DNA of 64,000 nt from an uncultured Oscillospiraceae bacterium (GTDB lineage: Bacteria; Bacillota; Clostridia; Oscillospirales; Oscillospiraceae): positions 1 through 64,000 of the forward strand of contig CANQTW010000012.1 in NCBI GenBank assembly GCA_947626845.1, given 5' to 3'. The position numbers and the translations under genes are program-made. The notes below the pieces were generated by a model. It was not told the DNA's origin. It did not search any database and saw only the letters and a list, made by a program, of their open reading frames with translations. This document shows positions 1 through 64,000 of this stretch, one piece after another. The stretch's first letter is position 1. The number at the start of each line of letters is the position of its first letter.

Positions 1-600
1 CATCTGCCCTCCTTCTCCATCGGCTCCGACCAGCTGGAGAACGGCGACATCTTCCAGACCGAGTACGTCATGTGGACCAACCTGCGCCTGCCCAAGCGGG
101 ACGAGGACCTTTACGCCTACCAGCTCTACCCCCGCGTCCTGGCGGACCTGGGCATGAGCCCCGGCCTCATCACCCGCTACCACCAGCAAATGCGGGATTC
201 CGAGGACTACGAGGAGGGCCTGAACCTCTTAGAGTACGATATGCTGGCCGGCGACTGGTACTGCTATGGCGGCGCCTGCCCCTTCACCGCCACCGACCTG
301 CGCATGGGCGTGAAGCCGGTGATCATCGACTCCTGGCGGTACGAGGAGGACGGACAGCTCCTGGTCTACGGCGAAAACTTCACCGATTACAGCGTCATCA
401 CCCTGGACGGCAGGCAGCTGGAGACGGAGCGCCCGGAACCCGGCGTCCTGACGGCCTTTGCCCCGAACCTCTACGCTTCGGGAAAATTCAAGGAGGGGTA
501 CCGCGTGCTCTCCGTGGCCCAGGTCTCCCCCAGCGGCCCCGCCCTGTCGGAGGCCGTAGGCGTGCTGATCCAGGCCCCGCCGGAGGAAACGGACGAATAA
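1..600 (+). CDS. LTA synthase-like sulfatase-fold protein, C-terminal part
   Basis: The frame is open from base 1, so the 5' part lies outside the window; 199 residues are visible. The segment VMWTNLRLP followed by a stretch ending in LADLGMSPGLITRYHQQM resembles the C-terminal part of LtaS/MdoB-type phosphoglycerol transferases, where the 'I-W-S-N' strand precedes the last helices of the extracytoplasmic sulfatase domain. The family moves glycerol-phosphate groups onto wall or membrane polymers. The last ~90 residues form a beta-rich tail (VIIDSWRYEEDGQLLVYGENF onward) that may be an extra domain. Metal-binding residues are upstream and cannot be checked. A strong terminator follows. Confidence 0.7.
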   Translation, partial: HLPSFSIGSDQLENGDIFQTEYVMWTNLRLPKRDEDLYAYQLYPRVLADLGMSPGLITRYHQQMRDSEDYEEGLNLLEYDMLAGDWYCYGGACPFTATDLRMGVKPVIIDSWRYEEDGQLLVYGENFTDYSVITLDGRQLETERPEPGVLTAFAPNLYASGKFKEGYRVLSVAQVSPSGPALSEAVGVLIQAPPEETDE

Positions 601-678
601 GTATTCACATATCCAGAATTTTTATTCACAACCTCCCGCCTGAAACGGGAGGGGAAAGCGCCAAATTACCCAAAATCG

Positions 679-708
679 GCCCCCGGTCCTCCGGGGGCTT
701 CGTTTGTT
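679..708 (+). terminator. Rho-independent terminator after the LTA synthase-like gene
   Basis: A perfect 8-bp GC stem, GCCCCCGG/CCGGGGGC with a TCCT loop, is followed by a T-rich run (TTCGTTTGTTTC). It separates the upstream gene from the arg operon promoter. Confidence 0.8.
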
Positions 709-739
709 TCACAAATCGAAATGGATAGATGAATAATCC

Positions 740-768
740 TTGACTTTTCCGTGAAAAAGCCCCATAAT
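740..768 (+). promoter_or_regulatory. Sigma-A promoter of the arg operon
   Basis: TTGACT at 740-745 and CATAAT at 763-768 are separated by 17 nt, giving a short leader before argG. The half-site TGAAT lies just upstream of and against the -35 (about 729-735), so an ArgR-type operator is possible, but a full ARG box is not seen. Confidence 0.7.
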
Positions 769-804
769 GGCGTTACAAATAAAAAACAACGGAGGGGTTC
801 ACCC

Positions 805-2031
<1,227 letters not shown>

Positions 2032-2033
2032 TT

Positions 2034-2308
2034 TGAATGAAAAGGGCATGGCCCTTTTCATTCAAGAGGAAACGTGCGGGAAAAAATTCTGAGTTTTGCG
2101 AAATTCAGAATTTTTCCCCTGCTGTTTTGCTCCGCGCACAGTCGTCGTCGCACGAGCCGCTTTACTTCGGCCTCCCGATGGTCGGCCTCAGGCGCAGGCT
2201 CGGCTTCTCCTCTCCCCACCGAACTACGTTCGGCGGGGACCCCAGGTGGGGCCGCACACTCCGCAAAACAAAAGGGATTTTTTGCAAGGCGCATGTCCTT
2301 GCAAAAAA
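2034..2308 (+). repeat. Structured intergenic repeat, copy A (argG|argH)
   Basis: The segment starts with a perfect 14-bp hairpin (2034-2064, loop ATG), then AACGTGCGGG (2071-2080), an A/T hairpin (about 2081-2115), a long arm closed by TGTTTTGC (2123-2130) and GCAAAACA, and a perfect 12-bp hairpin TTTTTTGCAAGG/CCTTGCAAAAAA (2278-2289/2297-2308) with loop CGCATGT. About 105 extra bases, themselves hairpin-rich, lie inside the long arm compared with copies B and C. The last hairpin ends 24 nt before the argH start. The same parts in the same order recur at 28465, 39216 and, shortened, at 49217. Confidence 0.8.
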
Positions 2309-2332
2309 TATTTATTATGGGAGGAAAAACGT

Positions 2333-3706
2333 ATGCCCAAGCTCTGGTCCGGCCTGGCCTCCGGCGCCATCGACGAGGCCGCCGAGGACTTCAACCGCTC
2401 CATCCGCGTGGACTCCCGCATGGTTCGGGAGGACATCACGGGCTCTATCGCCCACGCCAAAATGCTGGCGGCCCGCGGCATCATCACGGCGGAGGACGCC
2501 GAGGCCATCGTGAACGGCCTCAACGGGATTCTGGCCGATCTGGACGCCGGCGCGCTGAAGATCGACTATGAGGCCGAGGATATCCACACCTTCGTGGAGC
2601 AGACCCTGACGGAGCGGATCGGGGAGCCGGGAAAGCGCCTCCACACCGCCCGGAGCCGCAACGACCAGGTGGCTTTGGATGTCCGGATGTACCTGCGGGG
2701 GCGGGTCGAAACCACCTCCGAGCTCCTTAAAAAGCTCATGCGCGTCCTCTGCGGCAGGGCGGAGGAGGCGAAGGCCATGGTCATGCCGGGATACACCCAC
2801 CTCCAGCGGGCCCAGCCCGTCACCATGGGCCACCACCTGATGGCCTACGCCATGATGGCCCTGCGGGACCTGGGCCGGCTCACGGACGCGAATACGCGCA
2901 TGAACGTCTCGCCCATCGGCTGCTGTGCCCTGGCGGGCACCACCTACGGCACCGACAGACAGCTGGAGGCGGAGCTTCTGGGCTTTGACAGCGTAGCGGA
3001 AAACTCCCTGGACGGCGTGTCGGACCGGGATTTCTGCGTGGAGCTGGCCGCCGCCCTGGGCCTTATCATGACCCACCTCTCCCGCCTCTCCGAGGAGCTG
3101 ATCCTCTGGTCCAGCTGGGAGTTCAAATTCATCCGCCTTTCGGACGCCTACTCCACCGGCTCCTCCATCATGCCCCAGAAGAAAAATCCGGATATGGCGG
3201 AGCTGACAAGGGGCAAAACAGGACGGGTCTACGGGGACCTGATGGCGCTCCTGACCATGCTCAAGGGCCTGCCGCTGGCCTACAACAAGGACATGCAGGA
3301 GGACAAGGAGCTGATTTTCGACGCCTTTGACACCGTGGACGCCTGTCTCACCGTCTGCGCCCCCATGGTGGACACCATGACCTTCCGGCCGGAGAACATG
3401 CGGAAGGCCGCCGCCGAGGGATTCATCAACGCCACCGACCTGGCGGACTGGCTGGTGGGGCGGGGGATGCCCTTCCGCACCGCCTACAAGCTCACCGGGG
3501 AGCTGGTGGCCGAATGTACCAAAGCCGGAACCACCCTGGAGGACCTGCCCCTGGAGGCGTACAGGGCGAAAAGCGAGCTTTTTGACGAGACCCTCTATGA
3601 GGCCATCAACATCGACAACTGCCTTCTCCGCCGCACCTCCCTGGGCGGCCCCACGCCGGAGAGCGTGGAGCGGCAGATCGAGTCCATAAGGAGACAGATA
3701 GGATGA
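2333..3706 (+). CDS. argH: Argininosuccinate lyase
   Basis: Splits argininosuccinate into arginine and fumarate. The start at 2333 follows GGGAGGAAAAACGT; upstream in-frame ATGs fall within the repeat and would add about 80 residues absent from the family. The 457-residue product carries the fumarase/aspartase-superfamily signature GSSIMPQKKNPD at about residues 276-287, TARSRNDQVA near 105 and the HLQRAQPVT segment. It overlaps argC by 4 nt (ATGA), implying translational coupling. Confidence 0.97.
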   Translation: MPKLWSGLASGAIDEAAEDFNRSIRVDSRMVREDITGSIAHAKMLAARGIITAEDAEAIVNGLNGILADLDAGALKIDYEAEDIHTFVEQTLTERIGEPGKRLHTARSRNDQVALDVRMYLRGRVETTSELLKKLMRVLCGRAEEAKAMVMPGYTHLQRAQPVTMGHHLMAYAMMALRDLGRLTDANTRMNVSPIGCCALAGTTYGTDRQLEAELLGFDSVAENSLDGVSDRDFCVELAAALGLIMTHLSRLSEELILWSSWEFKFIRLSDAYSTGSSIMPQKKNPDMAELTRGKTGRVYGDLMALLTMLKGLPLAYNKDMQEDKELIFDAFDTVDACLTVCAPMVDTMTFRPENMRKAAAEGFINATDLADWLVGRGMPFRTAYKLTGELVAECTKAGTTLEDLPLEAYRAKSELFDETLYEAINIDNCLLRRTSLGGPTPESVERQIESIRRQIG

Positions 3707-4635
3707 AGGTTTATATCGACGGCTCCGCCGGCACCACCGGCCTGCAAATTTATGACCGGCTGAGAGAGCGGCGGGACCTGGAGCTGGTGACGCTCCCGGA
3801 GGAGCTTCGGAAGGACCCCGCCGCCAGGCGGGACGCGCTGAACGGCTGTGACATCGCCTTCCTGTGCCTGCCCGATGACGCGGCACGGGAGGCGGTATCC
3901 ATGGTGGAGAACCAGGACGTGCGGATCATCGACGCCTCCACCGCCCACCGCACGGCGGAGGACTGGGCCTACGGCTTTCCGGAGCTTGACGGCGAGCACC
4001 GCGCCGCCATTGAAAAGGGCAGGCGGATCGCCAACCCCGGCTGTCACGCCACAGGCTTCATCGTCTCGGTGTATCCCCTGGTCAAGCTGGGGATCGTCCC
4101 GGCGGACTACCCCCTCAGCTGTTTCTCCCTCACCGGCTACTCCGGCGGCGGCAAAAAGATGATCGCGGACTACGAGGACATGGAAAAGCCCGTGAATCTG
4201 GGCGCCCCCCGCCTCTACGGCCTCACCCAGGCCCATAAGCACCTGCCGGAGATGCGGAAGGTCTGCGGCCTTACGCGCGCGCCGGTTTTCTCACCGGTGG
4301 TGGATGACTACTACAAGGGCATGGCCACGACGGTCACCTTCCATACGGAGCTGCTGGCCCCCGGAACCACCCTGAAAAAGCTGCGGGAGGCTTTGGATGA
4401 CTGGTATATGTACCAAAGGCTCATAAACGTCGCGCCCTTGAACTGGGGCGACCCCATGATCGACGCCAACGCCTTTGAGGGACGGGACGATTTGATGCTG
4501 ATCATCTCCGGCAACGATGAGCGCGTCACGGTCACCGCCCTCTTTGACAATCTGGGCAAGGGCGCCTCCGGCGCGGCGGTGCAGAACATGAACATTTTAA
4601 TGGGCGTGGACGAGCTGACGGGGCTCAATTGTTAA
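3703..4635 (+). CDS. argC: N-acetyl-gamma-glutamyl-phosphate reductase, short (type 2) form
   Basis: NADPH-dependent reduction of N-acetylglutamyl phosphate to the semialdehyde, third step to ornithine. The 310-residue length and the N-terminus MKVYIDGSAGTTGLQIYDRL match the shorter ArgC type rather than the ~345-residue form. The catalytic Cys lies in NPGCHATG at about residues 111-118. The Rossmann glycine motif GSAGTTG is at residues 7-13. Overlaps argH and is followed 16 nt later by an EamA-type membrane gene. Confidence 0.96.
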   Translation: MKVYIDGSAGTTGLQIYDRLRERRDLELVTLPEELRKDPAARRDALNGCDIAFLCLPDDAAREAVSMVENQDVRIIDASTAHRTAEDWAYGFPELDGEHRAAIEKGRRIANPGCHATGFIVSVYPLVKLGIVPADYPLSCFSLTGYSGGGKKMIADYEDMEKPVNLGAPRLYGLTQAHKHLPEMRKVCGLTRAPVFSPVVDDYYKGMATTVTFHTELLAPGTTLKKLREALDDWYMYQRLINVAPLNWGDPMIDANAFEGRDDLMLIISGNDERVTVTALFDNLGKGASGAAVQNMNILMGVDELTGLNC

Positions 4636-4651
4636 CGGTGAGGCGATCCGT

Positions 4652-5065
4652 ATGTGGTTTCTTTTCGCGCTGGGCTCCGCGGTGTTCGCGGCGCTGACGT
4701 CCATTCTCGCCAAGGTGGGGATAGACGGGGTCAACTCCAATCTGGCCACCGCGCTCAGGACCGTGGTGGTGCTGGTCATGGCCTGGGGCATGGTGTTTAT
4801 CACCAACGCCCAGGGGGGAATTTCGGAGATCAGCCGGAAAAGCTGGCTCTTCCTCATCCTCTCCGGCCTTGCCACCGGCGCTTCGTGGCTGTGCTACTAC
4901 CACGCCTTGAAGATCGGCGAGGCCTCCAAGGTGGTGCCGGTGGATAAGCTCAGCGTGGTGCTGACGCTTGTGCTGGCCTTCGCCTTTCTTCACGAAAAGG
5001 TCACCCCCAAATCCCTTATCGGCTGTGCCCTCATCGGCGCGGGGACCTTGCTGATGGTACTATGA
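4652..5065 (+). CDS. EamA/DMT-family half-transporter within the arg operon
   Basis: A 137-residue, almost wholly hydrophobic protein with about five membrane segments, matching one EamA repeat of the drug/metabolite transporter superfamily (typical members have two repeats, ~290 residues). The end pattern GEASKVVPVDKLSVVLT... followed by HEKVTPKSLIGCALIGAGTLL is typical of EamA repeats. It would have to work as a homo-oligomer. Its place between argC and argJ suggests export or exchange of arginine, ornithine or an intermediate; this is inference, as the substrate is not readable from sequence. Confidence 0.85.
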   Translation: MWFLFALGSAVFAALTSILAKVGIDGVNSNLATALRTVVVLVMAWGMVFITNAQGGISEISRKSWLFLILSGLATGASWLCYYHALKIGEASKVVPVDKLSVVLTLVLAFAFLHEKVTPKSLIGCALIGAGTLLMVL

Positions 5066-5107
5066 AAAAATAAGCTTTGACAAAATAAGCTTTCGGAGGG
5101 GTATTCC

Positions 5108-6325
5108 ATGGATATCAAATTCATTTCCGGCGGCGTGTGCGCCGCGCGGGGGTTCAAGGCCAACGGCGTCCGGTGCGGCATCAAGGCCAGCTCCAAAAAG
5201 CGGGACCTGGCCCTCATCGTCTCGGAAAAACGATGCGCCGCGGCGGCGGTGTACACCGCCAATCTTGTGAGATCAGCGCCGATCAAGGTGACAAAGGCCC
5301 ATCTGGCGGACGGGTACGCCCAGGCGGTGATCTGCAACTCCGGCAACGCCAACACCTGCAACGCCAATGGGCTGGAGATCGCCGAGGGCATGAGCGCCCT
5401 GGTGGAGCAATATACGGGCATCGCCGCCTCGGACGTGATCGTGGGCTCCACCGGTGTTATCGGACAGCAGATGACCCTCGCCCCCATGGAAAACGGCATG
5501 GCGGCGCTGACAGCGGGCCTGGGGGACCACTCGGATTGGGCCGAGGACGCCATCATGACCACGGACACCGTGCCCAAGGAGGCGGCGGTGGAGTTTGAGA
5601 TTGGCGGCGTCAAGTGCCGCCTGGGGGGCATCGCCAAGGGCTCCGGCATGATCCACCCCAATATGGCCACCATGCTGGTGTGGGTGACTTCTGATGTGGA
5701 TATCACCCCGAAAATGCTCCAAAAGGCCGTTTCCGAGGACGTAAAGACCAGCTTCAACATGGTCAGCGTGGACGGGGACACCTCCACCAACGACACCTTC
5801 GCCGTGCTGGCCAACGGCCTGGCGGGGAATAAGGTCATCGACAGCGAGGGTAAGGACTTCGACGTCTTTTGCGCCGCCCTCCACGCCGTCACCGAGAGGC
5901 TTTGCCGGATGATCGCCAAGGACGGCGAGGGGGCCACCAAGCTGGTGACCTGCCTGCTCACCAGCGCCGCCGACGATCAGACCGCCAGGACTGTGGCCAA
6001 ATCCGTCATCTGCTCCAGCCTCACCAAGGCCGCCATGTTCGGCGCGGACGCCAACTGGGGCCGCGTCCTGTGCGCCATCGGCTACTCCGGCGCGCGTGTG
6101 GACGTGGAGCGGGTGGACGTGAGCTTCCGGTCAAAGGCCGGCAAGGTGGACGTCTGCAAAAACGGCGCGGGCATCCCCTTCTCCGAGGAGGAGGCCAAAA
6201 AGGTGCTTTTGGAGGACGAGATCGATATTCTCGTCGACCTCAATTCCGGCTCCGCCTCCGCCGAGGCCTGGGGCTGTGATCTTACCTACGATTACGTGAA
6301 GATAAACGGGGATTACCGGACTTGA
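5108..6325 (+). CDS. argJ: Bifunctional ornithine acetyltransferase / N-acetylglutamate synthase
   Basis: Transfers acetyl from N-acetylornithine to glutamate, closing the acetyl cycle; many ArgJ also use acetyl-CoA. The 405-residue precursor has the self-cleavage motif KGSGMIHPNMATML, with cleavage expected before the nucleophile Thr188. Start at 5108 follows TCGGAGGGG. No argA or argE is present in this operon, which fits the cyclic pathway. Confidence 0.96.
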   Translation: MDIKFISGGVCAARGFKANGVRCGIKASSKKRDLALIVSEKRCAAAAVYTANLVRSAPIKVTKAHLADGYAQAVICNSGNANTCNANGLEIAEGMSALVEQYTGIAASDVIVGSTGVIGQQMTLAPMENGMAALTAGLGDHSDWAEDAIMTTDTVPKEAAVEFEIGGVKCRLGGIAKGSGMIHPNMATMLVWVTSDVDITPKMLQKAVSEDVKTSFNMVSVDGDTSTNDTFAVLANGLAGNKVIDSEGKDFDVFCAALHAVTERLCRMIAKDGEGATKLVTCLLTSAADDQTARTVAKSVICSSLTKAAMFGADANWGRVLCAIGYSGARVDVERVDVSFRSKAGKVDVCKNGAGIPFSEEEAKKVLLEDEIDILVDLNSGSASAEAWGCDLTYDYVKINGDYRT

Positions 6326-6374
6326 CGGCATTGCCGGATCGAAATAGAAGAAAAACATTAGGAGGCATCTTTTT

Positions 6375-7232
6375 ATGGACCTGCACGACCACGCCCTACG
6401 GGCGCAGACGCTGACGGAGGCGCTTCCGTACATACAGAAGTACGCGGGAAAGATCATCCTCATCAAATACGGCGGCAACGCCATGACTGACGAGACGCTG
6501 AAAAAGTACGTCATGGGGGACATCGTGCTCCTCTCCATGATCGGTATCAGGGTGGTGGTGGTCCACGGCGGCGGGCCGGAGATCAGCGACATGCTGAAAA
6601 AGACCGGCAAGAAGTCCGAATTCGTGGGCGGCCTGCGGGTCACCGACGACGAGACCATGGACATCGTTCAGATGGTGCTGGCCGGAAAGGTCAACAAGGA
6701 CCTGGTGAACCTGGTGGAGCTGGCCGGCGGTAGGGCCATCGGCATCTCCGGCGTGGACGGCCACATGATCAAGGCCGCCCAGCTTGACCCAAAGCTCGGC
6801 GCCGTGGGGGAGATCCAGGACGTGGACGTGAAGCCCATTACGGACCTTCTGGACATGGGCTATATCCCCATCATCTCCACCGTAGGATGCGACGCCCAGG
6901 GGAAGCTTTACAACATCAACGCCGACACCGCCGCCGCCCGCATCGCCGGAAAGCTGGGGGCGGAGTCCATGCTGACCATGACGGACATCGAGGGACTCCT
7001 GCGGGACAAGGACGATCCGGATACGCTGATCCGGCGGCTGTCCGTGTCCGAGGTGCCGGAGCTGACCGCCCAGGGCGTTATCTCCGGCGGCATGATCCCC
7101 AAGATACAGTGCTGTGTGGAGGCCATACGACGTGGGGTGAAAAAGGTGTTCATCATCGACGGGCGCCTGCCCCACTCCATTCTGATGGAGCTTCTCACCA
7201 ACGCCGGCATCGGCACCATGTTTACCGCGTAA
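6375..7232 (+). CDS. argB: Acetylglutamate kinase
   Basis: Phosphorylates N-acetylglutamate, usually the arginine-feedback step. The 285-residue protein belongs to the amino-acid kinase family: Lys in IIKYGGNAM near residue 32, glycine loop VVHGGGPEIS near 62-71, and INADTAAARIAGKLGA in the C-terminal domain. The ~25-residue N-terminal extension (MDLHDHALRAQTLTEALPYI) resembles the N-terminal helix of arginine-sensitive hexameric enzymes, so feedback inhibition is likely. TAGGAGG lies ahead of the start. Confidence 0.96.
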   Translation: MDLHDHALRAQTLTEALPYIQKYAGKIILIKYGGNAMTDETLKKYVMGDIVLLSMIGIRVVVVHGGGPEISDMLKKTGKKSEFVGGLRVTDDETMDIVQMVLAGKVNKDLVNLVELAGGRAIGISGVDGHMIKAAQLDPKLGAVGEIQDVDVKPITDLLDMGYIPIISTVGCDAQGKLYNINADTAAARIAGKLGAESMLTMTDIEGLLRDKDDPDTLIRRLSVSEVPELTAQGVISGGMIPKIQCCVEAIRRGVKKVFIIDGRLPHSILMELLTNAGIGTMFTA

Positions 7233-7245
7233 GGGGGGGGAATCT

Positions 7246-8421
7246 ATGGACGAATTGGATATAAAAGCCCTGGACAGGACCTATGTGGCCAACACCTACG
7301 GCAGGGCCGATGTGGTGTTCACCCAGGGCCGTGGGGCGGAGGTCTTTGACGAGCAGGGCCGGCGGTATATCGACCTGGGCGCCGGCATCGCCGTCAACAG
7401 CTTCGGCATCGGCGACCCCGTCTGGGCGGCGGCGGTGACGGAGCAGCTGGGCAGGCTCCAGCACATGTCCAACCTCTACTACACCGAGCCCTGCGCAAAG
7501 CTTGCGAAGCTGCTGTGCGAAAGGACCGGCTTCCGGAAGGTATTCTTTGGAAATTCCGGAGCGGAGGCCAATGAGTGCGCCATCAAGACCGCCCGAAAAT
7601 GGGCCTTTGACAAGTACGGCGACGAGAGCCACAGCACCATCATCACCCTGAAAAACAGCTTCCACGGGCGCACGATCACCACCCTGGCCGCCACGGGTCA
7701 GGACGCTTTTCACACGAAATTCGGCCCCTTTACCCCCGGCTTTGTCCACGCCTCCGCCCAGGACGCGGGGGAGGTACGGGCTCTTGCCGAAAAGGGCGGC
7801 TGCTGTGCCGTGATGCTGGAGCTTGTCCAGGGCGAGGGCGGCGTGGTTCCTCTGACACGCGAGTATGTGGACGAGGTCGTGAAGATCGCGAAGGAATACG
7901 ACATGCTCATCATCGTGGACGAGGTGCAGACCGGCAACGGGCGCACCGGCACGCTCTACGCCTATGAGCAGTTCGGCTTTATGCCGGACATCGTCTCCAC
8001 CGCCAAGGGCCTGGGCGGCGGCCTCCCCCTGGGGGCGTGCCTGTTGGGCGAGCGGGTGGAGCACACCCTGGGTCGGGGCGACCACGGCTCCACCTTCGGC
8101 GGCAACCCGGTATCCTGCGCCGGGGCCATCAGCATCATCGAGCGCATTGACGGCAAGCTCCTTGAGGGCGTCCGGCGCAAGGGCGAGTTGATCAAAAAGG
8201 CCTTTGAGGGCGCCAGGGGCGTCAAAAGCGTCACGGGCCTGGGCCTGATGGTGGGCCTCCTCACGGAGAAGCCCGCCGGAGAAGTGGTCAAGGAGGCCAT
8301 AGCGCGGGGCGTGATCCCCCTCACCGCCCATGAGAAGGTGAGGCTGGTGCCGCCGCTGACCATAACCGATGAGCAGCTTTGCGAGGCCATCGAGATTTTG
8401 AAAGAGGTGATCGGAGAATGA
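7246..8421 (+). CDS. argD: Acetylornithine aminotransferase
   Basis: PLP enzyme converting N-acetylglutamate semialdehyde to N-acetylornithine. The 391-residue class-III aminotransferase shows GNSGAEANECAIK for the phosphate-binding region, IIVDEVQTGNGRTG with the PLP-ring Asp, and the Schiff-base lysine K254 in STAKGLGGG. Fourteen nt after argB; overlaps argF by 4 nt (ATGA). Confidence 0.95.
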   Translation: MDELDIKALDRTYVANTYGRADVVFTQGRGAEVFDEQGRRYIDLGAGIAVNSFGIGDPVWAAAVTEQLGRLQHMSNLYYTEPCAKLAKLLCERTGFRKVFFGNSGAEANECAIKTARKWAFDKYGDESHSTIITLKNSFHGRTITTLAATGQDAFHTKFGPFTPGFVHASAQDAGEVRALAEKGGCCAVMLELVQGEGGVVPLTREYVDEVVKIAKEYDMLIIVDEVQTGNGRTGTLYAYEQFGFMPDIVSTAKGLGGGLPLGACLLGERVEHTLGRGDHGSTFGGNPVSCAGAISIIERIDGKLLEGVRRKGELIKKAFEGARGVKSVTGLGLMVGLLTEKPAGEVVKEAIARGVIPLTAHEKVRLVPPLTITDEQLCEAIEILKEVIGE

Positions 8422-9323
8422 AGCATCTACTGAAATTAGGCGACCTCTCCAAGGAGGAGATTTTGGACCTGCTGGGCCTTGCCGACCAGCTGAAATTTGA
8501 GCGCAAGAACAACATCCCCCATCCGCTTTTGACGGGGAAAACCCTGGGTATGATCTTTCAGAAATCCTCCACCCGTACCCGCGTCTCCTTTGAGGCGGGC
8601 ATGTACCAGCTGGGGGGCAACGCCCTCTTTTTAAGCTCCCGCGACCTGCAGATAGGCCGGGGCGAACCGGTCCAGGACACCGCGCGGGTGCTCTCCCGCT
8701 ATCTGGACGCCATCATGATCCGCACCTACGAGCAGTCGGAGGTGGAGGATCTGGCCCGCTACGGCTCCATCCCCATCATCAACGGCCTGACGGATTACGC
8801 CCACCCCTGCCAAGTGCTGGCCGACCTCCAGACCATCCGGGAGTACAAGGGTACCCTGGCGGGCCGGAAGCTGGCCTTCATCGGCGACGGCAACAATATG
8901 GCCAATTCCCTGATCGTGGGCGGCATCAAGACCGGCATGAGCGTGGCCATCGGCTGTCCCCGCGGCTATGAGCCCGACGCGGACATTGTGAAATGGGCCC
9001 ATGAGAACGGGGACCTGACCGTCACCGACGACATCTTCGCCGCCGCCAGGGACGCCGACGCGGTGTACACCGACGTCTGGGCCTCCATGGGCATGGAGGA
9101 CGAGGCGGAAAAGCGCCGGCGGGATTTCGCCGGCTACTGCGTGGATATGAAGGTGATGGGGGAGGCCAAGCCGGACGCTATCGTCCTCCACTGCCTGCCC
9201 GCCCACCGGGGCGAGGAGATCACCGACGAGGTCATCGAGAAGTACGCCGCCTCCATCTTCGACGAGGCCGAAAACCGCCTCCACGCCCAAAAGGCCGTGC
9301 TGGTGCGGGTGATGAAGGGCTGA
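8418..9323 (+). CDS. argF: Ornithine carbamoyltransferase
   Basis: Makes citrulline from ornithine and carbamoyl phosphate. The 301-residue protein has the carbamoyl-phosphate motif STRTR at residues 51-55, HPCQVLADLQTI in the middle, and HCLPAHRG near residues 257-264. The start at 8418 overlaps the argD stop; an earlier in-frame ATG at 8379 lies inside argD. Last gene of the operon; no argR or carbamoyl-phosphate synthase gene is in the window. A weak hairpin (CCGCCT...AAGGCGG, 9329-9346) follows. Confidence 0.96.
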   Translation: MKHLLKLGDLSKEEILDLLGLADQLKFERKNNIPHPLLTGKTLGMIFQKSSTRTRVSFEAGMYQLGGNALFLSSRDLQIGRGEPVQDTARVLSRYLDAIMIRTYEQSEVEDLARYGSIPIINGLTDYAHPCQVLADLQTIREYKGTLAGRKLAFIGDGNNMANSLIVGGIKTGMSVAIGCPRGYEPDADIVKWAHENGDLTVTDDIFAAARDADAVYTDVWASMGMEDEAEKRRRDFAGYCVDMKVMGEAKPDAIVLHCLPAHRGEEITDEVIEKYAASIFDEAENRLHAQKAVLVRVMKG

Positions 9324-9435
9324 ATCCCGCCTGTTTTCAAGGCGGTTACTTCTGATTGACTGCATTATAGCACAATGAAAAGCATTTGTCAAGTACTTTT
9401 TTGAAATATTTTTAATTATTTTTTTAAAAGAAAAA

Positions 9436-9460
9436 CGGGCCGCGTCAGCGGCCCGATTTT
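9436..9460. terminator. Bidirectional terminator between argF and the leftward small-protein operon
   Basis: Perfect 8-bp stem CGGGCCGC/GCGGCCCG with loop GTCA, flanked by A-run on the left and T-run on the right, so it can stop transcripts from both sides. Confidence 0.8.
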
Positions 9461-9517
9461 TAAATACGCGGCGAAGCCGCATCCGTTTTGGGGTGGGCGA
9501 TATGGAAATTCGATAAA

Positions 9518-9545
9518 CGGGTGGCCGAGGACGGCCACCCCTACG
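9518..9545 (-). repeat. REP-like palindrome
   Basis: Read on the minus strand it is CGTAGGGG followed by a GTGGCC-type stem and a trailing ACCCG. The layout (GTAG-type head, imperfect GC hairpin, spacer between convergent genes) matches bacterial REP sequences. The two repeats inside the transposase at 30222 share the layout with head CGTACGGG. Confidence 0.6.
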
Positions 9546-9588
9546 ATTCCTTTCCTTCGGCCATACGGAATCCCGTTATCCCTTCCCC

Positions 9589-9924
9589 TCAACCGATGAG
9601 CAGGCCGGCGGTGAAGCTGAAGGCGTTGAGGGACAGGGAGAGGAGAAGGGGTTTTCCGCGGCCCAGGGAGGGCAGGAGGGAGCGGTAGGCCCACGCCTCC
9701 GCCAGCACGGCGGCCAGCTCCAGGGGGAGGACGCAGGGCCAGTAGGGCAGGCCGGCGTTCCCCACCAGGAGGATGACGGCCACGTTGAGGGCGGGGTTCG
9801 TCATCACGTTGGCCAGGACGCTGTACAAAAGGGGCGGCAGCCGCCTGAAGATCAGCCCGATGGCCGCGCCCTCAAGGAGTATCGTCAGTGTCAGATTTTT
9901 CAACAGGAGGAGTGGAAGCGCCAA
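9589..9924 (-). CDS. Small polytopic membrane protein of unknown function
   Basis: 111 residues, three to four predicted membrane segments (about residues 3-24, 30-55, 60-80, 92-110), few charged residues. The start is a TTG at 9924-9922 preceded by AAGGAGG at good distance; no ATG offers a better ribosome site. It overlaps the upstream 71-residue gene by 53 nt and is the last gene of the leftward MFS operon. The region IFRRLPPLLYSVLANVMTNP is polar enough to be a cytoplasmic loop. I do not recognise the family. Confidence 0.7.
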   Translation of the reverse strand: MALPLLLLKNLTLTILLEGAAIGLIFRRLPPLLYSVLANVMTNPALNVAVILLVGNAGLPYWPCVLPLELAAVLAEAWAYRSLLPSLGRGKPLLLSLSLNAFSFTAGLLIG

Positions 9925-10087
9925 GCCGTTCCGCCTCCTTCCGGGCGGCGGAGCGGGAGAGCTTTTTGATGAGCTTCACCGCCAGCACCACCAGGCCCAC
10001 AATGATGAAAAAGATCAGGGCGGGGACGCCGAAGGCGAAGAGCATGGCGGGCACCGGGGCCACGTCCAGGGGGAGCAGGGAGAACAT
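9872..10087 (-). CDS. 71-residue single-pass membrane protein with N-terminal PLDVAP motif
   Basis: Starts at the ATG at 10087 after GGGAGGGAAAAAGTG; an earlier in-frame ATG at 10123 falls inside the preceding gene. N-terminus MFSLLPLDVAPVP, one membrane segment at about residues 15-38, a basic KLIKKLSRSAARKEAE stretch and an acidic tail ending SDTDDTP. The first residues resemble those of the gene just upstream (LPLDIAPDP), suggesting a related pair. Function unknown. Confidence 0.75.
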   Translation of the reverse strand: MFSLLPLDVAPVPAMLFAFGVPALIFFIIVGLVVLAVKLIKKLSRSAARKEAERLGASTPPVEKSDTDDTP

Positions 10088-10242
10088 CACTTTTTCCCTC
10101 CCTTTTTCTTTGAAATGATCCAAACCGCCACAAGGATCAGGACGGCTGCCGCCAGAACGGCGAGCACCGCGACCACGTTGAGGGGCGCTCCGGAGAGGGG
10201 TTCCGGATCGGGGGCGATGTCAAGGGGCAATGGGTTGATCAT
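10087..10242 (-). CDS. 51-residue single-pass membrane protein with N-terminal PLDIAP motif
   Basis: Very short gene: ATG at 10242 after AAAGGAGG, stop overlapping the next ATG (TGATG). N-terminus MINPLPLDIAPDPEPL, one membrane segment (about residues 22-43), then a Lys-rich cytoplasmic end SKKKGGKK. It overlaps the end of the MFS gene by 23 nt. The tight coupling, strong ribosome site and motif shared with the next gene argue that it is real. Function unknown. Confidence 0.75.
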   Translation of the reverse strand: MINPLPLDIAPDPEPLSGAPLNVVAVLAVLAAAVLILVAVWIISKKKGGKK

Positions 10243-11320
10243 GGTTGTTTTCCTCCTTTTGTAAATTCGCTGGTTTGGCGCTGACAGCCGCCGCGGCCAG
10301 CAGGGACAGGGCCGTCAGGGCCGCCGCGTGATAGGGGCGCATGGGCGCGGAGACAGGCACGAAATAGGCGAAGGCCGTACCCGTCACCAGCGCCAGCTTG
10401 GAAAGGCCGAAGGCGAAGCCGGGGGACTCCGGCAACGCCCCCGCCAGGACGCACTGGACGATGGGCACGGAGACGTTCATCAGCAGTACCGCCGGCAGCG
10501 ACAGGGCGGGCCAGACCCCGCAGAGGGCGAAAAGCGCGGCGGAGAGGGGCAGGGAGAGGAGCAGGGCCGGTTTGGCGCCGATCCTGTCCGCAATGGCCCC
10601 GCCGGAGAGCTTGCCCAGGAAGATCATCACCGGACAGGCCAAGGCCAGCACCCCCGTAAGGCCGGGGACCTCCGGGGCCACGGCGGAGGCGAAGGCGTGG
10701 AAGGCCACGGCCAGGCACAGGATGGCGGCGGCCCGCTCCAGGGGCAGGGGACGGACAAGGGCGGAAAGCTCCCGACAGCAGGGCTTGTCCACGCCGCCCC
10801 GAATAGACGGGGCCAGGAGCGCGGCGAGAGCCAAAAGCGCCGCCGCCAAAGCCAGGGGAAAGGCGAGGGCGGGGCGGCCCGTCCCCAGGACCGTGCCCAG
10901 GCTCACCCCCAACGCGCCGGCGCTGTTGAAAAGGCCGCTGGGGGCCATTTTGCCACCACAGGCCGTCAGGACAAAGGAGCCGGCGCCCACATGGAACGCC
11001 GCGTTGCCCAGGGCGGCGGCGACCATGCCCAGGACGGGGAGAAGCGCCCCGGCGGAGACGGCGCCCAGATAGGATACGGCCAGCCCCAGGGCCGTCACGC
11101 CTGCGCCCAGGGCGGCAAAGCCCACGCGGGGGAGCTTTTTGGCGTCCAGAAAGGCCCCCAGGGGGCACTGGAGGCCAAAGGCGATGAGATTATAGGTGAG
11201 GAACAGCGCCGCCAGGGCGGTTTTGTCCTCCACGGCGGGGGAGACCGACCCGAAGAGCGCGGTGAAGCAGGCAAAGTCCACCGTTAAGTGCGCGAGGGTG
11301 AGAGCGAAAAGTTTTTTCAC
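10220..11320 (-). CDS. MFS transporter
   Basis: 366 residues with about twelve hydrophobic segments. The inter-segment turn ...CPLGAFLDAKKLPRVG after the second segment and GKLSGGAIADRIGAKPA after the eighth are the typical MFS loop-2 and loop-8 motifs in weak form. Substrate cannot be named. It is the first gene of a leftward operon with three small membrane proteins translated through overlaps, which may be accessory subunits. A sigma-A promoter for the divergent sirtuin gene lies just upstream. Confidence 0.85.
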   Translation of the reverse strand: MKKLFALTLAHLTVDFACFTALFGSVSPAVEDKTALAALFLTYNLIAFGLQCPLGAFLDAKKLPRVGFAALGAGVTALGLAVSYLGAVSAGALLPVLGMVAAALGNAAFHVGAGSFVLTACGGKMAPSGLFNSAGALGVSLGTVLGTGRPALAFPLALAAALLALAALLAPSIRGGVDKPCCRELSALVRPLPLERAAAILCLAVAFHAFASAVAPEVPGLTGVLALACPVMIFLGKLSGGAIADRIGAKPALLLSLPLSAALFALCGVWPALSLPAVLLMNVSVPIVQCVLAGALPESPGFAFGLSKLALVTGTAFAYFVPVSAPMRPYHAAALTALSLLAAAAVSAKPANLQKEENNHDQPIAP

Positions 11321-11338
11321 GGTTTTCCGCCGCCTTTC

Positions 11339-11367
11339 TTGATTATTTCATTATAAACTGGTACAAT
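11339..11367 (+). promoter_or_regulatory. Sigma-A promoter of the sirtuin gene
   Basis: TTGATT (11339-11344) and TACAAT (11362-11367) with a 17-nt spacer, in the gap between the divergent MFS operon and the sirtuin gene. Confidence 0.75.
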
Positions 11368-11401
11368 GTGGTTGTCAAGTTCTCTCAAAGGAGGCATTCT
11401 T

Positions 11402-12124
11402 ATGGACGAAAAGATCGAAAGGCTTCAGGGGATGATCGACGAATCACGGCGGATCGTCTTTTTCGGCGGCGCGGGGGTGTCCACCGAGAGCGGCATCCCG
11501 GATTTCCGCAGTGTGGACGGCCTGTACAACCAGAAATACAAATACCCGCCGGAGGAGATTTTGAGCCGCTCCTTCTTTGACAGGTATCCCGACGAGTTCT
11601 ACCGGTTCTACCGGGACAAGCTTATCGTCCGGGGCGCGAAGCCCAACGCCGCCCACCTGTATCTGGCGGAGCTGGAGCGGCGGGGCAAGCTCCGGTGCGT
11701 CATCACCCAGAACATCGACGGGCTCCACCAGGCCGCCGGCAGCCGGAACGTGCTGGAGCTTCACGGTACGCTGCTCCAAAATTACTGCGTCAAATGCGGC
11801 AGGCGCTTCGACGCCGCTTACGTCCAGAACGCCGCCGGCACGCCCCGATGCGACAAATGCGGCGGCATCGTCCGGCCCGACATCGTTCTCTACGAGGAGG
11901 GGCTGGACGGGGAGGTGCTGTCCCGCGCGGTGACGGAGCTGTCCCGCGCCGATATGCTGATCATCGGCGGCACGTCCCTGGCGGTCTACCCGGCGGCGGG
12001 GCTGGTCCACTACTTCCGGGGGGAGCACCTGGTCCTTATCAACAAGTCCCCCACGCCCATGGACTCTCTGGCGGAGCTGGTGATCCCGGAGAAGATTGGC
12101 CAGGTGTTTTCCCGGCTTCATTGA
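11402..12124 (+). CDS. NAD-dependent protein deacylase (Sir2 family)
   Basis: Removes acyl groups from lysines using NAD. 240 residues; start at 11402 after AAAGGAGG. NAD-binding GAGVSTESGIPDFRS at residues 23-37, TQNIDGLHQAAG near 102-113, catalytic His121 in ELHG, and a four-Cys zinc site (CVKC ... CDKC). The segment RFYRDK in place of the Tyr/Arg pair of class-III sirtuins suggests plain deacetylase activity. Convergent with the Amidase_6 gene, overlapping it by 7 nt. Confidence 0.93.
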   Translation: MDEKIERLQGMIDESRRIVFFGGAGVSTESGIPDFRSVDGLYNQKYKYPPEEILSRSFFDRYPDEFYRFYRDKLIVRGAKPNAAHLYLAELERRGKLRCVITQNIDGLHQAAGSRNVLELHGTLLQNYCVKCGRRFDAAYVQNAAGTPRCDKCGGIVRPDIVLYEEGLDGEVLSRAVTELSRADMLIIGGTSLAVYPAAGLVHYFRGEHLVLINKSPTPMDSLAELVIPEKIGQVFSRLH

Positions 12125-12606
12125 AACCGGCGGACGCCCTCGATATGGAGGAACCGCGCCCTGGCAAAGACGTAGGAGCTGAGGGGTCTGTCCAGAGCGT
12201 CGTAGGTGTGGGCGCAGACCAGAAGCTCCGGCGACATGGCCACGAGGACGGGGGAGTGGTAGAAACGCCCGTCCGAGCCGCCCAGCTGCACGATATCCCC
12301 CGGCGCAGCGGCGCTTTTGGGCACCACCGCGGCCCGCGGGCCGGGGCCGGAATTGCCGGTGAGAAAATCGAATAAGTATTCCACCCCCGTCCAGGAGGCT
12401 GTGCGGTCATTGGCCGAGTTGTAGTACCAGCCTGTGACGGGGGTGAAGTTCATCACGCCCGCCCCGGCAAAGAGGCACTGGGAGGCGAAATTGGTGCAGT
12501 CGCCGCCAATTTCCTCAAAATCGTAGTACAGGGGATTGCGGGAAAGGGCCCAGCGCCGCGCGTAGGCAACGGCGGCGGCCCGGTCATAGGGTGTGTCGAT
12601 CAGCAT
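12118..12606 (-). CDS. Amidase_6-type putative cysteine amidase
   Basis: 162 residues matching the putative amidase domain: YDRAAAVAYARRWALSRNPLYYDFEE, then GGDCTNFASQCL with the likely nucleophile Cys, and later a His in the GRFYHSPVLV segment. The family is common in spore formers and often sits at the end of longer secreted proteins; here it stands alone and has no signal peptide, so it would act in the cytoplasm or forespore. Start ATG 12606 follows AGGAGGAG. Confidence 0.85.
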   Translation of the reverse strand: MLIDTPYDRAAAVAYARRWALSRNPLYYDFEEIGGDCTNFASQCLFAGAGVMNFTPVTGWYYNSANDRTASWTGVEYLFDFLTGNSGPGPRAAVVPKSAAAPGDIVQLGGSDGRFYHSPVLVAMSPELLVCAHTYDALDRPLSSYVFARARFLHIEGVRRFQ

Positions 12607-13423
12607 GGCTCCTCCTGCCTCCGCGCCTCTATGGATATAGACGCAAAATGAGCGCGGATATTACGGGGTTAAGCCATTTTATGCGGGGGGAAAGGGGGGC
12701 GACACCCTGGCGGGGGTATAAGGGGGCCGCCCTTATAGGGCGGAGGGGGATTTTATTGCCCTGCCAGGGCGGGGGGATGTCCGCCGAGCGGCGGAGAAGT
12801 TTTTCGCCTTATAGGCGAAAGGGAGATTTACTTTCTCCTCTTTTGTGTTGACAAAAGAAGAGAAAGTAACAAAGAGGAGAAAAACAACCAGAGGGGGGAT
12901 TTCGATTTCCCCCCTCTGGACACCCCCTTGAAACGACCAGAGGGGGGCTTGCGAGCCCCCCATCTGGATTCCCCCAGGGGAGCGCCCGCGGAAAAGATGT
13001 TGCGGAAATTGAATACTGCCGCGCACGATGGGAAAATTCGACAGTGCGGCGTGTGAGCCGAGCGGGTCTGGCCCCTACAGGAAAATAGGAGCAGAAAAAT
13101 AGGAGCAGATTTTCAAATTACCACACGATAAGCAATCACCAGCGCGGACCGAAAGAGGAACGATGGTTTTGATTATAGAGCGGTGAGCGGCCAAGCGGGT
13201 TAGACGCTGAGACAATTCGGGGACGTACCGCGCGGATATGAATGGGACCATTGGTATCGACCACCTCCGCGGGAGCCGAACCGCCGTAAAAACGCTTGGG
13301 CCTGGTTCACCACCAGGCCCAAAACGAAATCTTTTCTCTTTTTGCTAAGCTTTTTCTCTTTTCCATTTCGGGAAAAGAGAAAAAGCTGACCCCCGTCCGC
13401 CTGGAAGGCGGACATTCTTTTGT
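12607..13423. other. Hairpin-rich, gene-free spacer
   Basis: About 820 bases with no credible gene. It holds consecutive palindromes: CCGCCCT-TATA-GGGCGG near 12729; a long TTACTTTCTC.../...GAGAAAGTAA hairpin at about 12828-12870; two CCAGAGGGGGG-type hairpins at about 12890-12921 and 12939-12968; TGGGCCTGGT/ACCAGGCCCA at 13297-13321; and an AAGCTTTTTCTC... hairpin at about 13347-13388. The tandem GAAAATAGGAGCAG doublet is at about 13080-13107. A start-less frame on the minus strand (about 13105-13290) reads through GSAPAEVVDTNGPIHIRA and may be a remnant or part of a repeat. Confidence 0.6.
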
Positions 13424-16291
13424 TTACCGCCTTTTGGTGTGTTTGCCGCGGAAGGAAAAGAGGCGCGGGCGGCAGGCCAGGAGCGCGGCGGCCAGAAAGA
13501 CGGCGGCGCAGGCGAGGCTCACCTTCCAGCCAAAGGAAAAGGCGGCGTTGCGGTAGCGCAGGGTGACGGTGTGCTCGCCTTTTGTGAGGGGCAGGGCGAT
13601 CATGCAGTCGCCCACCAGCACAGGCTCCGCGGCCTCGCCGTCCACGTAGGTCTGCCAGTTGCCGTCCCAGGGGACGGAGGTGTAGAGAAGCCCGTCCCGG
13701 TCACAGTCGATGACGCCCTCCACCAGGGTGGAGCCGAAGTCCGTCAGCTCCAGCGTGGAGGCGGACAGGACGGCGTAGGCCCTGTCGAAAAGCTCCTTAT
13801 CCAGGACGGCGGCCCGAATGGTCATGGAGCCCTTCAGGTTGGCGGAGACGTTCTGCCGCACCTCGATGACGTCCCCCGGCTCCACCTGGCACACCGCCAG
13901 GATCTGGGGCAGGTAGTAGTACTCGGCGTACTGCTCCTCGCCGTTTTTGTAGACACGGAAGTTATAGCGCCCGGAGAGAAAGACGTGGACGCAGGCCAGG
14001 CCCGCCTTGTGGGCGGTGTAGCTGAAGGAGACGGTGCCGTTTTTCTTCCCGCCGGTGTAGGAGCAGTAGCGCCCGCCGGTCTGGGGGGCCAGGTCGATGC
14101 CCTCCGTGGCGGTGATCGAAAGATTGGCCGTGGGGATGGAGGACAGGAACGTCCCCTCCACCCCGGAGGCGGCGGTCATCAGCTTATTCTGGAAGGCGAA
14201 GGGGTCGCTCTCGCCGAAGAAGTTCAGCTCGCCCAGCTCCGGCTCCGCCAGGAAGCCCAGGGGGAGGTAGTAGTTGTTTTCAAGCAGAAGGGCGTCGCCG
14301 TTCTGAAACACGGGGGTAAAATAGCCGCCGGTGGGCTCGTGCCCGTCCCGCTCCAGCAGGTATTTCAGGTCGAGGAAGAGGTTGGCGGTGGGGGAGGTCT
14401 CCTCATAGCAGAAGCGGTTGTAGGTGTTCCTGGCCACGAAGCCCATGGCCCGCATATATTCCGTCACCCGCAGATTGGCGGAGCTTGAGTAGACGGAGAT
14501 GCCGTCAAAGCCGTTGAGGGCGCTGTCGTTGTGGGTCTGGGAGTGGGTGACATCCGCCCGGTAGAAGAGGGTGTCCCGTTCCCGCTCCTTCATATCCGCC
14601 ACCACCGCGGCTGTGGCGGCGCCGTCCTTGGGGAAGTCGGTGACGCCGTTGCCGGGGAACCAGCACCCGAAGCTCACCAGCTGGGCCACCAGCTCCAGCC
14701 CCAGGATCACCGACAGCAGGATCGTCACCGTCCGCTCCCCCAAAAACGGCTCCCGCGGCAGGGCGGGGGCGGGATCGGGAGCGGCGTCAGGCTCCACGGC
14801 GGCAACAACGGGAGGCTCGGCAGCTTCGATAGAGAGTTCCTCTGCCTCGACGGGAAGCTCAGCGGCTTCAACAGGAGCTTCGACGGAGGGGCCGGCGGTT
14901 GCGCCGGAAAGATCGGGGGCGGCACCGACATCTTCCCCGACGCCGTCCTCCTCCGGCGTCTCCGCCGGGGGACGTCTCCGCACCGCGCCCAGGAGCAGAG
15001 TGACGAAGTAAAGGAGGAAGAAGGCCAGATTGTAGGAGAGGAACACCGGCTCGGCCTGGTGATCGGAGCAGGCGAAAACGAGGGCGGTGAGGGCACCGGA
15101 GAGGATCAGCTGCCAGGGCTTGAAGCGGCTGCGCTCCAGGTAAGCGGTGTAGGCCATATAGAGCAGGACGAAGCTGAAAAGGAAGCTGAACCGGTAGGGG
15201 AGCATGTTGGTGAAGTGGAAGCCGTGCCAGATGTAGTCCAGTTGGCGGACGATGAAGCTGACGGTGAAAAAGAGGAGCAGGGTAAGACAGCACAGCTTGT
15301 CCCGAAGCCGCACCTCGCGGGAGGTGAGGAACAGGCAGGCCAGGAACACGGTGCCCACGCCGCAGTAGAGGTTGGGCAGGCCCTCCCGGAAGGTGGGCTC
15401 CAGGCCGCCGCCCAGGTTCCCGGCCACCTGACGCATGGCGTCCAAAAGGCCGCGCCAGGTGTTTTCGTCGGTGATGTTCAGCTGGAAGCCGTGGGGGAAG
15501 TTGTTGACGCTGGACTGGGTGTTTTGCAGGGCCGCCAGGGCGGGCAGCTCCAGAATGGCCGTCATGCCGATGGCCAGGACGGAGAAAAAGCCGATGCGGA
15601 CAAAATCCCGAAGGAACCGGCCCAGGCCCCGCCAGCGGCAGATTTCCAGGCAGAAAAACAGGAGAAACACAAAGACGCAGGTGAAAAGGCCGATGTAATA
15701 GTTGAGGAAGACGGAGAGGAACAGCGTCACGGTGTAGAGGAAGAATTTTTTATCCCGCACAAGGGCGACGGTCCCCAGCGCCACTAAGGGCAGGAGGGCG
15801 AAGGTGTCCAGCCACATGATGTTCCAGTGATACCCCATCGCCCAGGCGCACAGGGCGTAGAGCCCGCCGAAGAGGGCCACGGACAGGTCGTCCCGGTGGA
15901 AGTGCTTTTTGAGGAAGATCGCGAAAAACAGGGAGGCGAAGCCCAGCTTGACAGGCATGATCAGGGTGTAGTAGTCCAGCAGGAACCGCTCCGGTATGAT
16001 GACGCTCAGCAGATTGAGAGGCGAGGCCAGATAGTAGGCAATCAGCCCCAGGTAGTCCAGGCCCATGCCCACGCTCCAGGTGTAAATGAGCCCGCGCCCC
16101 TCCCGCAGGGCCTGACGGAAGGCCACAAAGAAGGGATAGTACTGGTAATACATGTCGGAGTAGAGCATGTTGTAGGGCCCGAAGGGGATGAACCGCCGGA
16201 CCGCCATGACGATCAGCATCCCCGTAAGGGGCAGGAGAAAGGCGATGGCAAGATTGTTTGGTTTTTTCCGTTTCCGCTCCGGAAGCTTCAT
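13424..16291 (-). CDS. YfhO-family polytopic membrane protein
   Basis: 955 residues. The N-terminal half has about ten to twelve membrane segments with the YfhO features LYSDMYYQYYPFF and GMGLDYLGLIAYYLASPLN; the C-terminal half (about residues 530-930) is extracytoplasmic, followed by one membrane segment and a basic end. YfhO proteins are GT-C-like glycosyltransferases linked to lipoteichoic acid glycosylation in Bacillus and Listeria. Residues ~430-510 are an unusual Ala/Pro/Glu-rich insert of repeated PVEA/SIEA-like units between two membrane segments. Ribosome site AAAGGGG precedes ATG 16291. Confidence 0.88.
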   Translation of the reverse strand: MKLPERKRKKPNNLAIAFLLPLTGMLIVMAVRRFIPFGPYNMLYSDMYYQYYPFFVAFRQALREGRGLIYTWSVGMGLDYLGLIAYYLASPLNLLSVIIPERFLLDYYTLIMPVKLGFASLFFAIFLKKHFHRDDLSVALFGGLYALCAWAMGYHWNIMWLDTFALLPLVALGTVALVRDKKFFLYTVTLFLSVFLNYYIGLFTCVFVFLLFFCLEICRWRGLGRFLRDFVRIGFFSVLAIGMTAILELPALAALQNTQSSVNNFPHGFQLNITDENTWRGLLDAMRQVAGNLGGGLEPTFREGLPNLYCGVGTVFLACLFLTSREVRLRDKLCCLTLLLFFTVSFIVRQLDYIWHGFHFTNMLPYRFSFLFSFVLLYMAYTAYLERSRFKPWQLILSGALTALVFACSDHQAEPVFLSYNLAFFLLYFVTLLLGAVRRRPPAETPEEDGVGEDVGAAPDLSGATAGPSVEAPVEAAELPVEAEELSIEAAEPPVVAAVEPDAAPDPAPALPREPFLGERTVTILLSVILGLELVAQLVSFGCWFPGNGVTDFPKDGAATAAVVADMKERERDTLFYRADVTHSQTHNDSALNGFDGISVYSSSANLRVTEYMRAMGFVARNTYNRFCYEETSPTANLFLDLKYLLERDGHEPTGGYFTPVFQNGDALLLENNYYLPLGFLAEPELGELNFFGESDPFAFQNKLMTAASGVEGTFLSSIPTANLSITATEGIDLAPQTGGRYCSYTGGKKNGTVSFSYTAHKAGLACVHVFLSGRYNFRVYKNGEEQYAEYYYLPQILAVCQVEPGDVIEVRQNVSANLKGSMTIRAAVLDKELFDRAYAVLSASTLELTDFGSTLVEGVIDCDRDGLLYTSVPWDGNWQTYVDGEAAEPVLVGDCMIALPLTKGEHTVTLRYRNAAFSFGWKVSLACAAVFLAAALLACRPRLFSFRGKHTKRR

Positions 16292-16540
16292 GGTGTCGCC
16301 CCTTTATCTGAAAATAGTATCCGAAAAAGCAGACCGAGTACCGGTAGTCACAAATATTTTACCACCGATGGAACCGGCGGTAAAGAGAATTTGTGTGAAC
16401 AAACGGCAAAACCAGCGGTTTGCGCAGACACCTATATCATAAGACGATTTTCCCGGCGGGATATGACGCTTTTTCCTCCCGCGCCGGAAAATCACACCCG
16501 CCCCTTCCGCGCCGTATACTGTCGCAGGGAGGGATTCAAT

Positions 16541-17821
16541 TTGCTTATCCATATCGTCAGGCGCGGCGATACGCTCTTTTCCATCGCCCGCCGCTACGGC
16601 GTCAGCGTGGCGCGGCTTCGCTCCGACAACGGCCTCACCGAGAACCAGACCCTGGTGGTGGGGCAGGCGCTGATCGTCACGCTCCCGGCCCGAACCTACA
16701 CCGTGCGGGCGGGGGACACGCTCTATTCCATCGCGGGAAGGCTCGGCCTTACCGTCAACGAGCTGATACAGAATAACCCGGAGCTGGCCCTGGACAGCAC
16801 CATCCGGCCCGGCCAGGTGCTGACCGTCAGCTTTCAGGGCGGGAAGCTTCGGGAAATCGTCACCAAGGGCTACGCCTACCCCACCATCCGGCGGGACATC
16901 CTGCGCCGCGTCCTGCCGTTTCTCACCTATCTGGCGGTGTTCTCCTACGGCTTTACCGAGTCCGGCACCCTGATCCCGGCAAACGACGCGGCCCTGATCT
17001 CCGCCGCCTATGAGTTCGATACCGCGCCCATCCTGGTCTTTTCCAGCCTTGACGAATCCGGCGGCTTTTCCACCGCCCGCGCGTCCCGGCTTTTCAACGA
17101 TCCCCAGCTCCAGGAGACGGTGCTGAACAATCTCCTGGACACCATGCGCCAGAAGGGCTACGTGGGGGTGGATATGGACTTTGAGTACATCGCCCCGGAG
17201 GACGCGGAGGGCTATCAGGCGTTCCTGCGCCGGGCCACGGAGGTGATGCGCCCCGCGGGCTACACGGTCAGCGTGGACCTGGCCCCCAAGACCACCGCCG
17301 GACAGCAGGGGCTTCTTTACGAGGCCCACGACTACCCGGCCATCGGCGCCATCGTGGACAGGGTGCTGTTGATGACCTACGAGTGGGGCTACACCTACGG
17401 CCCGCCCATGGCGGTGGCCCCCATCAACCAGGTGCGGCAGGTGGTGCGCTACGCCGTCAGCGAGATCGCGCCCAATAAGATCCTCATGGGCGTGCCCAAC
17501 TACGGCTACGACTGGACGCTTCCCTACGAGCAGGGCGTCTCCAGGGCGGAGAACATCGGGAACCAGGGCGCGGTGCTTCGGGCCGCCCGCTACGGGGCGG
17601 AGATCCAATTCGACGAGACGGCCCAGTCGCCGTTTTATGAGTATTACGCCGGCGGACGCCGCCACATCGTCTGGTTTGAGGACGTGCGCAGTATCCAAAG
17701 CAAGCTGGCCCTGGCCGATGAGTTCAATCTCCTTGGCGTGGGCTACTGGAACATCATGCGGGCCTTCAACGCCAATTGGGCCCTGCTTTCGGCGCGCTAT
17801 TCCATACGCAAAGTGGTGTAG
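16541..17821 (+). CDS. LysM-LysM-GH18 enzyme, YaaH/SleL-like spore cortex hydrolase
   Basis: 426 residues from a TTG start at 16541, placed by GGGAGGG and because LysM 1 begins at once (IHIVRRGDTLFSIARRYGV). The longer open frame upstream lacks coding sense and overlaps the YfhO gene antisense. Two LysM domains (about residues 3-48 and 50-98) are followed by a GH18 barrel with D211-M-D213-F-E215, the chitinase-type acid. Bacillus YaaH/SleL bind cortex and cleave muramic-lactam glycan strands during germination. No signal peptide, as in SleL. Confidence 0.9.
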   Translation: MLIHIVRRGDTLFSIARRYGVSVARLRSDNGLTENQTLVVGQALIVTLPARTYTVRAGDTLYSIAGRLGLTVNELIQNNPELALDSTIRPGQVLTVSFQGGKLREIVTKGYAYPTIRRDILRRVLPFLTYLAVFSYGFTESGTLIPANDAALISAAYEFDTAPILVFSSLDESGGFSTARASRLFNDPQLQETVLNNLLDTMRQKGYVGVDMDFEYIAPEDAEGYQAFLRRATEVMRPAGYTVSVDLAPKTTAGQQGLLYEAHDYPAIGAIVDRVLLMTYEWGYTYGPPMAVAPINQVRQVVRYAVSEIAPNKILMGVPNYGYDWTLPYEQGVSRAENIGNQGAVLRAARYGAEIQFDETAQSPFYEYYAGGRRHIVWFEDVRSIQSKLALADEFNLLGVGYWNIMRAFNANWALLSARYSIRKVV

Positions 17822-17922
17822 CCCCGCCGCCCCGCAATTTTAACACTTGCATTTTCCCGAAAAGGTGATAGCATACTGTCATACTGAATTCTGACAAGAC
17901 AGAGAAAAAGGAACAAAGAGCT

Positions 17923-19434
17923 ATGCCGGATATACACCAGCACAGGGGAAAGACCGTCATCACCGCCCTGGACCGGCTTCCCTACGGGAAAGAGGGCGCT
18001 CCCGGCGAGACGGGCCGGGTGGGCAGGGCCGTAACGCCGGAGGGGGTCACGAAGCGGGAGATTTACCGGGACGTGATCCTCATCGCCCTGCCCAGCCTTA
18101 TTGAGCTTGTCCTGACGCAGCTGACCTCCATCGCCGATCAGATGATGGTGGGCAATCTGCCGGGGCAGGAGGGCATCGCCGCCCTCACCGCCGTGGGCCT
18201 GGCCTCCCAGCCGAAATTTTTGCTGATGACCATGGTCCAGGCCATGAACGTGGGCGCCACGGCGGTGATCGCCCGCTTCCGGGGCCAGCAGAAGCGGGAG
18301 CGGTGCAACGACGTTTTCAAGCACGCCATGCTGTTGAACCTGATCATGAGCGTCCTCTTTATGGCGGTGGGCCTTCTGACCTCCCGATGGCTTATCCGCT
18401 TCATGGGCGGCACGGGCATCTCCGAGGAGGCCCTGGGACTGGGCAAACAGTATCTGGATATCCAGCTCTACGGCTTTATCCCCCTGTGCATGACCATCAC
18501 GGTGACGGCGGCGCTCCGGGGCATCGGGGACACCAAGACGCCCATGATCTACAACACCGTGGCCAACGTTATCAACCTGGGCTTCAACTACGTGATGATC
18601 TACGGCCACTTCGGGTGCCCCAAGCTGGGCGTGGCCGGCGCCTCCTGGGCTACCAACATCGGCCAGACGGTGGCGTTTGTCATTGCCATGTGGGTTGCCC
18701 TGGGGAAGAAGAAATACGTCTACATAGATTTTCGGGAGAAATTCGTCTTTAACCGGGGGCTTATGGGGGACGTGGTCAACATTGGCGTGCCGTCCATGGT
18801 AGAACAGCTGCTGATGCGCCTGGGACTGATTATCTACACCCGCCAGGTCACGGGCCTGGGGGACACGGTATACGCCACCCACAACGTCCTGATGTCCATC
18901 CAGTCCATGAGCTTCATGATGGGACAGGCCTTCGCCAACGCCGCCACCACGCTGATGGGCCAGTCCATCGGCAAGCGGCGGTACGATATGTCGGCGGTGT
19001 ACATGCGGCGAACGCGGGACTTAGGGATCGGGACGTCCCTCCTTGTGGCGCTGGTACTGGTGACGCTGAACAGGCCCATCATCGCCATGTTCAAAAACGA
19101 CCCCACAGTCATCAACATGGGTGCGCCGATCCTCTACTTACTGGCCGCCTCCCAGCCCCTGCAGGCCGACCAGTTCATCGTCTCCGGCGGCCTCAGAGGG
19201 GCGGGGGACACCCGCTTTACCGCCGTGGTCATGGCTGTCACCGTCCTGGGCCTCAGAAGCGGCCTGGCCATCCTCACCATCAATTACCTGCAATGGGGCC
19301 TCTGGGGCGCGTGGATCGCCCTGGTCATCGACCAGTGCTCCCGCACCTTCATCATGGCCCTCCGATACCGTTCGGGCCGCTGGAAGGAGATCAGCCGGAG
19401 CTTCAAGCATGCCCACGCCAACGAGGAGACGTAA
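17923..19434 (+). CDS. MATE-family multidrug/cation antiporter
   Basis: 503 residues, twelve membrane segments in two bundles. Family features: LPSLIELVLTQLTSIADQMMVG in segment 1 and the related VPSMVEQLLMRLG in segment 7, plus QPLQADQFIVSGGLRGAGDT near segment 10-11. The first ~45 residues are polar and longer than usual; a start near residue 37-45 cannot be excluded because the ribosome site ahead of 17923 (AAGGAAC) is distant. Confidence 0.9.
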   Translation: MPDIHQHRGKTVITALDRLPYGKEGAPGETGRVGRAVTPEGVTKREIYRDVILIALPSLIELVLTQLTSIADQMMVGNLPGQEGIAALTAVGLASQPKFLLMTMVQAMNVGATAVIARFRGQQKRERCNDVFKHAMLLNLIMSVLFMAVGLLTSRWLIRFMGGTGISEEALGLGKQYLDIQLYGFIPLCMTITVTAALRGIGDTKTPMIYNTVANVINLGFNYVMIYGHFGCPKLGVAGASWATNIGQTVAFVIAMWVALGKKKYVYIDFREKFVFNRGLMGDVVNIGVPSMVEQLLMRLGLIIYTRQVTGLGDTVYATHNVLMSIQSMSFMMGQAFANAATTLMGQSIGKRRYDMSAVYMRRTRDLGIGTSLLVALVLVTLNRPIIAMFKNDPTVINMGAPILYLLAASQPLQADQFIVSGGLRGAGDTRFTAVVMAVTVLGLRSGLAILTINYLQWGLWGAWIALVIDQCSRTFIMALRYRSGRWKEISRSFKHAHANEET

Positions 19435-19562
19435 GGCGACGGGAGCCGAGTCCGCGCCGGTTTTCGCCGGCTGATTTGTTTGCCGGTTGAACTGACCGGA
19501 AATCTGTGCTAAAATAGGCAATGACCGACGACAGATAAACCTCAACGAAAGGGGGCGGGGGC

Positions 19563-20711
19563 ATGACGGCTGTTGTCACCGACGTCCGCTACCGCATGTC
19601 GCTGGCGCTGATCCGCGACCTGGGAGGCCGGGGCGTCAGAGTCGTGTGCTGTGAAAAGGAGGGGCAGGACAGGCCCGTGGGGGCATACTCCCGGTACTGC
19701 CAGAGCTTCCGCACCCTCCCCGCGGAGGGGTATTTGGACGCTCTTTTCGCCCTTTGCCGGGAGATTTTTGACGCCGAGAAGGAAAAACCGGCGCTCCTGC
19801 CTGTGGGCGCGGCCACGCTGGCGCTGTTGGCCGAGCCGGAAAACGCCCGTAGGTTTCGGGCCGTCTGCGGCCTGCTGATCCCGGAAAAAGCCGCCCTGGA
19901 CACTTTAAACGACAAGGAGGCCGTGGCCAGGCTGGGCCGAGAGCTGGGCATCCCCGTGCCGGAGGAATTTACACCGGACACGGCCTCCTTTCCCTGCGTG
20001 GTGAAGCCCCGGTGCGGGGAGAAATTCGGCCTTTCCGCCGCGCAGCGGTATCAGATCTGCCGAAATCGGGGGGAGCTGGAGGCGGTCTCCGCCCGGTTTG
20101 CCGCCCTGACGGGGGAGGAGCCTGTCATCCAGCGGTATCTCACCGGCGGCGGCATGGGGTGCAGTGTCATCGCGGAAAAGGGCGCGGCGCGGCGTATCCT
20201 CTGCCACCGGCGCGTCCGGGAGTACCCGGTCAGCGGCGGCCCCTCCAGCTGCGCCCAGGCCCTGCGGGATAAGAGGCTGGAGGCGTATACGTTGACGCTC
20301 ATGGAAAAGACCGGCTTTTCCGGCCCCTGCATGGTGGAGTATAAGCTGGACGGGGACGGGACGCCGTATCTTTTGGAGGTCAACCCCCGCGTCTGGGGCA
20401 CCTATCCCCTGACCCGCGCCGCCGGGGCGGGCTTTTCCCAGGAGTGGTTTCGTCTGGCCTGGAACAGCGGCAATCCGGACAGGGCCCTCCCGCCGGAGGA
20501 CGCGGCGGTGAAGGAGGGCAAAAAAATGGCCTTTGCCGCCTCCGATCTGGCTGCGGCGGCGGGGTACTGGAAAACGGGCCAAAAACGCCGCGCCCTGGGC
20601 GCGCTGGGCGATCTTCTGAATCCCGCCGCCGCCGACGGCGTGTGGGAGTGGCGGGACATGAGGCCCGCCGTCAGCTATTATCAGTCGCTTTTGAAGCGGG
20701 GAGGGAAGTAG
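19563..20711 (+). CDS. ATP-grasp ligase-like protein
   Basis: 382 residues. After an N-terminal pre-ATP-grasp domain comes the ATP-grasp fold: FPCVVKPRCGEKFG carries the ATP-contacting Lys, EEPVIQRYLTGGGMG the hinge, and YLLEVNPRVWG the metal-binding Glu/Asn pair (ExNPR). Closest in style to carbamoyl-phosphate-synthase-large-subunit-like ligases encoded near polysaccharide genes; the substrate is not readable. Its stop is directly followed by the ATG of a PHP phosphoesterase, then a polysaccharide deacetylase. Confidence 0.85.
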   Translation: MTAVVTDVRYRMSLALIRDLGGRGVRVVCCEKEGQDRPVGAYSRYCQSFRTLPAEGYLDALFALCREIFDAEKEKPALLPVGAATLALLAEPENARRFRAVCGLLIPEKAALDTLNDKEAVARLGRELGIPVPEEFTPDTASFPCVVKPRCGEKFGLSAAQRYQICRNRGELEAVSARFAALTGEEPVIQRYLTGGGMGCSVIAEKGAARRILCHRRVREYPVSGGPSSCAQALRDKRLEAYTLTLMEKTGFSGPCMVEYKLDGDGTPYLLEVNPRVWGTYPLTRAAGAGFSQEWFRLAWNSGNPDRALPPEDAAVKEGKKMAFAASDLAAAAGYWKTGQKRRALGALGDLLNPAAADGVWEWRDMRPAVSYYQSLLKRGGK

Positions 20712-21434
20712 ATGGAGGTCAAGGTCGATTTTCACGTCCACTCCGCCGCCTCCCTGGACGGGCGCTCGGAGCTGGACCAGCTGGCGAGAGCCGCGAAAAA
20801 GCGGGGCCTGGACGCCATCGCCATTTGCGACCACAACCGGTTCACCCTGACCGATCCGGAGACGCGGGAGGGCGTTCTGCTCCTGCCGGGGTGCGAGGTG
20901 TCCACGGCCTCCGGCCACGTGCTGGCCCTTTTTTGCCGGGAGCCTTTTGAGCTTCCGCCGGAGCTTCCGCCCCTTTCCGAGGCGGCGCGGCTTATCCACA
21001 GCCGCGGCGGCTTTGCGGTCCTGGCCCACCCCTTCACCAGGGCCGGTATGGACCGAGAGGGGGAGGAGAAATTTTTGGACGGCGCGGAGTGCGCCAACGC
21101 CAGGGCGTATTTCCATAACCCGGAGGCCAACGGGATGGCCGCGGCGTTCGCCGCCCGCCATGAGCTGACCGCCACCGGCGGGAGCGACGCCCACCATGCC
21201 GGAGAGGTGGGGAACTGCTATACCGGCGTGGAGTGCGAAGAGCTGACGCCGGAGGCCCTGGAGGCCGCCGTTCGGGCGGGCAGGTGCCGGCCCGTATTCG
21301 TGAAAAACACCTCCCGCGCCCGCAAGGGCCTGTCCCAGTTCAGGGCGGCCCGACGGCGGGGCGGGATCAAAAATCTCTGCGTGGGAGCGGCGTATACCGT
21401 CTACTGCGCGGGCAGGGATATTTTACACATATGA
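20712..21434 (+). CDS. PHP-domain metal-dependent phosphoesterase
   Basis: 240 residues. PHP motifs: DFHVHSAASLDG (motif I), CDHNRFT (II), GCEVSTASGHVLALF (III), AHPFTRAG and GGSDAHHAGEVG (IV). These His/Asp residues bind two or three metals. Typical of stand-alone PHP enzymes that hydrolyse small phosphate esters. Zero-nt spacing from the ATP-grasp gene implies coupled translation. Confidence 0.88.
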   Translation: MEVKVDFHVHSAASLDGRSELDQLARAAKKRGLDAIAICDHNRFTLTDPETREGVLLLPGCEVSTASGHVLALFCREPFELPPELPPLSEAARLIHSRGGFAVLAHPFTRAGMDREGEEKFLDGAECANARAYFHNPEANGMAAAFAARHELTATGGSDAHHAGEVGNCYTGVECEELTPEALEAAVRAGRCRPVFVKNTSRARKGLSQFRAARRRGGIKNLCVGAAYTVYCAGRDILHI

Positions 21435-21446
21435 GGAGAGAGAATC

Positions 21447-22781
21447 ATGTCCGTCGTAACAAAATGTATCGGCGCCGCCAAGAAGGTCAAGCACCGCTTT
21501 GAGGCGCAAATCAAGGCCAACACCCCCGTCTACGTCTCGCCGGTGCGGCGGATCGAGCGGGTGAAAACAGATGAGCGCGTTGTCGCTATGACCTTTGACG
21601 ACGGCCCCAGCCGGATGCTCCCGAATCCCCAGGGAGAGCACAAAAAGGGCCTGACCATGGACCTGGTGGACACACTGGAGAGGTACGGCGCCAAGGGCAC
21701 CTTCGACGTGGTGGGCTCCACCGCCGGAAATTACCCCGACGAGCCGGGGAAGCCCGGTTCCGCCTCCTGGGGCGGCAAAAAATACGACCACTACCCAGAT
21801 ATCGGCCACGACGGCGAGGGCGGGGCCCAGGTCTGCCGGGAGGAGATCGACAGGCTCATCAGCGGGGGACATGAGATCACCAGCCACACCTACGCCCACG
21901 TGCTCTACGGCTGGAAGCCCCTGGTCTATGGCCGGAGACACTATCTGGGGGATATCGAAAAGGCGGCGGCGGACCTTGAAAAGCTCCACACCCTTCTGAA
22001 GGAGCGCCACGGGTACACCATCCGCCTGTCCCGCCCGCCCCATTACGTGGACAGGATCGCGCCGGGCCTCTCCAGCTACGACGCCCTGGCCCTGATGGGC
22101 TACCAGTACATGGCCGCCAGCTTTGACGGCGCGGGCTGGCTGCCCCTTTCAAGCTACGAGGCCGAGGTGGAGGCCACCTGGAGGCCCCTTGAAAAGGCCC
22201 TTTCGGAGGACCCGAACAGCCTTTGCGGGCAGATCATCTTCCAGAAGGACGGCTTCAACATGGCCCGCCGCACGCCTATCGCCGACGGGCTGGAAAAGCA
22301 GCTGAAGCTTTTGACGGAGGCCGGTTACCGGGTGGCGACGGTGTCGGAGCTGATGGAGCTCTCCCCTTTTGCAGATTTGGGACAGGGCGACGGCGCCTTT
22401 GAGGCGGCGAAAAAGCTTGTCCAAAACGGGTATTGCCCGGCCTACCGGGACAACACCGTCCGCCCGGAGGCGGCCATGACCCTGGGCGAGCTGTGCGAGA
22501 CCGTGTTCGGCTGGGAGGCGGCGAAGATGAGGGTGGAGCGCATCCTCCAAAAATCCGGCCCCTGGCCCTCCGGCCTGGAGGCCGCCCACCCCTACGGCGC
22601 GGCGGTGGAGCTGGCCATGGAGCGGGGGTGCGTCCCCAGAGCGGGGAAATTCGACCCCAACGCCCCGGTGACAGGGGAGGCGCTGGCCGCCTTCTGCAAG
22701 GCGCTTTACGGGAAAACGCCGGAAGTCCCTGAAAAGCTCAACAGAGGGGCCGTTCTGACGCTCCTGGCGGAGAGTATTTAA
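21447..22781 (+). CDS. Polysaccharide deacetylase (NodB/CE4) with C-terminal SLH-like region
   Basis: 444 residues. CE4 motifs: AMTFDDGPS (motif 1, catalytic and metal Asp), HEITSHTYAH (motif 2, metal His pair), RLSRPPHY (motif 3). The domain lies at about residues 45-320; residues ~340-440 resemble one or two degenerate S-layer-homology units (PEAAMTLGELCETVFGW; PVTGEALAAFCKALYG). No signal peptide is visible; the N-terminus is basic. Third gene of the ATP-grasp/PHP/deacetylase operon. Confidence 0.87.
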   Translation: MSVVTKCIGAAKKVKHRFEAQIKANTPVYVSPVRRIERVKTDERVVAMTFDDGPSRMLPNPQGEHKKGLTMDLVDTLERYGAKGTFDVVGSTAGNYPDEPGKPGSASWGGKKYDHYPDIGHDGEGGAQVCREEIDRLISGGHEITSHTYAHVLYGWKPLVYGRRHYLGDIEKAAADLEKLHTLLKERHGYTIRLSRPPHYVDRIAPGLSSYDALALMGYQYMAASFDGAGWLPLSSYEAEVEATWRPLEKALSEDPNSLCGQIIFQKDGFNMARRTPIADGLEKQLKLLTEAGYRVATVSELMELSPFADLGQGDGAFEAAKKLVQNGYCPAYRDNTVRPEAAMTLGELCETVFGWEAAKMRVERILQKSGPWPSGLEAAHPYGAAVELAMERGCVPRAGKFDPNAPVTGEALAAFCKALYGKTPEVPEKLNRGAVLTLLAESI

Positions 22782-22784
22782 CGA

Positions 22785-22820
22785 AAAACACGTGCGGAGC
22801 TGACGCCCCGCACGTGCTTT
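22785..22820. terminator. Terminator between the deacetylase and the convergent C39-like gene
   Basis: Nine-bp stem CACGTGCGG/CCGCACGTG (22789-22797/22808-22816), A-run on the left and TTT on the right. Loop contains CTGACG, also seen in other hairpins of this window. Confidence 0.75.
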
Positions 22821-22841
22821 ATGTTCGCTCAGACTTCGCGC

Positions 22842-23597
22842 TCAGACTTCGTATGACCAGAGGTTCCTGATCTCGTCCTTTATGTCGTCATAGGCCCAGA
22901 CCTTGCAGTTGGAGGGGCGGTAAGGGTCCAGGACGGTAAAGCCCTCCCGGACAGCGCCGGTGAGGACGATGTAGTGGCCCGTCTCGGTAAAGTGTCCCGG
23001 CCCCATGATGCAGATGATGGGACGGCCCGCCTCCAGCTCGGCCCGCATGGTGGCCTCCCAGAGGATCAGCTCTTTGGCTTTCAATCCCAATTTTTCCGCG
23101 CCCTCGGAGAATAGAAGCCAGGCGGTCCCGTTGCCCGCCACGCAGTAGCCCTCGTTAACGGCGAAATCCGCCAGGTACGCCGGCGTCAACGTCCCGTCGC
23201 CGGTGAGGCCCATGGCCACCATGCTGAGGGCCGTAGGCCCGCAGCCGGTCCAGCCGATGAGGCCGGAGCCGTACCGGCAGTAGCCCCAGCGGGCGTCCCA
23301 TTGGGTGAGGTAGGGGATCTGGCCCTGGGTGAGCTCGCCTGTGAGGTCCAGGGTCAGGTCGTAGTCCGTGATGCCCTTGTAGCCGTCAAGGTATTCCTTT
23401 GCCTCCGGGTTTTTCTCGCTGATCTCGATAAAGGCCTCCCGGATGTCTTCGTCGCCGATGTCCGCGAAGGCGCGGCTGCGATTCCAAAGCCGCTTCACCC
23501 CGTCGAGACCCCCCAGGGCGCTCACCGTTGCCCAGAGCAGGATGAGGACAGCCGCCAGGATCAGTAGACCGGTCCAACGCTTGCTTTTTGTTTTCAT
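22842..23597 (-). CDS. Membrane-anchored C39-like cysteine peptidase
   Basis: 251 residues. An N-terminal membrane segment (about residues 9-29) anchors an extracytoplasmic papain-like domain of Peptidase_C39_2 type: IPYLTQWDARWGYCRYG, TGCGPTALSMV with nucleophile C119, GHYIVLTG with the catalytic His near 207, and VLDPY. Twenty nt after the histidine kinase gene, so probably co-transcribed with the two-component system. Substrate unknown. Confidence 0.87.
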   Translation of the reverse strand: MKTKSKRWTGLLILAAVLILLWATVSALGGLDGVKRLWNRSRAFADIGDEDIREAFIEISEKNPEAKEYLDGYKGITDYDLTLDLTGELTQGQIPYLTQWDARWGYCRYGSGLIGWTGCGPTALSMVAMGLTGDGTLTPAYLADFAVNEGYCVAGNGTAWLLFSEGAEKLGLKAKELILWEATMRAELEAGRPIICIMGPGHFTETGHYIVLTGAVREGFTVLDPYRPSNCKVWAYDDIKDEIRNLWSYEV

Positions 23598-23617
23598 ATC
23601 CTGATTTCCTTTGCGAT

Positions 23618-25291
23618 TTATACAAGTTTCAGGCGTATTTCCGCCTTGAAAAGGTCGCCGTCGATGCTGATGTCAAATTTGCCGCCCATAAGCTCGGTCA
23701 GGGATCGGGCGATGGAGAGGCCCAGGCCGCTCCCCTCGGTGTGGCGGCTGGCGTCGCCCCGGACAAAGCGCTCCATCAGCTCGTCGGAGGAGACGTTCAG
23801 CCTGTCGCGGGAGATGTTCTTCACCGAGATCACGGCCTCCCCGTCCAGACGCCGCACGTCGATGTAGACCCGCGTACCGGACTGGGCGTATTTTACCGTG
23901 TTGTTGAAAAGGTTGTCAAGCACCCGCCACAGGTGCCGCCCGTCGGCTAAAATGGTGATGGGCTTCTCCGGCAGGGAGACGATAGGCTCTAACTTTCCCT
24001 GGGCGAACCGGTCCGCATATTCCGCCACCGCCTGGTTGATCAGCTCTCCGGCGCTGGTGGGCGCCAGCTCCGTGGGCAGACTGCCTGTGCTGGCCTTGCT
24101 GGCCTCCACCAGGTCCACGGTGAGCCGCCGGAGCTTCTCCGACTGGCGCTTCAAAACGTCCAGATACTGGGCCTCCTCCTCGTCCGTATGCTCCTTTTGC
24201 AGGAGGTCCACGTAGTTGACGATGCTTGTCAGAGGCGTTTTGATGTCGTGGCTGACGTTGGTGATGAGTTCGGTTTTCAGCCGCTCGGAGCGCATCCGCT
24301 GGTCTACCGCCACGCTCATGCCCTCGCCGATGGAGTTGAGGTCCTCGCCCATGAGCCGGAAGTCGAAGTACATCTTCTCCGTGTCCACCTTATGATCCAG
24401 CTCTCCGGCGGCCAGCTTCTTGCCGCCCTCCCGGAGACGGCGGAACTGGTTGGCGGCGAACACCACGACCACAAAGGCGGAAAACCACAGGATGGGAAAC
24501 ATTATAAGCGACAGCATTACCTCACTGCCAAAAAGTACCAAGACCGCGAAAAGATTGGCGAAGAAAAACCCGATGACCACCAGCGCCGCCCGCCACTCAA
24601 GGCGCAGGGCCCGGAAAAGCCGCAGAAGGAACCGGCACACCGCCCGCAGACACCGCCACAGGAGCCGCAGGCATATATAGATGAGGGTGCCGCGCCACCA
24701 CCCGCCGGCCTTGACCCGGGCGGCGAAGGTGTAGAGGCCCGCCAGCAGCACCAGCAGCGCCCCTGTCGCCAACAGGCACATTAGCAGCGCCCCGATCACC
24801 AGTTCGTCGTGGCCCCAGGCCTGGCCTGTCTCCTCAAAGGCGTAACTGAGCAGCACCAGGGCGAGGAACTGGACGGCCAGGACGATTTCCAGGGGGATGC
24901 GGTCAAAAAAGCTCAGGGTGATCCCTTCCACCCCGGCCCGCTTGCCGGCGGCGGACATGAGGAAGATAAAGAGGAGAATAAAGAGAATGATCCCCACGAC
25001 GGTAAGGAATATGGCGGTGTAACGGCTGGAGAAGACAAAATCGTATGCCCAGCCGTATTGAGGATTGAGTAACTCATTGTAACGGTATTGGCTGATGACG
25101 TTGCTCTCCAGCAGGACCTGTATGGCCTCATTATAGCCAGAAACGGAACGCAAGGAGGAATTGTAGAAAAAACAGCCGTAGGCCGTGATGATCACAATGC
25201 CGAAGAGCGTAGTTAGCAGGGCGCAAGCCACAAAGAGGATCACCGCCGCCACCTTGGCGGGGAAGGAGTAGGTAAGCTTTTTCAGGCTCAT
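23618..25291 (-). CDS. Membrane sensor histidine kinase
   Basis: 557 residues. Several membrane segments (about 12-38, 90-115, 150-170, 178-202, 245-285), an extracytoplasmic loop at 39-89, a HAMP-like linker, HisKA with SHDIKTP (phospho-acceptor His near residue 347), and the HATPase domain (LDNLFNNTVKYAQSG; TEGSGLGLSIARSL). The extra membrane segments exceed the usual two. Overlaps the response regulator stop by 4 nt. The signal is unknown. Confidence 0.93.
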   Translation of the reverse strand: MSLKKLTYSFPAKVAAVILFVACALLTTLFGIVIITAYGCFFYNSSLRSVSGYNEAIQVLLESNVISQYRYNELLNPQYGWAYDFVFSSRYTAIFLTVVGIILFILLFIFLMSAAGKRAGVEGITLSFFDRIPLEIVLAVQFLALVLLSYAFEETGQAWGHDELVIGALLMCLLATGALLVLLAGLYTFAARVKAGGWWRGTLIYICLRLLWRCLRAVCRFLLRLFRALRLEWRAALVVIGFFFANLFAVLVLFGSEVMLSLIMFPILWFSAFVVVVFAANQFRRLREGGKKLAAGELDHKVDTEKMYFDFRLMGEDLNSIGEGMSVAVDQRMRSERLKTELITNVSHDIKTPLTSIVNYVDLLQKEHTDEEEAQYLDVLKRQSEKLRRLTVDLVEASKASTGSLPTELAPTSAGELINQAVAEYADRFAQGKLEPIVSLPEKPITILADGRHLWRVLDNLFNNTVKYAQSGTRVYIDVRRLDGEAVISVKNISRDRLNVSSDELMERFVRGDASRHTEGSGLGLSIARSLTELMGGKFDISIDGDLFKAEIRLKLV

Positions 25292-25983
25292 TTGCTCTCC
25301 CCCTCGATCTTATAGCCCTGTCCCCAGACCACCTTGATGTACCGAGGCTCCGAGGGCGTGATCTCGATCTTCTCCCGCAGATGCCGGATATGTACCGCGA
25401 TGGAGCTTTCGGCGGAAAGGGCGTAGCCGCCGGAGACGTGGGCGTAAATGGCCCCGGAGGAGAAGACCTTGCCGGGGTTCTGCATCAAAAGGCGCAGAAT
25501 GGCGAACTCCGTGGGCGTGAGGCTCACCGGTTCCCCGTCCACGGTGACGGTCTTGCCCGCGTCATCCAGGTCGATGCCGCCGATGACGTAGTGGTCGGGC
25601 TTGCGCTCCATGCCGCCCAGCAGGGTGTAGCGGCGCAGCTGGCTTTTTACCCGCGCCAGGACCTCCACAGGGTTGAAGGGCTTGGTGATGTAGTCGTCCG
25701 CCCCCACGTTCAGCCCCAGCACCTTGTCCGTGTCCTCGCTCTTGGCGGTCAGCAGGATGATGGGGATGTTGTACTCCTCCCGCAGCTTTGAGGTGGCGGC
25801 GATGCCGTCCAGCTCCGGCATCATGATATCCATCAGGATCAGGTGGATGTCGTTTTGGGCCACCGTCTCCAGGGCCTCCCTGCCTGTGTAGGCCTCAAAG
25901 AGGCTGTAGTCCTGACCGGAGAGATATATTTTCAGCGCCGCCACGATGTCCCTGTCATCGTCGCAGATGAGGATGTTGTACAT
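25288..25983 (-). CDS. OmpR/PhoB-family response regulator
   Basis: 231 residues. Receiver domain with the acidic pocket CDDDRD (residues 7-12), phospho-acceptor D52 in LMDIMMPELDG, T79 and K101 (YITKPF); C-terminal winged helix with LTPTEFAILRLLMQNPGKVFS and VDVHIRHLREKI-type recognition region. Most like the VanR/Clostridial cell-envelope regulators. First gene of the leftward operon with its kinase and the C39-like peptidase. Confidence 0.94.
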   Translation of the reverse strand: MYNILICDDDRDIVAALKIYLSGQDYSLFEAYTGREALETVAQNDIHLILMDIMMPELDGIAATSKLREEYNIPIILLTAKSEDTDKVLGLNVGADDYITKPFNPVEVLARVKSQLRRYTLLGGMERKPDHYVIGGIDLDDAGKTVTVDGEPVSLTPTEFAILRLLMQNPGKVFSSGAIYAHVSGGYALSAESSIAVHIRHLREKIEITPSEPRYIKVVWGQGYKIEGESK

Positions 25984-26111
25984 AACGCACCGCCTTTTTT
26001 CAAACTGCCCCCATTATACCCCCTCTTGACTTAACAATAAAGGGGTTATTTTTTTAAGAAAAGATAAACATTCGGCATCTTTTCCTTTTTTCGCCCCTTT
26101 TTTGATAGTCT

Positions 26112-26142
26112 AAAAGGGAGGGGTTTCCCCCTCCCTTCTTTA
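26112..26142. terminator. GC-rich hairpin between divergent two-component and topoisomerase operons
   Basis: AAGGGAGGGG/CCCCCTCCCTT with a TTT loop and flanking A/T runs. It lies upstream of both divergent operons, so it may insulate rather than end a gene. The rest of the 468-base gap (25984-26451) holds a smaller hairpin GCCTTGT/ACAAGGC near 26165 and the promoter of the next gene; no gene seen. Confidence 0.6.
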
Positions 26143-26370
26143 AAGACGCGCTTTCAGGAGATGTGCCTTGTCACCAGAACAAGGCGCGCGGCTCCTTTTT
26201 CGGCTTTTGACCATTCGTCCTGTAAGCTTTTGTCTGTCTTTCGCCGTTCGGACACCGGTCTGATTGAAAGCCTTCGCGCGTCTGAGTGTAGTATGTGCGT
26301 CAAAAGGCTCCGTAAACATGGCAAAATATGATCTTTACGGGCAAATGAGCGGCAAAACCCAAATAATGCC

Positions 26371-26399
26371 TTGCCAAGGTACAAAATATATGGTATAAT
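26371..26399 (+). promoter_or_regulatory. Sigma-A promoter of the topoisomerase operon
   Basis: TTGCCA (26371-26376), 17-nt spacer, TATAAT (26394-26399), about 50 nt before the start codon. Confidence 0.8.
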
Positions 26400-26451
26400 A
26401 AACTGCTAAATGTGTGTATCAACACAACATATTGTCATTACAGGTGATATA

Positions 26452-28437
26452 ATGAAAAAAGGCGTTAAGCAGGAGTACGGAAACGAAAGCATCAGCCAGC
26501 TCAAGGGCGCGGACCGGGTGCGCAAGCGCCCCGGCGTCATCTTTGGCTCCGACGGGCTGGAGGGGTGCGAGCACTCGGTTTTTGAGATCCTCTCCAACTC
26601 CATCGACGAGGCCAGGGAGGGCCACGGCAATCAGATCATCCTGACCAGCTTCTCCGACGGCTCCATTGAGGTGGAGGATTTTGGCCGCGGCTGTCCCGTG
26701 GACTGGAACAGCGTGGAGGAGCGCTACAACTGGGAGCTGGTCTTCTGCGAGCTTTACGCCGGCGGCAAATATAAAAACGACAACGGCGGGGACTATGAGT
26801 ATTCCCTGGGCCTCAACGGCCTGGGCACCTGCGCCACCCAGTACAGCTCCGAATATATGGACGTCACCGTCTGGCGGGACGGGAAGAAGTATTCCCTCCA
26901 TTTTGAAAAGGGCGAGAACATCGGGGGCCTTTCCAGCGAGCCCTACAACGGACGCCGCACAGGCTCCTGCATGAAGTGGCGGCCTGACCGGGAGGTGTTC
27001 ACGGACACCAACATCCCCAGGGAGTATTTTGAGGACGTGCTGAAGAAGCAGTCCGTGGTGAACCCCGGCGTAAAATTCGTTTTCCGCTTCCAGACGGGCA
27101 GTAAATTCGAGGAGCGGGAGTACCTCTACGAGCACGGCATCCTGGATTACGTCACCGAGCTGGCGGGGGAAAATCCCCTGACGGCGCCCTACTTCATCGA
27201 GGGGGAGAGAAAAGGCCGGGACCGGGAGGACAAGCCGGAGTATAAGGTGAAGCTCTCCGCGGCCTTCTGCTTCTCCAATACGGTGAACGTCATCGAGTAT
27301 TACCACAACTCCAGCTGGCTGGAGCACGGCGGCGCGCCGGACAAGGCGGCCAAAAGCGCCTTCGTCTCCGCGGTGGACGCCTATCTGCGGCAGAGCGGGA
27401 AATATCAGAAAAATGAGACGAAGATCGGCTTTCAGGACATCGCCGACTGCCTCATTTTGGTCACCAACTGCTTCTCCACTCAGACCAGCTATGAGAACCA
27501 GACGAAAAAAGCCATCACCAATAAATTCATCCAGACGGCCATGACGGAGTTTTTCCGCTCCCAGCTGGAGATATACTTCATCGAGCACAAGGCCGAGGCG
27601 GACCGGATATGCGATCAGATATTGGTGAACAAGCGCAGCCGTGAGCAGGCGGAGAAGGCGCGGGTCACCATCAAAAAGAAGCTCTCCGGCAGCATCGACA
27701 TCGCCAACCGGGTCCAGAAATTCGTCCCCTGCCGCTCCCACGACGCCACAAAGACGGAGCTTTACATCGTGGAGGGCGATTCGGCCCTGGGCAGTGTGAA
27801 GCTGAGCCGGGACGCGGAGTTTCAGGGGGTCATGCCCGTGCGCGGCAAGATCCTCAACTGCCTGAAGGCCGACTACGCCAGGATCTTCAAATCCGATATC
27901 ATCACCGACCTTGTGAAGGTCCTGGGCTGCGGCGTCTCCGTGCCCGTGAAGATCAAAAGCGACCTCAGTGCCTTTGACCTGGACTCCCTGCGGTGGAGCA
28001 AGGTCATCATCTGCACCGATGCCGACTACGACGGCTATCAGATCAGGACGCTGATCCTGACCATGATCTACCGGCTCATGCCGGCCCTCATTGAGGAGGG
28101 GCGGGTCTTTATCGCCGAGTCGCCGCTTTACGAGATCAATTCCGGCGACAAGACATGGTTTGCCTACACCGAGAAGGAGAAGGCGGACATCCTCGCAAAG
28201 CTGGAGGGGAAGAAATTCACCGTGGCCCGCAGTAAGGGACTTGGCGAGAACGACCCGGACATGATGTGGATGACCACCATGAACCCGGAGACACGCCGCC
28301 TGGTGAAGGTCCTGCCCTCTGACGCGGAGGAGACGGCAAGAGTTTTCGATATGCTCCTGGGCGACAATATCCAGGCCCGCAAGGACCACATCGCCTCGGA
28401 CGGATATAAATATCTGGACCTGGCGGATATATCTTGA
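26452..28437 (+). CDS. Type IIA DNA topoisomerase subunit B (ParE/GyrB-like)
   Basis: 661 residues; start at 26452 chosen for AGGTGAT in front. GHKL ATPase: EILSNSIDEA near 46-55 (Mg-binding Asn), DFGRGCPVD, GLNGLGTCATQYSS. Toprim: YIVEGDSALG near residue 440 and DADYDG near 522; the usual PLRGK is PVRGKILN. A divergent second type-IIA enzyme rather than the main gyrase is likely, as the partner A subunit lies 2.4 kb downstream (30826) and lacks a GyrA box. Supports decatenation or relaxation of DNA. Confidence 0.9.
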   Translation: MKKGVKQEYGNESISQLKGADRVRKRPGVIFGSDGLEGCEHSVFEILSNSIDEAREGHGNQIILTSFSDGSIEVEDFGRGCPVDWNSVEERYNWELVFCELYAGGKYKNDNGGDYEYSLGLNGLGTCATQYSSEYMDVTVWRDGKKYSLHFEKGENIGGLSSEPYNGRRTGSCMKWRPDREVFTDTNIPREYFEDVLKKQSVVNPGVKFVFRFQTGSKFEEREYLYEHGILDYVTELAGENPLTAPYFIEGERKGRDREDKPEYKVKLSAAFCFSNTVNVIEYYHNSSWLEHGGAPDKAAKSAFVSAVDAYLRQSGKYQKNETKIGFQDIADCLILVTNCFSTQTSYENQTKKAITNKFIQTAMTEFFRSQLEIYFIEHKAEADRICDQILVNKRSREQAEKARVTIKKKLSGSIDIANRVQKFVPCRSHDATKTELYIVEGDSALGSVKLSRDAEFQGVMPVRGKILNCLKADYARIFKSDIITDLVKVLGCGVSVPVKIKSDLSAFDLDSLRWSKVIICTDADYDGYQIRTLILTMIYRLMPALIEEGRVFIAESPLYEINSGDKTWFAYTEKEKADILAKLEGKKFTVARSKGLGENDPDMMWMTTMNPETRRLVKVLPSDAEETARVFDMLLGDNIQARKDHIASDGYKYLDLADIS

Positions 28438-28464
28438 CTGGCTTGAAAGGCCGCGAAGCGGCCT

Positions 28465-28677
28465 GAGACTGTCGGAAAAACCCTGACGGGCTTTTCCCGA
28501 CAAGGGGAACGTGCGGGTAATTTTCTATGAATTTTGCGAAATTCAGAGAAAACCACCCTGCCGTTTTGCTCCGCGCACGGCCCGCGGGGCCGCACACTCC
28601 GCAAAACAAAAGGGATTTTTTTCGACGCACATGCCGCCGGAAAAAATAACGAATTTGAGTTTTTTGACAAGCTGAAA
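28465..28677 (+). repeat. Structured intergenic repeat, copy B (parE|sdaAB)
   Basis: Starts GAGACTGTCGG with an imperfect hairpin holding CCCTGACGGG; then GAACGTGCGG at 28507-28516; an A/T hairpin around ATGAATTT/AAATTCA; a long arm closed by GTTTTGC/GCAAAAC with inner GGCCC-GCG-GGGCC; a hairpin TTTTTTC.../...GGAAAAAA with GACGCACATGCCGCC inside; and the tail GAATTTGAGTTTTTTGACAAGCTGAAA-like shared with copy C. Ends about 16 nt before the sdaAB start. Confidence 0.8.
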
Positions 28678-28693
28678 GAAGGGGGAGGCGTCC

Positions 28694-29365
28694 ATGTCCA
28701 TTTTTGATATCCTTGGCCCCGTGATGGTGGGGCCGTCCAGCTCCCACACCGCCGGAGCGGTGCGGATGGGGCAGATCACCCGCCGCCTGGTGGGCGGCGA
28801 GCCGGTCAGGGCAAAGATTCTGCTGGCCGGCTCCTTCGCCTCCACCGGCGCGGGCCACGGCACCCCCAGGGCATTGGTGGCGGGCCTCATGGGCTTCATG
28901 CCAGATGACGAGCGCATCCCCCACAGCTTCGAGATCGCCGCGGAGCGCGGGCTTTCCTACGAGTTCGGTACCGTCCTGCTTCGGGACGCGCACCCCAATT
29001 CCGCCCTGCTCACCGTGGAGAATGAGCGGGGCGAACGGGTGGAGGTGGGGGCCTCCTCCCCCGGCGGCGGGCGTATCCTGGTGTTTTCGCTGGACGGCCT
29101 GCCCACCGCCTTTTCCGGCGAGGTGCCCACGCTGATCGTCCGGTGCGAGGACCGGCCCGGCCACGTCAGCCGCATCACCGGCGTGGTGGCCGCCCAGGGC
29201 ATCAATATGTCCAAGCTGCGGGTGGAACGGGCCGAGCGCGGCGGCACCGCCATCATGGTCATCGAGTGCGACCAGCGCATCCCCTACAAGGTGAAGATGG
29301 CCATATCCGCCATCGAGGGCGTCAGCAAGGTGACCAGGCTCAATCCGGGGGAGGAGTCAAAATGA
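28694..29365 (+). CDS. sdaAB: L-serine dehydratase, iron-sulfur-dependent, beta subunit
   Basis: With sdaAA converts L-serine to pyruvate and ammonia. 223 residues: N-terminal serine-dehydratase beta domain (DILGPVMVGPSSSHTAGAVRMG) and a C-terminal ACT domain (about residues 148-222, RPGHVSRITGVVAAQGINM), likely a serine-sensing site. GAAGGGGGAGG precedes the start. Overlaps sdaAA by 4 nt (ATGA). Confidence 0.95.
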   Translation: MSIFDILGPVMVGPSSSHTAGAVRMGQITRRLVGGEPVRAKILLAGSFASTGAGHGTPRALVAGLMGFMPDDERIPHSFEIAAERGLSYEFGTVLLRDAHPNSALLTVENERGERVEVGASSPGGGRILVFSLDGLPTAFSGEVPTLIVRCEDRPGHVSRITGVVAAQGINMSKLRVERAERGGTAIMVIECDQRIPYKVKMAISAIEGVSKVTRLNPGEESK

Positions 29366-30225
29366 ACGATTACACATCCGTATCCCAGCTGCTGGCCCTC
29401 TCGGAGACCGTGGGCCTGCCCCTTTGGAAGACCGTGCAGGTCACCGACTGCGCCGAACAGGGCATGTCCGAGGCGGATTCCTGGGCCAGAATGGCGGACA
29501 TGTTCTCCGTCATGAAAAGCGCCGACGCCGCCTATGACCGCCGCCAGCGGTCCCTCTCCGGCCTCTCAGGCGGAGACGGGGGAAAGATGGAGGACTATCT
29601 GGTCTCCGGGAGAGCCGTCTCCGGCCCGCTGGTGGGCCGGATGATCGCCGCGGCGCTGAAAATGGGGGAGTGCAACGCCTGCATGAAGCGCATCGTGGCC
29701 GCCCCCACGGCGGGAGCCTGCGGCGTCCTGCCCGCGGTACTGCTCCCCTGCGGGGAGGTCCTGGGCCTGCCCGATGAAAAGCTCATCGAGGCCCTATATG
29801 TGGCCGCCGGCTTTGGCCGGATCATCGCCCGGAAGGCCAGCATCTCCGGCGCCCAGTCCGGCTGTCAGGCGGAGATCGGCTCCGCCTCCGCCATGGCCGC
29901 CGCCGCGGTGGTCCATCTGCGGGACGGCACGGGGCGGGAGATGGCCAACGCCGCCGCCCTGGCGCTGAAATCCCTCCTGGGCCTGGTCTGCGACCCAGTA
30001 GGGGGCCTTGTGGAGGTCCCCTGCATCAAGCGCAACGTCATCGGCGCCGTCAACGCCCTCACCGCCGCCGAAATGGCCCTGGCCGGTATCGAATCCCGCA
30101 TCCCCGCCGACGAGGTGATCGAGGCCATGGGGGAGATCGGGGATATGATGCCCTCCTCCCTGCGCGAGACCGCCCAGGCGGGCCTCGCCGCCACGCAGAC
30201 GGGGAGAAGATGGGGGAAGGAATGA
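29362..30225 (+). CDS. sdaAA: L-serine dehydratase, iron-sulfur-dependent, alpha subunit
   Basis: 287 residues carrying the [4Fe-4S] cluster ligands: Cys in the CNACMKRIVAAPTAGACG segment, in SGAQSGCQAEIG and in VCDPVGGLVEVPC. Start at 29362 overlaps the beta-subunit stop; the longer frame reaching back into sdaAB is spurious. Its own stop overlaps the start of the REP transposase by 4 nt. Confidence 0.95.
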   Translation: MNDYTSVSQLLALSETVGLPLWKTVQVTDCAEQGMSEADSWARMADMFSVMKSADAAYDRRQRSLSGLSGGDGGKMEDYLVSGRAVSGPLVGRMIAAALKMGECNACMKRIVAAPTAGACGVLPAVLLPCGEVLGLPDEKLIEALYVAAGFGRIIARKASISGAQSGCQAEIGSASAMAAAAVVHLRDGTGREMANAAALALKSLLGLVCDPVGGLVEVPCIKRNVIGAVNALTAAEMALAGIESRIPADEVIEAMGEIGDMMPSSLRETAQAGLAATQTGRRWGKE

Positions 30226-30833
30226 ATGAGAACGAGAGAAAGTATCATGAGAGAAAAAACCCAAGGCTTAAGAATTACGACTATGGGACGCCAGGGTATT
30301 ATTTTGTTACAATAAATACACAGAAGAGAAATACTGATATTTTAAGTCATATTATCCTTGCCCCGCCATCCCAAAACGCTCATCTCCAAAATAACGCCGT
30401 ACGGGCCGCCGCCCACGGCGGCCCACTTGCACCGGCCCTTGGAGACGCATCGATTGAGCCGCCGATTGTCATCTTGACCCCCATTGGTGAAATGGTGAGG
30501 AAATATATCGAAAATATAAATTTTGTGTATGAAAATGCCCGGATAGATATGTATACAATTATGCCGGATCACGTTCATATTATCATTCAAATTACCGAGC
30601 CCAGCAGTAGTGGGCCGCCGTGGGCGGCGGCCCGTACGGCTGATTTGGTAAAGATGATGGATTCTTTCAAGGCTTTAACGACCAAAAATGCAGGTTTTGC
30701 TCTTTGGCATCGAGGATACTATGAGCATATTATCCGAAATGAAGAGGACCTGTATAATACCAGAAATTATATTATTTGCAATGCCTCAAAGCACTATATG
30801 AAATATTGCAAAGGACTCGATACCCATGCCTAA
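30222..30833 (+). CDS. REP-associated tyrosine transposase (RAYT, Y1/HUH family)
   Basis: 203 residues from ATG 30222 (alternative 30210). HUH motif MPDHVHIII with H117 and H119, nucleophile Y178 in DLYNTRNYI, start region KNPRLKNYDYGTPGYYFVTINTQKR typical of RAYTs. RAYTs cut and join single-stranded REP DNA. The gene is clearly AT-richer than its neighbours, pointing to transfer, yet it overlaps sdaAA by 4 nt and the next gene by 8 nt. Two GC-rich inverted REP-like repeats lie inside the reading frame and are translated (about residues 59-69 and 130-140), which may or may not be compatible with activity. Confidence 0.88.
   Translation: MNENERKYHERKNPRLKNYDYGTPGYYFVTINTQKRNTDILSHIILAPPSQNAHLQNNAVRAAAHGGPLAPALGDASIEPPIVILTPIGEMVRKYIENINFVYENARIDMYTIMPDHVHIIIQITEPSSSGPPWAAARTADLVKMMDSFKALTTKNAGFALWHRGYYEHIIRNEEDLYNTRNYIICNASKHYMKYCKGLDTHA
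30396..30427 (+). repeat. REP-like palindrome inside the transposase gene, left copy
   Basis: Thirty-two bases that form a hairpin (GGGCCGCC/GGCGGCCC, loop GCCCAC) with head CCGTAC. It is an exact inverted copy of 30609-30640. Encodes an in-frame Arg-Ala-Ala-Ala-His-Gly-Gly-Pro stretch. Confidence 0.85.
30609..30640 (-). repeat. REP-like palindrome inside the transposase gene, right copy
   Basis: Perfect reverse complement of 30396-30427 over 32 bases, 181 bases away, so the pair forms an inverted REP doublet. Encodes an in-frame Gly-Pro-Pro-Trp-Ala-Ala-Ala-Arg stretch. Confidence 0.85.
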
Positions 30834-33081
30834 AAAACCCACTCAAAACGACAACGCGAAAAAGAACAATCCCAACGTCCTGGGCCTCCACGCGGCGGTG
30901 CTGGATCAGGAGATCACCGACACCCTTGAGGTCAACTACATGCCCTACGCCATGTCGGTCATCGTCTCCCGCGCCATCCCGGAGATCGACGGCTTCAAGC
31001 CGGCCCACCGGAAGCTCCTATACACCATGTACAAGATGGGCCTGCTCACCGGCGGGCGGACCAAGTCCGCCAACATCGTGGGCCAGACCATGCGCCTCAA
31101 CCCCCACGGCGACGCCGCCATTTACGAGACCATGGTCCGCCTGTCCCGCGGGTATCAGGCGCTGCTGACCCCCTTTGTGGACTCCAAGGGCAACTTCGGG
31201 AAGGTCTACTCCAGGGATATGTCCTACGCCGCCTCCCGTTACACCGAGGCCAAGCTTGCGCCCATCTGCGCGGAGCTTTTCCGGGACATCGACTCCGACA
31301 CCGTGGACTTTGTGGACAACTACGACTCCACCATGAAAGAGCCGGCGCTGCTGCCCACCACCTTCCCCAATGTGCTGGTCTCCGCCAACACCGGCATCGC
31401 CGTGGGGATGGCCTCCAACATCTGCTCCTTCAACCTGGAGGAGGTCTGCCGGACGGAGATAGAGTACCTGAGCGACCCGAACTGCGACCTGATGCTCACC
31501 CTCCGCGCGCCGGATTTCCCCACGGGCGGCGAGGTGATCTACGAGCCCCAGGCCCTGCGGGAGGTCTATGAGACGGGGCGGGGGAGCGTGAAGCTGCGCG
31601 CCCGCTGGCGGTACGACAAAAAGGAAAACCTCATCGAGATTTTCGAGATTCCCTACACCACCACCGCCGAGGCCATCATGGACAAGGTGGAGGACCTGGT
31701 CAAGACCGGCAAGCTGCGGGAGATTTCCGACATGCGCGACGAGACGGACCTCTCCGGCCTGAAGCTCACCGTGGATTTGAAGCGCGGGGTGGACCCGGAG
31801 AAGCTGATTGCCAAGCTCTTCAAGACCACGCCCCTGCAGGACGCTTTCGCCTGCAACTTCAATATCCTCATCGCCGGCACCCCCAAGGTCATGGGTATCC
31901 GGGAGATACTGTCCGAGTGGACGGCCTGGCGCGTGGAATCGGTGCGCCGACGGGTGTTCGCTGACCTGACCAAGAAAAAAGACCGCCTTCATCTTTTGAA
32001 GGGCCTGGGAAAGATTCTCCTGGACATCGACAAGGCCATCAGGATCATCCGCGAGACCGAGGAGGAGCGGGAGGTGGTGCCGAATCTGATGATCGGTTTC
32101 GGCATCGACGAGATACAGGCCGAATTTGTGGCCGAGATCAAGCTCCGCAACATCAACAAGGAGTACATTTTAAAGCGCCTGGAGGACATCGAGAAGCTGG
32201 AGGCCGAGATCGCCGACCTGGAGGATGTTCTGAGCAACAAGCGCCGCATCAAGACCATCATCAAGCGGGAGCTGGAGGACGTCATCAAAAAATACGGCGA
32301 GCCCCGCCGGACCCAGATCGTCTACCCCCATGAGATCGCCGACGTGGAGGAGGAGCCGGAGGCGGACGATTATCCCGTCACCGTGTTCTTCTCAAAGGGC
32401 GGGTATCTCAAGAAGATCACCCCCCAGTCCCTGCGGATGTCCGGCGAGCAGAAATACAAGGAGGGCGACAGCCTCCTGTGCTCCTTCGAGGCCAACAACT
32501 CCTCGGAGCTGCTGGTCTTTACCGACAGGTGCCAGTGCTACAAGACCCGCCTTTCCGACATCCCCGACACCAAGGCGTCCGCCCTGGGCGCCTATCTGCC
32601 CACCCAGCTGAAGATGGACGACGGGGAAAACGCCCTGTACATCTGCGACCCCGGCGACTACTCCGCCTCCCTGCTGTTGATGTTTGAAAACGGCAAGGCC
32701 GCCAGGGTGGAGTTGTCCGGCTTCGAGACAAAGACCAACCGCAAAAAGCTTACCTCCGCCTACTCCGACAAGAGCCCCCTGGTGGGCTTCCTGCCCGTCT
32801 TTGAGGACTTCGAGGCGGCGGCCTATACCTCCGACGACAGGTGCGTCGTCTTCTCCACGGCGCTCCTGACGCCCAAGCCCACTCGCAATACCCAGGGCGT
32901 GTTGGTGGTATCCCTGAAGAAGAACAGAACGGCCACCCGCCTCTGCCCCCTGTCCGATACCTCCGTCAAAAACGTCTCTCGCTACCGCGTCCGCTCTCTC
33001 CCCGCCGCCGGGGCGGTCCTGCGGGACGAGGACCGGGAGGAACAGCAGCTTTCCCTGCTGGAGGGCGTTGAAAATGCGTAA
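30826..33081 (+). CDS. Type IIA DNA topoisomerase subunit A (ParC/GyrA-like)
   Basis: 751 residues. N-terminal breakage-reunion domain with SVIVSRAIPEIDGFKPAHRKLL and catalytic Tyr139 in AASRYTEAKL; long coiled-coil region near residues 430-490; C-terminal beta-propeller-like part (about 515-740) without the gyrase QRRGGKG box (FSKGGYLKKITPQ in its place), favouring a topoisomerase-IV-type role. Partner of the subunit at 26452. Start follows AAAGGA and overlaps the transposase stop. Confidence 0.9.
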   Translation: MPKKPTQNDNAKKNNPNVLGLHAAVLDQEITDTLEVNYMPYAMSVIVSRAIPEIDGFKPAHRKLLYTMYKMGLLTGGRTKSANIVGQTMRLNPHGDAAIYETMVRLSRGYQALLTPFVDSKGNFGKVYSRDMSYAASRYTEAKLAPICAELFRDIDSDTVDFVDNYDSTMKEPALLPTTFPNVLVSANTGIAVGMASNICSFNLEEVCRTEIEYLSDPNCDLMLTLRAPDFPTGGEVIYEPQALREVYETGRGSVKLRARWRYDKKENLIEIFEIPYTTTAEAIMDKVEDLVKTGKLREISDMRDETDLSGLKLTVDLKRGVDPEKLIAKLFKTTPLQDAFACNFNILIAGTPKVMGIREILSEWTAWRVESVRRRVFADLTKKKDRLHLLKGLGKILLDIDKAIRIIRETEEEREVVPNLMIGFGIDEIQAEFVAEIKLRNINKEYILKRLEDIEKLEAEIADLEDVLSNKRRIKTIIKRELEDVIKKYGEPRRTQIVYPHEIADVEEEPEADDYPVTVFFSKGGYLKKITPQSLRMSGEQKYKEGDSLLCSFEANNSSELLVFTDRCQCYKTRLSDIPDTKASALGAYLPTQLKMDDGENALYICDPGDYSASLLLMFENGKAARVELSGFETKTNRKKLTSAYSDKSPLVGFLPVFEDFEAAAYTSDDRCVVFSTALLTPKPTRNTQGVLVVSLKKNRTATRLCPLSDTSVKNVSRYRVRSLPAAGAVLRDEDREEQQLSLLEGVENA

Positions 33082-34279
33082 GGCCGCCGCTGTACTGACG
33101 CTTATGGCCCTCCTGCTGGCCCTGCCCGGCTGCGGCTCCCTCTTAGGCGGCGAATACGCCTCCTCGCGGGAGCATGTGGGCGTACAGGGCGACGGCTCCG
33201 GGGAAGTGGAGCTGGCCTTCGAGGCCGACGATTACGACGAGATATGCCGCTCGGTGGAAGAGCTGGTGTCCGCCGGCGCGTCGCGGGGCGTCATACGGGT
33301 GGCCAGCTACCCCGGCAACCTGGAGGCGGACCTGGCGGAGGCGTGCCTTGCCGCCTCCAACGACACCGCCCTTGGCGCTTACTGCGTCTACTTCATCAAT
33401 TACAGCATCACCCGCCTGGTGTCCTTCTATGAGGTCAGCGTCTCCGTGATCTACCGGCACACGCCGGAGGAGGCCGCCGGCATCCCCGTCTGCGCCGATG
33501 AGGCCGCGCTGGAGGAGCTGATGCGCGACGCCCTGACACGCCGCGCCGAGAGCGTCACCGTGAAGCTCACCGGCGAGGACGGGGGAGAGGATACGGCGGA
33601 GGATACGGTGGAGGCCGCCGTGGAAAACGCCTATTACGCCCACCCCGGCGACATTCTCTACATCCCCACCTATACCGTCGCGGCCTACCCCGAAACCGGG
33701 GAGGAGCGCATCCTGGAGATCGTCTTTACGTACCCCTACGACACCCCCACTGTGGAGCAGAGGCGCGCCTCCCTGACGAGCCGCGCCAGGGAGATCGCCG
33801 CCGCCATCCCCGCCGGCACCAACCAGGAGCGCCTGATGGCCCTGGCGGAGTTCTTCAGCCAAAACGTGGAGTACGACGGCACTGTGGATACCTCTGACGC
33901 CCAGGCCCGCCGGTACAGCGCCATGACCGCCTACGGGGCGCTGGACCAGGGCAGGGCCGCCGGGGAGGGCTACGCCATGGGCCTCAAGGTGCTGTGCGAC
34001 CTTCTGGACATCGAGTGCTATGTCATACGCGGGCGCTTTTACAACCGCGATCACGCCTGGAACCTGGTGCGGCTGGACAACGGCCAGCTCTACCATGTGG
34101 ACATGACCGCCTTCGATCCCCAGGCCGCGCCGCTGAAAAATGACAGCCAGCAGTACTCCGCCGGTTACTGGTGGGACGCCACCCTCTACCCCTGGTGCTC
34201 CGGCCCCTCCCTCTACGGTCCGGAGTTCGACCCGCCGGCGGATAACCCCGGCCCCCTGTCGCCCCCCGCCGGATGGTAA
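33074..34279 (+). CDS. Transglutaminase-fold lipoprotein lacking the catalytic Cys
   Basis: 401 residues. Signal peptide with lipobox LPGC (Cys20), so membrane-anchored outside. The C-terminal part (about residues 255-365) aligns with bacterial transglutaminase cores: AYGALDQGRAAGEGYA where family members have AVCEGYA, so the nucleophile Cys is Gly297; His327 (HAWN) and Asp343 (YHVDMT) remain. It is thus probably non-catalytic or uses another chemistry. An acidic patch (TGEDGGEDTAEDTVE) lies near residue 175. Overlaps the topoisomerase stop by 8 nt. Confidence 0.82.
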   Translation: MRKAAAVLTLMALLLALPGCGSLLGGEYASSREHVGVQGDGSGEVELAFEADDYDEICRSVEELVSAGASRGVIRVASYPGNLEADLAEACLAASNDTALGAYCVYFINYSITRLVSFYEVSVSVIYRHTPEEAAGIPVCADEAALEELMRDALTRRAESVTVKLTGEDGGEDTAEDTVEAAVENAYYAHPGDILYIPTYTVAAYPETGEERILEIVFTYPYDTPTVEQRRASLTSRAREIAAAIPAGTNQERLMALAEFFSQNVEYDGTVDTSDAQARRYSAMTAYGALDQGRAAGEGYAMGLKVLCDLLDIECYVIRGRFYNRDHAWNLVRLDNGQLYHVDMTAFDPQAAPLKNDSQQYSAGYWWDATLYPWCSGPSLYGPEFDPPADNPGPLSPPAGW

Positions 34280-34299
34280 AAAATTTTCTGGATTACCCC

Positions 34300-34328
34300 T
34301 TGACAAACAAAACCGGAGCGGCTATAAT
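34300..34328 (+). promoter_or_regulatory. Consensus sigma-A promoter of tRNA-Gly(GCC)
   Basis: TTGACA (34300-34305), 17-nt spacer, TATAAT (34323-34328); both hexamers perfect, 14 nt before the tRNA. Confidence 0.9.
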
Positions 34329-34342
34329 AAACACCGTTCCGC

Positions 34343-34418
34343 GCGGCCTTAGCTCATCTGGTAGAGCGCCACCTTGCCAAGGTGGAGGTAGCGAGTTCGA
34401 GCCTCGTAGGCCGCTCCA
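34343..34418 (+). tRNA. tRNA-Gly (anticodon GCC)
   Basis: Acceptor GCGGCCT/AGGCCGC, D arm around TTAGCTCATCTGGTAGAGC, anticodon stem CCACC/GGTGG with loop TTGCCAA, T loop TTCGAGC, discriminator T and encoded CCA. All arms pair normally. Confidence 0.97.
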
Positions 34419-34468
34419 GTTAAAAAAATTCCCTGTCCTTGCGGACAGGGAATTTTTTTAACTGGAGC
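34413..34468 (+). terminator. Terminator palindrome reaching into the tRNA 3' end
   Basis: A perfect 26-bp stem with loop TTGC. The core is TTCCCTGTCC/GGACAGGGAA flanked by A7/T7; the outer arm starts at GCTCCA, i.e. the last bases of the tRNA, and its partner TGGAGC lies downstream at 34463-34468. The outer part thus competes with the acceptor stem. Confidence 0.85.
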
Positions 34469-34495
34469 GAGATTAAACATGGAGGGGAACCCTGA

Positions 34496-34652
34496 CGGTT
34501 CCCCTCCATACCTCCCCTCCTTCCGAACATACGGTTCCCCTCCATACCTCCCCTCCTTCCGAACATACGGTTCCCCTCCATACCTCCCCTCCTTCCGAAC
34601 ATACGGTTCCCCTCCATACCTCCCTTCCTTCCGAAAATACGGTTTCCTTTCC
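34496..34652. repeat. 36-bp tandem repeat, about 4.3 units
   Basis: Units begin CGGTTCCCCTCC at 34496, 34532, 34568 and 34604; the fourth has a few changes and a 13-base partial follows. The first unit starts in the right arm of a GGAGGGGAACC/GGTTCCCCTCC hairpin (34481-34507). Because 36 is a multiple of three, frames stay open on both strands, but no real gene is seen. Confidence 0.9.
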
Positions 34653-34739
34653 AATATAACGCACCCGCGCGTGGGGTGAAAATGTCTCCCTGCACAATTC
34701 CCCGACGGGAAATCGCGGGTAAAAACGTCATAATATTGC

Positions 34740-34768
34740 TTGACAGCGGGGAGAAAATAAGGTAATAT
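34740..34768 (+). promoter_or_regulatory. Sigma-A promoter of the ABC uptake operon
   Basis: TTGACA (34740-34745), 17-nt spacer, TAATAT (34763-34768), about 70 nt before the start codon. Confidence 0.8.
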
Positions 34769-34838
34769 TTTAAAAGTCCGTTACTTTAATTACACAAAAC
34801 GGTAAAGAAATAAATTTCGGAAGGAAGAGTTAATTAAA

Positions 34839-35807
34839 ATGAAAAAGCTTTCCAAGCTGCTGACCGTCGTTCTGGCGCTCAGCCTGATCCTGGCGCTTGC
34901 CGCCTGCGGCGAGACCGACAAGGACAAGACCTTCACAGTGGGCATCTGCCAGCTGGCCCCCCATCCGGCCCTTGACCTGGCCACCCAAGGCTTCAAGGAC
35001 GCCCTCACCGAGGCTATGGGCGACAAGGTGAAGTTTGACGAACAGAACGCCGGCGGCGAGCCCGCCAACTGCACCACCATCGTGGACGGCTTTATCTCCG
35101 AGAAGGTGGACCTGATCCTGGCCAACGCCACCGCCTCCCTCACCGCCGCCGCCGCGGCCACCGACACCATCCCCATCCTGGGCACCGCCATCACCAACTA
35201 CGGCGTGGCGCTGAACCTTGACACCACCGAGGACAAGGTCCTGGGCGGCAACATCTCCGGCACCTCCGACCTGGCCCCCCTGGATCAGCAGGCGGCCGTG
35301 CTCCATGAGCTGTTCCCCGATGCCAAGAACGTCGGCCTCCTTTACTGCTCCGCCGAGGCCAACTCCATCTACCAGGTGGAGACCATCAAGGGCTATCTGG
35401 AGGGCATGGGCTACACCTGCACCGCTTACGCCTTCACCGACGTGAACGATCTGCCCTCCGTGACCCAGACCGCCTGTGATGCCTCCGACGTGCTGTACAT
35501 CCCCACGGACAACACCGCCGCCGACAACACCGAGACCATCGCCAACGTCGTCCTTCCCGCCAAGGTGCCCGTTGTGGCCGGCGAGGAGAGTATCTGCAAG
35601 GGCTGCGGCGTGGCCACCCTGTCCATCAGCTACTATGAGCTGGGCCAGATCACCGGACAAATGGCCGCCGACATCCTGAACGGTAAGACCAAGATTTCCG
35701 AGTCCGCCATCGCCTTTGACACCACTGTGGACAAGATGTATAACGCCGCCAACTGCGAGGCCCTGGGCATCACCGTACCAGAGGGATACAAGGCCATCGC
35801 TGAGTAA
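34839..35807 (+). CDS. ABC transporter substrate-binding lipoprotein (TrpX/ABC_sub_bind family)
   Basis: 322 residues: signal peptide with lipobox LAAC (Cys23), then a type-I periplasmic-binding fold with FTVGICQLAPHPALDLATQGF, characteristic of the family that binds tryptophan/tyrosine or related small molecules. AAGGAAG precedes the start. First gene of a three-gene uptake operon. Confidence 0.9.
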   Translation: MKKLSKLLTVVLALSLILALAACGETDKDKTFTVGICQLAPHPALDLATQGFKDALTEAMGDKVKFDEQNAGGEPANCTTIVDGFISEKVDLILANATASLTAAAAATDTIPILGTAITNYGVALNLDTTEDKVLGGNISGTSDLAPLDQQAAVLHELFPDAKNVGLLYCSAEANSIYQVETIKGYLEGMGYTCTAYAFTDVNDLPSVTQTACDASDVLYIPTDNTAADNTETIANVVLPAKVPVVAGEESICKGCGVATLSISYYELGQITGQMAADILNGKTKISESAIAFDTTVDKMYNAANCEALGITVPEGYKAIAE

Positions 35808-35825
35808 GACTACTTGACCGAAAAG

Positions 35826-35857
35826 AGCGGGAAAGGAGATACCATTCCCGCTTTTTT
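35826..35857 (+). terminator. Intra-operon terminator/attenuator after the binding-protein gene
   Basis: AGCGGGAA/TTCCCGCT stem with a 12-nt loop followed by a T6 run. A leaky stop here would give more binding protein than membrane subunits. Confidence 0.8.
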
Positions 35858-35895
35858 CGTTTTTTTCGTTCATTAGAAAACCGGGAGGACGAATC

Positions 35896-36843
35896 ATGAA
35901 CATGATCCAGTCGTTTTTAAACTCGCTCCCCAACGCCTTTGGGCAGGGACTGATATGGGGCGTCATGGCCATCGGCGTGTATATCACCTATAAGATCCTG
36001 GACATCGCCGATCTTACGGTGGACGGCTCCCTGACCACGGGGGGCGCTGTGTGCGCCGTCCTGATCACCCTGGGGTGGGACCCCTGGCTGGCGCTGTTGA
36101 TGGCGGTCATCGCCGGCCTGCTGGCCGGCCTCATCACCGGCCTTCTCCACACCGCCTGCGGAATACCGGCCATTCTGGCGGGCATACTGACACAGTTGGC
36201 GCTCTACTCCCTGAACCTGCGCATCATGGCCATCGGCGATACCGCGCCCACCAAGGCCTCCCTGGCGCTGAGTCCCGACAGGAACACACTGCTGGTGTCC
36301 TCTCGGTTTGTGAGAAGCCTGGGACTAAACAACCCGCTTCTCCTGCTGGTCATCGTCGTGGCGGCGGTCATCGCCCTGCTCTACTGGTTCTTTGGCACGG
36401 AGCTGGGCTCCTCCCTGCGCGCCACCGGCTCCAACGCCAATATGGCCCGCGCCCAGGGCATCAACACCGACAAGGCCAAGGTGCTGGGCCTGGTGGTATC
36501 CAACGGCCTGGTGGCCCTGTCCGGCGCTCTGCTGGCCCAGTATTCCGGCAGCAACACCATCGACATGGGCCGCGGCGCCATCGTCATCGGCCTGGCCGCC
36601 GTCATCATCGGAGAAGTGCTTTTCAAGAAGGTGTTCCGCAACTTCGCCCTGAAACTGCTCTCCGCCGTGCTCGGCGCCATCATCTACTACATGGTCATAA
36701 CGCTGGTGCTCCGGCTGGGACTTGAGTCCACGGACCTGAAGCTCCTGACCGCCGCCGTGGTGGCCGTGTTCCTGGCCATACCGTATTTCAAAAAGAAATA
36801 TTTCACCAAAAAGGCAAAGAAAGGGGGCCAGACCCATGCTTGA
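35896..36843 (+). CDS. ABC transporter permease (branched-chain-type)
   Basis: 315 residues, eight to nine membrane segments; family features KILDIADLTVDGSLTTGGAV near the N-terminus and ATGSNANMARAQGINTDKAKVLGLVVSNG, the coupling-helix region contacting the ATPase. Basic C-terminus. Overlaps the ATPase gene by 8 nt. Confidence 0.92.
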   Translation: MNMIQSFLNSLPNAFGQGLIWGVMAIGVYITYKILDIADLTVDGSLTTGGAVCAVLITLGWDPWLALLMAVIAGLLAGLITGLLHTACGIPAILAGILTQLALYSLNLRIMAIGDTAPTKASLALSPDRNTLLVSSRFVRSLGLNNPLLLLVIVVAAVIALLYWFFGTELGSSLRATGSNANMARAQGINTDKAKVLGLVVSNGLVALSGALLAQYSGSNTIDMGRGAIVIGLAAVIIGEVLFKKVFRNFALKLLSAVLGAIIYYMVITLVLRLGLESTDLKLLTAAVVAVFLAIPYFKKKYFTKKAKKGGQTHA

Positions 36844-37630
36844 CGTCATAGGCGTCCGCAAGACCTTCAACGCGGGCACCGTCAACGAGAAGGCGGCCCT
36901 GCGGGGCGTGGACCTGCGGCTGGATGACGGGGACTTCGTCACCGTCATCGGCGGCAACGGCGCGGGCAAAAGTACACTGCTCAACGCCATCGCCGGCGTC
37001 TGGCCCGTGGACGAGGGCACCATCTCCATCGGCGGCGTGGACGTGACGCACCTTGCCGAGCATAAGCGCGCCAAATACATCGGCAGGGTCTTCCAGGACC
37101 CCATGATGGGCACCGCCGCGTCCATGCAGATCGAGGAAAATCTGGCCCTGGCGGCCCGCCGCGGCCAGCACCGCACTCTGAAGCGCGGCATCACCGCCAA
37201 GGAGCGGGACGAGTATAAGGAGCTGCTGAAGATTTTGGACCTGGGGCTGGAGGACCGCCTGACTACCAAGGTGGGCCTTCTCTCCGGCGGCCAGCGCCAG
37301 GCGCTGACCCTGCTGATGGCCACCCTCCGGCGTCCGGACCTGCTGCTTCTGGACGAGCACACCGCCGCCCTGGACCCCAAGACCGCCGCCAAAGTGCTGG
37401 AGGCCACCGAGCGCGTGGTGAAAAAGGACAACCTGACCACCCTGATGATCACCCACAACATGCGCGACGCCATCGACCACGGCAACCGCCTCATCATGAT
37501 GTTCGAGGGCAAGATCGTCCTGGACATCTCCGGCGAGGACAAGAAGCACCTGACCGTGGAGGACCTGCTGGCCAAATTCGGCCAGACCACCGGCTCCACC
37601 GAAGCCGATGACAAGCTGCTGTTAGGGTAA
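36836..37630 (+). CDS. ABC transporter ATP-binding protein
   Basis: 264 residues. Walker A GGNGAGKST near 37-45, Q-loop in RVFQDPMMG, signature LSGGQRQAL, Walker B LLLLDEHTAALDP, switch His in MITHNMRDA. The DEHTAALDP spelling is typical of the ATPases paired with ABC_sub_bind proteins. Confidence 0.94.
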   Translation: MLDVIGVRKTFNAGTVNEKAALRGVDLRLDDGDFVTVIGGNGAGKSTLLNAIAGVWPVDEGTISIGGVDVTHLAEHKRAKYIGRVFQDPMMGTAASMQIEENLALAARRGQHRTLKRGITAKERDEYKELLKILDLGLEDRLTTKVGLLSGGQRQALTLLMATLRRPDLLLLDEHTAALDPKTAAKVLEATERVVKKDNLTTLMITHNMRDAIDHGNRLIMMFEGKIVLDISGEDKKHLTVEDLLAKFGQTTGSTEADDKLLLG

Positions 37631-37679
37631 AAACAATACAAATACAGCCCTCCGTAGACCGGAGGGAAGGGGATCATAA

Positions 37680-37702
37680 GGGGGAACCGTCAGGGTTCCC
37701 CC
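37680..37702. terminator. Hairpin after the ABC operon
   Basis: GGGGGAACC/GGTTCCCCC type stem around GTCAG. Its centre GAACCGTCAGGGTTC is the exact reverse complement of the centre of the hairpin at 34481-34507, so the ABC operon is bracketed by inverted copies. A smaller CCCTCCG/CGGAGGG hairpin (about 37648-37667) precedes it. Confidence 0.65.
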
Positions 37703-37716
37703 TCATATAAAGATGT

Positions 37717-37784
37717 TTCCCATTATCCGCTCCAAAAAAAAAGACGCCCATTAGGCGTCTTTTTTTTGGAGCGGATAATGGGAA
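37717..37784. terminator. Bidirectional terminator palindrome reaching into tRNA-Gly(CCC)
   Basis: Core GACGCC/GGCGTC with A9 and T8 runs, extended on both sides by TTCCCATTATCCGCTCC and its complement. The right arm is the 3' end of the leftward tRNA; the left arm is an inverted copy of it. One unpaired A breaks an otherwise perfect stem. Confidence 0.85.
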
Positions 37785-37840
37785 TCGAACCCACCTCTAC
37801 GGCTTGGGAAGCCGTCGTTCTACCGATGAACTATATCCGC
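37767..37840 (-). tRNA. tRNA-Gly (anticodon CCC)
   Basis: Acceptor GCGGATA/TATCCGC, anticodon stem ACGGC/GCCGT with loop TTCCCAA, T loop TTCGATT, discriminator T, encoded CCA. Seventy-four nt, normal cloverleaf. Confidence 0.96.
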
Positions 37841-37938
37841 GTCGCGTATTACTATATCACACCTCTCAAAAAATTTCAAGAGGAATATTTGGAACTTGAC
37901 TACATATTCTCTTGTATCGCAAAAAGGAGGGACGCGCT

Positions 37939-39177
37939 ATGCGGAGAGTAATACTGTCGGGGTTCCTGGCCGCCGTGATCCTGCTGACCGGCACGGCCTG
38001 GAGCGCCTCGGCCCAGGGGAACGATCTTGAGACGTCTATGGAGTCCGAGCCGGAGGAGGAGCTGCCGGCGGGGTTTTTTGAGGAGGGCGTTATCCCCACC
38101 ACCGCCGAGGGGCTGGACGTACCCGCCCCCTCGGCCATCCTGATGGAGAAGGAGACGGGTACGGTGCTGTGGGAGAAAAACGCCGACGAGCGCCTGCGCC
38201 CCGCCTCCGTCACCAAGGTCATGACCATCCTGCTCATCGTTGAGGCGGTGGATTCCGGCGCCCTGAGCCTGGATGACACCATCACCTGCTCGGCCTACGC
38301 CGCCGGTATGGGCGGGAGCCAGGTCTTTCTTGAGGAGGGGGAGCAGATGCCCCTGCGGGAGATGCTCAAATGCATCGTCGTCTCCTCGGCCAACGACTGC
38401 GCCGTGGCGGTGGCGGAGCATATGGCCGGGTCCGAGCAGGCCTTTGCCGCCCGTATGAACGAGCGCGCCGCCGAGCTTGGCATGGTGAACACCCACTTCA
38501 CCAACTGCACCGGCCTCATGGACGATCCGGAGCATCTGACAACCGCCCGCGACATCGCCCTTATGAGCCGTGAACTTATAAAACACGACTGGATAAAGGA
38601 CTACACCACCGTCTGGATGGACACCATCCGCGACGGGACCTTCGGTCTTTCCAATACCAACAAGCTAATTCGCTTCTACCAGGGCGCCACGGGCCTGAAA
38701 ACAGGCTACACCTCCTCCGCCGGACACTGTCTCTCGGCCACCGCCATGCGCGACGGGGTGGAGTACATCGCCGTGGTGCTCCACTGCGCCTCCTCCGCCG
38801 ACAGGTTCGAGAGCGCCAAGACGCTCCTGAGCTACGCCTTCGGGGCCTATACCCTGGCCGATCCCCGGCCTGCCGAGGTTCTGCCGCCCATCCCCGTGAC
38901 CCTGGGCAAGACCGGCTTCGTCCAGCCGGTGATTTCGGAGACCGCCGGCCTCCTGGTGAAAAAGACCGACGCCTCCGCCCTGGAGGTGAAGGTGGAGATG
39001 GACGAGACCCTCCAGGCCCCCGTGGAGGCCGGCCAGGAGGTGGGCGTCATGACCGTCACCCTGCGCGGCGAGATCCTGTCCGAGACCCCCATCGTCGCCG
39101 CCGACAGCGTCGCGCGCCTGACCTGGTGGGACGTGGCCAGGTCCATGCTGAAGCTCCTCTTCTTCGGGGAAAAATGA
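37939..39177 (+). CDS. dacF: D-alanyl-D-alanine carboxypeptidase (DacF/PBP5-like)
   Basis: Trims the terminal D-Ala of wall pentapeptides outside the membrane. 412 residues; start at 37939 after AAAGGAGGG. Signal peptide to about residue 25, SxxK S90-V-T-K93, SxN S150-A-N152, KTG 254-256, PBP5-type C-terminal beta domain, and a terminal amphipathic/hydrophobic helix (WWDVARSMLKLLFF) for membrane anchoring. The symbol is by similarity; several DacF-like paralogs are usual in Clostridia. Confidence 0.93.
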   Translation: MRRVILSGFLAAVILLTGTAWSASAQGNDLETSMESEPEEELPAGFFEEGVIPTTAEGLDVPAPSAILMEKETGTVLWEKNADERLRPASVTKVMTILLIVEAVDSGALSLDDTITCSAYAAGMGGSQVFLEEGEQMPLREMLKCIVVSSANDCAVAVAEHMAGSEQAFAARMNERAAELGMVNTHFTNCTGLMDDPEHLTTARDIALMSRELIKHDWIKDYTTVWMDTIRDGTFGLSNTNKLIRFYQGATGLKTGYTSSAGHCLSATAMRDGVEYIAVVLHCASSADRFESAKTLLSYAFGAYTLADPRPAEVLPPIPVTLGKTGFVQPVISETAGLLVKKTDASALEVKVEMDETLQAPVEAGQEVGVMTVTLRGEILSETPIVAADSVARLTWWDVARSMLKLLFFGEK

Positions 39178-39186
39178 TCCGCCAAA

Positions 39187-39214
39187 AACGGGCCGGCTTC
39201 CACGCCGGCCCGTT
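39187..39214. terminator. Terminator-like hairpin after dacF, left of repeat copy C
   Basis: AACGGGCCGGC/GCCGGCCCGTT, loop TTCCAC. Almost the same hairpin occurs at 39421-39448 on the other side of the repeat. Confidence 0.75.
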
Positions 39215-39215
39215 C

Positions 39216-39421
39216 GAGACTGTCGAAAAAGCCCTGAGGGGCTTTTTCCGACAAAGGGAACGTGCGGGCATTTTTTCTGAATTTAGCGAAATTCAGAAAA
39301 AATTGCCCTGCCGTCACGCTGCGCGCACCGCAAAGCGGCACACTTGCGTGACAAAAGGGATTTTTTCCGACGCGCATGTCGCCGGAAAAAATATCGAATT
39401 TGAGTTTTTTGACAAGCTGAA
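39216..39421 (+). repeat. Structured intergenic repeat, copy C (after dacF)
   Basis: GAGACTGTCGAAAAAG start, first hairpin with CCCTGAGGGG, GAACGTGCGG at 39258-39267, a perfect 14-bp hairpin TTTTTTCTGAATTT/AAATTCAGAAAAAA with loop AGCG (39271-39302), an arm closed by GTCACGC/GCGTGAC with inner CCGC-AAA-GCGG, and a last hairpin TTTTTTCCG/CGGAAAAAA containing CGCGCATGTCG. Ends TTTTTTGACAAGCTGA, an imperfect inverse of the start. The compensatory change of the arm (GTTTTGC/GCAAAAC in A and B, GTCACGC/GCGTGAC here) shows that pairing is conserved. Confidence 0.85.
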
Positions 39422-39448
39422 ACGGGCCGGCTTCCAAGCCGGCCCGTT
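39421..39448. terminator. Terminator-like hairpin right of repeat copy C
   Basis: AACGGGCCGGCTT/AAGCCGGCCCGTT, loop CC; near-duplicate of 39187-39214. The remaining ~100 bases to 39548 are AT-rich with no gene. Confidence 0.75.
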
Positions 39449-39548
39449 CGTCATAACGTCATCTTCAAAAATTTTTGTTCACAAAAATTTAATTATTTTT
39501 ATACTTGACAAAGCAATATTCTTGTGCTATAATTGCTTCGTAAATGGA

Positions 39549-40253
39549 TCAGACCCCAAAGCCGCCGTCCACGCCGATGACCTGGCCGGTGATAAAACCG
39601 GCCCTGTCGGAGCAGAGGAACCGCACCGTCTCCGCCACGTCCTCCGGCGTTCCCAGGCGGCATAGGGGGGTGTCATCGGCAAGGCCGTCCAGGGTGGCCC
39701 TGTCCAGATGGGCGTTCATGTCCGTGCCGATGACGCCGGGGCACACGCAGTTGACTGTGATGCCGCTGGGGCCCAGCTCCTTGGCCAGGGCGCGGCTGAG
39801 GCCGATGAGCGCCGCCTTGCTGGCGGAGTAGGCCGCCTCGCAGCTGGCCCCGTGGACGCCCCAGACGGAGGAGATCACCACGATCCGCCCGTATTTTTCA
39901 TGGATCATGTGGGGCAGGGCGGCCTGGATCAGGTTGTACGCCCCGTCCACGTTGACGGCGAAGAGGCGCCGCCACTCCTCCGGGGTGGTGTCGGTGAAGA
40001 GCTTCTGCAGGGCGATCCCGGCGTTGCAGACGAGGGCGTCCACGCCGCCGGCCTGTTGGAGCATCCGCGCCGCCGCCGCCCGGTCGGATACGTCCGCCCC
40101 GATGGCCGTGCCGTGTAAGGAGCGGGCCAGCGCCTCGGCTTCCTCACGGCTTTGATGGTAGTTTACCACCACGTCAAAGCCTCCGGCGGCCAGCGCCCTG
40201 GCGCAGGCCGCGCCAATGCCGCGGGAGGCTCCGGAAATCAGCGCTTTTCTCAT
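39549..40253 (-). CDS. SDR-family 3-oxoacyl-ACP reductase-like protein
   Basis: 234 residues, classical SDR: NAD(P)-binding SGASRGIGAA at 7-16, CNAGIA, catalytic Ser in VVISSVWG, Tyr and Lys in AAYSASKAAL, and ITGQVIGVDGGFGV at the end. FabG-like by sequence; outside a fatty-acid operon, so the true substrate is open. Starts 8 nt after bofA on the same strand. Confidence 0.88.
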   Translation of the reverse strand: MRKALISGASRGIGAACARALAAGGFDVVVNYHQSREEAEALARSLHGTAIGADVSDRAAAARMLQQAGGVDALVCNAGIALQKLFTDTTPEEWRRLFAVNVDGAYNLIQAALPHMIHEKYGRIVVISSVWGVHGASCEAAYSASKAALIGLSRALAKELGPSGITVNCVCPGVIGTDMNAHLDRATLDGLADDTPLCRLGTPEDVAETVRFLCSDRAGFITGQVIGVDGGFGV

Positions 40254-40261
40254 ACGCCGCC

Positions 40262-40588
40262 TCACATAAGGCCGGCCCAACGCAGGGCCAGCAGCACCGC
40301 CACGCCGGGGATGCCAAAGACGCCGGTGACCACCGCGTTTTGCCAGTTCATAGCCAGTTCTATGCCGAACTGCGCCCCGTAGGTGTTCAGCACCCACAGC
40401 GCCGCGAAGCCGATGCCGGTGTTGATGAGCAGCTTCAAGATCCACCGGATGGGCTTTGTAAACAGAAAGACCGCCAGAAGCGCCAGCACAAAGATGGCCA
40501 CGGCGGCCATCTTCGGGTCAAGGCCGGTGAGCTCGCCCACCTCTTCCAAAAGCTCTCCGGCGGCCTCTCCCACAAGTGTCAGGTCCAT
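40262..40588 (-). CDS. bofA: Pro-sigma-K processing inhibitor BofA family protein
   Basis: 108 residues from ATG 40588 (ribosome site GAGGGGG); a longer frame upstream is unlikely. C-terminal membrane part carries the family pattern: LINTGIGFAALWVLNTYGA then NAVVTGVFGIPGVAVLLAL. In Bacillus BofA restrains SpoIVFB in the outer forespore membrane; many Clostridia keep a BofA-like protein even with altered sigma-K control. The N-terminus is longer and more acidic than in Bacillus (~88 residues). Confidence 0.85.
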   Translation of the reverse strand: MDLTLVGEAAGELLEEVGELTGLDPKMAAVAIFVLALLAVFLFTKPIRWILKLLINTGIGFAALWVLNTYGAQFGIELAMNWQNAVVTGVFGIPGVAVLLALRWAGLM

Positions 40589-40731
40589 AACGTACCCCCT
40601 CGCTAAATCTTGCCCTATTATATACGATAGCCCGAAAAAAGGCAAATATTTTATTGGGGGAACGGGGCAGACAGGAGAATTTTCATTGACAGACGGCCCG
40701 AAAAGGTATACCTTTTCAGAAGAAAGGGGCG

Positions 40732-41997
40732 ATGGCCGTGACATATTCAGAGGCGCTGGACTTTATCCACTCCCGCCGCCACGGGGGGCCGGACCTGGCG
40801 CACATGAGGACGGTGCTGGACAGGCTGGGCGCGCCCGACAGGCGCGTGCCCTTCGTCCACGTGGCCGGCACCAACGGCAAGGGCTCCGTCTGCGCTTTTA
40901 TCGCCTCCGTTTTGGAGAAAAGCGGCTGTAAAACGGGCCTGTTCACCTCCCCCTTTGTCCGGCGCTTCAACGAGCGGATACGGGTGGACGGCATGGACAT
41001 CCCGGATGAGGAGCTGGCCGCGGTGACGGCGGAGGTTCGGGCCGCCCTGGGCGAATTTGAGGAGCGGACGGCGGAGTTCGAGCTGGTGACGCTCATCGGC
41101 CTCACCTATTTCGCGCGGAAAAACTGCGATGTCGCTGTTTTGGAGGTGGGCATGGGAGGCGTCCACGACGCCACCAACGTCATCGAAAAGAGCGAGGTCT
41201 CCGTCTTTACCTCCATCGGCCTGGATCACACCCAATACCTGGGGAATACCGTGGAGGAGATCGCCGCGGTGAAGGCGGGCATCCTGAAGCCCCACGGCGT
41301 CTGCGCGGCCTTCGCCGACCCCGGCGGCGTCCTGTCGGCCCGGTGCAGGGAGCTGGGCGTTCCCTTTACAAAAACAGACCTTGCCTCTCTGCGCGTCCTT
41401 ACCCGCGCGCCGGAGGGCATCACCTTTGATTTCGACGGCCTGCGGGGGCTGAAAATACGTTTGTCCGGCGCCTACCAGCCCGCCAACGCCGCCCTGGCGA
41501 TCACGGCGCTGAGACTTTTAAGAGACCGTGGATGGAGTGTGCCGGACGCCGCTGTACGGGCGGGGCTGGAGGCGGTATACTGGCCGGGGCGGTTCGAGCC
41601 TCTGCGCCGGGACCCCTGGTTCATCCTGGACGGCGGACACAATCCCCCAGCGGTGGAGGCCACGGTCAGGAGCCTGACGGAGCTGTGGCCGGGGAGAAAA
41701 TTCACCTTCGTCCTGGGCGTTATGGCGGACAAGGACGTGGCGGGCATCCTGGAGCGGCTCATGCCCGCGGCGGAGCGGTTTTACTGCGTTGCTCCCCCCG
41801 CCCCGCGGGCGCTTCCGGCGGAAAAGCTGGCGGAGATGATCGCGGAGCGCGGCGGGCAGGCCGCGCCCATGCCCTCCGTCACCGCCGCTGTACAAAAGGC
41901 CCTGGGGGAGGCGGCCCCGGAGGGGATCGTCTGCGCGTTGGGGTCCCTCTACATCCTGGAGGAGGCGCGCGGGGCCTCGGCGTCCCTGGCCTTTTAG
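40732..41997 (+). CDS. folC: Folylpolyglutamate/dihydrofolate synthase
   Basis: 421 residues, Mur-ligase fold: P-loop GTNGKGS at 46-52, TSPFVRRFNERI, GGVHDATNVI and SIGLDHTQYLG, C-terminal domain with LDGGHNPPAV. Adds glutamate to folates. Divergent from the bofA/fabG-like operon; TTGACA at about 40686 is a possible -35. Confidence 0.94.
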   Translation: MAVTYSEALDFIHSRRHGGPDLAHMRTVLDRLGAPDRRVPFVHVAGTNGKGSVCAFIASVLEKSGCKTGLFTSPFVRRFNERIRVDGMDIPDEELAAVTAEVRAALGEFEERTAEFELVTLIGLTYFARKNCDVAVLEVGMGGVHDATNVIEKSEVSVFTSIGLDHTQYLGNTVEEIAAVKAGILKPHGVCAAFADPGGVLSARCRELGVPFTKTDLASLRVLTRAPEGITFDFDGLRGLKIRLSGAYQPANAALAITALRLLRDRGWSVPDAAVRAGLEAVYWPGRFEPLRRDPWFILDGGHNPPAVEATVRSLTELWPGRKFTFVLGVMADKDVAGILERLMPAAERFYCVAPPAPRALPAEKLAEMIAERGGQAAPMPSVTAAVQKALGEAAPEGIVCALGSLYILEEARGASASLAF

Positions 41998-42053
41998 TCA
42001 AAAGCGCCCACAAGCGGGGCCGAATGGGACGAAAAAACGGTAGATAAACGGCT

Positions 42054-42082
42054 TGCATTGTGGCTTTTTTTCATATATAATA
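42054..42082 (+). promoter_or_regulatory. Sigma-A promoter of pyrG
   Basis: TTGCAT (42054-42059), 17-nt spacer, TATAAT (42077-42082). The ~95-nt leader has no clear terminator or GGGC initial repeat of the Bacillus pyrG type. Confidence 0.8.
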
Positions 42083-42183
42083 ACGTGTGTTGTTTTTCCG
42101 ACGGTGGGAGGACGGGCTGTGGTGGCCGTACTGTCATCACCGGCGCGTTCCCGATTCTTGAGAAAGAGGAAAGGGATCAAAAA

Positions 42184-43788
42184 ATGAGCAAATATATCTT
42201 TGTCACAGGCGGCGTGGTCTCCGGCCTTGGAAAGGGCATCACCGCGGCCTCCCTGGGGCGTCTTTTAAAGGCCCGCGGCCTGAAGGTGGCCGCCCAGAAG
42301 CTGGACCCCTACATCAACGTGGACCCCGGCACCATGAGCCCCTATCAGCACGGGGAGGTCTATGTCACCGAGGACGGGGCGGAGACCGATCTGGACCTGG
42401 GCCACTATGAGCGGTTCATCGACGAGGACCTGAATAAATTCTCCAATCTGACCACCGGCAAGGTCTACGCCAGCGTCATAGGCCGGGAGCGCCGGGGCGA
42501 GTATCTGGGCCACACCGTCCAGGTCATCCCCCACATCACCGACGCCATCAAGGAGTTCATCTACTCCGTGGGCAAGAAGACGAACGCCGACGTGGTCATC
42601 ACCGAGATCGGCGGCACCGTGGGCGACATCGAGTCCCAGCCCTTCTTAGAGGCCATCCGCCAGGTGGGCTTGGAGGTGGGATACGAGAACCGCCTCTACA
42701 TCCATGTGACGCTGGTGCCCTATCTGAAGGCCAGCGGCGAGCACAAGTCCAAGCCCACCCAGCACTCCGTCAAGGAGCTGCAGGGCCTTGGCATCAACCC
42801 GGATATCATCGTCCTCCGGTGCGACGAGCATATCGAGGACGAGGGGATCTTCCGGAAGATCGCCCATTTCTGCAACGTGAAGCCCGACTGCGTCATCGAG
42901 AACGTGACCCTGCCGGTGCTGTATGAGGCCCCGCTGATGCTGGAGGAGGAGCGCTTCTCCGACGTGGTCTGCCGGGAGCTGAAGCTGGAGACCCCCGCGC
43001 CGGACCTTCGGGAGTGGCGGGAGATGGTGGAGCGCATCAAGAACCTCCACAAGACCGTCACCATCGGCCTTGTGGGCAAGTATGTCCAGCTCCACGACGC
43101 CTATCTCTCCGTATCCGAGGCCCTGCGCCACGCGGGCTTTGCCCTGGGGGCGAAGGTGGACATCGAGTGGATCGACTCGGAGACCCTCACGGAGGAAAAC
43201 TATACAGAGCTTCTCGGCAAGCTGGACGGCATCATCGTCCCCGGCGGCTTCGGGAGTCGGGGCATTGAGGGCATGATCCTGGCCGCCCGCTATGCCAGGG
43301 AGACAAAAACGCCCTATTTTGGCATCTGCCTGGGGATGCAGATCATGTGCGTCGAGTTCGCCCGAAACGTCCTGGGCTGGCAGGACGCCAACTCCAGGGA
43401 GTTTGACGAGGGCAGCGGCCATAAGGTCATCGATTTCATGCCCGGCCAGCATGAGGACATCGACAAGGGCGGCACCCTGCGCCTGGGCGCCTGGCCCTGC
43501 CATATCCGCATGAATACCACCATGGAGCGGTGCTATAAGACCCAGCGGATCACGGAGCGCCACCGTCACCGCTACGAGTTCAACAACGAGTATTACATGG
43601 ATTACGAATCCGGCGGCATGAGCTTTTCCGGCATGAGTCCGGACGGCAGGCTGGTGGAGACCGTGGAGTATGCGGGCCACGATTTTTATGTGGGCGTCCA
43701 GTATCACCCGGAGTTCAAGAGCCGCCCCAACAAGGCCCACCCGCTGTTTTTGGGGTTCGTGGAGGCCTCTTTGAATAAGCGGCAGTGA
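42184..43788 (+). CDS. pyrG: CTP synthase
   Basis: Makes CTP from UTP with glutamine. 534 residues: amidoligase domain with [14 protein letters not shown] and [13 protein letters not shown]; glutaminase domain with nucleophile C382 in FGICLGMQ and terminal HPEF. Start at 42184 after GAGGAAAGGG; the upstream in-frame ATG sits beside the -10. Confidence 0.97.
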
Positions 43789-43855
43789 CAGCCGCGGGGG
43801 CCGGACACCTGTGACGCCCCCGTGAGGGGGAGCCGGAAAGGAATGAAGTGATCGT

Positions 43856-45676
43856 ATGTGCGGTATAGTTGGTTTTACCGGTTCGCGTCAGGCCGCGCCC
43901 GTTCTGATCGACGGGCTCCGGAGGCTTGAATACAGAGGCTATGACTCCGCCGGGGTGGCCGTTTCCGACGGAGCGGCCATCAATGTGGCGAAGGTCAAGG
44001 GGTATGTGAAGAATCTCTCCGAAATGACCCACGACGGGGCGGATATCAAGGGGGAGATTGGCGTGGGCCACACCCGTTGGGCCACCCACGGCGCTCCCAA
44101 CGACGTGAACGCCCACCCGCATCTGTCCTCCGACGGGCGGTTCGCCGTGGTACACAACGGCATCATCGAAAATTACGCCCTTCTGCGCCAGGAGCTGACG
44201 AAAAAGGGCTATACCTTCGCCTCCGACACCGACACCGAGGTGGTGGCGCACCTTTTGGAGCTCTACTATGACGGCGACGCCAAAAAGGCCGTCATGAAGG
44301 CGGCGGCGCGGCTGGAGGGCTCCTATTCCCTGGGCGTCATCTGCGCCGACGGACGGCTTTTCGCCGTTCGGGAGCAGAGCCCGCTGATCCTGGGGCTGGG
44401 CGTGGGGGAGAATTATTTCGCCTCCGACGTGGCGGCTCTGGTGCCCCACACCAAAAACGTCATCTATCTGGACGACGGGGAGTTCGCGGAGCTGACGCCG
44501 GACGCCATCACCGTCTACGACGTGCGGGGCCGTGCCGTGGAGAAGCCCGTCTCCAAGGTGGCCTGGGACGTGGAGGCCGCCGAGAAGGGCGGCTATGAGC
44601 ATTTCATGCTCAAGGAGATCATGGAGCAGCCCGCCTGCTTCAAGGCCACCGTGGAGCCGCGGGTCAAGGACGGGCGCATCGAGTTTGAAAACTTCGACCT
44701 GTCCGATGAGGAGCTGCGCAAGATAAATCGGGTCATCATCACCGCCTGCGGCTCGGCGGGGTACGCCGGACAGGTGGGCCGGTACATCCTGGAGGAGCTT
44801 TGCCGCATCCCCGTGGCCGTGGAGCTGGCCAGCGAGCTTCGCTACCGCAACCCCATCATCGACGAACATACCCTGCTGATCGTGATCTCCCAGTCCGGCG
44901 AGACGGCGGATACCATCGCCGCCCTGCGGGAGTGCAAGGCCCGCGGCGCGAAGGTGCTGGCCATCGTCAACGTGGTGGGGAGCACCATCGCCAAGCTTGC
45001 CGACCACGTGATCTATACCTGGGCGGGACCGGAGATCGCCGTGGCCACCACCAAGGGCTACACCACCCAGGTGGCCGTTCTGGATATGCTGGCCATCTGG
45101 CTGGCGGACCGGCTGGGCCTGATGGAAAAGGCCCGGTATGACGCTCTTGTGGAGGCCCTGCACGAGATGCCCGGCCAGATCCAGCGGGCCATCGACCTGA
45201 ACCGCAATATCCACAAGCTGGCCAAGAAGCTTTGCAAATATAACGACATCTACTTCATCGGCAGGAACCTGGACTACGCCGTCTGCATGGAGGGCGCGTT
45301 GAAGCTGAAGGAGATCAGCTACATTTTCGCCGAGGCCTACGCCGCCGGAGAGCTGAAGCACGGCACCATCGCCCTTGTGGAGCAGGGGAGTCTGGTGGTG
45401 GCCCTGGCCTGCCACCAGCCGCTGCTTGACAAGACCATGTCCAACATCGAGGAGGTCAAGGCCCGCGGCGCGGAGGTGCTGGCCGTGGCCCTGGAGGGCG
45501 ACAGGAAGATACTGTCCAAGGCCGACGACGTGATCTTTGTCCCCCGCACGGAGCCTGTCTTTAATCCCATCGCCCAGATCGTCCCCCTGCAGCTCTTCGC
45601 CTACTATGTGGCCAAGGAGCGCGGGTGCGATATCGACAAGCCCAAGAATTTGGCCAAATCAGTCACGGTAGAGTAA
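43856..45676 (+). CDS. glmS: Glutamine-fructose-6-phosphate aminotransferase
   Basis: First step to UDP-GlcNAc. 606 residues: glutaminase Cys2 (MCGIVGFTG), LEYRGYDSAGVAV, HTRWATHG; two SIS domains with TACGSAGYAG and SQSGETADT; C-terminal KNLAKSVTVE. The 67-nt gap after pyrG is too short and lacks the conserved core of a glmS ribozyme; it holds only a CCCCC-GTGA-GGGGG hairpin. Confidence 0.97.
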   Translation: MCGIVGFTGSRQAAPVLIDGLRRLEYRGYDSAGVAVSDGAAINVAKVKGYVKNLSEMTHDGADIKGEIGVGHTRWATHGAPNDVNAHPHLSSDGRFAVVHNGIIENYALLRQELTKKGYTFASDTDTEVVAHLLELYYDGDAKKAVMKAAARLEGSYSLGVICADGRLFAVREQSPLILGLGVGENYFASDVAALVPHTKNVIYLDDGEFAELTPDAITVYDVRGRAVEKPVSKVAWDVEAAEKGGYEHFMLKEIMEQPACFKATVEPRVKDGRIEFENFDLSDEELRKINRVIITACGSAGYAGQVGRYILEELCRIPVAVELASELRYRNPIIDEHTLLIVISQSGETADTIAALRECKARGAKVLAIVNVVGSTIAKLADHVIYTWAGPEIAVATTKGYTTQVAVLDMLAIWLADRLGLMEKARYDALVEALHEMPGQIQRAIDLNRNIHKLAKKLCKYNDIYFIGRNLDYAVCMEGALKLKEISYIFAEAYAAGELKHGTIALVEQGSLVVALACHQPLLDKTMSNIEEVKARGAEVLAVALEGDRKILSKADDVIFVPRTEPVFNPIAQIVPLQLFAYYVAKERGCDIDKPKNLAKSVTVE

Positions 45677-45704
45677 GGATTCTCCCGAAAGGAACGTTGT
45701 ACCT

Positions 45705-47135
45705 ATGAAAGACCGCTACGAGAACCCCCTGTGCAGCCGCTACGCCTCCGAGAGGATGCAGTACATCTTCTCGCCGGACTTTAAATTCTCCACCTGGCGC
45801 AGGCTGTGGATCGCCCTGGCCGAGAGCGAAAAGGAGCTGGGCCTGCCCATCACCCAGGAGCAGATCGACGAGATGCGCGCCCATGTCACCGACATCGATT
45901 ACGATCTGGCGGACCGGTATGAGCACAAGCTCCGCCATGACGTGATGGCCCATGTCCACACCTACGGCGACGCCTGCCCCAAGGCCAAGCCCATCATCCA
46001 CCTGGGGGCCACCAGCTGCTATGTGGGGGATAACACGGACATCATTCAGATGCGCGACGGCCTTTTGCAAATAAAGAAGCTGCTGGTCAACGCCATCGCG
46101 GCCCTTTCGGACTTCGCCAGGGCCCACAAGGACGTGCCCACCCTGGCCTACACCCACTTCCAGGCCGCCCAGCCCACCACCGTGGGCAAGCGGGCGACCC
46201 TGTGGACCCAGGACCTGTGCATGGACCTGGAGCGGCTGGATTTTGAGCTTTCACAGCTGAAGCTTCTGGGCTGTAAGGGCACCACCGGCACCGGCGCCAG
46301 CTTCTTGGAGCTTTTTCACGGCGACCACGGGAAGGTCAAGGCGCTGGAGGGGAAGATCGCGGAGAAGATGGGCTTTTCGGCCTGTATGCCCGTCTCCGGC
46401 CAGACCTACTCCCGCAAGGTGGACGCCTATGTGCTGAACGTCCTTGCGGACATCGCCGTGAGCTGTGCCAAGATGGCCACGGATATACGGCTCCTGGCCC
46501 ATATGAAGGAGTTTGACGAGCCCTTTGAGACCAACCAGATCGGCTCCTCCGCCATGGCCTACAAGCGCAACCCCATGCGGTGCGAGCGGGTGGTCAGTTT
46601 AGCCCGGTACATCATCAACGACGCCAAGAACGCCTCGGACACCGCCGCCGCCCAGTGGCTGGAGCGGACCCTGGACGACAGCGCCAACAGGCGCATCTCC
46701 ATCCCGGAGGCCTTTTTGGGGGTGGACGCCATTCTGACCCTGGTGATAAACGTCATCAAGAACGGGAAAATCTATCCCAAGGTCATGGAAAAGCACCTCC
46801 AGGAGGAGCTTCCCTTTATGGCCAGCGAGAACATCCTGATGGACGCCGTAGAGCGGGGCGGGGACAGGCAGGAGCTCCACGAGCACATCCGCCAGTTCTC
46901 CCAGATCGCCGCGGCCAGGGTGAAGTTGGAGGGCGGGGACAACAACCTGCTGGAGCTTTTGCTGAAGGACGAGAAATTCGGCCTGACGGAGGAGAGCCTC
47001 AAGGACGTTCTGGATATCCGCAAATTCGTAGGCCGCGCGCCGGAGCAGACAGAGGAGTTTTTGGCCTCCGTCGCGGCGCCCATACTGGAAGAAAACGCCG
47101 CGCTGCTGGGACTGGACGCCCAGGTGCGGGTATAA
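45705..47135 (+). CDS. purB: Adenylosuccinate lyase
   Basis: Acts twice in purine synthesis (SAICAR to AICAR; adenylosuccinate to AMP). 476 residues; lyase signature GSSAMAYKRNPM near 283-294, THFQAAQPTTVGKR with a catalytic His. Precedes purA by 12 nt, so both AMP-branch enzymes are coupled. Confidence 0.95.
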   Translation: MKDRYENPLCSRYASERMQYIFSPDFKFSTWRRLWIALAESEKELGLPITQEQIDEMRAHVTDIDYDLADRYEHKLRHDVMAHVHTYGDACPKAKPIIHLGATSCYVGDNTDIIQMRDGLLQIKKLLVNAIAALSDFARAHKDVPTLAYTHFQAAQPTTVGKRATLWTQDLCMDLERLDFELSQLKLLGCKGTTGTGASFLELFHGDHGKVKALEGKIAEKMGFSACMPVSGQTYSRKVDAYVLNVLADIAVSCAKMATDIRLLAHMKEFDEPFETNQIGSSAMAYKRNPMRCERVVSLARYIINDAKNASDTAAAQWLERTLDDSANRRISIPEAFLGVDAILTLVINVIKNGKIYPKVMEKHLQEELPFMASENILMDAVERGGDRQELHEHIRQFSQIAAARVKLEGGDNNLLELLLKDEKFGLTEESLKDVLDIRKFVGRAPEQTEEFLASVAAPILEENAALLGLDAQVRV

Positions 47136-47147
47136 GGAGATAAGATC

Positions 47148-48419
47148 ATGCTTACTGCTGTTGTAGGTATCAACTGGGGAGACGAGGGGAAGGGCCGGAT
47201 GGTGGACCTTCTCAGCTCCCGCTATGACATCGTCATCCGCTATCAGGGCGGCAACAACGCCGGCCACACGGTCATCAACGAGAAGGGTAAGTTCATCCTG
47301 AACCTGCTGCCCTCCGGCATCCTGCGGGACGAGACGGTGAACGTGATGGGTCCCGGCATGGTCATCGACTTAGAGCATCTGACAGGCGAGATGGCGCGGC
47401 TTCGGGAGAAGGGCATCGCCATCACCCCGGAGCATCTGGTGATCTCCGACCGGGCCACGGTCTGTATGCCCTACCACAAGATGATGGATATCATCGAGGA
47501 GGAGCGTCTGGGCGGCAAGGCCTACGGCTCCACCCGACGGGGCATCGCGCCGGTGTACGCCGATAAATACATGAAAAAGACCGTCCGCATGGGGGACCTT
47601 TTCCATCCGGAGACTCTGAAGGCCCATGTGCGGGACCTCTGCCAGTGGAAGAACCTGACCGTGGCCGGGGGCTACAAGCATGAGCCCATCGATCCGCAGG
47701 AGATGTACGCCTGGCTTGAGCAGTACGGCTTCCCCCTGCGGGAGTACGTGAAGGACACCACCCGGTATCTCACCGACGCGGTGAACGCCGGCAAGTCCGT
47801 GATGTTCGAGGCCCAGCTGGGCGCTTTGCGGGACATCGATTTCGGCATCTACCCCTATACAAGCTCCTCCAGCACCATCGCCGCCTACGCCCCCATCGGC
47901 GCGGGCATCCCGGCCAAGCGCCTGGACAACATCGTGGGCATCATGAAGGCCTACTCCAGCTGCGTGGGCGCCGGCCCCTTCACCTGCGAGATGTTCGGCG
48001 CTGAGGCCGAGGCGTTGCGTGAGGCCGGCGGCGAGTACGGCGCGGCCACGGGCCGGCCCAGAAGGGTGGGCGGCTTCGACGTGGTGGCCTCCCGGTACGG
48101 CTGTCTTGTCCAGGGGGCCACGGAGATCGCCCTGACGAAGCTGGATGTGCTCAGCTACCTTGACCGTATCCCCGTGGTCACCCACTACGACGTGAACGGG
48201 AAGATCGTAGATGACTTCCCCACCGGGGACGAGCTGGAGGCGGCCAAGCCCGTCATCGAGTACCTGCCCGGCTGGAAACGCGATATCTCCGCCTGCCGCT
48301 CCTTTGAGGAGCTGCCCCGCGAGGCACAGGACTACGTCAACTTCATCGCCGAATCCACCGGCACCCACATCAAGTACGTCTCCGTAGGCGCGGGACGGGA
48401 CGAGTATTTTGAGATGTGA
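47148..48419 (+). CDS. purA: Adenylosuccinate synthetase
   Basis: GTP-dependent IMP to adenylosuccinate. 423 residues with GINWGDEGKGRMVD (GTP loop, catalytic Asp), QGGNNAGHTV with His, TTRYLTDAVNAGKSVMFEAQLG, and GRPRRVGGFD. The spacer to purC holds a GGCCGCC-CAA-GGCGGCC hairpin near 48441. Confidence 0.95.
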   Translation: MLTAVVGINWGDEGKGRMVDLLSSRYDIVIRYQGGNNAGHTVINEKGKFILNLLPSGILRDETVNVMGPGMVIDLEHLTGEMARLREKGIAITPEHLVISDRATVCMPYHKMMDIIEEERLGGKAYGSTRRGIAPVYADKYMKKTVRMGDLFHPETLKAHVRDLCQWKNLTVAGGYKHEPIDPQEMYAWLEQYGFPLREYVKDTTRYLTDAVNAGKSVMFEAQLGALRDIDFGIYPYTSSSSTIAAYAPIGAGIPAKRLDNIVGIMKAYSSCVGAGPFTCEMFGAEAEALREAGGEYGAATGRPRRVGGFDVVASRYGCLVQGATEIALTKLDVLSYLDRIPVVTHYDVNGKIVDDFPTGDELEAAKPVIEYLPGWKRDISACRSFEELPREAQDYVNFIAESTGTHIKYVSVGAGRDEYFEM

Positions 48420-48507
48420 GGGACAAGCGCCCCGCCAACGGGCCGCCCAAGGCGGCCTGCCCACCACTGACGAAACAGAAAGAATAAATATCCTGGAGGT
48501 ATTACAC

Positions 48508-49218
48508 ATGGAAAAGCGCGAACAGCTCTATGAGGGCAAGGCCAAGAAGGTCTTCGCCACCGATGACCCCAACCTTGTCATCGTAAGCTACAAGGACGAC
48601 GCCACCGCCTTTGACGGCCTGAAGAAGGGCACCATCGCGGGCAAGGGCTCCATCAACAACCGCATGACCAACTTCCTCATGAAGAAGCTGGAGGCCGCCG
48701 GCGTGCCCACCCATCTGGTGGAGGAGCTTTCTGACCGAGACACCTTGGTGAAGAAGGTCAGCATCGTGCCCCTGGAGGTCATCATCCGCAACGTATCCGC
48801 CGGGTCCTTCTCCAAGAAGTACGGCGTGCCTGAGGGCATCGTCTTTGACGCGCCCACCATCGAGTTCAGCTATAAAAACGACGACCTCCACGATCCGCTT
48901 CTCAACGCCTACCACGCCGTTGCCCTGAAGCTGGCCACCTGGGAGGAGATCGAGCTTATCAAGAAGTACGCCTTCGCCGTCAACGACTTCCTCAAGGCCG
49001 AGATGCTCGCCTGCGGCGTGACCTTAGTGGACTTTAAGCTGGAGTTCGGCAAGACCGCGGACGGCCAGATCGTGCTGGCCGACGAGATCAGCCCCGACAC
49101 CTGCCGCTTCTGGGACGTGAAAACGGGCGAGAAGCTGGACAAGGATAGGTTTAGAAGAGACCTTGGCAACGTGGAGGGCGCTTACCATGAGATGATGAAG
49201 CGCCTTGGGCTGGCGTGA
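48508..49218 (+). CDS. purC: SAICAR synthetase
   Basis: 236 residues; EGKAKKVF near the N-terminus, EVIIRNVSAGSFSKKYG and DEISPDTCRFWD motifs. Start at 48508 follows CCTGGAGG; the longer frame would run back into purA. Its stop codon lies in the first hairpin of repeat copy D. Confidence 0.95.
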   Translation: MEKREQLYEGKAKKVFATDDPNLVIVSYKDDATAFDGLKKGTIAGKGSINNRMTNFLMKKLEAAGVPTHLVEELSDRDTLVKKVSIVPLEVIIRNVSAGSFSKKYGVPEGIVFDAPTIEFSYKNDDLHDPLLNAYHAVALKLATWEEIELIKKYAFAVNDFLKAEMLACGVTLVDFKLEFGKTADGQIVLADEISPDTCRFWDVKTGEKLDKDRFRRDLGNVEGAYHEMMKRLGLA

Positions 49219-49292
49219 AAGCCCTGACGGGCTTTCAATGCCAAAAGGAGAACGTGCGGATTTTTCTCAAGGCGCATGTCCTTGAGAAAAAT
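49217..49292 (+). repeat. Structured intergenic repeat, copy D, shortest form (purC|purF)
   Basis: GAAAGCCC-TGAC-GGGCTTTC hairpin (49217-49236), GAACGTGCGG (49250-49259) and, directly after, a perfect 13-bp hairpin ATTTTTCTCAAGG/CCTTGAGAAAAAT with loop CGCATGT (49273-49279). The middle arms of copies A-C are absent, which defines the minimal unit. Box ACGTGCG can pair with loop CGCATGT over 7 positions (one G-T). Confidence 0.85.
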
Positions 49293-49369
49293 ATTGAAAA
49301 AACTCTTTTAACGCGCCACTCAAAACTGAATGATCGGGTTTTGCAATGGGGCAGAAGGGATCATATTTT

Positions 49370-50791
49370 ATGGATATTTTTGACCATATCCATGAGGAGT
49401 GCGGCGTATTTGGGATATACGCCGCAAATCCTTTTCATGTGGGGAATACCGTCTACTACGGGCTTTACGCCCTCCAGCACCGGGGGCAGGAGAGCTGCGG
49501 CATCACCGTCTGTGACCGGGGGCATTTTACCACGGTGAAGGACCTGGGGCTTGTCAGCGAGGTCTTTACTCCGGCGCGGCTCAACGAGCTGGGGGAGGGG
49601 GGCATGGCCATCGGCCATGTGCGCTACGGCACCACGGGCAATTCGGGCCGCGAGAACGCCCAGCCCATTGTGGTGAGCCACTTCACCGGAGCGCTGGCCA
49701 CCGTACACAACGGGAACCTGACCAACGCCGCCCAGCTCCGGCACGAGCTGGAGAGCCGGGGGGCCATCTTCCATACCACCTCGGACACGGAGATCATCTC
49801 CTATGTCCTGACCCAGGAGCGGCTGGAGACCTATACGCCGGAGGACGCGGTCCTGCGGGCCATGAACAGGCTCAAGGGGGCCTATTCGCTGATCCTGATG
49901 CTGGAGGACAAGCTCATCGCCGTCCGGGACAAGAACGGCTTCCGGCCCCTGTGCTACGGGCGCAACGGCCACGGCGACTACATCATCGCCTCCGAGACCT
50001 GCGCTTTGAGCTCGGTCAGCGCGGAGTATATCCGGGACATCGAGCCGGGCGAGGTGGTGGTCTTTGATGACACCGGCGTCCACGCCATCCGTGACAACTG
50101 CGGCAAGGCCCCGGAGGCCATGTGCATCTTTGAGTATATTTATTTCTCCCGGCCTGACTCCCGCATCTACGGCGCCTCCATCCACCACGCGCGGCTGAGG
50201 GCGGGGAAATTCCTGGCACAGGACTACCCGGTGGAGGCGGACATCGTCATCGGCGTCCCCGACTCCGGCACCGACGGGGCCATCGGCTATTCCCAGGAGA
50301 GCGGGATACCCTATGATATCGGCCTCATCAAGAACAAGTATATCGGGCGTACCTTCATAAGTCCCGGCCAGAAGTCCAGGGAGACTGGGGTGCGCATCAA
50401 GCTCAACGCCGTGCGGGAGACCGTGGAGGGCAAGCGCGTGGTGCTGGTGGACGACTCCATCGTCCGCTCCACCACCATCGCCCGCACCGTGTCCATCCTC
50501 CGGGAGGCCGGCGCCACACAGGTCCACGTGCGCATCACCGCCCCTCCGTTTTTGAATCCCTGCTATTACGGGGTGGATATCGACTCCCGCGAGAATCTCA
50601 TCGCCTGCAAGCATACCGTGCCGGAGATCTGTCAGCTCATCGGCGCGGACAGCCTGGGATATCTGGGGCTTGAGCATCTGAACGCCCTGCCGGGGCTGAA
50701 GGACCGGGGCTTCTGCACCGCCTGCTTCACCGGGGAGTACAAGACAAGGCTCCCGGAGGAGACAAAGCGGGACATGTTCGAGGGGGAATAA
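49370..50791 (+). CDS. purF: Amidophosphoribosyltransferase
   Basis: First committed purine step. 473 residues; start at 49370 (AGAAGGGA ahead) gives a 10-residue propeptide before Cys11 (EECGVFGIY), the N-terminal nucleophile after processing. PRPP-binding VVLVDDSIVRSTT near 361-373; three Cys (CYYG, SRENLIACKHT, FCTACFTG) suggest the iron-sulfur form as in Bacillus. Confidence 0.96.
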   Translation: MDIFDHIHEECGVFGIYAANPFHVGNTVYYGLYALQHRGQESCGITVCDRGHFTTVKDLGLVSEVFTPARLNELGEGGMAIGHVRYGTTGNSGRENAQPIVVSHFTGALATVHNGNLTNAAQLRHELESRGAIFHTTSDTEIISYVLTQERLETYTPEDAVLRAMNRLKGAYSLILMLEDKLIAVRDKNGFRPLCYGRNGHGDYIIASETCALSSVSAEYIRDIEPGEVVVFDDTGVHAIRDNCGKAPEAMCIFEYIYFSRPDSRIYGASIHHARLRAGKFLAQDYPVEADIVIGVPDSGTDGAIGYSQESGIPYDIGLIKNKYIGRTFISPGQKSRETGVRIKLNAVRETVEGKRVVLVDDSIVRSTTIARTVSILREAGATQVHVRITAPPFLNPCYYGVDIDSRENLIACKHTVPEICQLIGADSLGYLGLEHLNALPGLKDRGFCTACFTGEYKTRLPEETKRDMFEGE

Positions 50792-50805
50792 TACTAATAA
50801 AAAAT

Positions 50806-50833
50806 ACGGCCCCGACGTTTTTGCCGGGGCCGT
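50806..50833. terminator. Hairpin after purF
   Basis: ACGGCCCCG/CGGGGCCGT with an 10-nt loop; A-run on the left, no T-run on the right, so weak for purF. Confidence 0.5.
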
Positions 50834-50838
50834 CAACC

Positions 50839-50956
50839 CGTTAACAAAGGCAAAGCCTTTGCCAACGGAAGGAATTTGCCGGTCCCCTCCATGCACTTCG
50901 TACACTGCGGGGACCTGAAAGGGGCAAATTTCGACGTACATGCCGCCGAAATTTGC
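50839..50956 (+). repeat. Structured intergenic repeat, divergent copy E (after purF)
   Basis: Same order of hairpins with other stems: AAAGG-type hairpin first (AAAGGC/GCCTTT), a middle arm GGTCCCC/GGGGACC (50881-50914), and a last 10-bp hairpin GCAAATTTCG/CGAAATTTGC (50924-50956) enclosing ACGTACATGCCGC. The last loop matches copies B and C; the GAACGTGCGG box is not recognisable. Confidence 0.6.
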
Positions 50957-51096
50957 ATTAAAATTTTTTCGTGCCTGCGGGCGCGAAACTCTGCGAGGCT
51001 TTTAAACGCTTTGCGCGTTTATTTTTCTATTATACTATTTGCGGGCTTTCTTTTCAACAAAATATCCGCGGCGCGGCGAAAAAAAGCGCGTGGGAG

Positions 51097-51125
51097 TTGA
51101 AAAACTTTCTCCCTTGTGGTAAAAT
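51097..51125 (+). promoter_or_regulatory. Sigma-A promoter of the aminotransferase gene
   Basis: TTGAAA (51097-51102), 17-nt spacer, TAAAAT (51120-51125). Confidence 0.7.
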
Positions 51126-51158
51126 ACCCATAACTGTGTATATTCGGGGGTGCGGTAT

Positions 51159-52352
51159 ATGATTTCCGAAAAGATGATCAGGATGACCGAGAACGGCAGC
51201 GCCATCCGGGCCATGTTTGAGGAGGGGGCGCGGATGGCCGCCAAATTCGGGCGGGAGAACGTCTATGATTTCTCCCTGGGAAACCCCAACATCCCCGCGC
51301 CGGAGAAGGTGCGGCAGGAGATCGTGCGCATTGCCGCTGAGACCGATCCCATGGAGCTTCACGGGTATATGGCCAACGCCGGTTATCCGGAGGTGAGGGC
51401 CAGGGTGGCGGCGTCCTTGAACAGGCGCTTCGGCACGGCATTTTCCGAGGACAACATCATCATGACCGTGGGGGCCGCCGGAGGGCTGAACGTCCTGCTG
51501 AAGACCCTTTTGAATCCCGGCGACGAGGTGCTGGTCTTTGCGCCATACTTTTTGGAGTACGGCAACTACGTCTCCAACTTCGACGGCGTTTTGAAGGCCA
51601 TCCCCGCCAACATCGAGGGGAATTTCCAGCCGGACGCGGAGGCTTTGCGGGCCGCCGTAACGGCCAAAACAAAGGCGCTGATCCTCAATAACCCCAACAA
51701 CCCCACCGGCGTGATCTACACCGCTGAGACGGTAAAGGCCATCGCGGCGGTGCTGGAGGAGAAGCAGAAGGAGCTGGGCACCAGCATCTATCTTATCTCC
51801 GACGAGCCTTACCGGGAGCTGGCCTACGACGGCAAAGAGGTGCCGTATCTGACGAAATATTACCGCAACACCCTGGTGGGCTACTCCTGGTCCAAGTCCC
51901 TGTCCCTGCCCGGTGAGCGCATCGGGTACGCGGTCATCCCCTCGGAGTGCGATGACGCGCGGCTTATCTTTGACGCGGCGGTCATCGCCAACCGCATCCT
52001 GGGCTTTGTGAACGCCCCCAGCTTACAGCAGCGGGTGGTGGCGGAGTGCCTGGAGGAGAGCGCCGACGTGGCGGCGTATGACAGGAACCGCAAAGCCTTG
52101 TATGAGGGCCTTACGGAGGCGGGCTTTGAGTGCGTTTATCCCGACGGGGCCTTTTACATGTGGGTCAAGACGCCGGGGGACGACAGGGAATTTTCTGAAA
52201 ACGCCAAGAAGTACAATATCCTGGTGGTGCCGGGGACTTCCTTTGCCTGTCCGGGGTATGTGCGCGTGGCCTATTGCGTAAGCTTGGATATGATCATCCG
52301 TTCCCTGCCGGCTTTTCGGAGGCTGGCGGCGGACTACGGGCTTTCAAAATAA
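51159..52352 (+). CDS. Class I/II PLP-dependent aminotransferase (aspartate-type)
   Basis: 397 residues. AGGLNVLLKTLLNPGDEVLV for the phosphate loop, NNPNNPTGVIY, SDEPYRELAY, and Schiff-base Lys in YSWSKSLSLPGERIGY. Pattern of Clostridial aspartate/aromatic aminotransferases; the amino donor is not certain. ATG at 51159 preferred over GTG 51150 for spacing from GGGGG. Confidence 0.9.
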   Translation: MISEKMIRMTENGSAIRAMFEEGARMAAKFGRENVYDFSLGNPNIPAPEKVRQEIVRIAAETDPMELHGYMANAGYPEVRARVAASLNRRFGTAFSEDNIIMTVGAAGGLNVLLKTLLNPGDEVLVFAPYFLEYGNYVSNFDGVLKAIPANIEGNFQPDAEALRAAVTAKTKALILNNPNNPTGVIYTAETVKAIAAVLEEKQKELGTSIYLISDEPYRELAYDGKEVPYLTKYYRNTLVGYSWSKSLSLPGERIGYAVIPSECDDARLIFDAAVIANRILGFVNAPSLQQRVVAECLEESADVAAYDRNRKALYEGLTEAGFECVYPDGAFYMWVKTPGDDREFSENAKKYNILVVPGTSFACPGYVRVAYCVSLDMIIRSLPAFRRLAADYGLSK

Positions 52353-52371
52353 ATGACTTGAGGAAGAAACC

Positions 52372-53385
52372 ATGGAAAACACTGAAAATACGCCAAAAAA
52401 AGTGATGCTGTCCGGTATCCAGCCCAGCGGCGACCTGCACCTGGGCAACTACCTGGGGGCCATTAAAAACTGGGCCGAGCGGGCAGACCAGTTTGACTGC
52501 TACTACTTCATGGCGGATATGCACACCATCACCGTGCGCCAGAACCCCGCCGACCTGCGCCGCCGTACCCTGGAGCAGCTGGCGCAGTATATCGCCTGCG
52601 GCCTGGACCCGGACAAGAACACCCTCTTCATCCAGTCCCACGTCCACCAGCACGCGGAGCTGGGGTGGGTCCTCAACTGCTACACCATGTTCGGGGAGCT
52701 TAGCCGCATGACCCAGTTCAAGGACAAATCCGCCAAGCATCAGGAGAACGTCAACGGCGGCCTGTTCACCTACCCCTGCCTGATGGCGGCTGATATCCTG
52801 CTGTATCAGCCGGACTACGTGCCGGTGGGGGAGGATCAGAAGCAGCATGTGGAGCTGTGCCGGAACATCGTCCAGCGGTTCAACGGCATCTACGGGGACG
52901 TGTTCAAGATGCCGGAACCCTTCATCCCCAAGGCGGGGGCCAGGGTCATGGGCCTGTCGTCGCCGGACGCCAAGATGAGCAAGTCCGCCCCGGAGGGGTG
53001 CGTGTTCCTGATGGAGAAGCCGGAGGATATCGCCCGCAAGTTCAAGCGGGCCGTCACCGACTCCGACACAGAGCGCTGCGTCCGCTATGACCCGGAGCAC
53101 AAGCCGGGCGTTGCCAACCTGATGACCATCTACTCCGCCGTCACGGGCAAGAGCTATGACGAGATCCAGCGGGAGTTTGAGGGCCAGGGCTACGGGGTAT
53201 TCAAGCCCGCGGTGGGGGAGGCGGTCATCGAGACCCTGCGGCCCATCCGGGAGGAGACGGAGCGGCTTTTGAAGGACAAGGCGTATCTGGAGACGGTGTA
53301 CCGCCAGGGCGCGGAGAAGGCCTCTTACGTGGCCGAAAAAACCCTTCGTAAGGTGTATAAAAAGGTGGGCTTCCTTCAAAGGTAA
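52372..53385 (+). CDS. trpS: Tryptophanyl-tRNA synthetase
   Basis: 337 residues, class I: HLGN at 23-26 (HIGH motif within SGIQPSGDLHLGNYLG) and KMSKS at 201-205. No T-box leader: the gap to the previous gene is 19 nt. Confidence 0.96.
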   Translation: MENTENTPKKVMLSGIQPSGDLHLGNYLGAIKNWAERADQFDCYYFMADMHTITVRQNPADLRRRTLEQLAQYIACGLDPDKNTLFIQSHVHQHAELGWVLNCYTMFGELSRMTQFKDKSAKHQENVNGGLFTYPCLMAADILLYQPDYVPVGEDQKQHVELCRNIVQRFNGIYGDVFKMPEPFIPKAGARVMGLSSPDAKMSKSAPEGCVFLMEKPEDIARKFKRAVTDSDTERCVRYDPEHKPGVANLMTIYSAVTGKSYDEIQREFEGQGYGVFKPAVGEAVIETLRPIREETERLLKDKAYLETVYRQGAEKASYVAEKTLRKVYKKVGFLQR

Positions 53386-53412
53386 GGGAAAGACACACAG
53401 AGGGATCGAGAT

Positions 53413-54567
53413 ATGAACATAACATTGGACGATTTGCTGAAGATCGGGCTTGCCCTGGGGACGGCGCTGCTGGTGTGCTTTGCCATGACGCCCCTGGTGC
53501 GCTCCTTTGCAGTCAAGGTGGGCGCGGTGGACGTGCCCCGTGATAACAGGCGTATGCACGACCACCCCATCCCCCGTCAGGGAGGGCTTGCCATCTTTTT
53601 GGGCTTTTTGGTGGCGGTGGTGCTGTTCGCGGACCTGGACAGACAGGTGCAGGGCATCCTCCTGGGCTCTGTGATCATCGTCACCATGGGCGCCATCGAC
53701 GACATCGTGCCCCTGCCGGCGCTGTTGAAATTCGTGGTGCAGATCGCCGCCGCCGGTGTGGCGGTGGCCTTCGGGGTGCGGTTTGAGTTCATCGCGAATC
53801 CCATCTTCTGGAGCGACACCCAGTACATCAGCTTCGGGGCGTGGTCTATCCCCATCACCATCTTCTGGATCGTGGGCATCACCAACTCCATCAACCTCAT
53901 CGACGGCCTGGACGGCCTTGCCTGCGGCGTGTCCGCCATCTCGTCCCTGACGTTTTTAGTGATCTCCATGGTACTGAGACAGGTGAACGTGACCGTCCTT
54001 TTGGCGGCCATCCTGGGCGCTTGCCTGGGCTTCATCCCCTACAACCTGAATCCCGCCAAAATTTTTATGGGCGACACCGGAGCGCTGCTGTTGGGGTATG
54101 TGCTGTCCACCATATCGGTGATTGGTCTTTTCAAGTTTTACGCCATCATCTCCTTCACCGTCCCCCTGCTGGCTCTGGCTCTGCCCATCTTCGACACCTG
54201 CTTTGCCATCATCCGCCGGCTTTTGAAGGGCCAGAACCCCATGAGCCCGGACCGGGGGCATTTCCACCACCGGCTGATCGACATGGGCCTTTCCCAGAAG
54301 CAGTCCGTGGCGGTGCTTTACTCCATATCCGCCGTTCTGGGCCTGTCCGCGGTGCTGATCACCACCACCGGCGCCATGAAGGCGCTGATCCTGGTCTTTG
54401 CCTTCTGCGTGGCCATCATCATCGGGATCGCTCTCCTGCGGGGCTATGACACCCACAGGGAGAAGCTCCAGGAGGAGCAGAGGGCGGAGCTTGAAAACGC
54501 CGCGTCCACAGACGCGGAGCCCGCGGATAAAGCCGGTCCCCAGGATGGGGAATCGGAACAAAAATAA
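53413..54567 (+). CDS. Undecaprenyl-phosphate GlcNAc-1-phosphate transferase (TagO/WecA-like)
   Basis: 384 residues, about eleven membrane segments. Family motifs: VDVPRDNRRMHDHPIPRQGG, MGAIDDI (Asp pair), INLIDGLDGLACG, FMGDTGALLLGY, and the His motif RGHFHHRLIDMGLSQ. Starts wall teichoic acid or other polymer synthesis by loading GlcNAc-P on the lipid carrier. A polar, acidic tail follows residue 345. Confidence 0.93.
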   Translation: MNITLDDLLKIGLALGTALLVCFAMTPLVRSFAVKVGAVDVPRDNRRMHDHPIPRQGGLAIFLGFLVAVVLFADLDRQVQGILLGSVIIVTMGAIDDIVPLPALLKFVVQIAAAGVAVAFGVRFEFIANPIFWSDTQYISFGAWSIPITIFWIVGITNSINLIDGLDGLACGVSAISSLTFLVISMVLRQVNVTVLLAAILGACLGFIPYNLNPAKIFMGDTGALLLGYVLSTISVIGLFKFYAIISFTVPLLALALPIFDTCFAIIRRLLKGQNPMSPDRGHFHHRLIDMGLSQKQSVAVLYSISAVLGLSAVLITTTGAMKALILVFAFCVAIIIGIALLRGYDTHREKLQEEQRAELENAASTDAEPADKAGPQDGESEQK

Positions 54568-54596
54568 GAAGGACAGGGGAACTTGGTTTCCCTGTC

Positions 54597-54971
54597 CTAT
54601 TCGTCGGATTTATCCTTGTGGAAGATGGAGATCCCCACCACGATCAGGATGATGAGAAAATCCTCGTCCCGGCTCTCCGAGTAGAGAAAGAGCAGCATAG
54701 CCGCCAGAAAGAGGTCGCCGGGGTCCAGGCCCTCCGGCAATACCTGCTCCAGGGCGCCGGCAAGGCCGCCTTTTTTGGGCGGGGGCGTGTTCTCCTGCCG
54801 CCGCGGGCGGTCATGCCCCGCCGTCCCACCGCCGGGAGGCGGCGGGGGCGGAGCGGAGGCGCCGGAAGGCGCCTGTTTCGGCGGCTGGGGCACGGACCTT
54901 GGCCGGCCCCGCGGATTCTGGCGGTAGTACCAGTCCGGCTGGCCGCGCCTAAAGTCCGAAATCCGGCTCAC
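54597..54971 (-). CDS. Unknown protein with Pro-rich linker and hydrophobic C-terminus
   Basis: 124 residues: basic N-terminus, Pro-rich stretch (about 25-65), then PEGLDPGDLFLAAMLLFLYSES and a hydrophobic IILIVVGISIF end. The DxGDxxLxxLLLF pattern recurs in small Clostridial spore-former proteins without known function. Last of three leftward genes; overlaps the preceding gene by 23 nt. Confidence 0.7.
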   Translation of the reverse strand: MSRISDFRRGQPDWYYRQNPRGRPRSVPQPPKQAPSGASAPPPPPPGGGTAGHDRPRRQENTPPPKKGGLAGALEQVLPEGLDPGDLFLAAMLLFLYSESRDEDFLIILIVVGISIFHKDKSDE

Positions 54972-55329
54972 CCCCCAGCTCTCCCATGGCGAGACGGGCC
55001 GCCCGCGCGATTTTGGCGATCTTCAGGGCCCGATCCAGCGCCTCCCGCCGTTCGGGACGCACATAGGGCTTCATGGACGCGATCAGCGCCGCCTTGCCGT
55101 CCCCGGCGGAATTGAGGCCGCCCAGTATCCTGCCTATGGCGGCCAGCATCTTCGGGCTTATGTCCCCAAGGCCGGGGATGGCCGTTTTGGCCTCCGGTTC
55201 AGGCTTCCGCTCCGGTTCCGGCGCGGACTCCTTCTCCCCGCCGGACAGTTCGCGGGCCAGGCCCATGATCTTCTCCATATCCTTGGGGGAGGAGAGGATG
55301 GACCCCAGCATCTCCTCAAAATCGCCCAT
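54949..55329 (-). CDS. Unknown soluble protein, possible sporulation-associated
   Basis: 126 residues: MGDFEEMLGSILSSPKDMEKIMGLA-type helix, a charged Pro/Glu linker (about 33-50), and a helical C-terminus (GDGKAALIASMKPYVRPERREALDRALKIAKIAR). Middle gene of the three; family not recognised. Confidence 0.7.
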   Translation of the reverse strand: MGDFEEMLGSILSSPKDMEKIMGLARELSGGEKESAPEPERKPEPEAKTAIPGLGDISPKMLAAIGRILGGLNSAGDGKAALIASMKPYVRPERREALDRALKIAKIARAARLAMGELGGEPDFGL

Positions 55330-55341
55330 GGGCTCACCCCC

Positions 55342-55608
55342 TTACTTTTTATCCATAAGCGCCTTGAGGTTTTTCACAAGCCGTGCGCCGGACTCCGTTT
55401 TCATGACCTGCTCCAGGGAGGCGCGCAGGGCGCCGGTGTCTCCCCGCCGTACCGCGTCCTCAAAGCCGCCGGCCTCCAGCATGGATCTGACCCGTTCCCC
55501 ATCGGCGGAGGCGGCGATGCGCTCAATGTCCGCCTTTTTGCCGGATATCTTCTTCCCCTCAGAGCCGGAGAGAAAATTACGGGACAGGCGGTCCAATTCA
55601 TTCTCCAT
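55342..55608 (-). CDS. Unknown small helical protein
   Basis: 88 residues, no signal or membrane segment; several short amphipathic helices (ELDRLSRNFL; ERVRSMLEAGGFEDAVRRGD; LRASLEQVMK; ARLVKNLKALMDKK). First gene of the leftward trio, divergent from the phosphodiesterase. The repeated 'small-index, helix, Gly-Asp' style resembles its neighbour, so the two may be partners. Confidence 0.7.
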   Translation of the reverse strand: MENELDRLSRNFLSGSEGKKISGKKADIERIAASADGERVRSMLEAGGFEDAVRRGDTGALRASLEQVMKTESGARLVKNLKALMDKK

Positions 55609-55671
55609 GTCAATACACCTCGATTTTTGCTTTCAAGCCAGTATATTCACCTGGAAGGGGATTTGCCACCT

Positions 55672-56133
55672 ATGAAGATACTCGTATTTGCCGATTCCCA
55701 CCGCTTCGTTCAGCCCATGGTGGACGCCGTGACGGCGGAGGCCCCCGACCAGATCATCCACCTGGGCGACGTGGAGCCGGACGCCGATGAGCTCCGCCGG
55801 CTTTTTCCGCGCATCCCTGTGGCCTCCGTGCCCGGCAACTGCGATTTTGGCTCCGTAAACGATCTGACCCTCCAGTTCACCCTGGGCGGGAAGCGGTTTT
55901 TTATTACCCACGGCCACCGGTACGGCGTGAAGGCGAGCCTGGCGGGCCTTGTCAACACCGGCCTTACCGCCCGCGCTGACGCCATCCTCTTTGGCCACAC
56001 CCACCAGGCCTTTTCCACCTGGCTGGAGGGCGCCCTCATCGCCAATCCCGGCGCCATCGGCTACGGAGGCCGGGAATACGGGGTCATCACCATCGAGAAC
56101 GGGGAGATGACCTACGAGGCAAAAAGAGCGTAA
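55672..56133 (+). CDS. YfcE/MJ0936-type metallophosphodiesterase
   Basis: 153 residues. Dinuclear metal motifs: FADSHR (usually DxH), HLGDVEPDADEL, VPGNCDF, ITHGHRYGV, FGHTHQ. Small enzymes of this group hydrolyse phosphodiesters. Start at 55672; the 64-base gap to the divergent trio is short. Confidence 0.9.
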   Translation: MKILVFADSHRFVQPMVDAVTAEAPDQIIHLGDVEPDADELRRLFPRIPVASVPGNCDFGSVNDLTLQFTLGGKRFFITHGHRYGVKASLAGLVNTGLTARADAILFGHTHQAFSTWLEGALIANPGAIGYGGREYGVITIENGEMTYEAKRA

Positions 56134-56210
56134 AAACCCTTAAATAAAGGAAACCCCATCGGGCGGCGGCCCGATGGGGAGAGGATGAGCAGAGCCGGCG
56201 GCTGAGGGCG

Positions 56211-56936
56211 TCATCCCGCGTCGCTGAGCTTTCGGGACATATCCCTTCTCAGCCGCAAAATGATGCGCTTTTCCAGGCGGCTGATGTAGGACTGGGAGAT
56301 GCCCAGCCTGTCGGCCACCTCCTTTTGGGTGAGCTCCCGGCCTCCGGCCAGGCCGTAGCGCAGGGTGATCAGCGTCTTTTCCCGCTCGGAGAGACGGGAC
56401 AGCGCCTCCCGGAGCAGCTGCCTGTCCACGTCGTCCTCCAGGGGCCGCATCACCATGTCGTTGTCCGTGCCCAGGATGTCGGAGAGCAGCAGCTCGTTCC
56501 CGTCCCAGTCGGTGTTCAGCGGCTCGGAGAGGGACACCTCCGCCCGGAGCGGCGTCACCTTCCGAAGATACATGAGTATTTCGTTCTCGATGCACCGGGA
56601 GGCGTAGGTGGCAAGGCGGATGTTCTTGCCGCCGTCGAAGGTGCTGATGGCCTTGATGAGGCCGATGGCGCCGATGGAGATCAGGTCCTCCAAGTTGACG
56701 CCGGTGTTTTCAAAGCGCCGCGCGATATACACCACCAGCCGCAGATTGTGCTCTATGAGCCGGTCACGGGCCTGGGCGGAGCCGGCCAGGAGTGCCGTCA
56801 GCGCCTCCTGCTCCTCCTCCTTGGGCAGGGGCGGCGGCAGATAATCCGGGCCGCCTATGTAGTGAATCTCCTCCGGGAAGAGCGCGGAGCGCATCTTCGC
56901 CAGCAGGAGGCTTATTTTTAGCAGAAGCTCGTTCAT
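56211..56936 (-). CDS. sigE: Sporulation sigma factor E (pro-sigma-E)
   Basis: 241 residues. Starts with a hydrophobic pro-region ([20 protein letters not shown]) to be removed by SpoIIGA. Region 2 ([57 protein letters not shown]) and region 4 ([32 protein letters not shown]) are strongly SigE-like. Directs mother-cell transcription. Downstream of spoIIGA by 52 nt, the classic spoIIG order. Confidence 0.96.
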
Positions 56937-56953
56937 ACTGATCTCCTTTCCTC

Positions 56954-56985
56954 AAGGTGACGCGGGTTCGATTCCCGTTACCTTA
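56954..56985 (+). other. tRNA-like acceptor/T-arm minihelix in the spoIIGA-sigE spacer
   Basis: AAGGTGA (56954-56960) pairs with TTACCTT (56978-56984) over 7 positions with one G-T; inside it CGGG-TTCGATT-CCCG forms a normal T stem-loop with the conserved GGTTCRAnnCC box. D and anticodon arms are missing. Either a remnant of a tRNA 3' half or a free hairpin that happens to look like one. Confidence 0.5.
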
Positions 56986-56988
56986 TTA

Positions 56989-57825
56989 TCAGACGCCCAC
57001 GATGGCCGTGTATCCCTGTCCCTGCCCCGCGCCGGCGGTGTCCACGGCCACGGCGCAGACAAGCTCCCGCCCGCCAAGCCTCGCCCCGTCCGGACGGAAG
57101 GCCGCCAAGAGGCCGCCGGGGTTCCCCACGGCGGCGTAGGGGACGGGGAAAAAGCCGGTGATCCCGGCCCTGGAGAGGGCCAGAAGCGCGGCGGAGGCGT
57201 CCGGCTCCCGGCGCAGGATCGCCGCGGCCTCCTTGGGCAGCAGGGGTTCCACCGCGTCCAGGGCGCATACCGTCACAGGCAGGCCGCCGGAGGGGGTGCG
57301 CAGGGAGTTGCCCGTATCTAAAAGCGCCGTTACCGTCACTGTTCGCCCGCCCCAGGTGAGGGCGAGACGGGCCGTCCCGCCGTTGAGCTTACGCCTTGTC
57401 AGGGAGGAAAAGGCGGCGGTGATCAGCGCGTAGAAGGCGGCAAAGGCCGCCAGCAAGCTGACGGGGCTGACATTCCCCATATAGGCGCCCTCCACGCCCT
57501 CCCCCCGTATCATCGCCCCGGCCATGACGGCTCCGGCAAAGGCGGCGGACAGGGAGAAGAAAAGCAGGGCCATCCGCGCCAGCCGCGCGGACACGCCGAA
57601 GACCACCGCCGCCATCAGACCGCCCATCAGGAGCTTCACGGCCAGGGAGGAGAGGAGCTTCCCGCCCACCGCCGCGCCCACGGCGTAGAGTCCGCCGGAG
57701 GCCGCCGCGGCCCAGAGCCGCCGCCGCTTCACGGCGCATCCGGCCAGCCGCGCCGTGACCAGCAGCAGAAGATAATCCACAAGGAGATTGAGAAGAAAGA
57801 CCTCGTCGGCATAGATGACTTTCAC
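56989..57825 (-). CDS. spoIIGA: Sigma-E processing peptidase SpoIIGA
   Basis: 278 residues. Five membrane segments in the first ~140 residues (MKVIYADEVFLLNLLVDYLLL..), then an aspartic-protease-like domain with LLDTGNSLR (catalytic Asp near residue 169) and a C-terminal CAVAVDTAGAG segment. Acts in the septal membrane to remove the pro-peptide of sigma-E. Preceded by a Spo0A-type promoter. Confidence 0.92.
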   Translation of the reverse strand: MKVIYADEVFLLNLLVDYLLLLVTARLAGCAVKRRRLWAAAASGGLYAVGAAVGGKLLSSLAVKLLMGGLMAAVVFGVSARLARMALLFFSLSAAFAGAVMAGAMIRGEGVEGAYMGNVSPVSLLAAFAAFYALITAAFSSLTRRKLNGGTARLALTWGGRTVTVTALLDTGNSLRTPSGGLPVTVCALDAVEPLLPKEAAAILRREPDASAALLALSRAGITGFFPVPYAAVGNPGGLLAAFRPDGARLGGRELVCAVAVDTAGAGQGQGYTAIVGV

Positions 57826-57854
57826 GCGCCCGCCCCCCGGTGTGGAATGATTTC

Positions 57855-57933
57855 ATTATAGTTTGCGTACAATAAAAAGGTTGTCGAAGGGGCGGCGCCT
57901 GGAAAATTTCCTCCCGCGGCGAAAATTGTCAAA
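57855..57933 (-). promoter_or_regulatory. spoIIG-type promoter with Spo0A boxes
   Basis: Read leftward: -10 TATAAT (57860-57855), and TCGACA (57887-57882) 21 nt upstream as a -35-like element with the long spacing known from Bacillus spoIIG. The element lies in a perfect 0A box, TTGTCGAA on the plus strand at 57881-57888; a second, one-mismatch box TTGTCAAA is at 57926-57933. Phosphorylated Spo0A is expected to activate. Confidence 0.75.
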
Positions 57934-57974
57934 AAATTTAAATTCTACACCTATCTTTTGCGCGTCAGGTATGC

Positions 57975-57980
57975 TATAAT
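57975..57980 (+). promoter_or_regulatory. Extended -10 promoter of the NfeD/SPFH operon
   Basis: TATAAT preceded by TGC (extended -10 pattern TGn); no good -35. About 31 nt before the start codon. Confidence 0.6.
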
Positions 57981-58011
57981 GCAGATAACTATCAGGAAGG
58001 GGGAGACCGGA

Positions 58012-58452
58012 ATGTTGTTCTGGATCATCGTCATGCTGCTTTTTCTGGGCATTGAGGCGGCAACAGTGGGGCTGGTGTCCATCTGGTTTGCCTTTGGCGC
58101 TTGCGCGGCGCTGATCGCCACGGCGCTGAAGGCCGGCTTCGTCCTCCAGATCGTGATTTTCCTGGCGGTGTCAGGCGTCAGCCTGCTGGCGCTGAAGCCC
58201 TTTGCGAAAAAGGCCCTGCAGGTGCGCAAAAAGCCCACCAACGCAGACCGGGTACTGGGCGTCATATGCCCCGTCATCGAGGACATCGACAATATCGCCG
58301 GCACCGGCGCGGTCACCGCCGAGGGAAAGACGTGGACGGCCAGGAGCCTCACCGGCGTCAATATCCCGGCGGGGGAGTATGTGCGCGTGGACTCCATCCA
58401 GGGCGTGAAGCTCATCGTGGAGCCGGCGGCGCAGACCGCGGAAGCGGAATAA
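58012..58452 (+). CDS. NfeD-family membrane protein
   Basis: 146 residues from ATG 58012 (AGGAAGGGGGAG ahead). Two to three membrane segments (about 2-22, 28-45, 47-64), then a cytoplasmic OB-fold domain (about 80-138) with GVICPVIEDIDNIAGTGAVTAEGKTWTARS. NfeD short forms act with SPFH proteins in membrane microdomains; the partner gene follows after 49 nt. Confidence 0.9.
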   Translation: MLFWIIVMLLFLGIEAATVGLVSIWFAFGACAALIATALKAGFVLQIVIFLAVSGVSLLALKPFAKKALQVRKKPTNADRVLGVICPVIEDIDNIAGTGAVTAEGKTWTARSLTGVNIPAGEYVRVDSIQGVKLIVEPAAQTAEAE

Positions 58453-58501
58453 CGTCACAAGCCGCCTGGGGCGGATAATATGAATAAATGGAGGTAAAAT
58501 T

Positions 58502-59395
58502 ATGGGTCCTTTGGAATTTGTTCTGATCCTGATCGTCCTGATCGTCATCGTCGTCATCGCCCGGAGCATACGGGTGGTACAGCAGGCCAAGGCCTACGTC
58601 ATCGAGCGCCTGGGGGCTTACTCCACCACCTGGAGCGTCGGCCTGCACTTCAAAATCCCCTTCATTGAGCGGGTCGCCAAGATCGTCTCCCTGAAGGAGC
58701 AGGTGGCCGACTTCCCGCCCCAGCCCGTGATCACCAAGGACAACGTCACCATGCAGATCGACACTGTTGTCTACTTTGAGATCACCGACCCCAAGCTTTA
58801 CACCTACGGCATCGAGAACCCCATGACCGCCATCGAGAACCTGTCCGCCACCACCCTGCGTAACATCATCGGCGATCTGGAGCTGGACCAGTGCCTTACC
58901 AGCCGCGACATCATCAACTCCAAGATGCGGGTCATTCTGGACGAGGCCACCGACCCCTGGGGCATCAAGGTCAACCGCGTGGAGCTGAAGAACATCCTGC
59001 CGCCCAAGGAAATCCAGTCCGCCATGGAGAAGCAGATGAAGGCCGAACGCGAGCGCCGCGAGGCGATCCTGAAGGCCGAGGGCGAAAAGCGTGCCGCCAT
59101 CCTCTCCGCCGAGGGCGAGAAGGAGTCCGCCATCCTCCGAGCCGACGCCAAGAAGCAGGCGGCCATCTTAGAGGCCGAGGGCCACGCCGAGGCCATTTTG
59201 AAGGTCCAGCAGGCCACCGCCGAGGGCCTGAAGCTTTTGAACGAGGCCGCCCCCACCGATCAGGTGGTGAAGATTCGCGCCCTGGAGGCCTTCGCCGCCG
59301 CCGCCAACGGACAGGCCACCAAGATCATCATCCCCTCCGAAATCCAGGGCCTTGCCGGCCTTGCCGAGGGCATCGTAGAGAGCGTCAAAAAGTAA
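58502..59395 (+). CDS. SPFH/Band 7 (stomatin/QmcA-like) membrane protein
   Basis: 297 residues: N-terminal membrane segment (about 3-22), Band 7 domain (VVQQAKAYVIERLGAYSTTW; NVTMQIDTVVYFEITDP), then a long charged coiled-coil of repeated ILKAEGEKRAAILSAEGEKE-like units (about 185-240) used for oligomer assembly. Forms a cage-like scaffold with the upstream NfeD protein. Confidence 0.93.
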   Translation: MGPLEFVLILIVLIVIVVIARSIRVVQQAKAYVIERLGAYSTTWSVGLHFKIPFIERVAKIVSLKEQVADFPPQPVITKDNVTMQIDTVVYFEITDPKLYTYGIENPMTAIENLSATTLRNIIGDLELDQCLTSRDIINSKMRVILDEATDPWGIKVNRVELKNILPPKEIQSAMEKQMKAERERREAILKAEGEKRAAILSAEGEKESAILRADAKKQAAILEAEGHAEAILKVQQATAEGLKLLNEAAPTDQVVKIRALEAFAAAANGQATKIIIPSEIQGLAGLAEGIVESVKK

Positions 59396-59428
59396 AAAAG
59401 TAAAAAGGATTATCATTCCCAAACGTAA

Positions 59429-59453
59429 ACCCCCCGTCCATCGGACGGGGGGT
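59429..59453. terminator. Terminator after the SPFH gene
   Basis: ACCCCCCGTCC/GGACGGGGGGT, loop ATC, followed by CATTTTAT. About 25 nt further, GGAACGCGCGG (59469-59479) weakly recalls the box of the structured repeat. Confidence 0.8.
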
Positions 59454-59515
59454 CATTTTATGGGAAAAGGAACGCGCGGCAATTTTCCGCAAATATGCCA
59501 GGGGTAAATGAGTAT

Positions 59516-60661
59516 TTATTGCAGGAACATCACCGGACGAGGGCGCATCTTGATGCCGGAGACGATGCCCATGGCGGCGTAAAGAGTGACGATGGAGGAA
59601 CCGCCGTAGCTGAAAAAGGGAAGCGTCAGGCCGATGACCGGTGCCACGCCGATGCACATGCCGATGTTCTCCAACGTCTGGAAGGCCACCATGGCGGCCA
59701 CGCCGATACAGCACAGGGCGCCCAGGCGGCTCTGGGAGCGCAGGCCCACATGGACACAGCGGACGATGATGGCGGTGAGCAGAAGCACCACGGCCACACA
59801 GCCCACCACGCCAAATTCCTCCCCGGCCACGGTGAAGATGAAGTCGGAGCTTTGAAGGGGGATATACCCCGCCTGGGTCTGAGGCCCCTTGTAGAGGCCC
59901 CGGCCAAAGGCCCCGCCGGTGGCGATGGCTATTTTACTGAGGTTGGTCTGCCAGGTGACGCCCTGGCCCGTGGGGTCGATCTGGGAGGGGATGAAGATGG
60001 CCAGGATACGGGTGCGGTAGTTGTCCGTCAGGAAGTAGTACCAGAGGTAGGGAGCCAGCAGGATGAGGCCGGCGGCGGCCCCCGCCGCCCAGTAGAGCTT
60101 TAACCCGGCGGAGAAGATCATGACGATGAAGATGAAGAGATACACCAGCGCCGAGCCGGTGTCGCCGGACACGACTACGATGAGGCCGAAATGGACCATC
60201 AGCAGGACGCCCAGAACGGCGATGTTCAGGGGCCTGTCCAGCGTACCGGCCTCTTTATATTTGCTCATGAGGTAGGCCATGGTGATGATAAAGCTGATCT
60301 TGACGAACTCCGCCGGTTGGATACCGATGCCGGCGAAGCGTATCCACGCCTTGTTGCCGCCGCGGGTGTCGCCCAGCCAATGGAGGGAGAGGATCAAAAG
60401 CAGGCCAACAACGGTCAAGAAGCGCCAGCGGGCGGCGAGGATGTCGATATCCACCAGGGAGAAGAGGAAGTAGAGAAAAAGCCCGATGACAAGAGCGCCG
60501 ATCTGGACATAGAGAGAGCGCATAGAGTTGTCGTGCCGGATGGCGCTGGAGATCAGCACCATGCCGTAAATGGTGGACAGGAGACAAAGCGCCAGGAGAA
60601 ACGTGTCCGAGCGCTTGAAATACCTTTTCGCGGAGTCAAGAAATTTTTTCACGTCATTCAC
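59516..60661 (-). CDS. rodA: SEDS-family peptidoglycan polymerase (RodA/FtsW/SpoVE)
   Basis: 381 residues, ten membrane segments. SEDS features: GGNKAWIRFAGIGIQPAEFVKI, SGDTGSALVYLF with the catalytic Asp region, SDFIFTVAGEEFGVVG, and PFFSYGGSSIV. Best match in style to RodA of Clostridia; FtsW/SpoVE cannot be fully excluded. Polymerises lipid II with a partner class-B PBP not present in the window. The 387-base gap to the next gene holds a AATATCCGC/GCGGATATT hairpin (about 60708-60729), the palindrome GTTCAA-CTAA-TTGAAC near 60864 and the blaI promoter; no gene. Confidence 0.9.
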   Translation of the reverse strand: MNDVKKFLDSAKRYFKRSDTFLLALCLLSTIYGMVLISSAIRHDNSMRSLYVQIGALVIGLFLYFLFSLVDIDILAARWRFLTVVGLLLILSLHWLGDTRGGNKAWIRFAGIGIQPAEFVKISFIITMAYLMSKYKEAGTLDRPLNIAVLGVLLMVHFGLIVVVSGDTGSALVYLFIFIVMIFSAGLKLYWAAGAAAGLILLAPYLWYYFLTDNYRTRILAIFIPSQIDPTGQGVTWQTNLSKIAIATGGAFGRGLYKGPQTQAGYIPLQSSDFIFTVAGEEFGVVGCVAVVLLLTAIIVRCVHVGLRSQSRLGALCCIGVAAMVAFQTLENIGMCIGVAPVIGLTLPFFSYGGSSIVTLYAAMGIVSGIKMRPRPVMFLQ

Positions 60662-60980
60662 CAGTCGGAGAGGAATAATATTGCTTCACTGTGCAATCAA
60701 ATAGGTAAAATATCCGCTTACGCGGATATTCTACCACATTCCGGCGAAAAGGTAAAGCGGGTCAAGGGAAAAATTCCTTTTTTGTAAACGCCCGATCCCC
60801 TTGATACCCGCCCAAAGGGAATTGCTGCTGTCAATCGATGGCGGCTTTTTCTTTTCGGCGAGAGTTCAACTAATTGAACTTATCAACTGTCGGCTGACGG
60901 TTTCGGGAGTGCATACGCAAGCCTGTCTGATTCCTAACAGGGGTTCAAACGGGTTATTTTCTTGAAAATCAAAAAAAATA

Positions 60981-61034
60981 TTGACAAATTCGTCTACATA
61001 GTGTAGTCTATATGTGAGACTACAATATGTAGAC
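60981..61034 (+). promoter_or_regulatory. blaI promoter with two BlaI/MecI operators
   Basis: -35 TTGACA (60981-60986). Two 17-base dyads of the TACA...TGTA type: GTCTACATAGTGTAGTC (60992-61008) and GACTACAATATGTAGAC (61018-61034), centres 26 bp apart. They match the BlaI/MecI operator pattern and cover spacer, -10 and start site, so autorepression is expected. GGAGG follows just before the gene. Confidence 0.9.
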
Positions 61035-61048
61035 AGGAGGATAGGCTT

Positions 61049-61408
61049 ATGGCTGAAATTCAATTAGGGGCTGTGGAGGCTCGCTTTGCGGATATTATTT
61101 GGGAAAAGGAGCCGGTGACATCTGCCGAGCTTATAAAGCTGGCTTCGGCAAAACTCACATGGAAGCGTACCACAACGCACACGGTACTGCGCCGGCTTTG
61201 CGACAAGGGGCTGTTTCAGAACAATAACGGCGTGGTGACTTCTCTTTTGTCCCGGCAGGAGTTCTATGCCCTTCACAGCAAGAAGTATGTGGATGAGACC
61301 TTTGCGGGTTCACTTCCAGCTTTTCTTGCCGCCTTTACCAGCGAGAAGAAGCTGACAGCCGAGGAAATTACCGAAATTCGTGAACTGATCGATAAGGCAG
61401 GTGAATAA
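61049..61408 (+). CDS. BlaI/MecI-family repressor
   Basis: 119 residues: winged helix (about 5-75; GAVEARFADIIWEKEPVTSAELIKL, WKRTTTHTVLRRLCDKGLF) and a helical dimer domain. BlaI proteins are cut by the partner protease; the site usually lies near residue 100. Gene GC is lower than in the flanks. Confidence 0.93.
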   Translation: MAEIQLGAVEARFADIIWEKEPVTSAELIKLASAKLTWKRTTTHTVLRRLCDKGLFQNNNGVVTSLLSRQEFYALHSKKYVDETFAGSLPAFLAAFTSEKKLTAEEITEIRELIDKAGE

Positions 61409-61409
61409 T

Positions 61410-62837
61410 ATGGTCGATACTTTTGTGAAAATTTTGAACATGAGCATTACCGCAAGCTGGCTGATTTTAGCGGTAGTGCTACTCCGATTTATACTGAAAA
61501 AGGCACCAAAGTGGATTGCCGTTCTTTTGTGGGGGATTGTCGCTTTGCGGTTGGTGGTTCCCTTCTCCTTTGAGAGTGCGTTGAGCCTTATTCCCAGCGC
61601 CGAGATATTTAACGCCCATAATATTCAATACGAAACACCCATTATCAGCAACGACATCCCCGCCGTCAGCAACGTGGTCAACCCTGTTCTGGGCGAAGCC
61701 TTTGCTCCGAATCCGGCGAGCAGCGTCAACCCGCCTTATGTCTGGACATTTATTCTGTCAGTAATCTGGCTCACCGGTATAGCCGTTATGTTGCTATATG
61801 CCCTAATCAGTTATGTACGGGTACATCGGAGTGTTGCTGAAAGAGTACCCTACGAAGAAAACATCTTTCTGTGCGATCATGTAAAATCTCCATTTATTCT
61901 GGGATTGCTTCGACCCAGAATCTATCTGCCATCTAACATGGAAGTATCGTCCATTGAACCGGTAATTGCCCATGAAAAGGCACATTTGGCAAGGCGTGAC
62001 CACTGGTGGAAACCGCTTGGCTTTCTGATTTTGGCGGTTCACTGGTTCAACCCTCTGTGTTGGGTGGCTTATGTGCTGTTGTGTCGAGACATTGAGCTGG
62101 CCTGCGACGAAAAGGTCATTCGGAATATGGATGTGGACGGGAAAAAGCAATATTCCGTTGCTCTGCTGGAGTGTAGTTCCGGGCGGCGGCTGGTCGCAAT
62201 TTGCCCGCTGGCCTTTGGAGAAGTTGCCGTAAAAGAAAGGGTGAAAAAGGTGTTGAATTACAAAATACCGGCGTTTTGGGTCATTGTTTCGGCGATTGTC
62301 GCTTGTGCATTGGTGGCGGTGTGTTTTGCAACGAATCCAATGACAGCAGAATCCAGCAAACCAGATGGGAAAATCAGTGGTTCTATAGATGATGAAAACG
62401 ATCCAGATGCGCAAAGCGCAATAAATATTAATAACAGTAGCAATTACGATACTCCTGACACGGAGATTGATGGAACGTCAATTTTTAACGACATTAGCAC
62501 CGCTCGCCTTGGCATAGATCAGATTGCTACTTCAAACGGAACAAGTGCATGGTATGACTACTTTGTTACTACCGACGATTGCCCTACTTACCATGTAATG
62601 ATTGAAAATACTGGTGAGTACTCAATTCAAGTCTTAGTTAAGCGGGGAAATGCCAGTAGCAGAGATGTTATGGCAGGTCCAAAGACAATCGCTCCTGGTG
62701 AACAATGTATTATCGAGATGACCACTGATAACGAAGGAAACAGCCCTGGACGCAGATGGATTGTAATTAATCCAAATAAAGATGGGGATGCGTTTGAGGC
62801 TAACGTTCAAGTTCGTATAGCATCCTCTTCAATATAA
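61410..62837 (+). CDS. BlaR1-like M56 membrane metalloprotease with unusual C-terminal domain
   Basis: 475 residues from ATG 61410, coupled to blaI (stop 2 nt upstream). Four membrane segments with M56 zinc site HEKAH at 188-192 and the FNPLCW..E..CD segment; last membrane segment near 285-305 (WVIVSAIVACALVAVCFATNP). BlaR1 then has a penicillin-binding sensor domain; here residues ~310-475 are instead a Ser/Asn/Asp-rich linker and a beta-rich domain (YHVMIENTGEYSIQVLVKRG; IAPGEQCIIEMTT) with no SxxK. Hence the signal is probably not a beta-lactam bound covalently. Confidence 0.9.
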   Translation: MVDTFVKILNMSITASWLILAVVLLRFILKKAPKWIAVLLWGIVALRLVVPFSFESALSLIPSAEIFNAHNIQYETPIISNDIPAVSNVVNPVLGEAFAPNPASSVNPPYVWTFILSVIWLTGIAVMLLYALISYVRVHRSVAERVPYEENIFLCDHVKSPFILGLLRPRIYLPSNMEVSSIEPVIAHEKAHLARRDHWWKPLGFLILAVHWFNPLCWVAYVLLCRDIELACDEKVIRNMDVDGKKQYSVALLECSSGRRLVAICPLAFGEVAVKERVKKVLNYKIPAFWVIVSAIVACALVAVCFATNPMTAESSKPDGKISGSIDDENDPDAQSAININNSSNYDTPDTEIDGTSIFNDISTARLGIDQIATSNGTSAWYDYFVTTDDCPTYHVMIENTGEYSIQVLVKRGNASSRDVMAGPKTIAPGEQCIIEMTTDNEGNSPGRRWIVINPNKDGDAFEANVQVRIASSSI

Positions 62838-62914
62838 TGTACTCAGTTGATTTGCTCTATATGTAACTTCCAGTTTGTCTATAAGCCAAAAGTCCTCATA
62901 AGATATTAAATCAC

Positions 62915-62947
62915 AGCGCCCAAGCGTAAAAACTTGGGCGCTTTTTT
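62915..62947 (+). terminator. Terminator after the BlaR1-like gene
   Basis: AGCGCCCAAG/CTTGGGCGCT with an 8-nt loop and T6 run. Confidence 0.85.
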
Positions 62948-63172
62948 CTTCCCCCAACGCTCCATTTTGGCGTATGGCTACAACTGAATACGAATACATT
63001 GCCCTTGCTTTCAAAGGCGGTTACAGAGCGGCAAAGGCCCTCAAATCGCCCCGAAAATTTACGGAAAGCAAGGGTTTTCTGCTTCTGGTGTAAAACACAT
63101 CCGAAACAAGGTCCTGTTGGGTTTTCCAAGGCGGCTGGCGGGAGGACGTAAAATGGCCGGGGGCGGGCACTG
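62948..63172. other. Gene-free tail of the BlaI/BlaR1 module
   Basis: No credible gene. CCCTTGCTTTC (about 63002-63012) and GAAAGCAAGGG (about 63069-63079) are an inverted pair ~56 bases apart, possibly a border of the low-GC module. GC rises to the local level again by about 63125. Confidence 0.45.
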
Positions 63173-64000
63173 TCAGGCGTTTTCCCGCGCGCCGCTGACG
63201 ATGGAATAGTAGGCGTTGGAGGTGAGGCGGTAGACGACGGCGTAGAAAACGGCGAACACTGCCGCGCTCAGGGCCGTGGTCAGGCCGAAGAGGGACACGT
63301 TGTTCAGGCCGAACAGCCGCAGGAGCTTCTCGATGATGGGGAAGGCAAAGCAGATGTGCGTGGCGGCCAGGAGCAGGGGCAGGAAAAACACCGTCAGCAG
63401 CTGGGAGTTGATGCTTTTGCGGATCTCCGGCCTTGTCATGCCCACCTTCATCATGATGTCAAACCGCGCCTGATCCTCGTAGCCCTCGGAAATCTGCTTG
63501 TAGTAGATGATCAGCACGGCGGCCAGGATAAAGACCAGGCTGAGCATGATGCCGATGTAGAAAAAGGACCCATAGAGGCTGAAAAACTGCTCCTTCTCCA
63601 GCTCCCGGCACTCGATGGCGCCCACGGTCACCCCTTCAAAATGGATCAGCTGTTCCCCGCCGTCGCGAAGCTTTGTCCGGAGCTCCTGGCAGAGCGTCTT
63701 CTGCTCCTCGGCGTCCAGACCGGTGTCGAACTGATAGAGCCAGCGCATGACCAGGTACTGCTCTGTCTCCTCCGACATCCCCTCCACGAGCTTTTCCATG
63801 GTGGTGTAGATGTCCGGCACGACAAGGAACACGGTGGGCACCACGTCGATGACCGCCGAGCCGCTTCCGAGAAATTTGTCCGCCGTGCCGGCGATCTGAA
63901 GGGTCAGCCCCCGCTTGAAGGTGAGAGTATCGCCGGCAAAGGAGGTGCGGTAGGCGTAGAGCAGGGCCTGCCCGTCCTCCAGGGCGCGGTTCTCCCCGGT
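63173..64000 (-). CDS. BceB-like ABC transporter permease (FtsX family), C-terminal part
   Basis: The frame is open to the window edge, so the N-terminal part is missing; 275 residues visible. After an extracytoplasmic region come three membrane segments: FYIGIMLSLVFILAAVLIIYY, then RFDIMMKVGMTRPEIRKSI (typical cytoplasmic FtsX motif), LLTVFFLPLLLAATHICFAF and a last LTTALSAAVFAVFYAVVY. Matches permeases of the bacitracin-type (BceAB) export/sensing family, often next to two-component genes lying beyond the window. Confidence 0.85.
   Translation of the reverse strand, partial: TGENRALEDGQALLYAYRTSFAGDTLTFKRGLTLQIAGTADKFLGSGSAVIDVVPTVFLVVPDIYTTMEKLVEGMSEETEQYLVMRWLYQFDTGLDAEEQKTLCQELRTKLRDGGEQLIHFEGVTVGAIECRELEKEQFFSLYGSFFYIGIMLSLVFILAAVLIIYYKQISEGYEDQARFDIMMKVGMTRPEIRKSINSQLLTVFFLPLLLAATHICFAFPIIEKLLRLFGLNNVSLFGLTTALSAAVFAVFYAVVYRLTSNAYYSIVSGARENA

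Follow-up and report, generated by a model that had tools for sequence, protein, structure and literature searches.

The window analysed here, a stretch of 64,000 nucleotides from an uncultured Oscillospiraceae bacterium, contains five related repeats, termed copies A to E, all of which lie in spacers between genes and read on the plus strand. Copy A is found between argG and argH, copy B before a serine ammonia-lyase beta gene, copy D between purC and purF, and copy E after purF. Copy C is flanked by a gene resembling those of D-Ala-D-Ala carboxypeptidases and, in convergent orientation, by an SDR reductase gene. On the basis of a covariance-model match and of reading the sequence, copy C occupies 39216..39419 (plus strand) and extends from a 5′ terminal inverted repeat (TIR), GAGACTGTCGAAAAAG, to a 3′ TIR, TTTTTTGACAAGCTG (39405..39419, plus strand). 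It is bracketed by two terminator-like hairpins (39186..39214 and 39420..39448), which differ by one mismatch and represent the left and right copies of a target duplication. The first-pass annotation had located the start of this copy correctly, and its end, given as 39421, is here moved to the junction with the right-hand hairpin. Within copy C, hairpin P1 (39221..39253) overlaps the 5′ TIR and is followed by the box GAACGTGCGG (39258..39267, plus strand), hairpin P2 (39266..39308), stem P3 (39313..39352), in which GCGCAC and GCACACT enclose a variable inner hairpin, and hairpin P4 (39360..39392) with the 7-nt loop CGCATGT. The full element of about 204 nt has imperfect TIRs at both ends and carries no transposase gene, as expected of a MITE. 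Elsewhere in the window, a tandem array of a 36-nt unit (34495-34674) is located directly behind a tRNA gene (34343-34415), and a perfect match to a sigma-70-type promoter (TTGACA-17-TATAAT, with an extended TG) at 39505-39533 points into the 3′ end of an opposite-strand gene.

The other copies vary around this arrangement. Copy B (28465..28676, plus strand) is a full element with both ends, at which a flanking hairpin duplication was not found. Copy A (2030..2309, plus strand) has its own P1 (2032-2065), an insert of about 100 nt in P3, and P4 at 2277-2309, without a recognisable 3′ TIR. Copy D (49207..49292, plus strand) is a compact P1-box-P4 form (P1 49211-49243, P4 49260-49292). Neither A nor D has recognisable ends, and in this respect they depart from a MITE. 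Copy E (50835..51000, plus strand) comprises P1 (50837-50868), P3 (50881-50915), P4 (50924-50956), a further hairpin P5 (50967-50988) and AAACTCTGCGAGGC (50986-50999), the last two being absent from A to D. This copy had been regarded as divergent and as ending at 50956, but it is the canonical form of the family and extends to about 51000. In the genus of the host the order is a 5′ TIR overlapping P1, AAGGGGAACGTGC, P2, P3 (GCGCAC-variable hairpin-GCACACT), AAAAGGGA, P4 with its 7-nt loop, ATCGAATTTGAG and the 3′ TIR. The box and P2 are features of this genus; in the copies from other genera that we inspected, the box and a P2 of this type were not seen, and P5 and a mini-hairpin, AACTCTGCGAGGC, precede the 3′ TIR. 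The P4 loop of 72 family copies is CACATGT in 32, CGCATGT in 15, TACACGC in 14 and TACATGC in eight, with three others occurring once each.

The existence and kinship of the five copies were borne out by a covariance model (R1) built from 28 copies of the own genome, including B and C and excluding A, D and E. This model matched all five at E ≤ 1.6e-13 (C 39217-39392, 206.7 bits; B 28466-28647, 186.4 bits; A 2030-2309, 129.1 bits; D 49207-49292, 61.8 bits; E 50835-50956, 42.6 bits). A second model (R2), for which 30 copies were taken from other genera only, matched E at 50871-51000 (E 1.5e-18), C (1e-14) and B (3.2e-11), and recognised only the last hairpins of A and D (E 2.3e-6 and 3.4e-6). 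When folding was compared with dinucleotide shuffles, none of 200 was as good for A, B, C or D, and one of 200 for E.

The repeats had been described as a five-member family, a description that stands as regards relatedness and falls as regards size. The own genome (2,575,467 bases in 68 contigs) contains at least 48 distinct copies with box and last hairpin, of which 39 are full length, three compact (D-like) and six equipped with an insert (A-like), after 11 spurious or double box matches had been removed by eye from the 59 raw hits of the search. A BLAST search of the same genome with copy C returned 43 long pieces, full or partial and 79-100% identical, among which a single copy is sometimes represented by two pieces. 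The 3′ end by itself (19 nt, with three mismatches allowed) occurs 47 times, compared with 0 for the reversed control. The first-pass annotation had proposed a covariance-model search of family genomes together with a comparison with Rfam. R1 matched 76 of 150 genomes of the Oscillospiraceae, representing 62 of 106 genera, and R2 matched six of 391 genomes drawn from the class, namely the own genome, one congener, one family member and three from outside the family, the last being weak matches (best E 4.8e-6, 2.1e-4 and 6.1e-4); no other family member is among the genomes listed in that draw. Copy numbers per genome in these searches are lower bounds, because at most 18 (150-genome set) or seven (391-genome set) candidates were scored in each. 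Rfam scans, of the window at gathering score and of 15 loci at a permissive threshold, placed no family on the element, in keeping with the view that the motif lies outside Rfam; sub-threshold matches, such as one to naRNA4 (37.5 of 59.5 bits, L105), were taken as chance. With the terms used, we found in the open-licence literature no account of the element, nor any of IS1182 elements duplicating a hairpin.

The exact 22-mer AACTCTGCGAGGCTTTTTTGAC from the 3′ motif is present in at least 120 stretches of genome contigs. Among the 80 matches listed, all belong to the Oscillospiraceae or Ruminococcaceae or to unplaced Eubacterium, Eubacteriales or Clostridia, and the genera include Flavonifractor, Oscillibacter, Faecousia, Limivicinus and Enterenecus. 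The same 22-mer is present in two viral-contig stretches (IMG/VR contigs L408 and L409), and a phage similarity search with the element gave no match. The corresponding plasmid search gave one record, Vescimonas fastidiosa pMM35_01, a replicon of 861 kb that carries dnaA and gyrA/B, on 150 kb of which R2 identified eight strong and four weak copies. The eight strong copies occur in both orientations, and two of them lie antisense inside apparent operons (e.g. nusA-ylxR). In this organism an annotated minus-strand “hypothetical protein” (L410:46927-47106) overlaps an element (L410:46885-47034), and the element may therefore be mis-annotated as a gene.

Flanking sequences were compared for 32 of the 48 own copies (in the other 16, an end was not recognisable or the flank was shorter than 40 nt) and for 81 of 121 exact-motif matches from the family (22 were without flanking DNA and 18 more without a recognisable 5′ end). 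The same hairpin is present on both sides of the element in 62 of the 81 family copies, which differs from the IS1272-type outcome of hairpin removal without duplication, and in 15 of the 32 own copies; mismatched flank pairs share a hairpin in only 0.23% (family) and 0.10% (own) of cases. Copies without a hairpin duplication number 19 and 17, respectively. Among the family copies, the median length of the duplicated piece is 28.5 nt; one hairpin makes up at least 80% of it in 57 of 62 cases, and its two copies abut the element ends at fixed offsets. Direct orientation was found for 53 of the 60 flank pairs with a score of at least 14, while six matched better when inverted and one was a tie. 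In one nested case a copy sits at the P1 hairpin of a second copy, and that P1 hairpin is duplicated.

Orthologous sites in two congeners, G117 and G020, differ in occupancy. Copy C is missing at its site in both, G020 retaining a remnant there in the opposite orientation, and copy A is likewise missing in both. The D site is occupied in all three genomes, the compact form at the purC-purF junction being common to the own genome and G117, and a full-length element being present in G020. In G020 the argG-argH spacer is filled by a copy of another repeat, a palindromic spacer repeat found in the window at 12770-12991 (inverted repeat 12828-12869), which has several dozen BLAST matches in that genome. 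TIR-only derivatives of roughly 40 nt, consisting of the two ends alone, are found in the own genome in the L031:1540 and L039:1501 regions, the second of which sits between copies of one hairpin.

The terminal repeats of the element resemble the ends of IS1182 transposase genes. A search of the own genome with PF13751 identified one gene (L096:526-1947), an IS1182 transposase by its match to NF033551 (380.7 bits, cut-off 270), whose ends (ACAGTCTGTCAAAAAAC/GTTTTTTGACAGACTGT) lie between two identical hairpins, copies of GGCGGCTCCCCTCTCCGAGGGGAGCCGCC. Among 12 IS1182 loci inspected, five have ends of the element type and seven have other or no clear ends. Three of the five (those of the own genome, G117 and G066) sit between two copies of one hairpin, with an inverted loop in G066, and the remaining two (G011 and G071) are without a flanking hairpin repeat. 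No co-occurrence of the element with IS1182 genes was evident among the 150 genomes, as the element is present in 20 of 38 PF13751-positive genomes, 28 of 55 with any NF033551 match and 10 of 15 above the cut-off, compared with 76 of 150 overall (overlaps counted by hand). Draft assemblies lose IS genes that are present in several copies, which may have happened in these genomes. The suggestion that the repeat is a MITE is supported by the IS1182-type terminal inverted repeats, the hairpin-long target duplications, a putative partner with matching ends, presence and absence at orthologous congener sites, and the tiny TIR-only derivatives.

With respect to genes, copies sit mainly behind stop codons. 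They had been thought to lie mostly just before start codons, which is not the general pattern: among copies with a gene call, the closest gene upstream is directed at the element in 38 of 44 from the own genome and in 65 of 77 fetched from the family. Convergent gene pairs outnumber divergent pairs 14:2 in the own set, 25:2 in the fetched family set and 39:1 in a third copy set, and in tandem gene pairs sense outnumbers antisense orientation 19:4, 18:7 and 22:8, respectively, in counts for which gene strands were called from the codon usage of this window alone and for which the three sets may share genomes. The orientation of the element shows no bias relative to terminator polarity (19:12, p 0.28).

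We consider it probable, at roughly three chances in four, that these sequences represent a non-autonomous mobile element (MITE) that is spread across the family and mobilised by transposases of the IS1182 family. A transposase supplied in trans would recognise the two ends, GAGACTGTC(G)AAAAAG and TTTTTTGACANNCTG, and join these at both feet of a terminator-type hairpin. The target hairpin may be extruded as a cruciform, with the element ends attacking the 5′ feet of both stem-loops, and we propose that repair then copies the hairpin, so that the element ends up between two hairpins. P1 has the look of a bidirectional terminator, with a T run inside its stem, although it was not called as one when the region of copy C was scanned for such patterns, and the P1 of the element might replace the termination signal, in which case insertion at a gene 3′ end would cost little. 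Copies without recognisable ends, A, D and others like them, are presumably old or decayed, and the conserved core (P3, P4, P5 and the mini-hairpin) is, in this reading, kept as a foldable strand. A point against the reading is that recognisable TIRs are absent from several copies of long standing.

The arm exchanges quoted in the first-pass annotation, in which letters change and pairing is kept, are present in the sequence, and the covariation claimed from them extends across the family. Of 87 family copies fetched, 15 fell outside the canonical search and 72 fitted it, six of these being dropped as odd. Alignment A3, which comprises 30 of 41 non-redundant family copies and favours a clean P3, since some of the 11 copies excluded by eye were excluded for a differing P3, has 86.9% of cells paired (72.9% when shuffled), 23 of 33 pairs with changes on both sides, and a covariation score of 0.402 compared with 0.150 when shuffled and at most 0.099 when slid, which is the covariation looked for in a structured non-coding RNA. 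Outside position 3, P4 is Watson-Crick in 855 of 864 cells, with two G-T and four A-C pairs; position 3 is A-C in 47 of the 72 copies, A-T in 14, T-C in six and C-C in five, and a fixed mismatch near the P4 loop is present in 58 of 72 stems. The inner helix of P3 is rich in C-A and A-C (154 of 320 cells), and P3 of the exact-motif set has 68 other mismatches in 521 cells, mostly T-C (31 of 71 at one pair). Across all helices of alignment A4, A-C pairs number 228 and G-T pairs 27, compared with 15 and 11 in its other helices, away from the fixed sites. Where a non-Watson-Crick pair is conserved, it is A-C when read on the plus strand and therefore G-U on the minus strand. From these pair counts it follows that palindromy is strictly kept in P4 and most of P5, and that the minus strand is the one indicated by the fixed non-Watson-Crick sites.

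It is conceivable, if rather unlikely, that the core is a structured non-coding RNA on the minus strand, opposite to the strand of the first-pass annotation, and is carried by the MITE. Besides the conservation of loops and joints and the G-U character of the fixed sites, which recalls the excess of G-U over A-C in a THF riboswitch read on its own strand, such an RNA would account for the better folding of the minus strand in 55 of 72 copies and in 53 of 58 (58 of 71 matches, chosen by length), a strand difference absent from shuffled sequences of the 72 set. DNA energy parameters give the same strand preference, however (56 of 58 copies), and off the fixed sites wobble pairs are nearly absent from either strand, unlike a control THF riboswitch from the same bacterial family, which on its own strand has 180 G-U and 24 A-C pairs in 839 cells. 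A promoter-like pair (9 of 12) at the 3′ end of copy C (39388-39415) would read the minus strand into the core, but the sense excess in tandem gene pairs makes that strand predominantly antisense. The strictness of the Watson-Crick changes, with few half-changed cells, would also be expected if template switching at palindromes let one arm serve as the template of the other, the fixed loops being transposase-related sites or hitch-hikers and no product being selected, and the half-changes in P4 of young own copies, six G-T and six A-C, agree with this. Such copying is an unlikely explanation of the whole, as the conserved unpaired GCGCAC/GCACAC, the loop, AACTCTGCGAGGC and the fixed P4 mismatch need another cause, and correction would remove the T-C mismatches that P3 of the exact-motif set retains.

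A cis-regulatory, riboswitch-like leader of downstream metabolic genes is very improbable. It could explain why A and D occur in arg and pur spacers and why the box can pair with the P4 loop in A, C and D, but divergent gene pairs, in which the element would stand in both leaders, are nearly without copies, and the argH of G117 lacks the element. The box, moreover, was not seen in other genera, and in D its link to the 12-pair stem appears too short for an intramolecular pseudoknot. The box-loop pseudoknot had been suggested from the window copies. With G-T allowed, 17 of 47 own copies form all seven pairs, 22 form six and eight form five; the box core is identical in 44 of the 47, and the pairing therefore cannot show covariation. 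In the other-genus copies inspected the loop is still conserved where the box is not seen, and in full own copies the GCGG of the box reads as equally pairable with an invariant CCTGC at the foot of P2; we accordingly reject the pseudoknot. We also rejected a long-range closing helix in which the joint following P1 (GCTTGCAG) would pair with the 3′ motif (CTCTGCGAGGC), as the 3′ motif varies without a clear matching change in the joint and is better fitted by its own CTC/GAG mini-hairpin (TTC/GAA in L120 and L124). The earlier observation is thus confirmed in part, and its interpretation partly supported. Returning to the element and its probable mobilisation by IS1182-family transposases, we weakly favour, as a working guess, a core that acts as folded DNA in mobilisation, with a minus-strand RNA as the alternative. 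Tentatively, and at odds short of even, the core may be described as a nucleic-acid device not described before, some 130 nt long and folded either as minus-strand RNA or as single-stranded DNA, which is compensatorily conserved in about 60 genera and mobilised by IS1182-type ends onto gene 3′ ends, usually with duplication of the terminator hairpin; the family of gut bacteria would then have a mobile 3′-end element in common.

Several known systems share some of these features. REP/BIME sequences, associated with RAYT transposases, are numerous hairpins scattered over intergenic regions, whose stems covary and keep a conserved mismatch, all of which applies to the element too. To our knowledge, REPs have neither TIRs at both ends nor target duplications, in contrast to the element, which has both. 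Group IIC introns sit behind terminator hairpins; the element shares this position and, in own-genus copies, a GTGCG string after P1, but it has no Rfam intron match and its flanking hairpin duplication is not an intron feature. The idea of a group IIC intron, like that of a ribozyme, found no support.

Correia, ERIC, BOX, RUP and SPRITE, reviewed in PMC10969869, are stem-loop-bearing bacterial MITEs that resemble the element in being short, non-coding, intergenic and foldable, with inverted ends; the element differs from them in its multi-hairpin core, compensatorily conserved over 60-odd genera, and in its hairpin-long duplications. An uncatalogued element with several hairpins, which half of the genomes sampled from a gut-bacterial family carry, often in many copies, permits a test of RNA against folded DNA. 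For IS1182, long variable direct repeats are reportedly listed in ISfinder, and the hairpin duplication may therefore be partly known. In PMC5678879, IS1272 of staphylococci is reported to remove its target hairpin without duplication, and hairpin duplication is drawn only as branch 6b of a model; TnSha1, also of staphylococci, is reported to remove the hairpin likewise (PMC4923244). Both systems are like the element in having an IS1182 transposase (a putative partner here), inverted terminal repeats, and hairpin targets without sequence consensus that are often terminators. Hairpin-targeted transposition of the IS1272 type is thus known as a hairpin-removing reaction, whereas the natural series described here keeps the hairpin whole on both sides of the element. 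This series shows an outcome so far only drawn in a model, and the reaction is therefore testable from sequence and in vitro.
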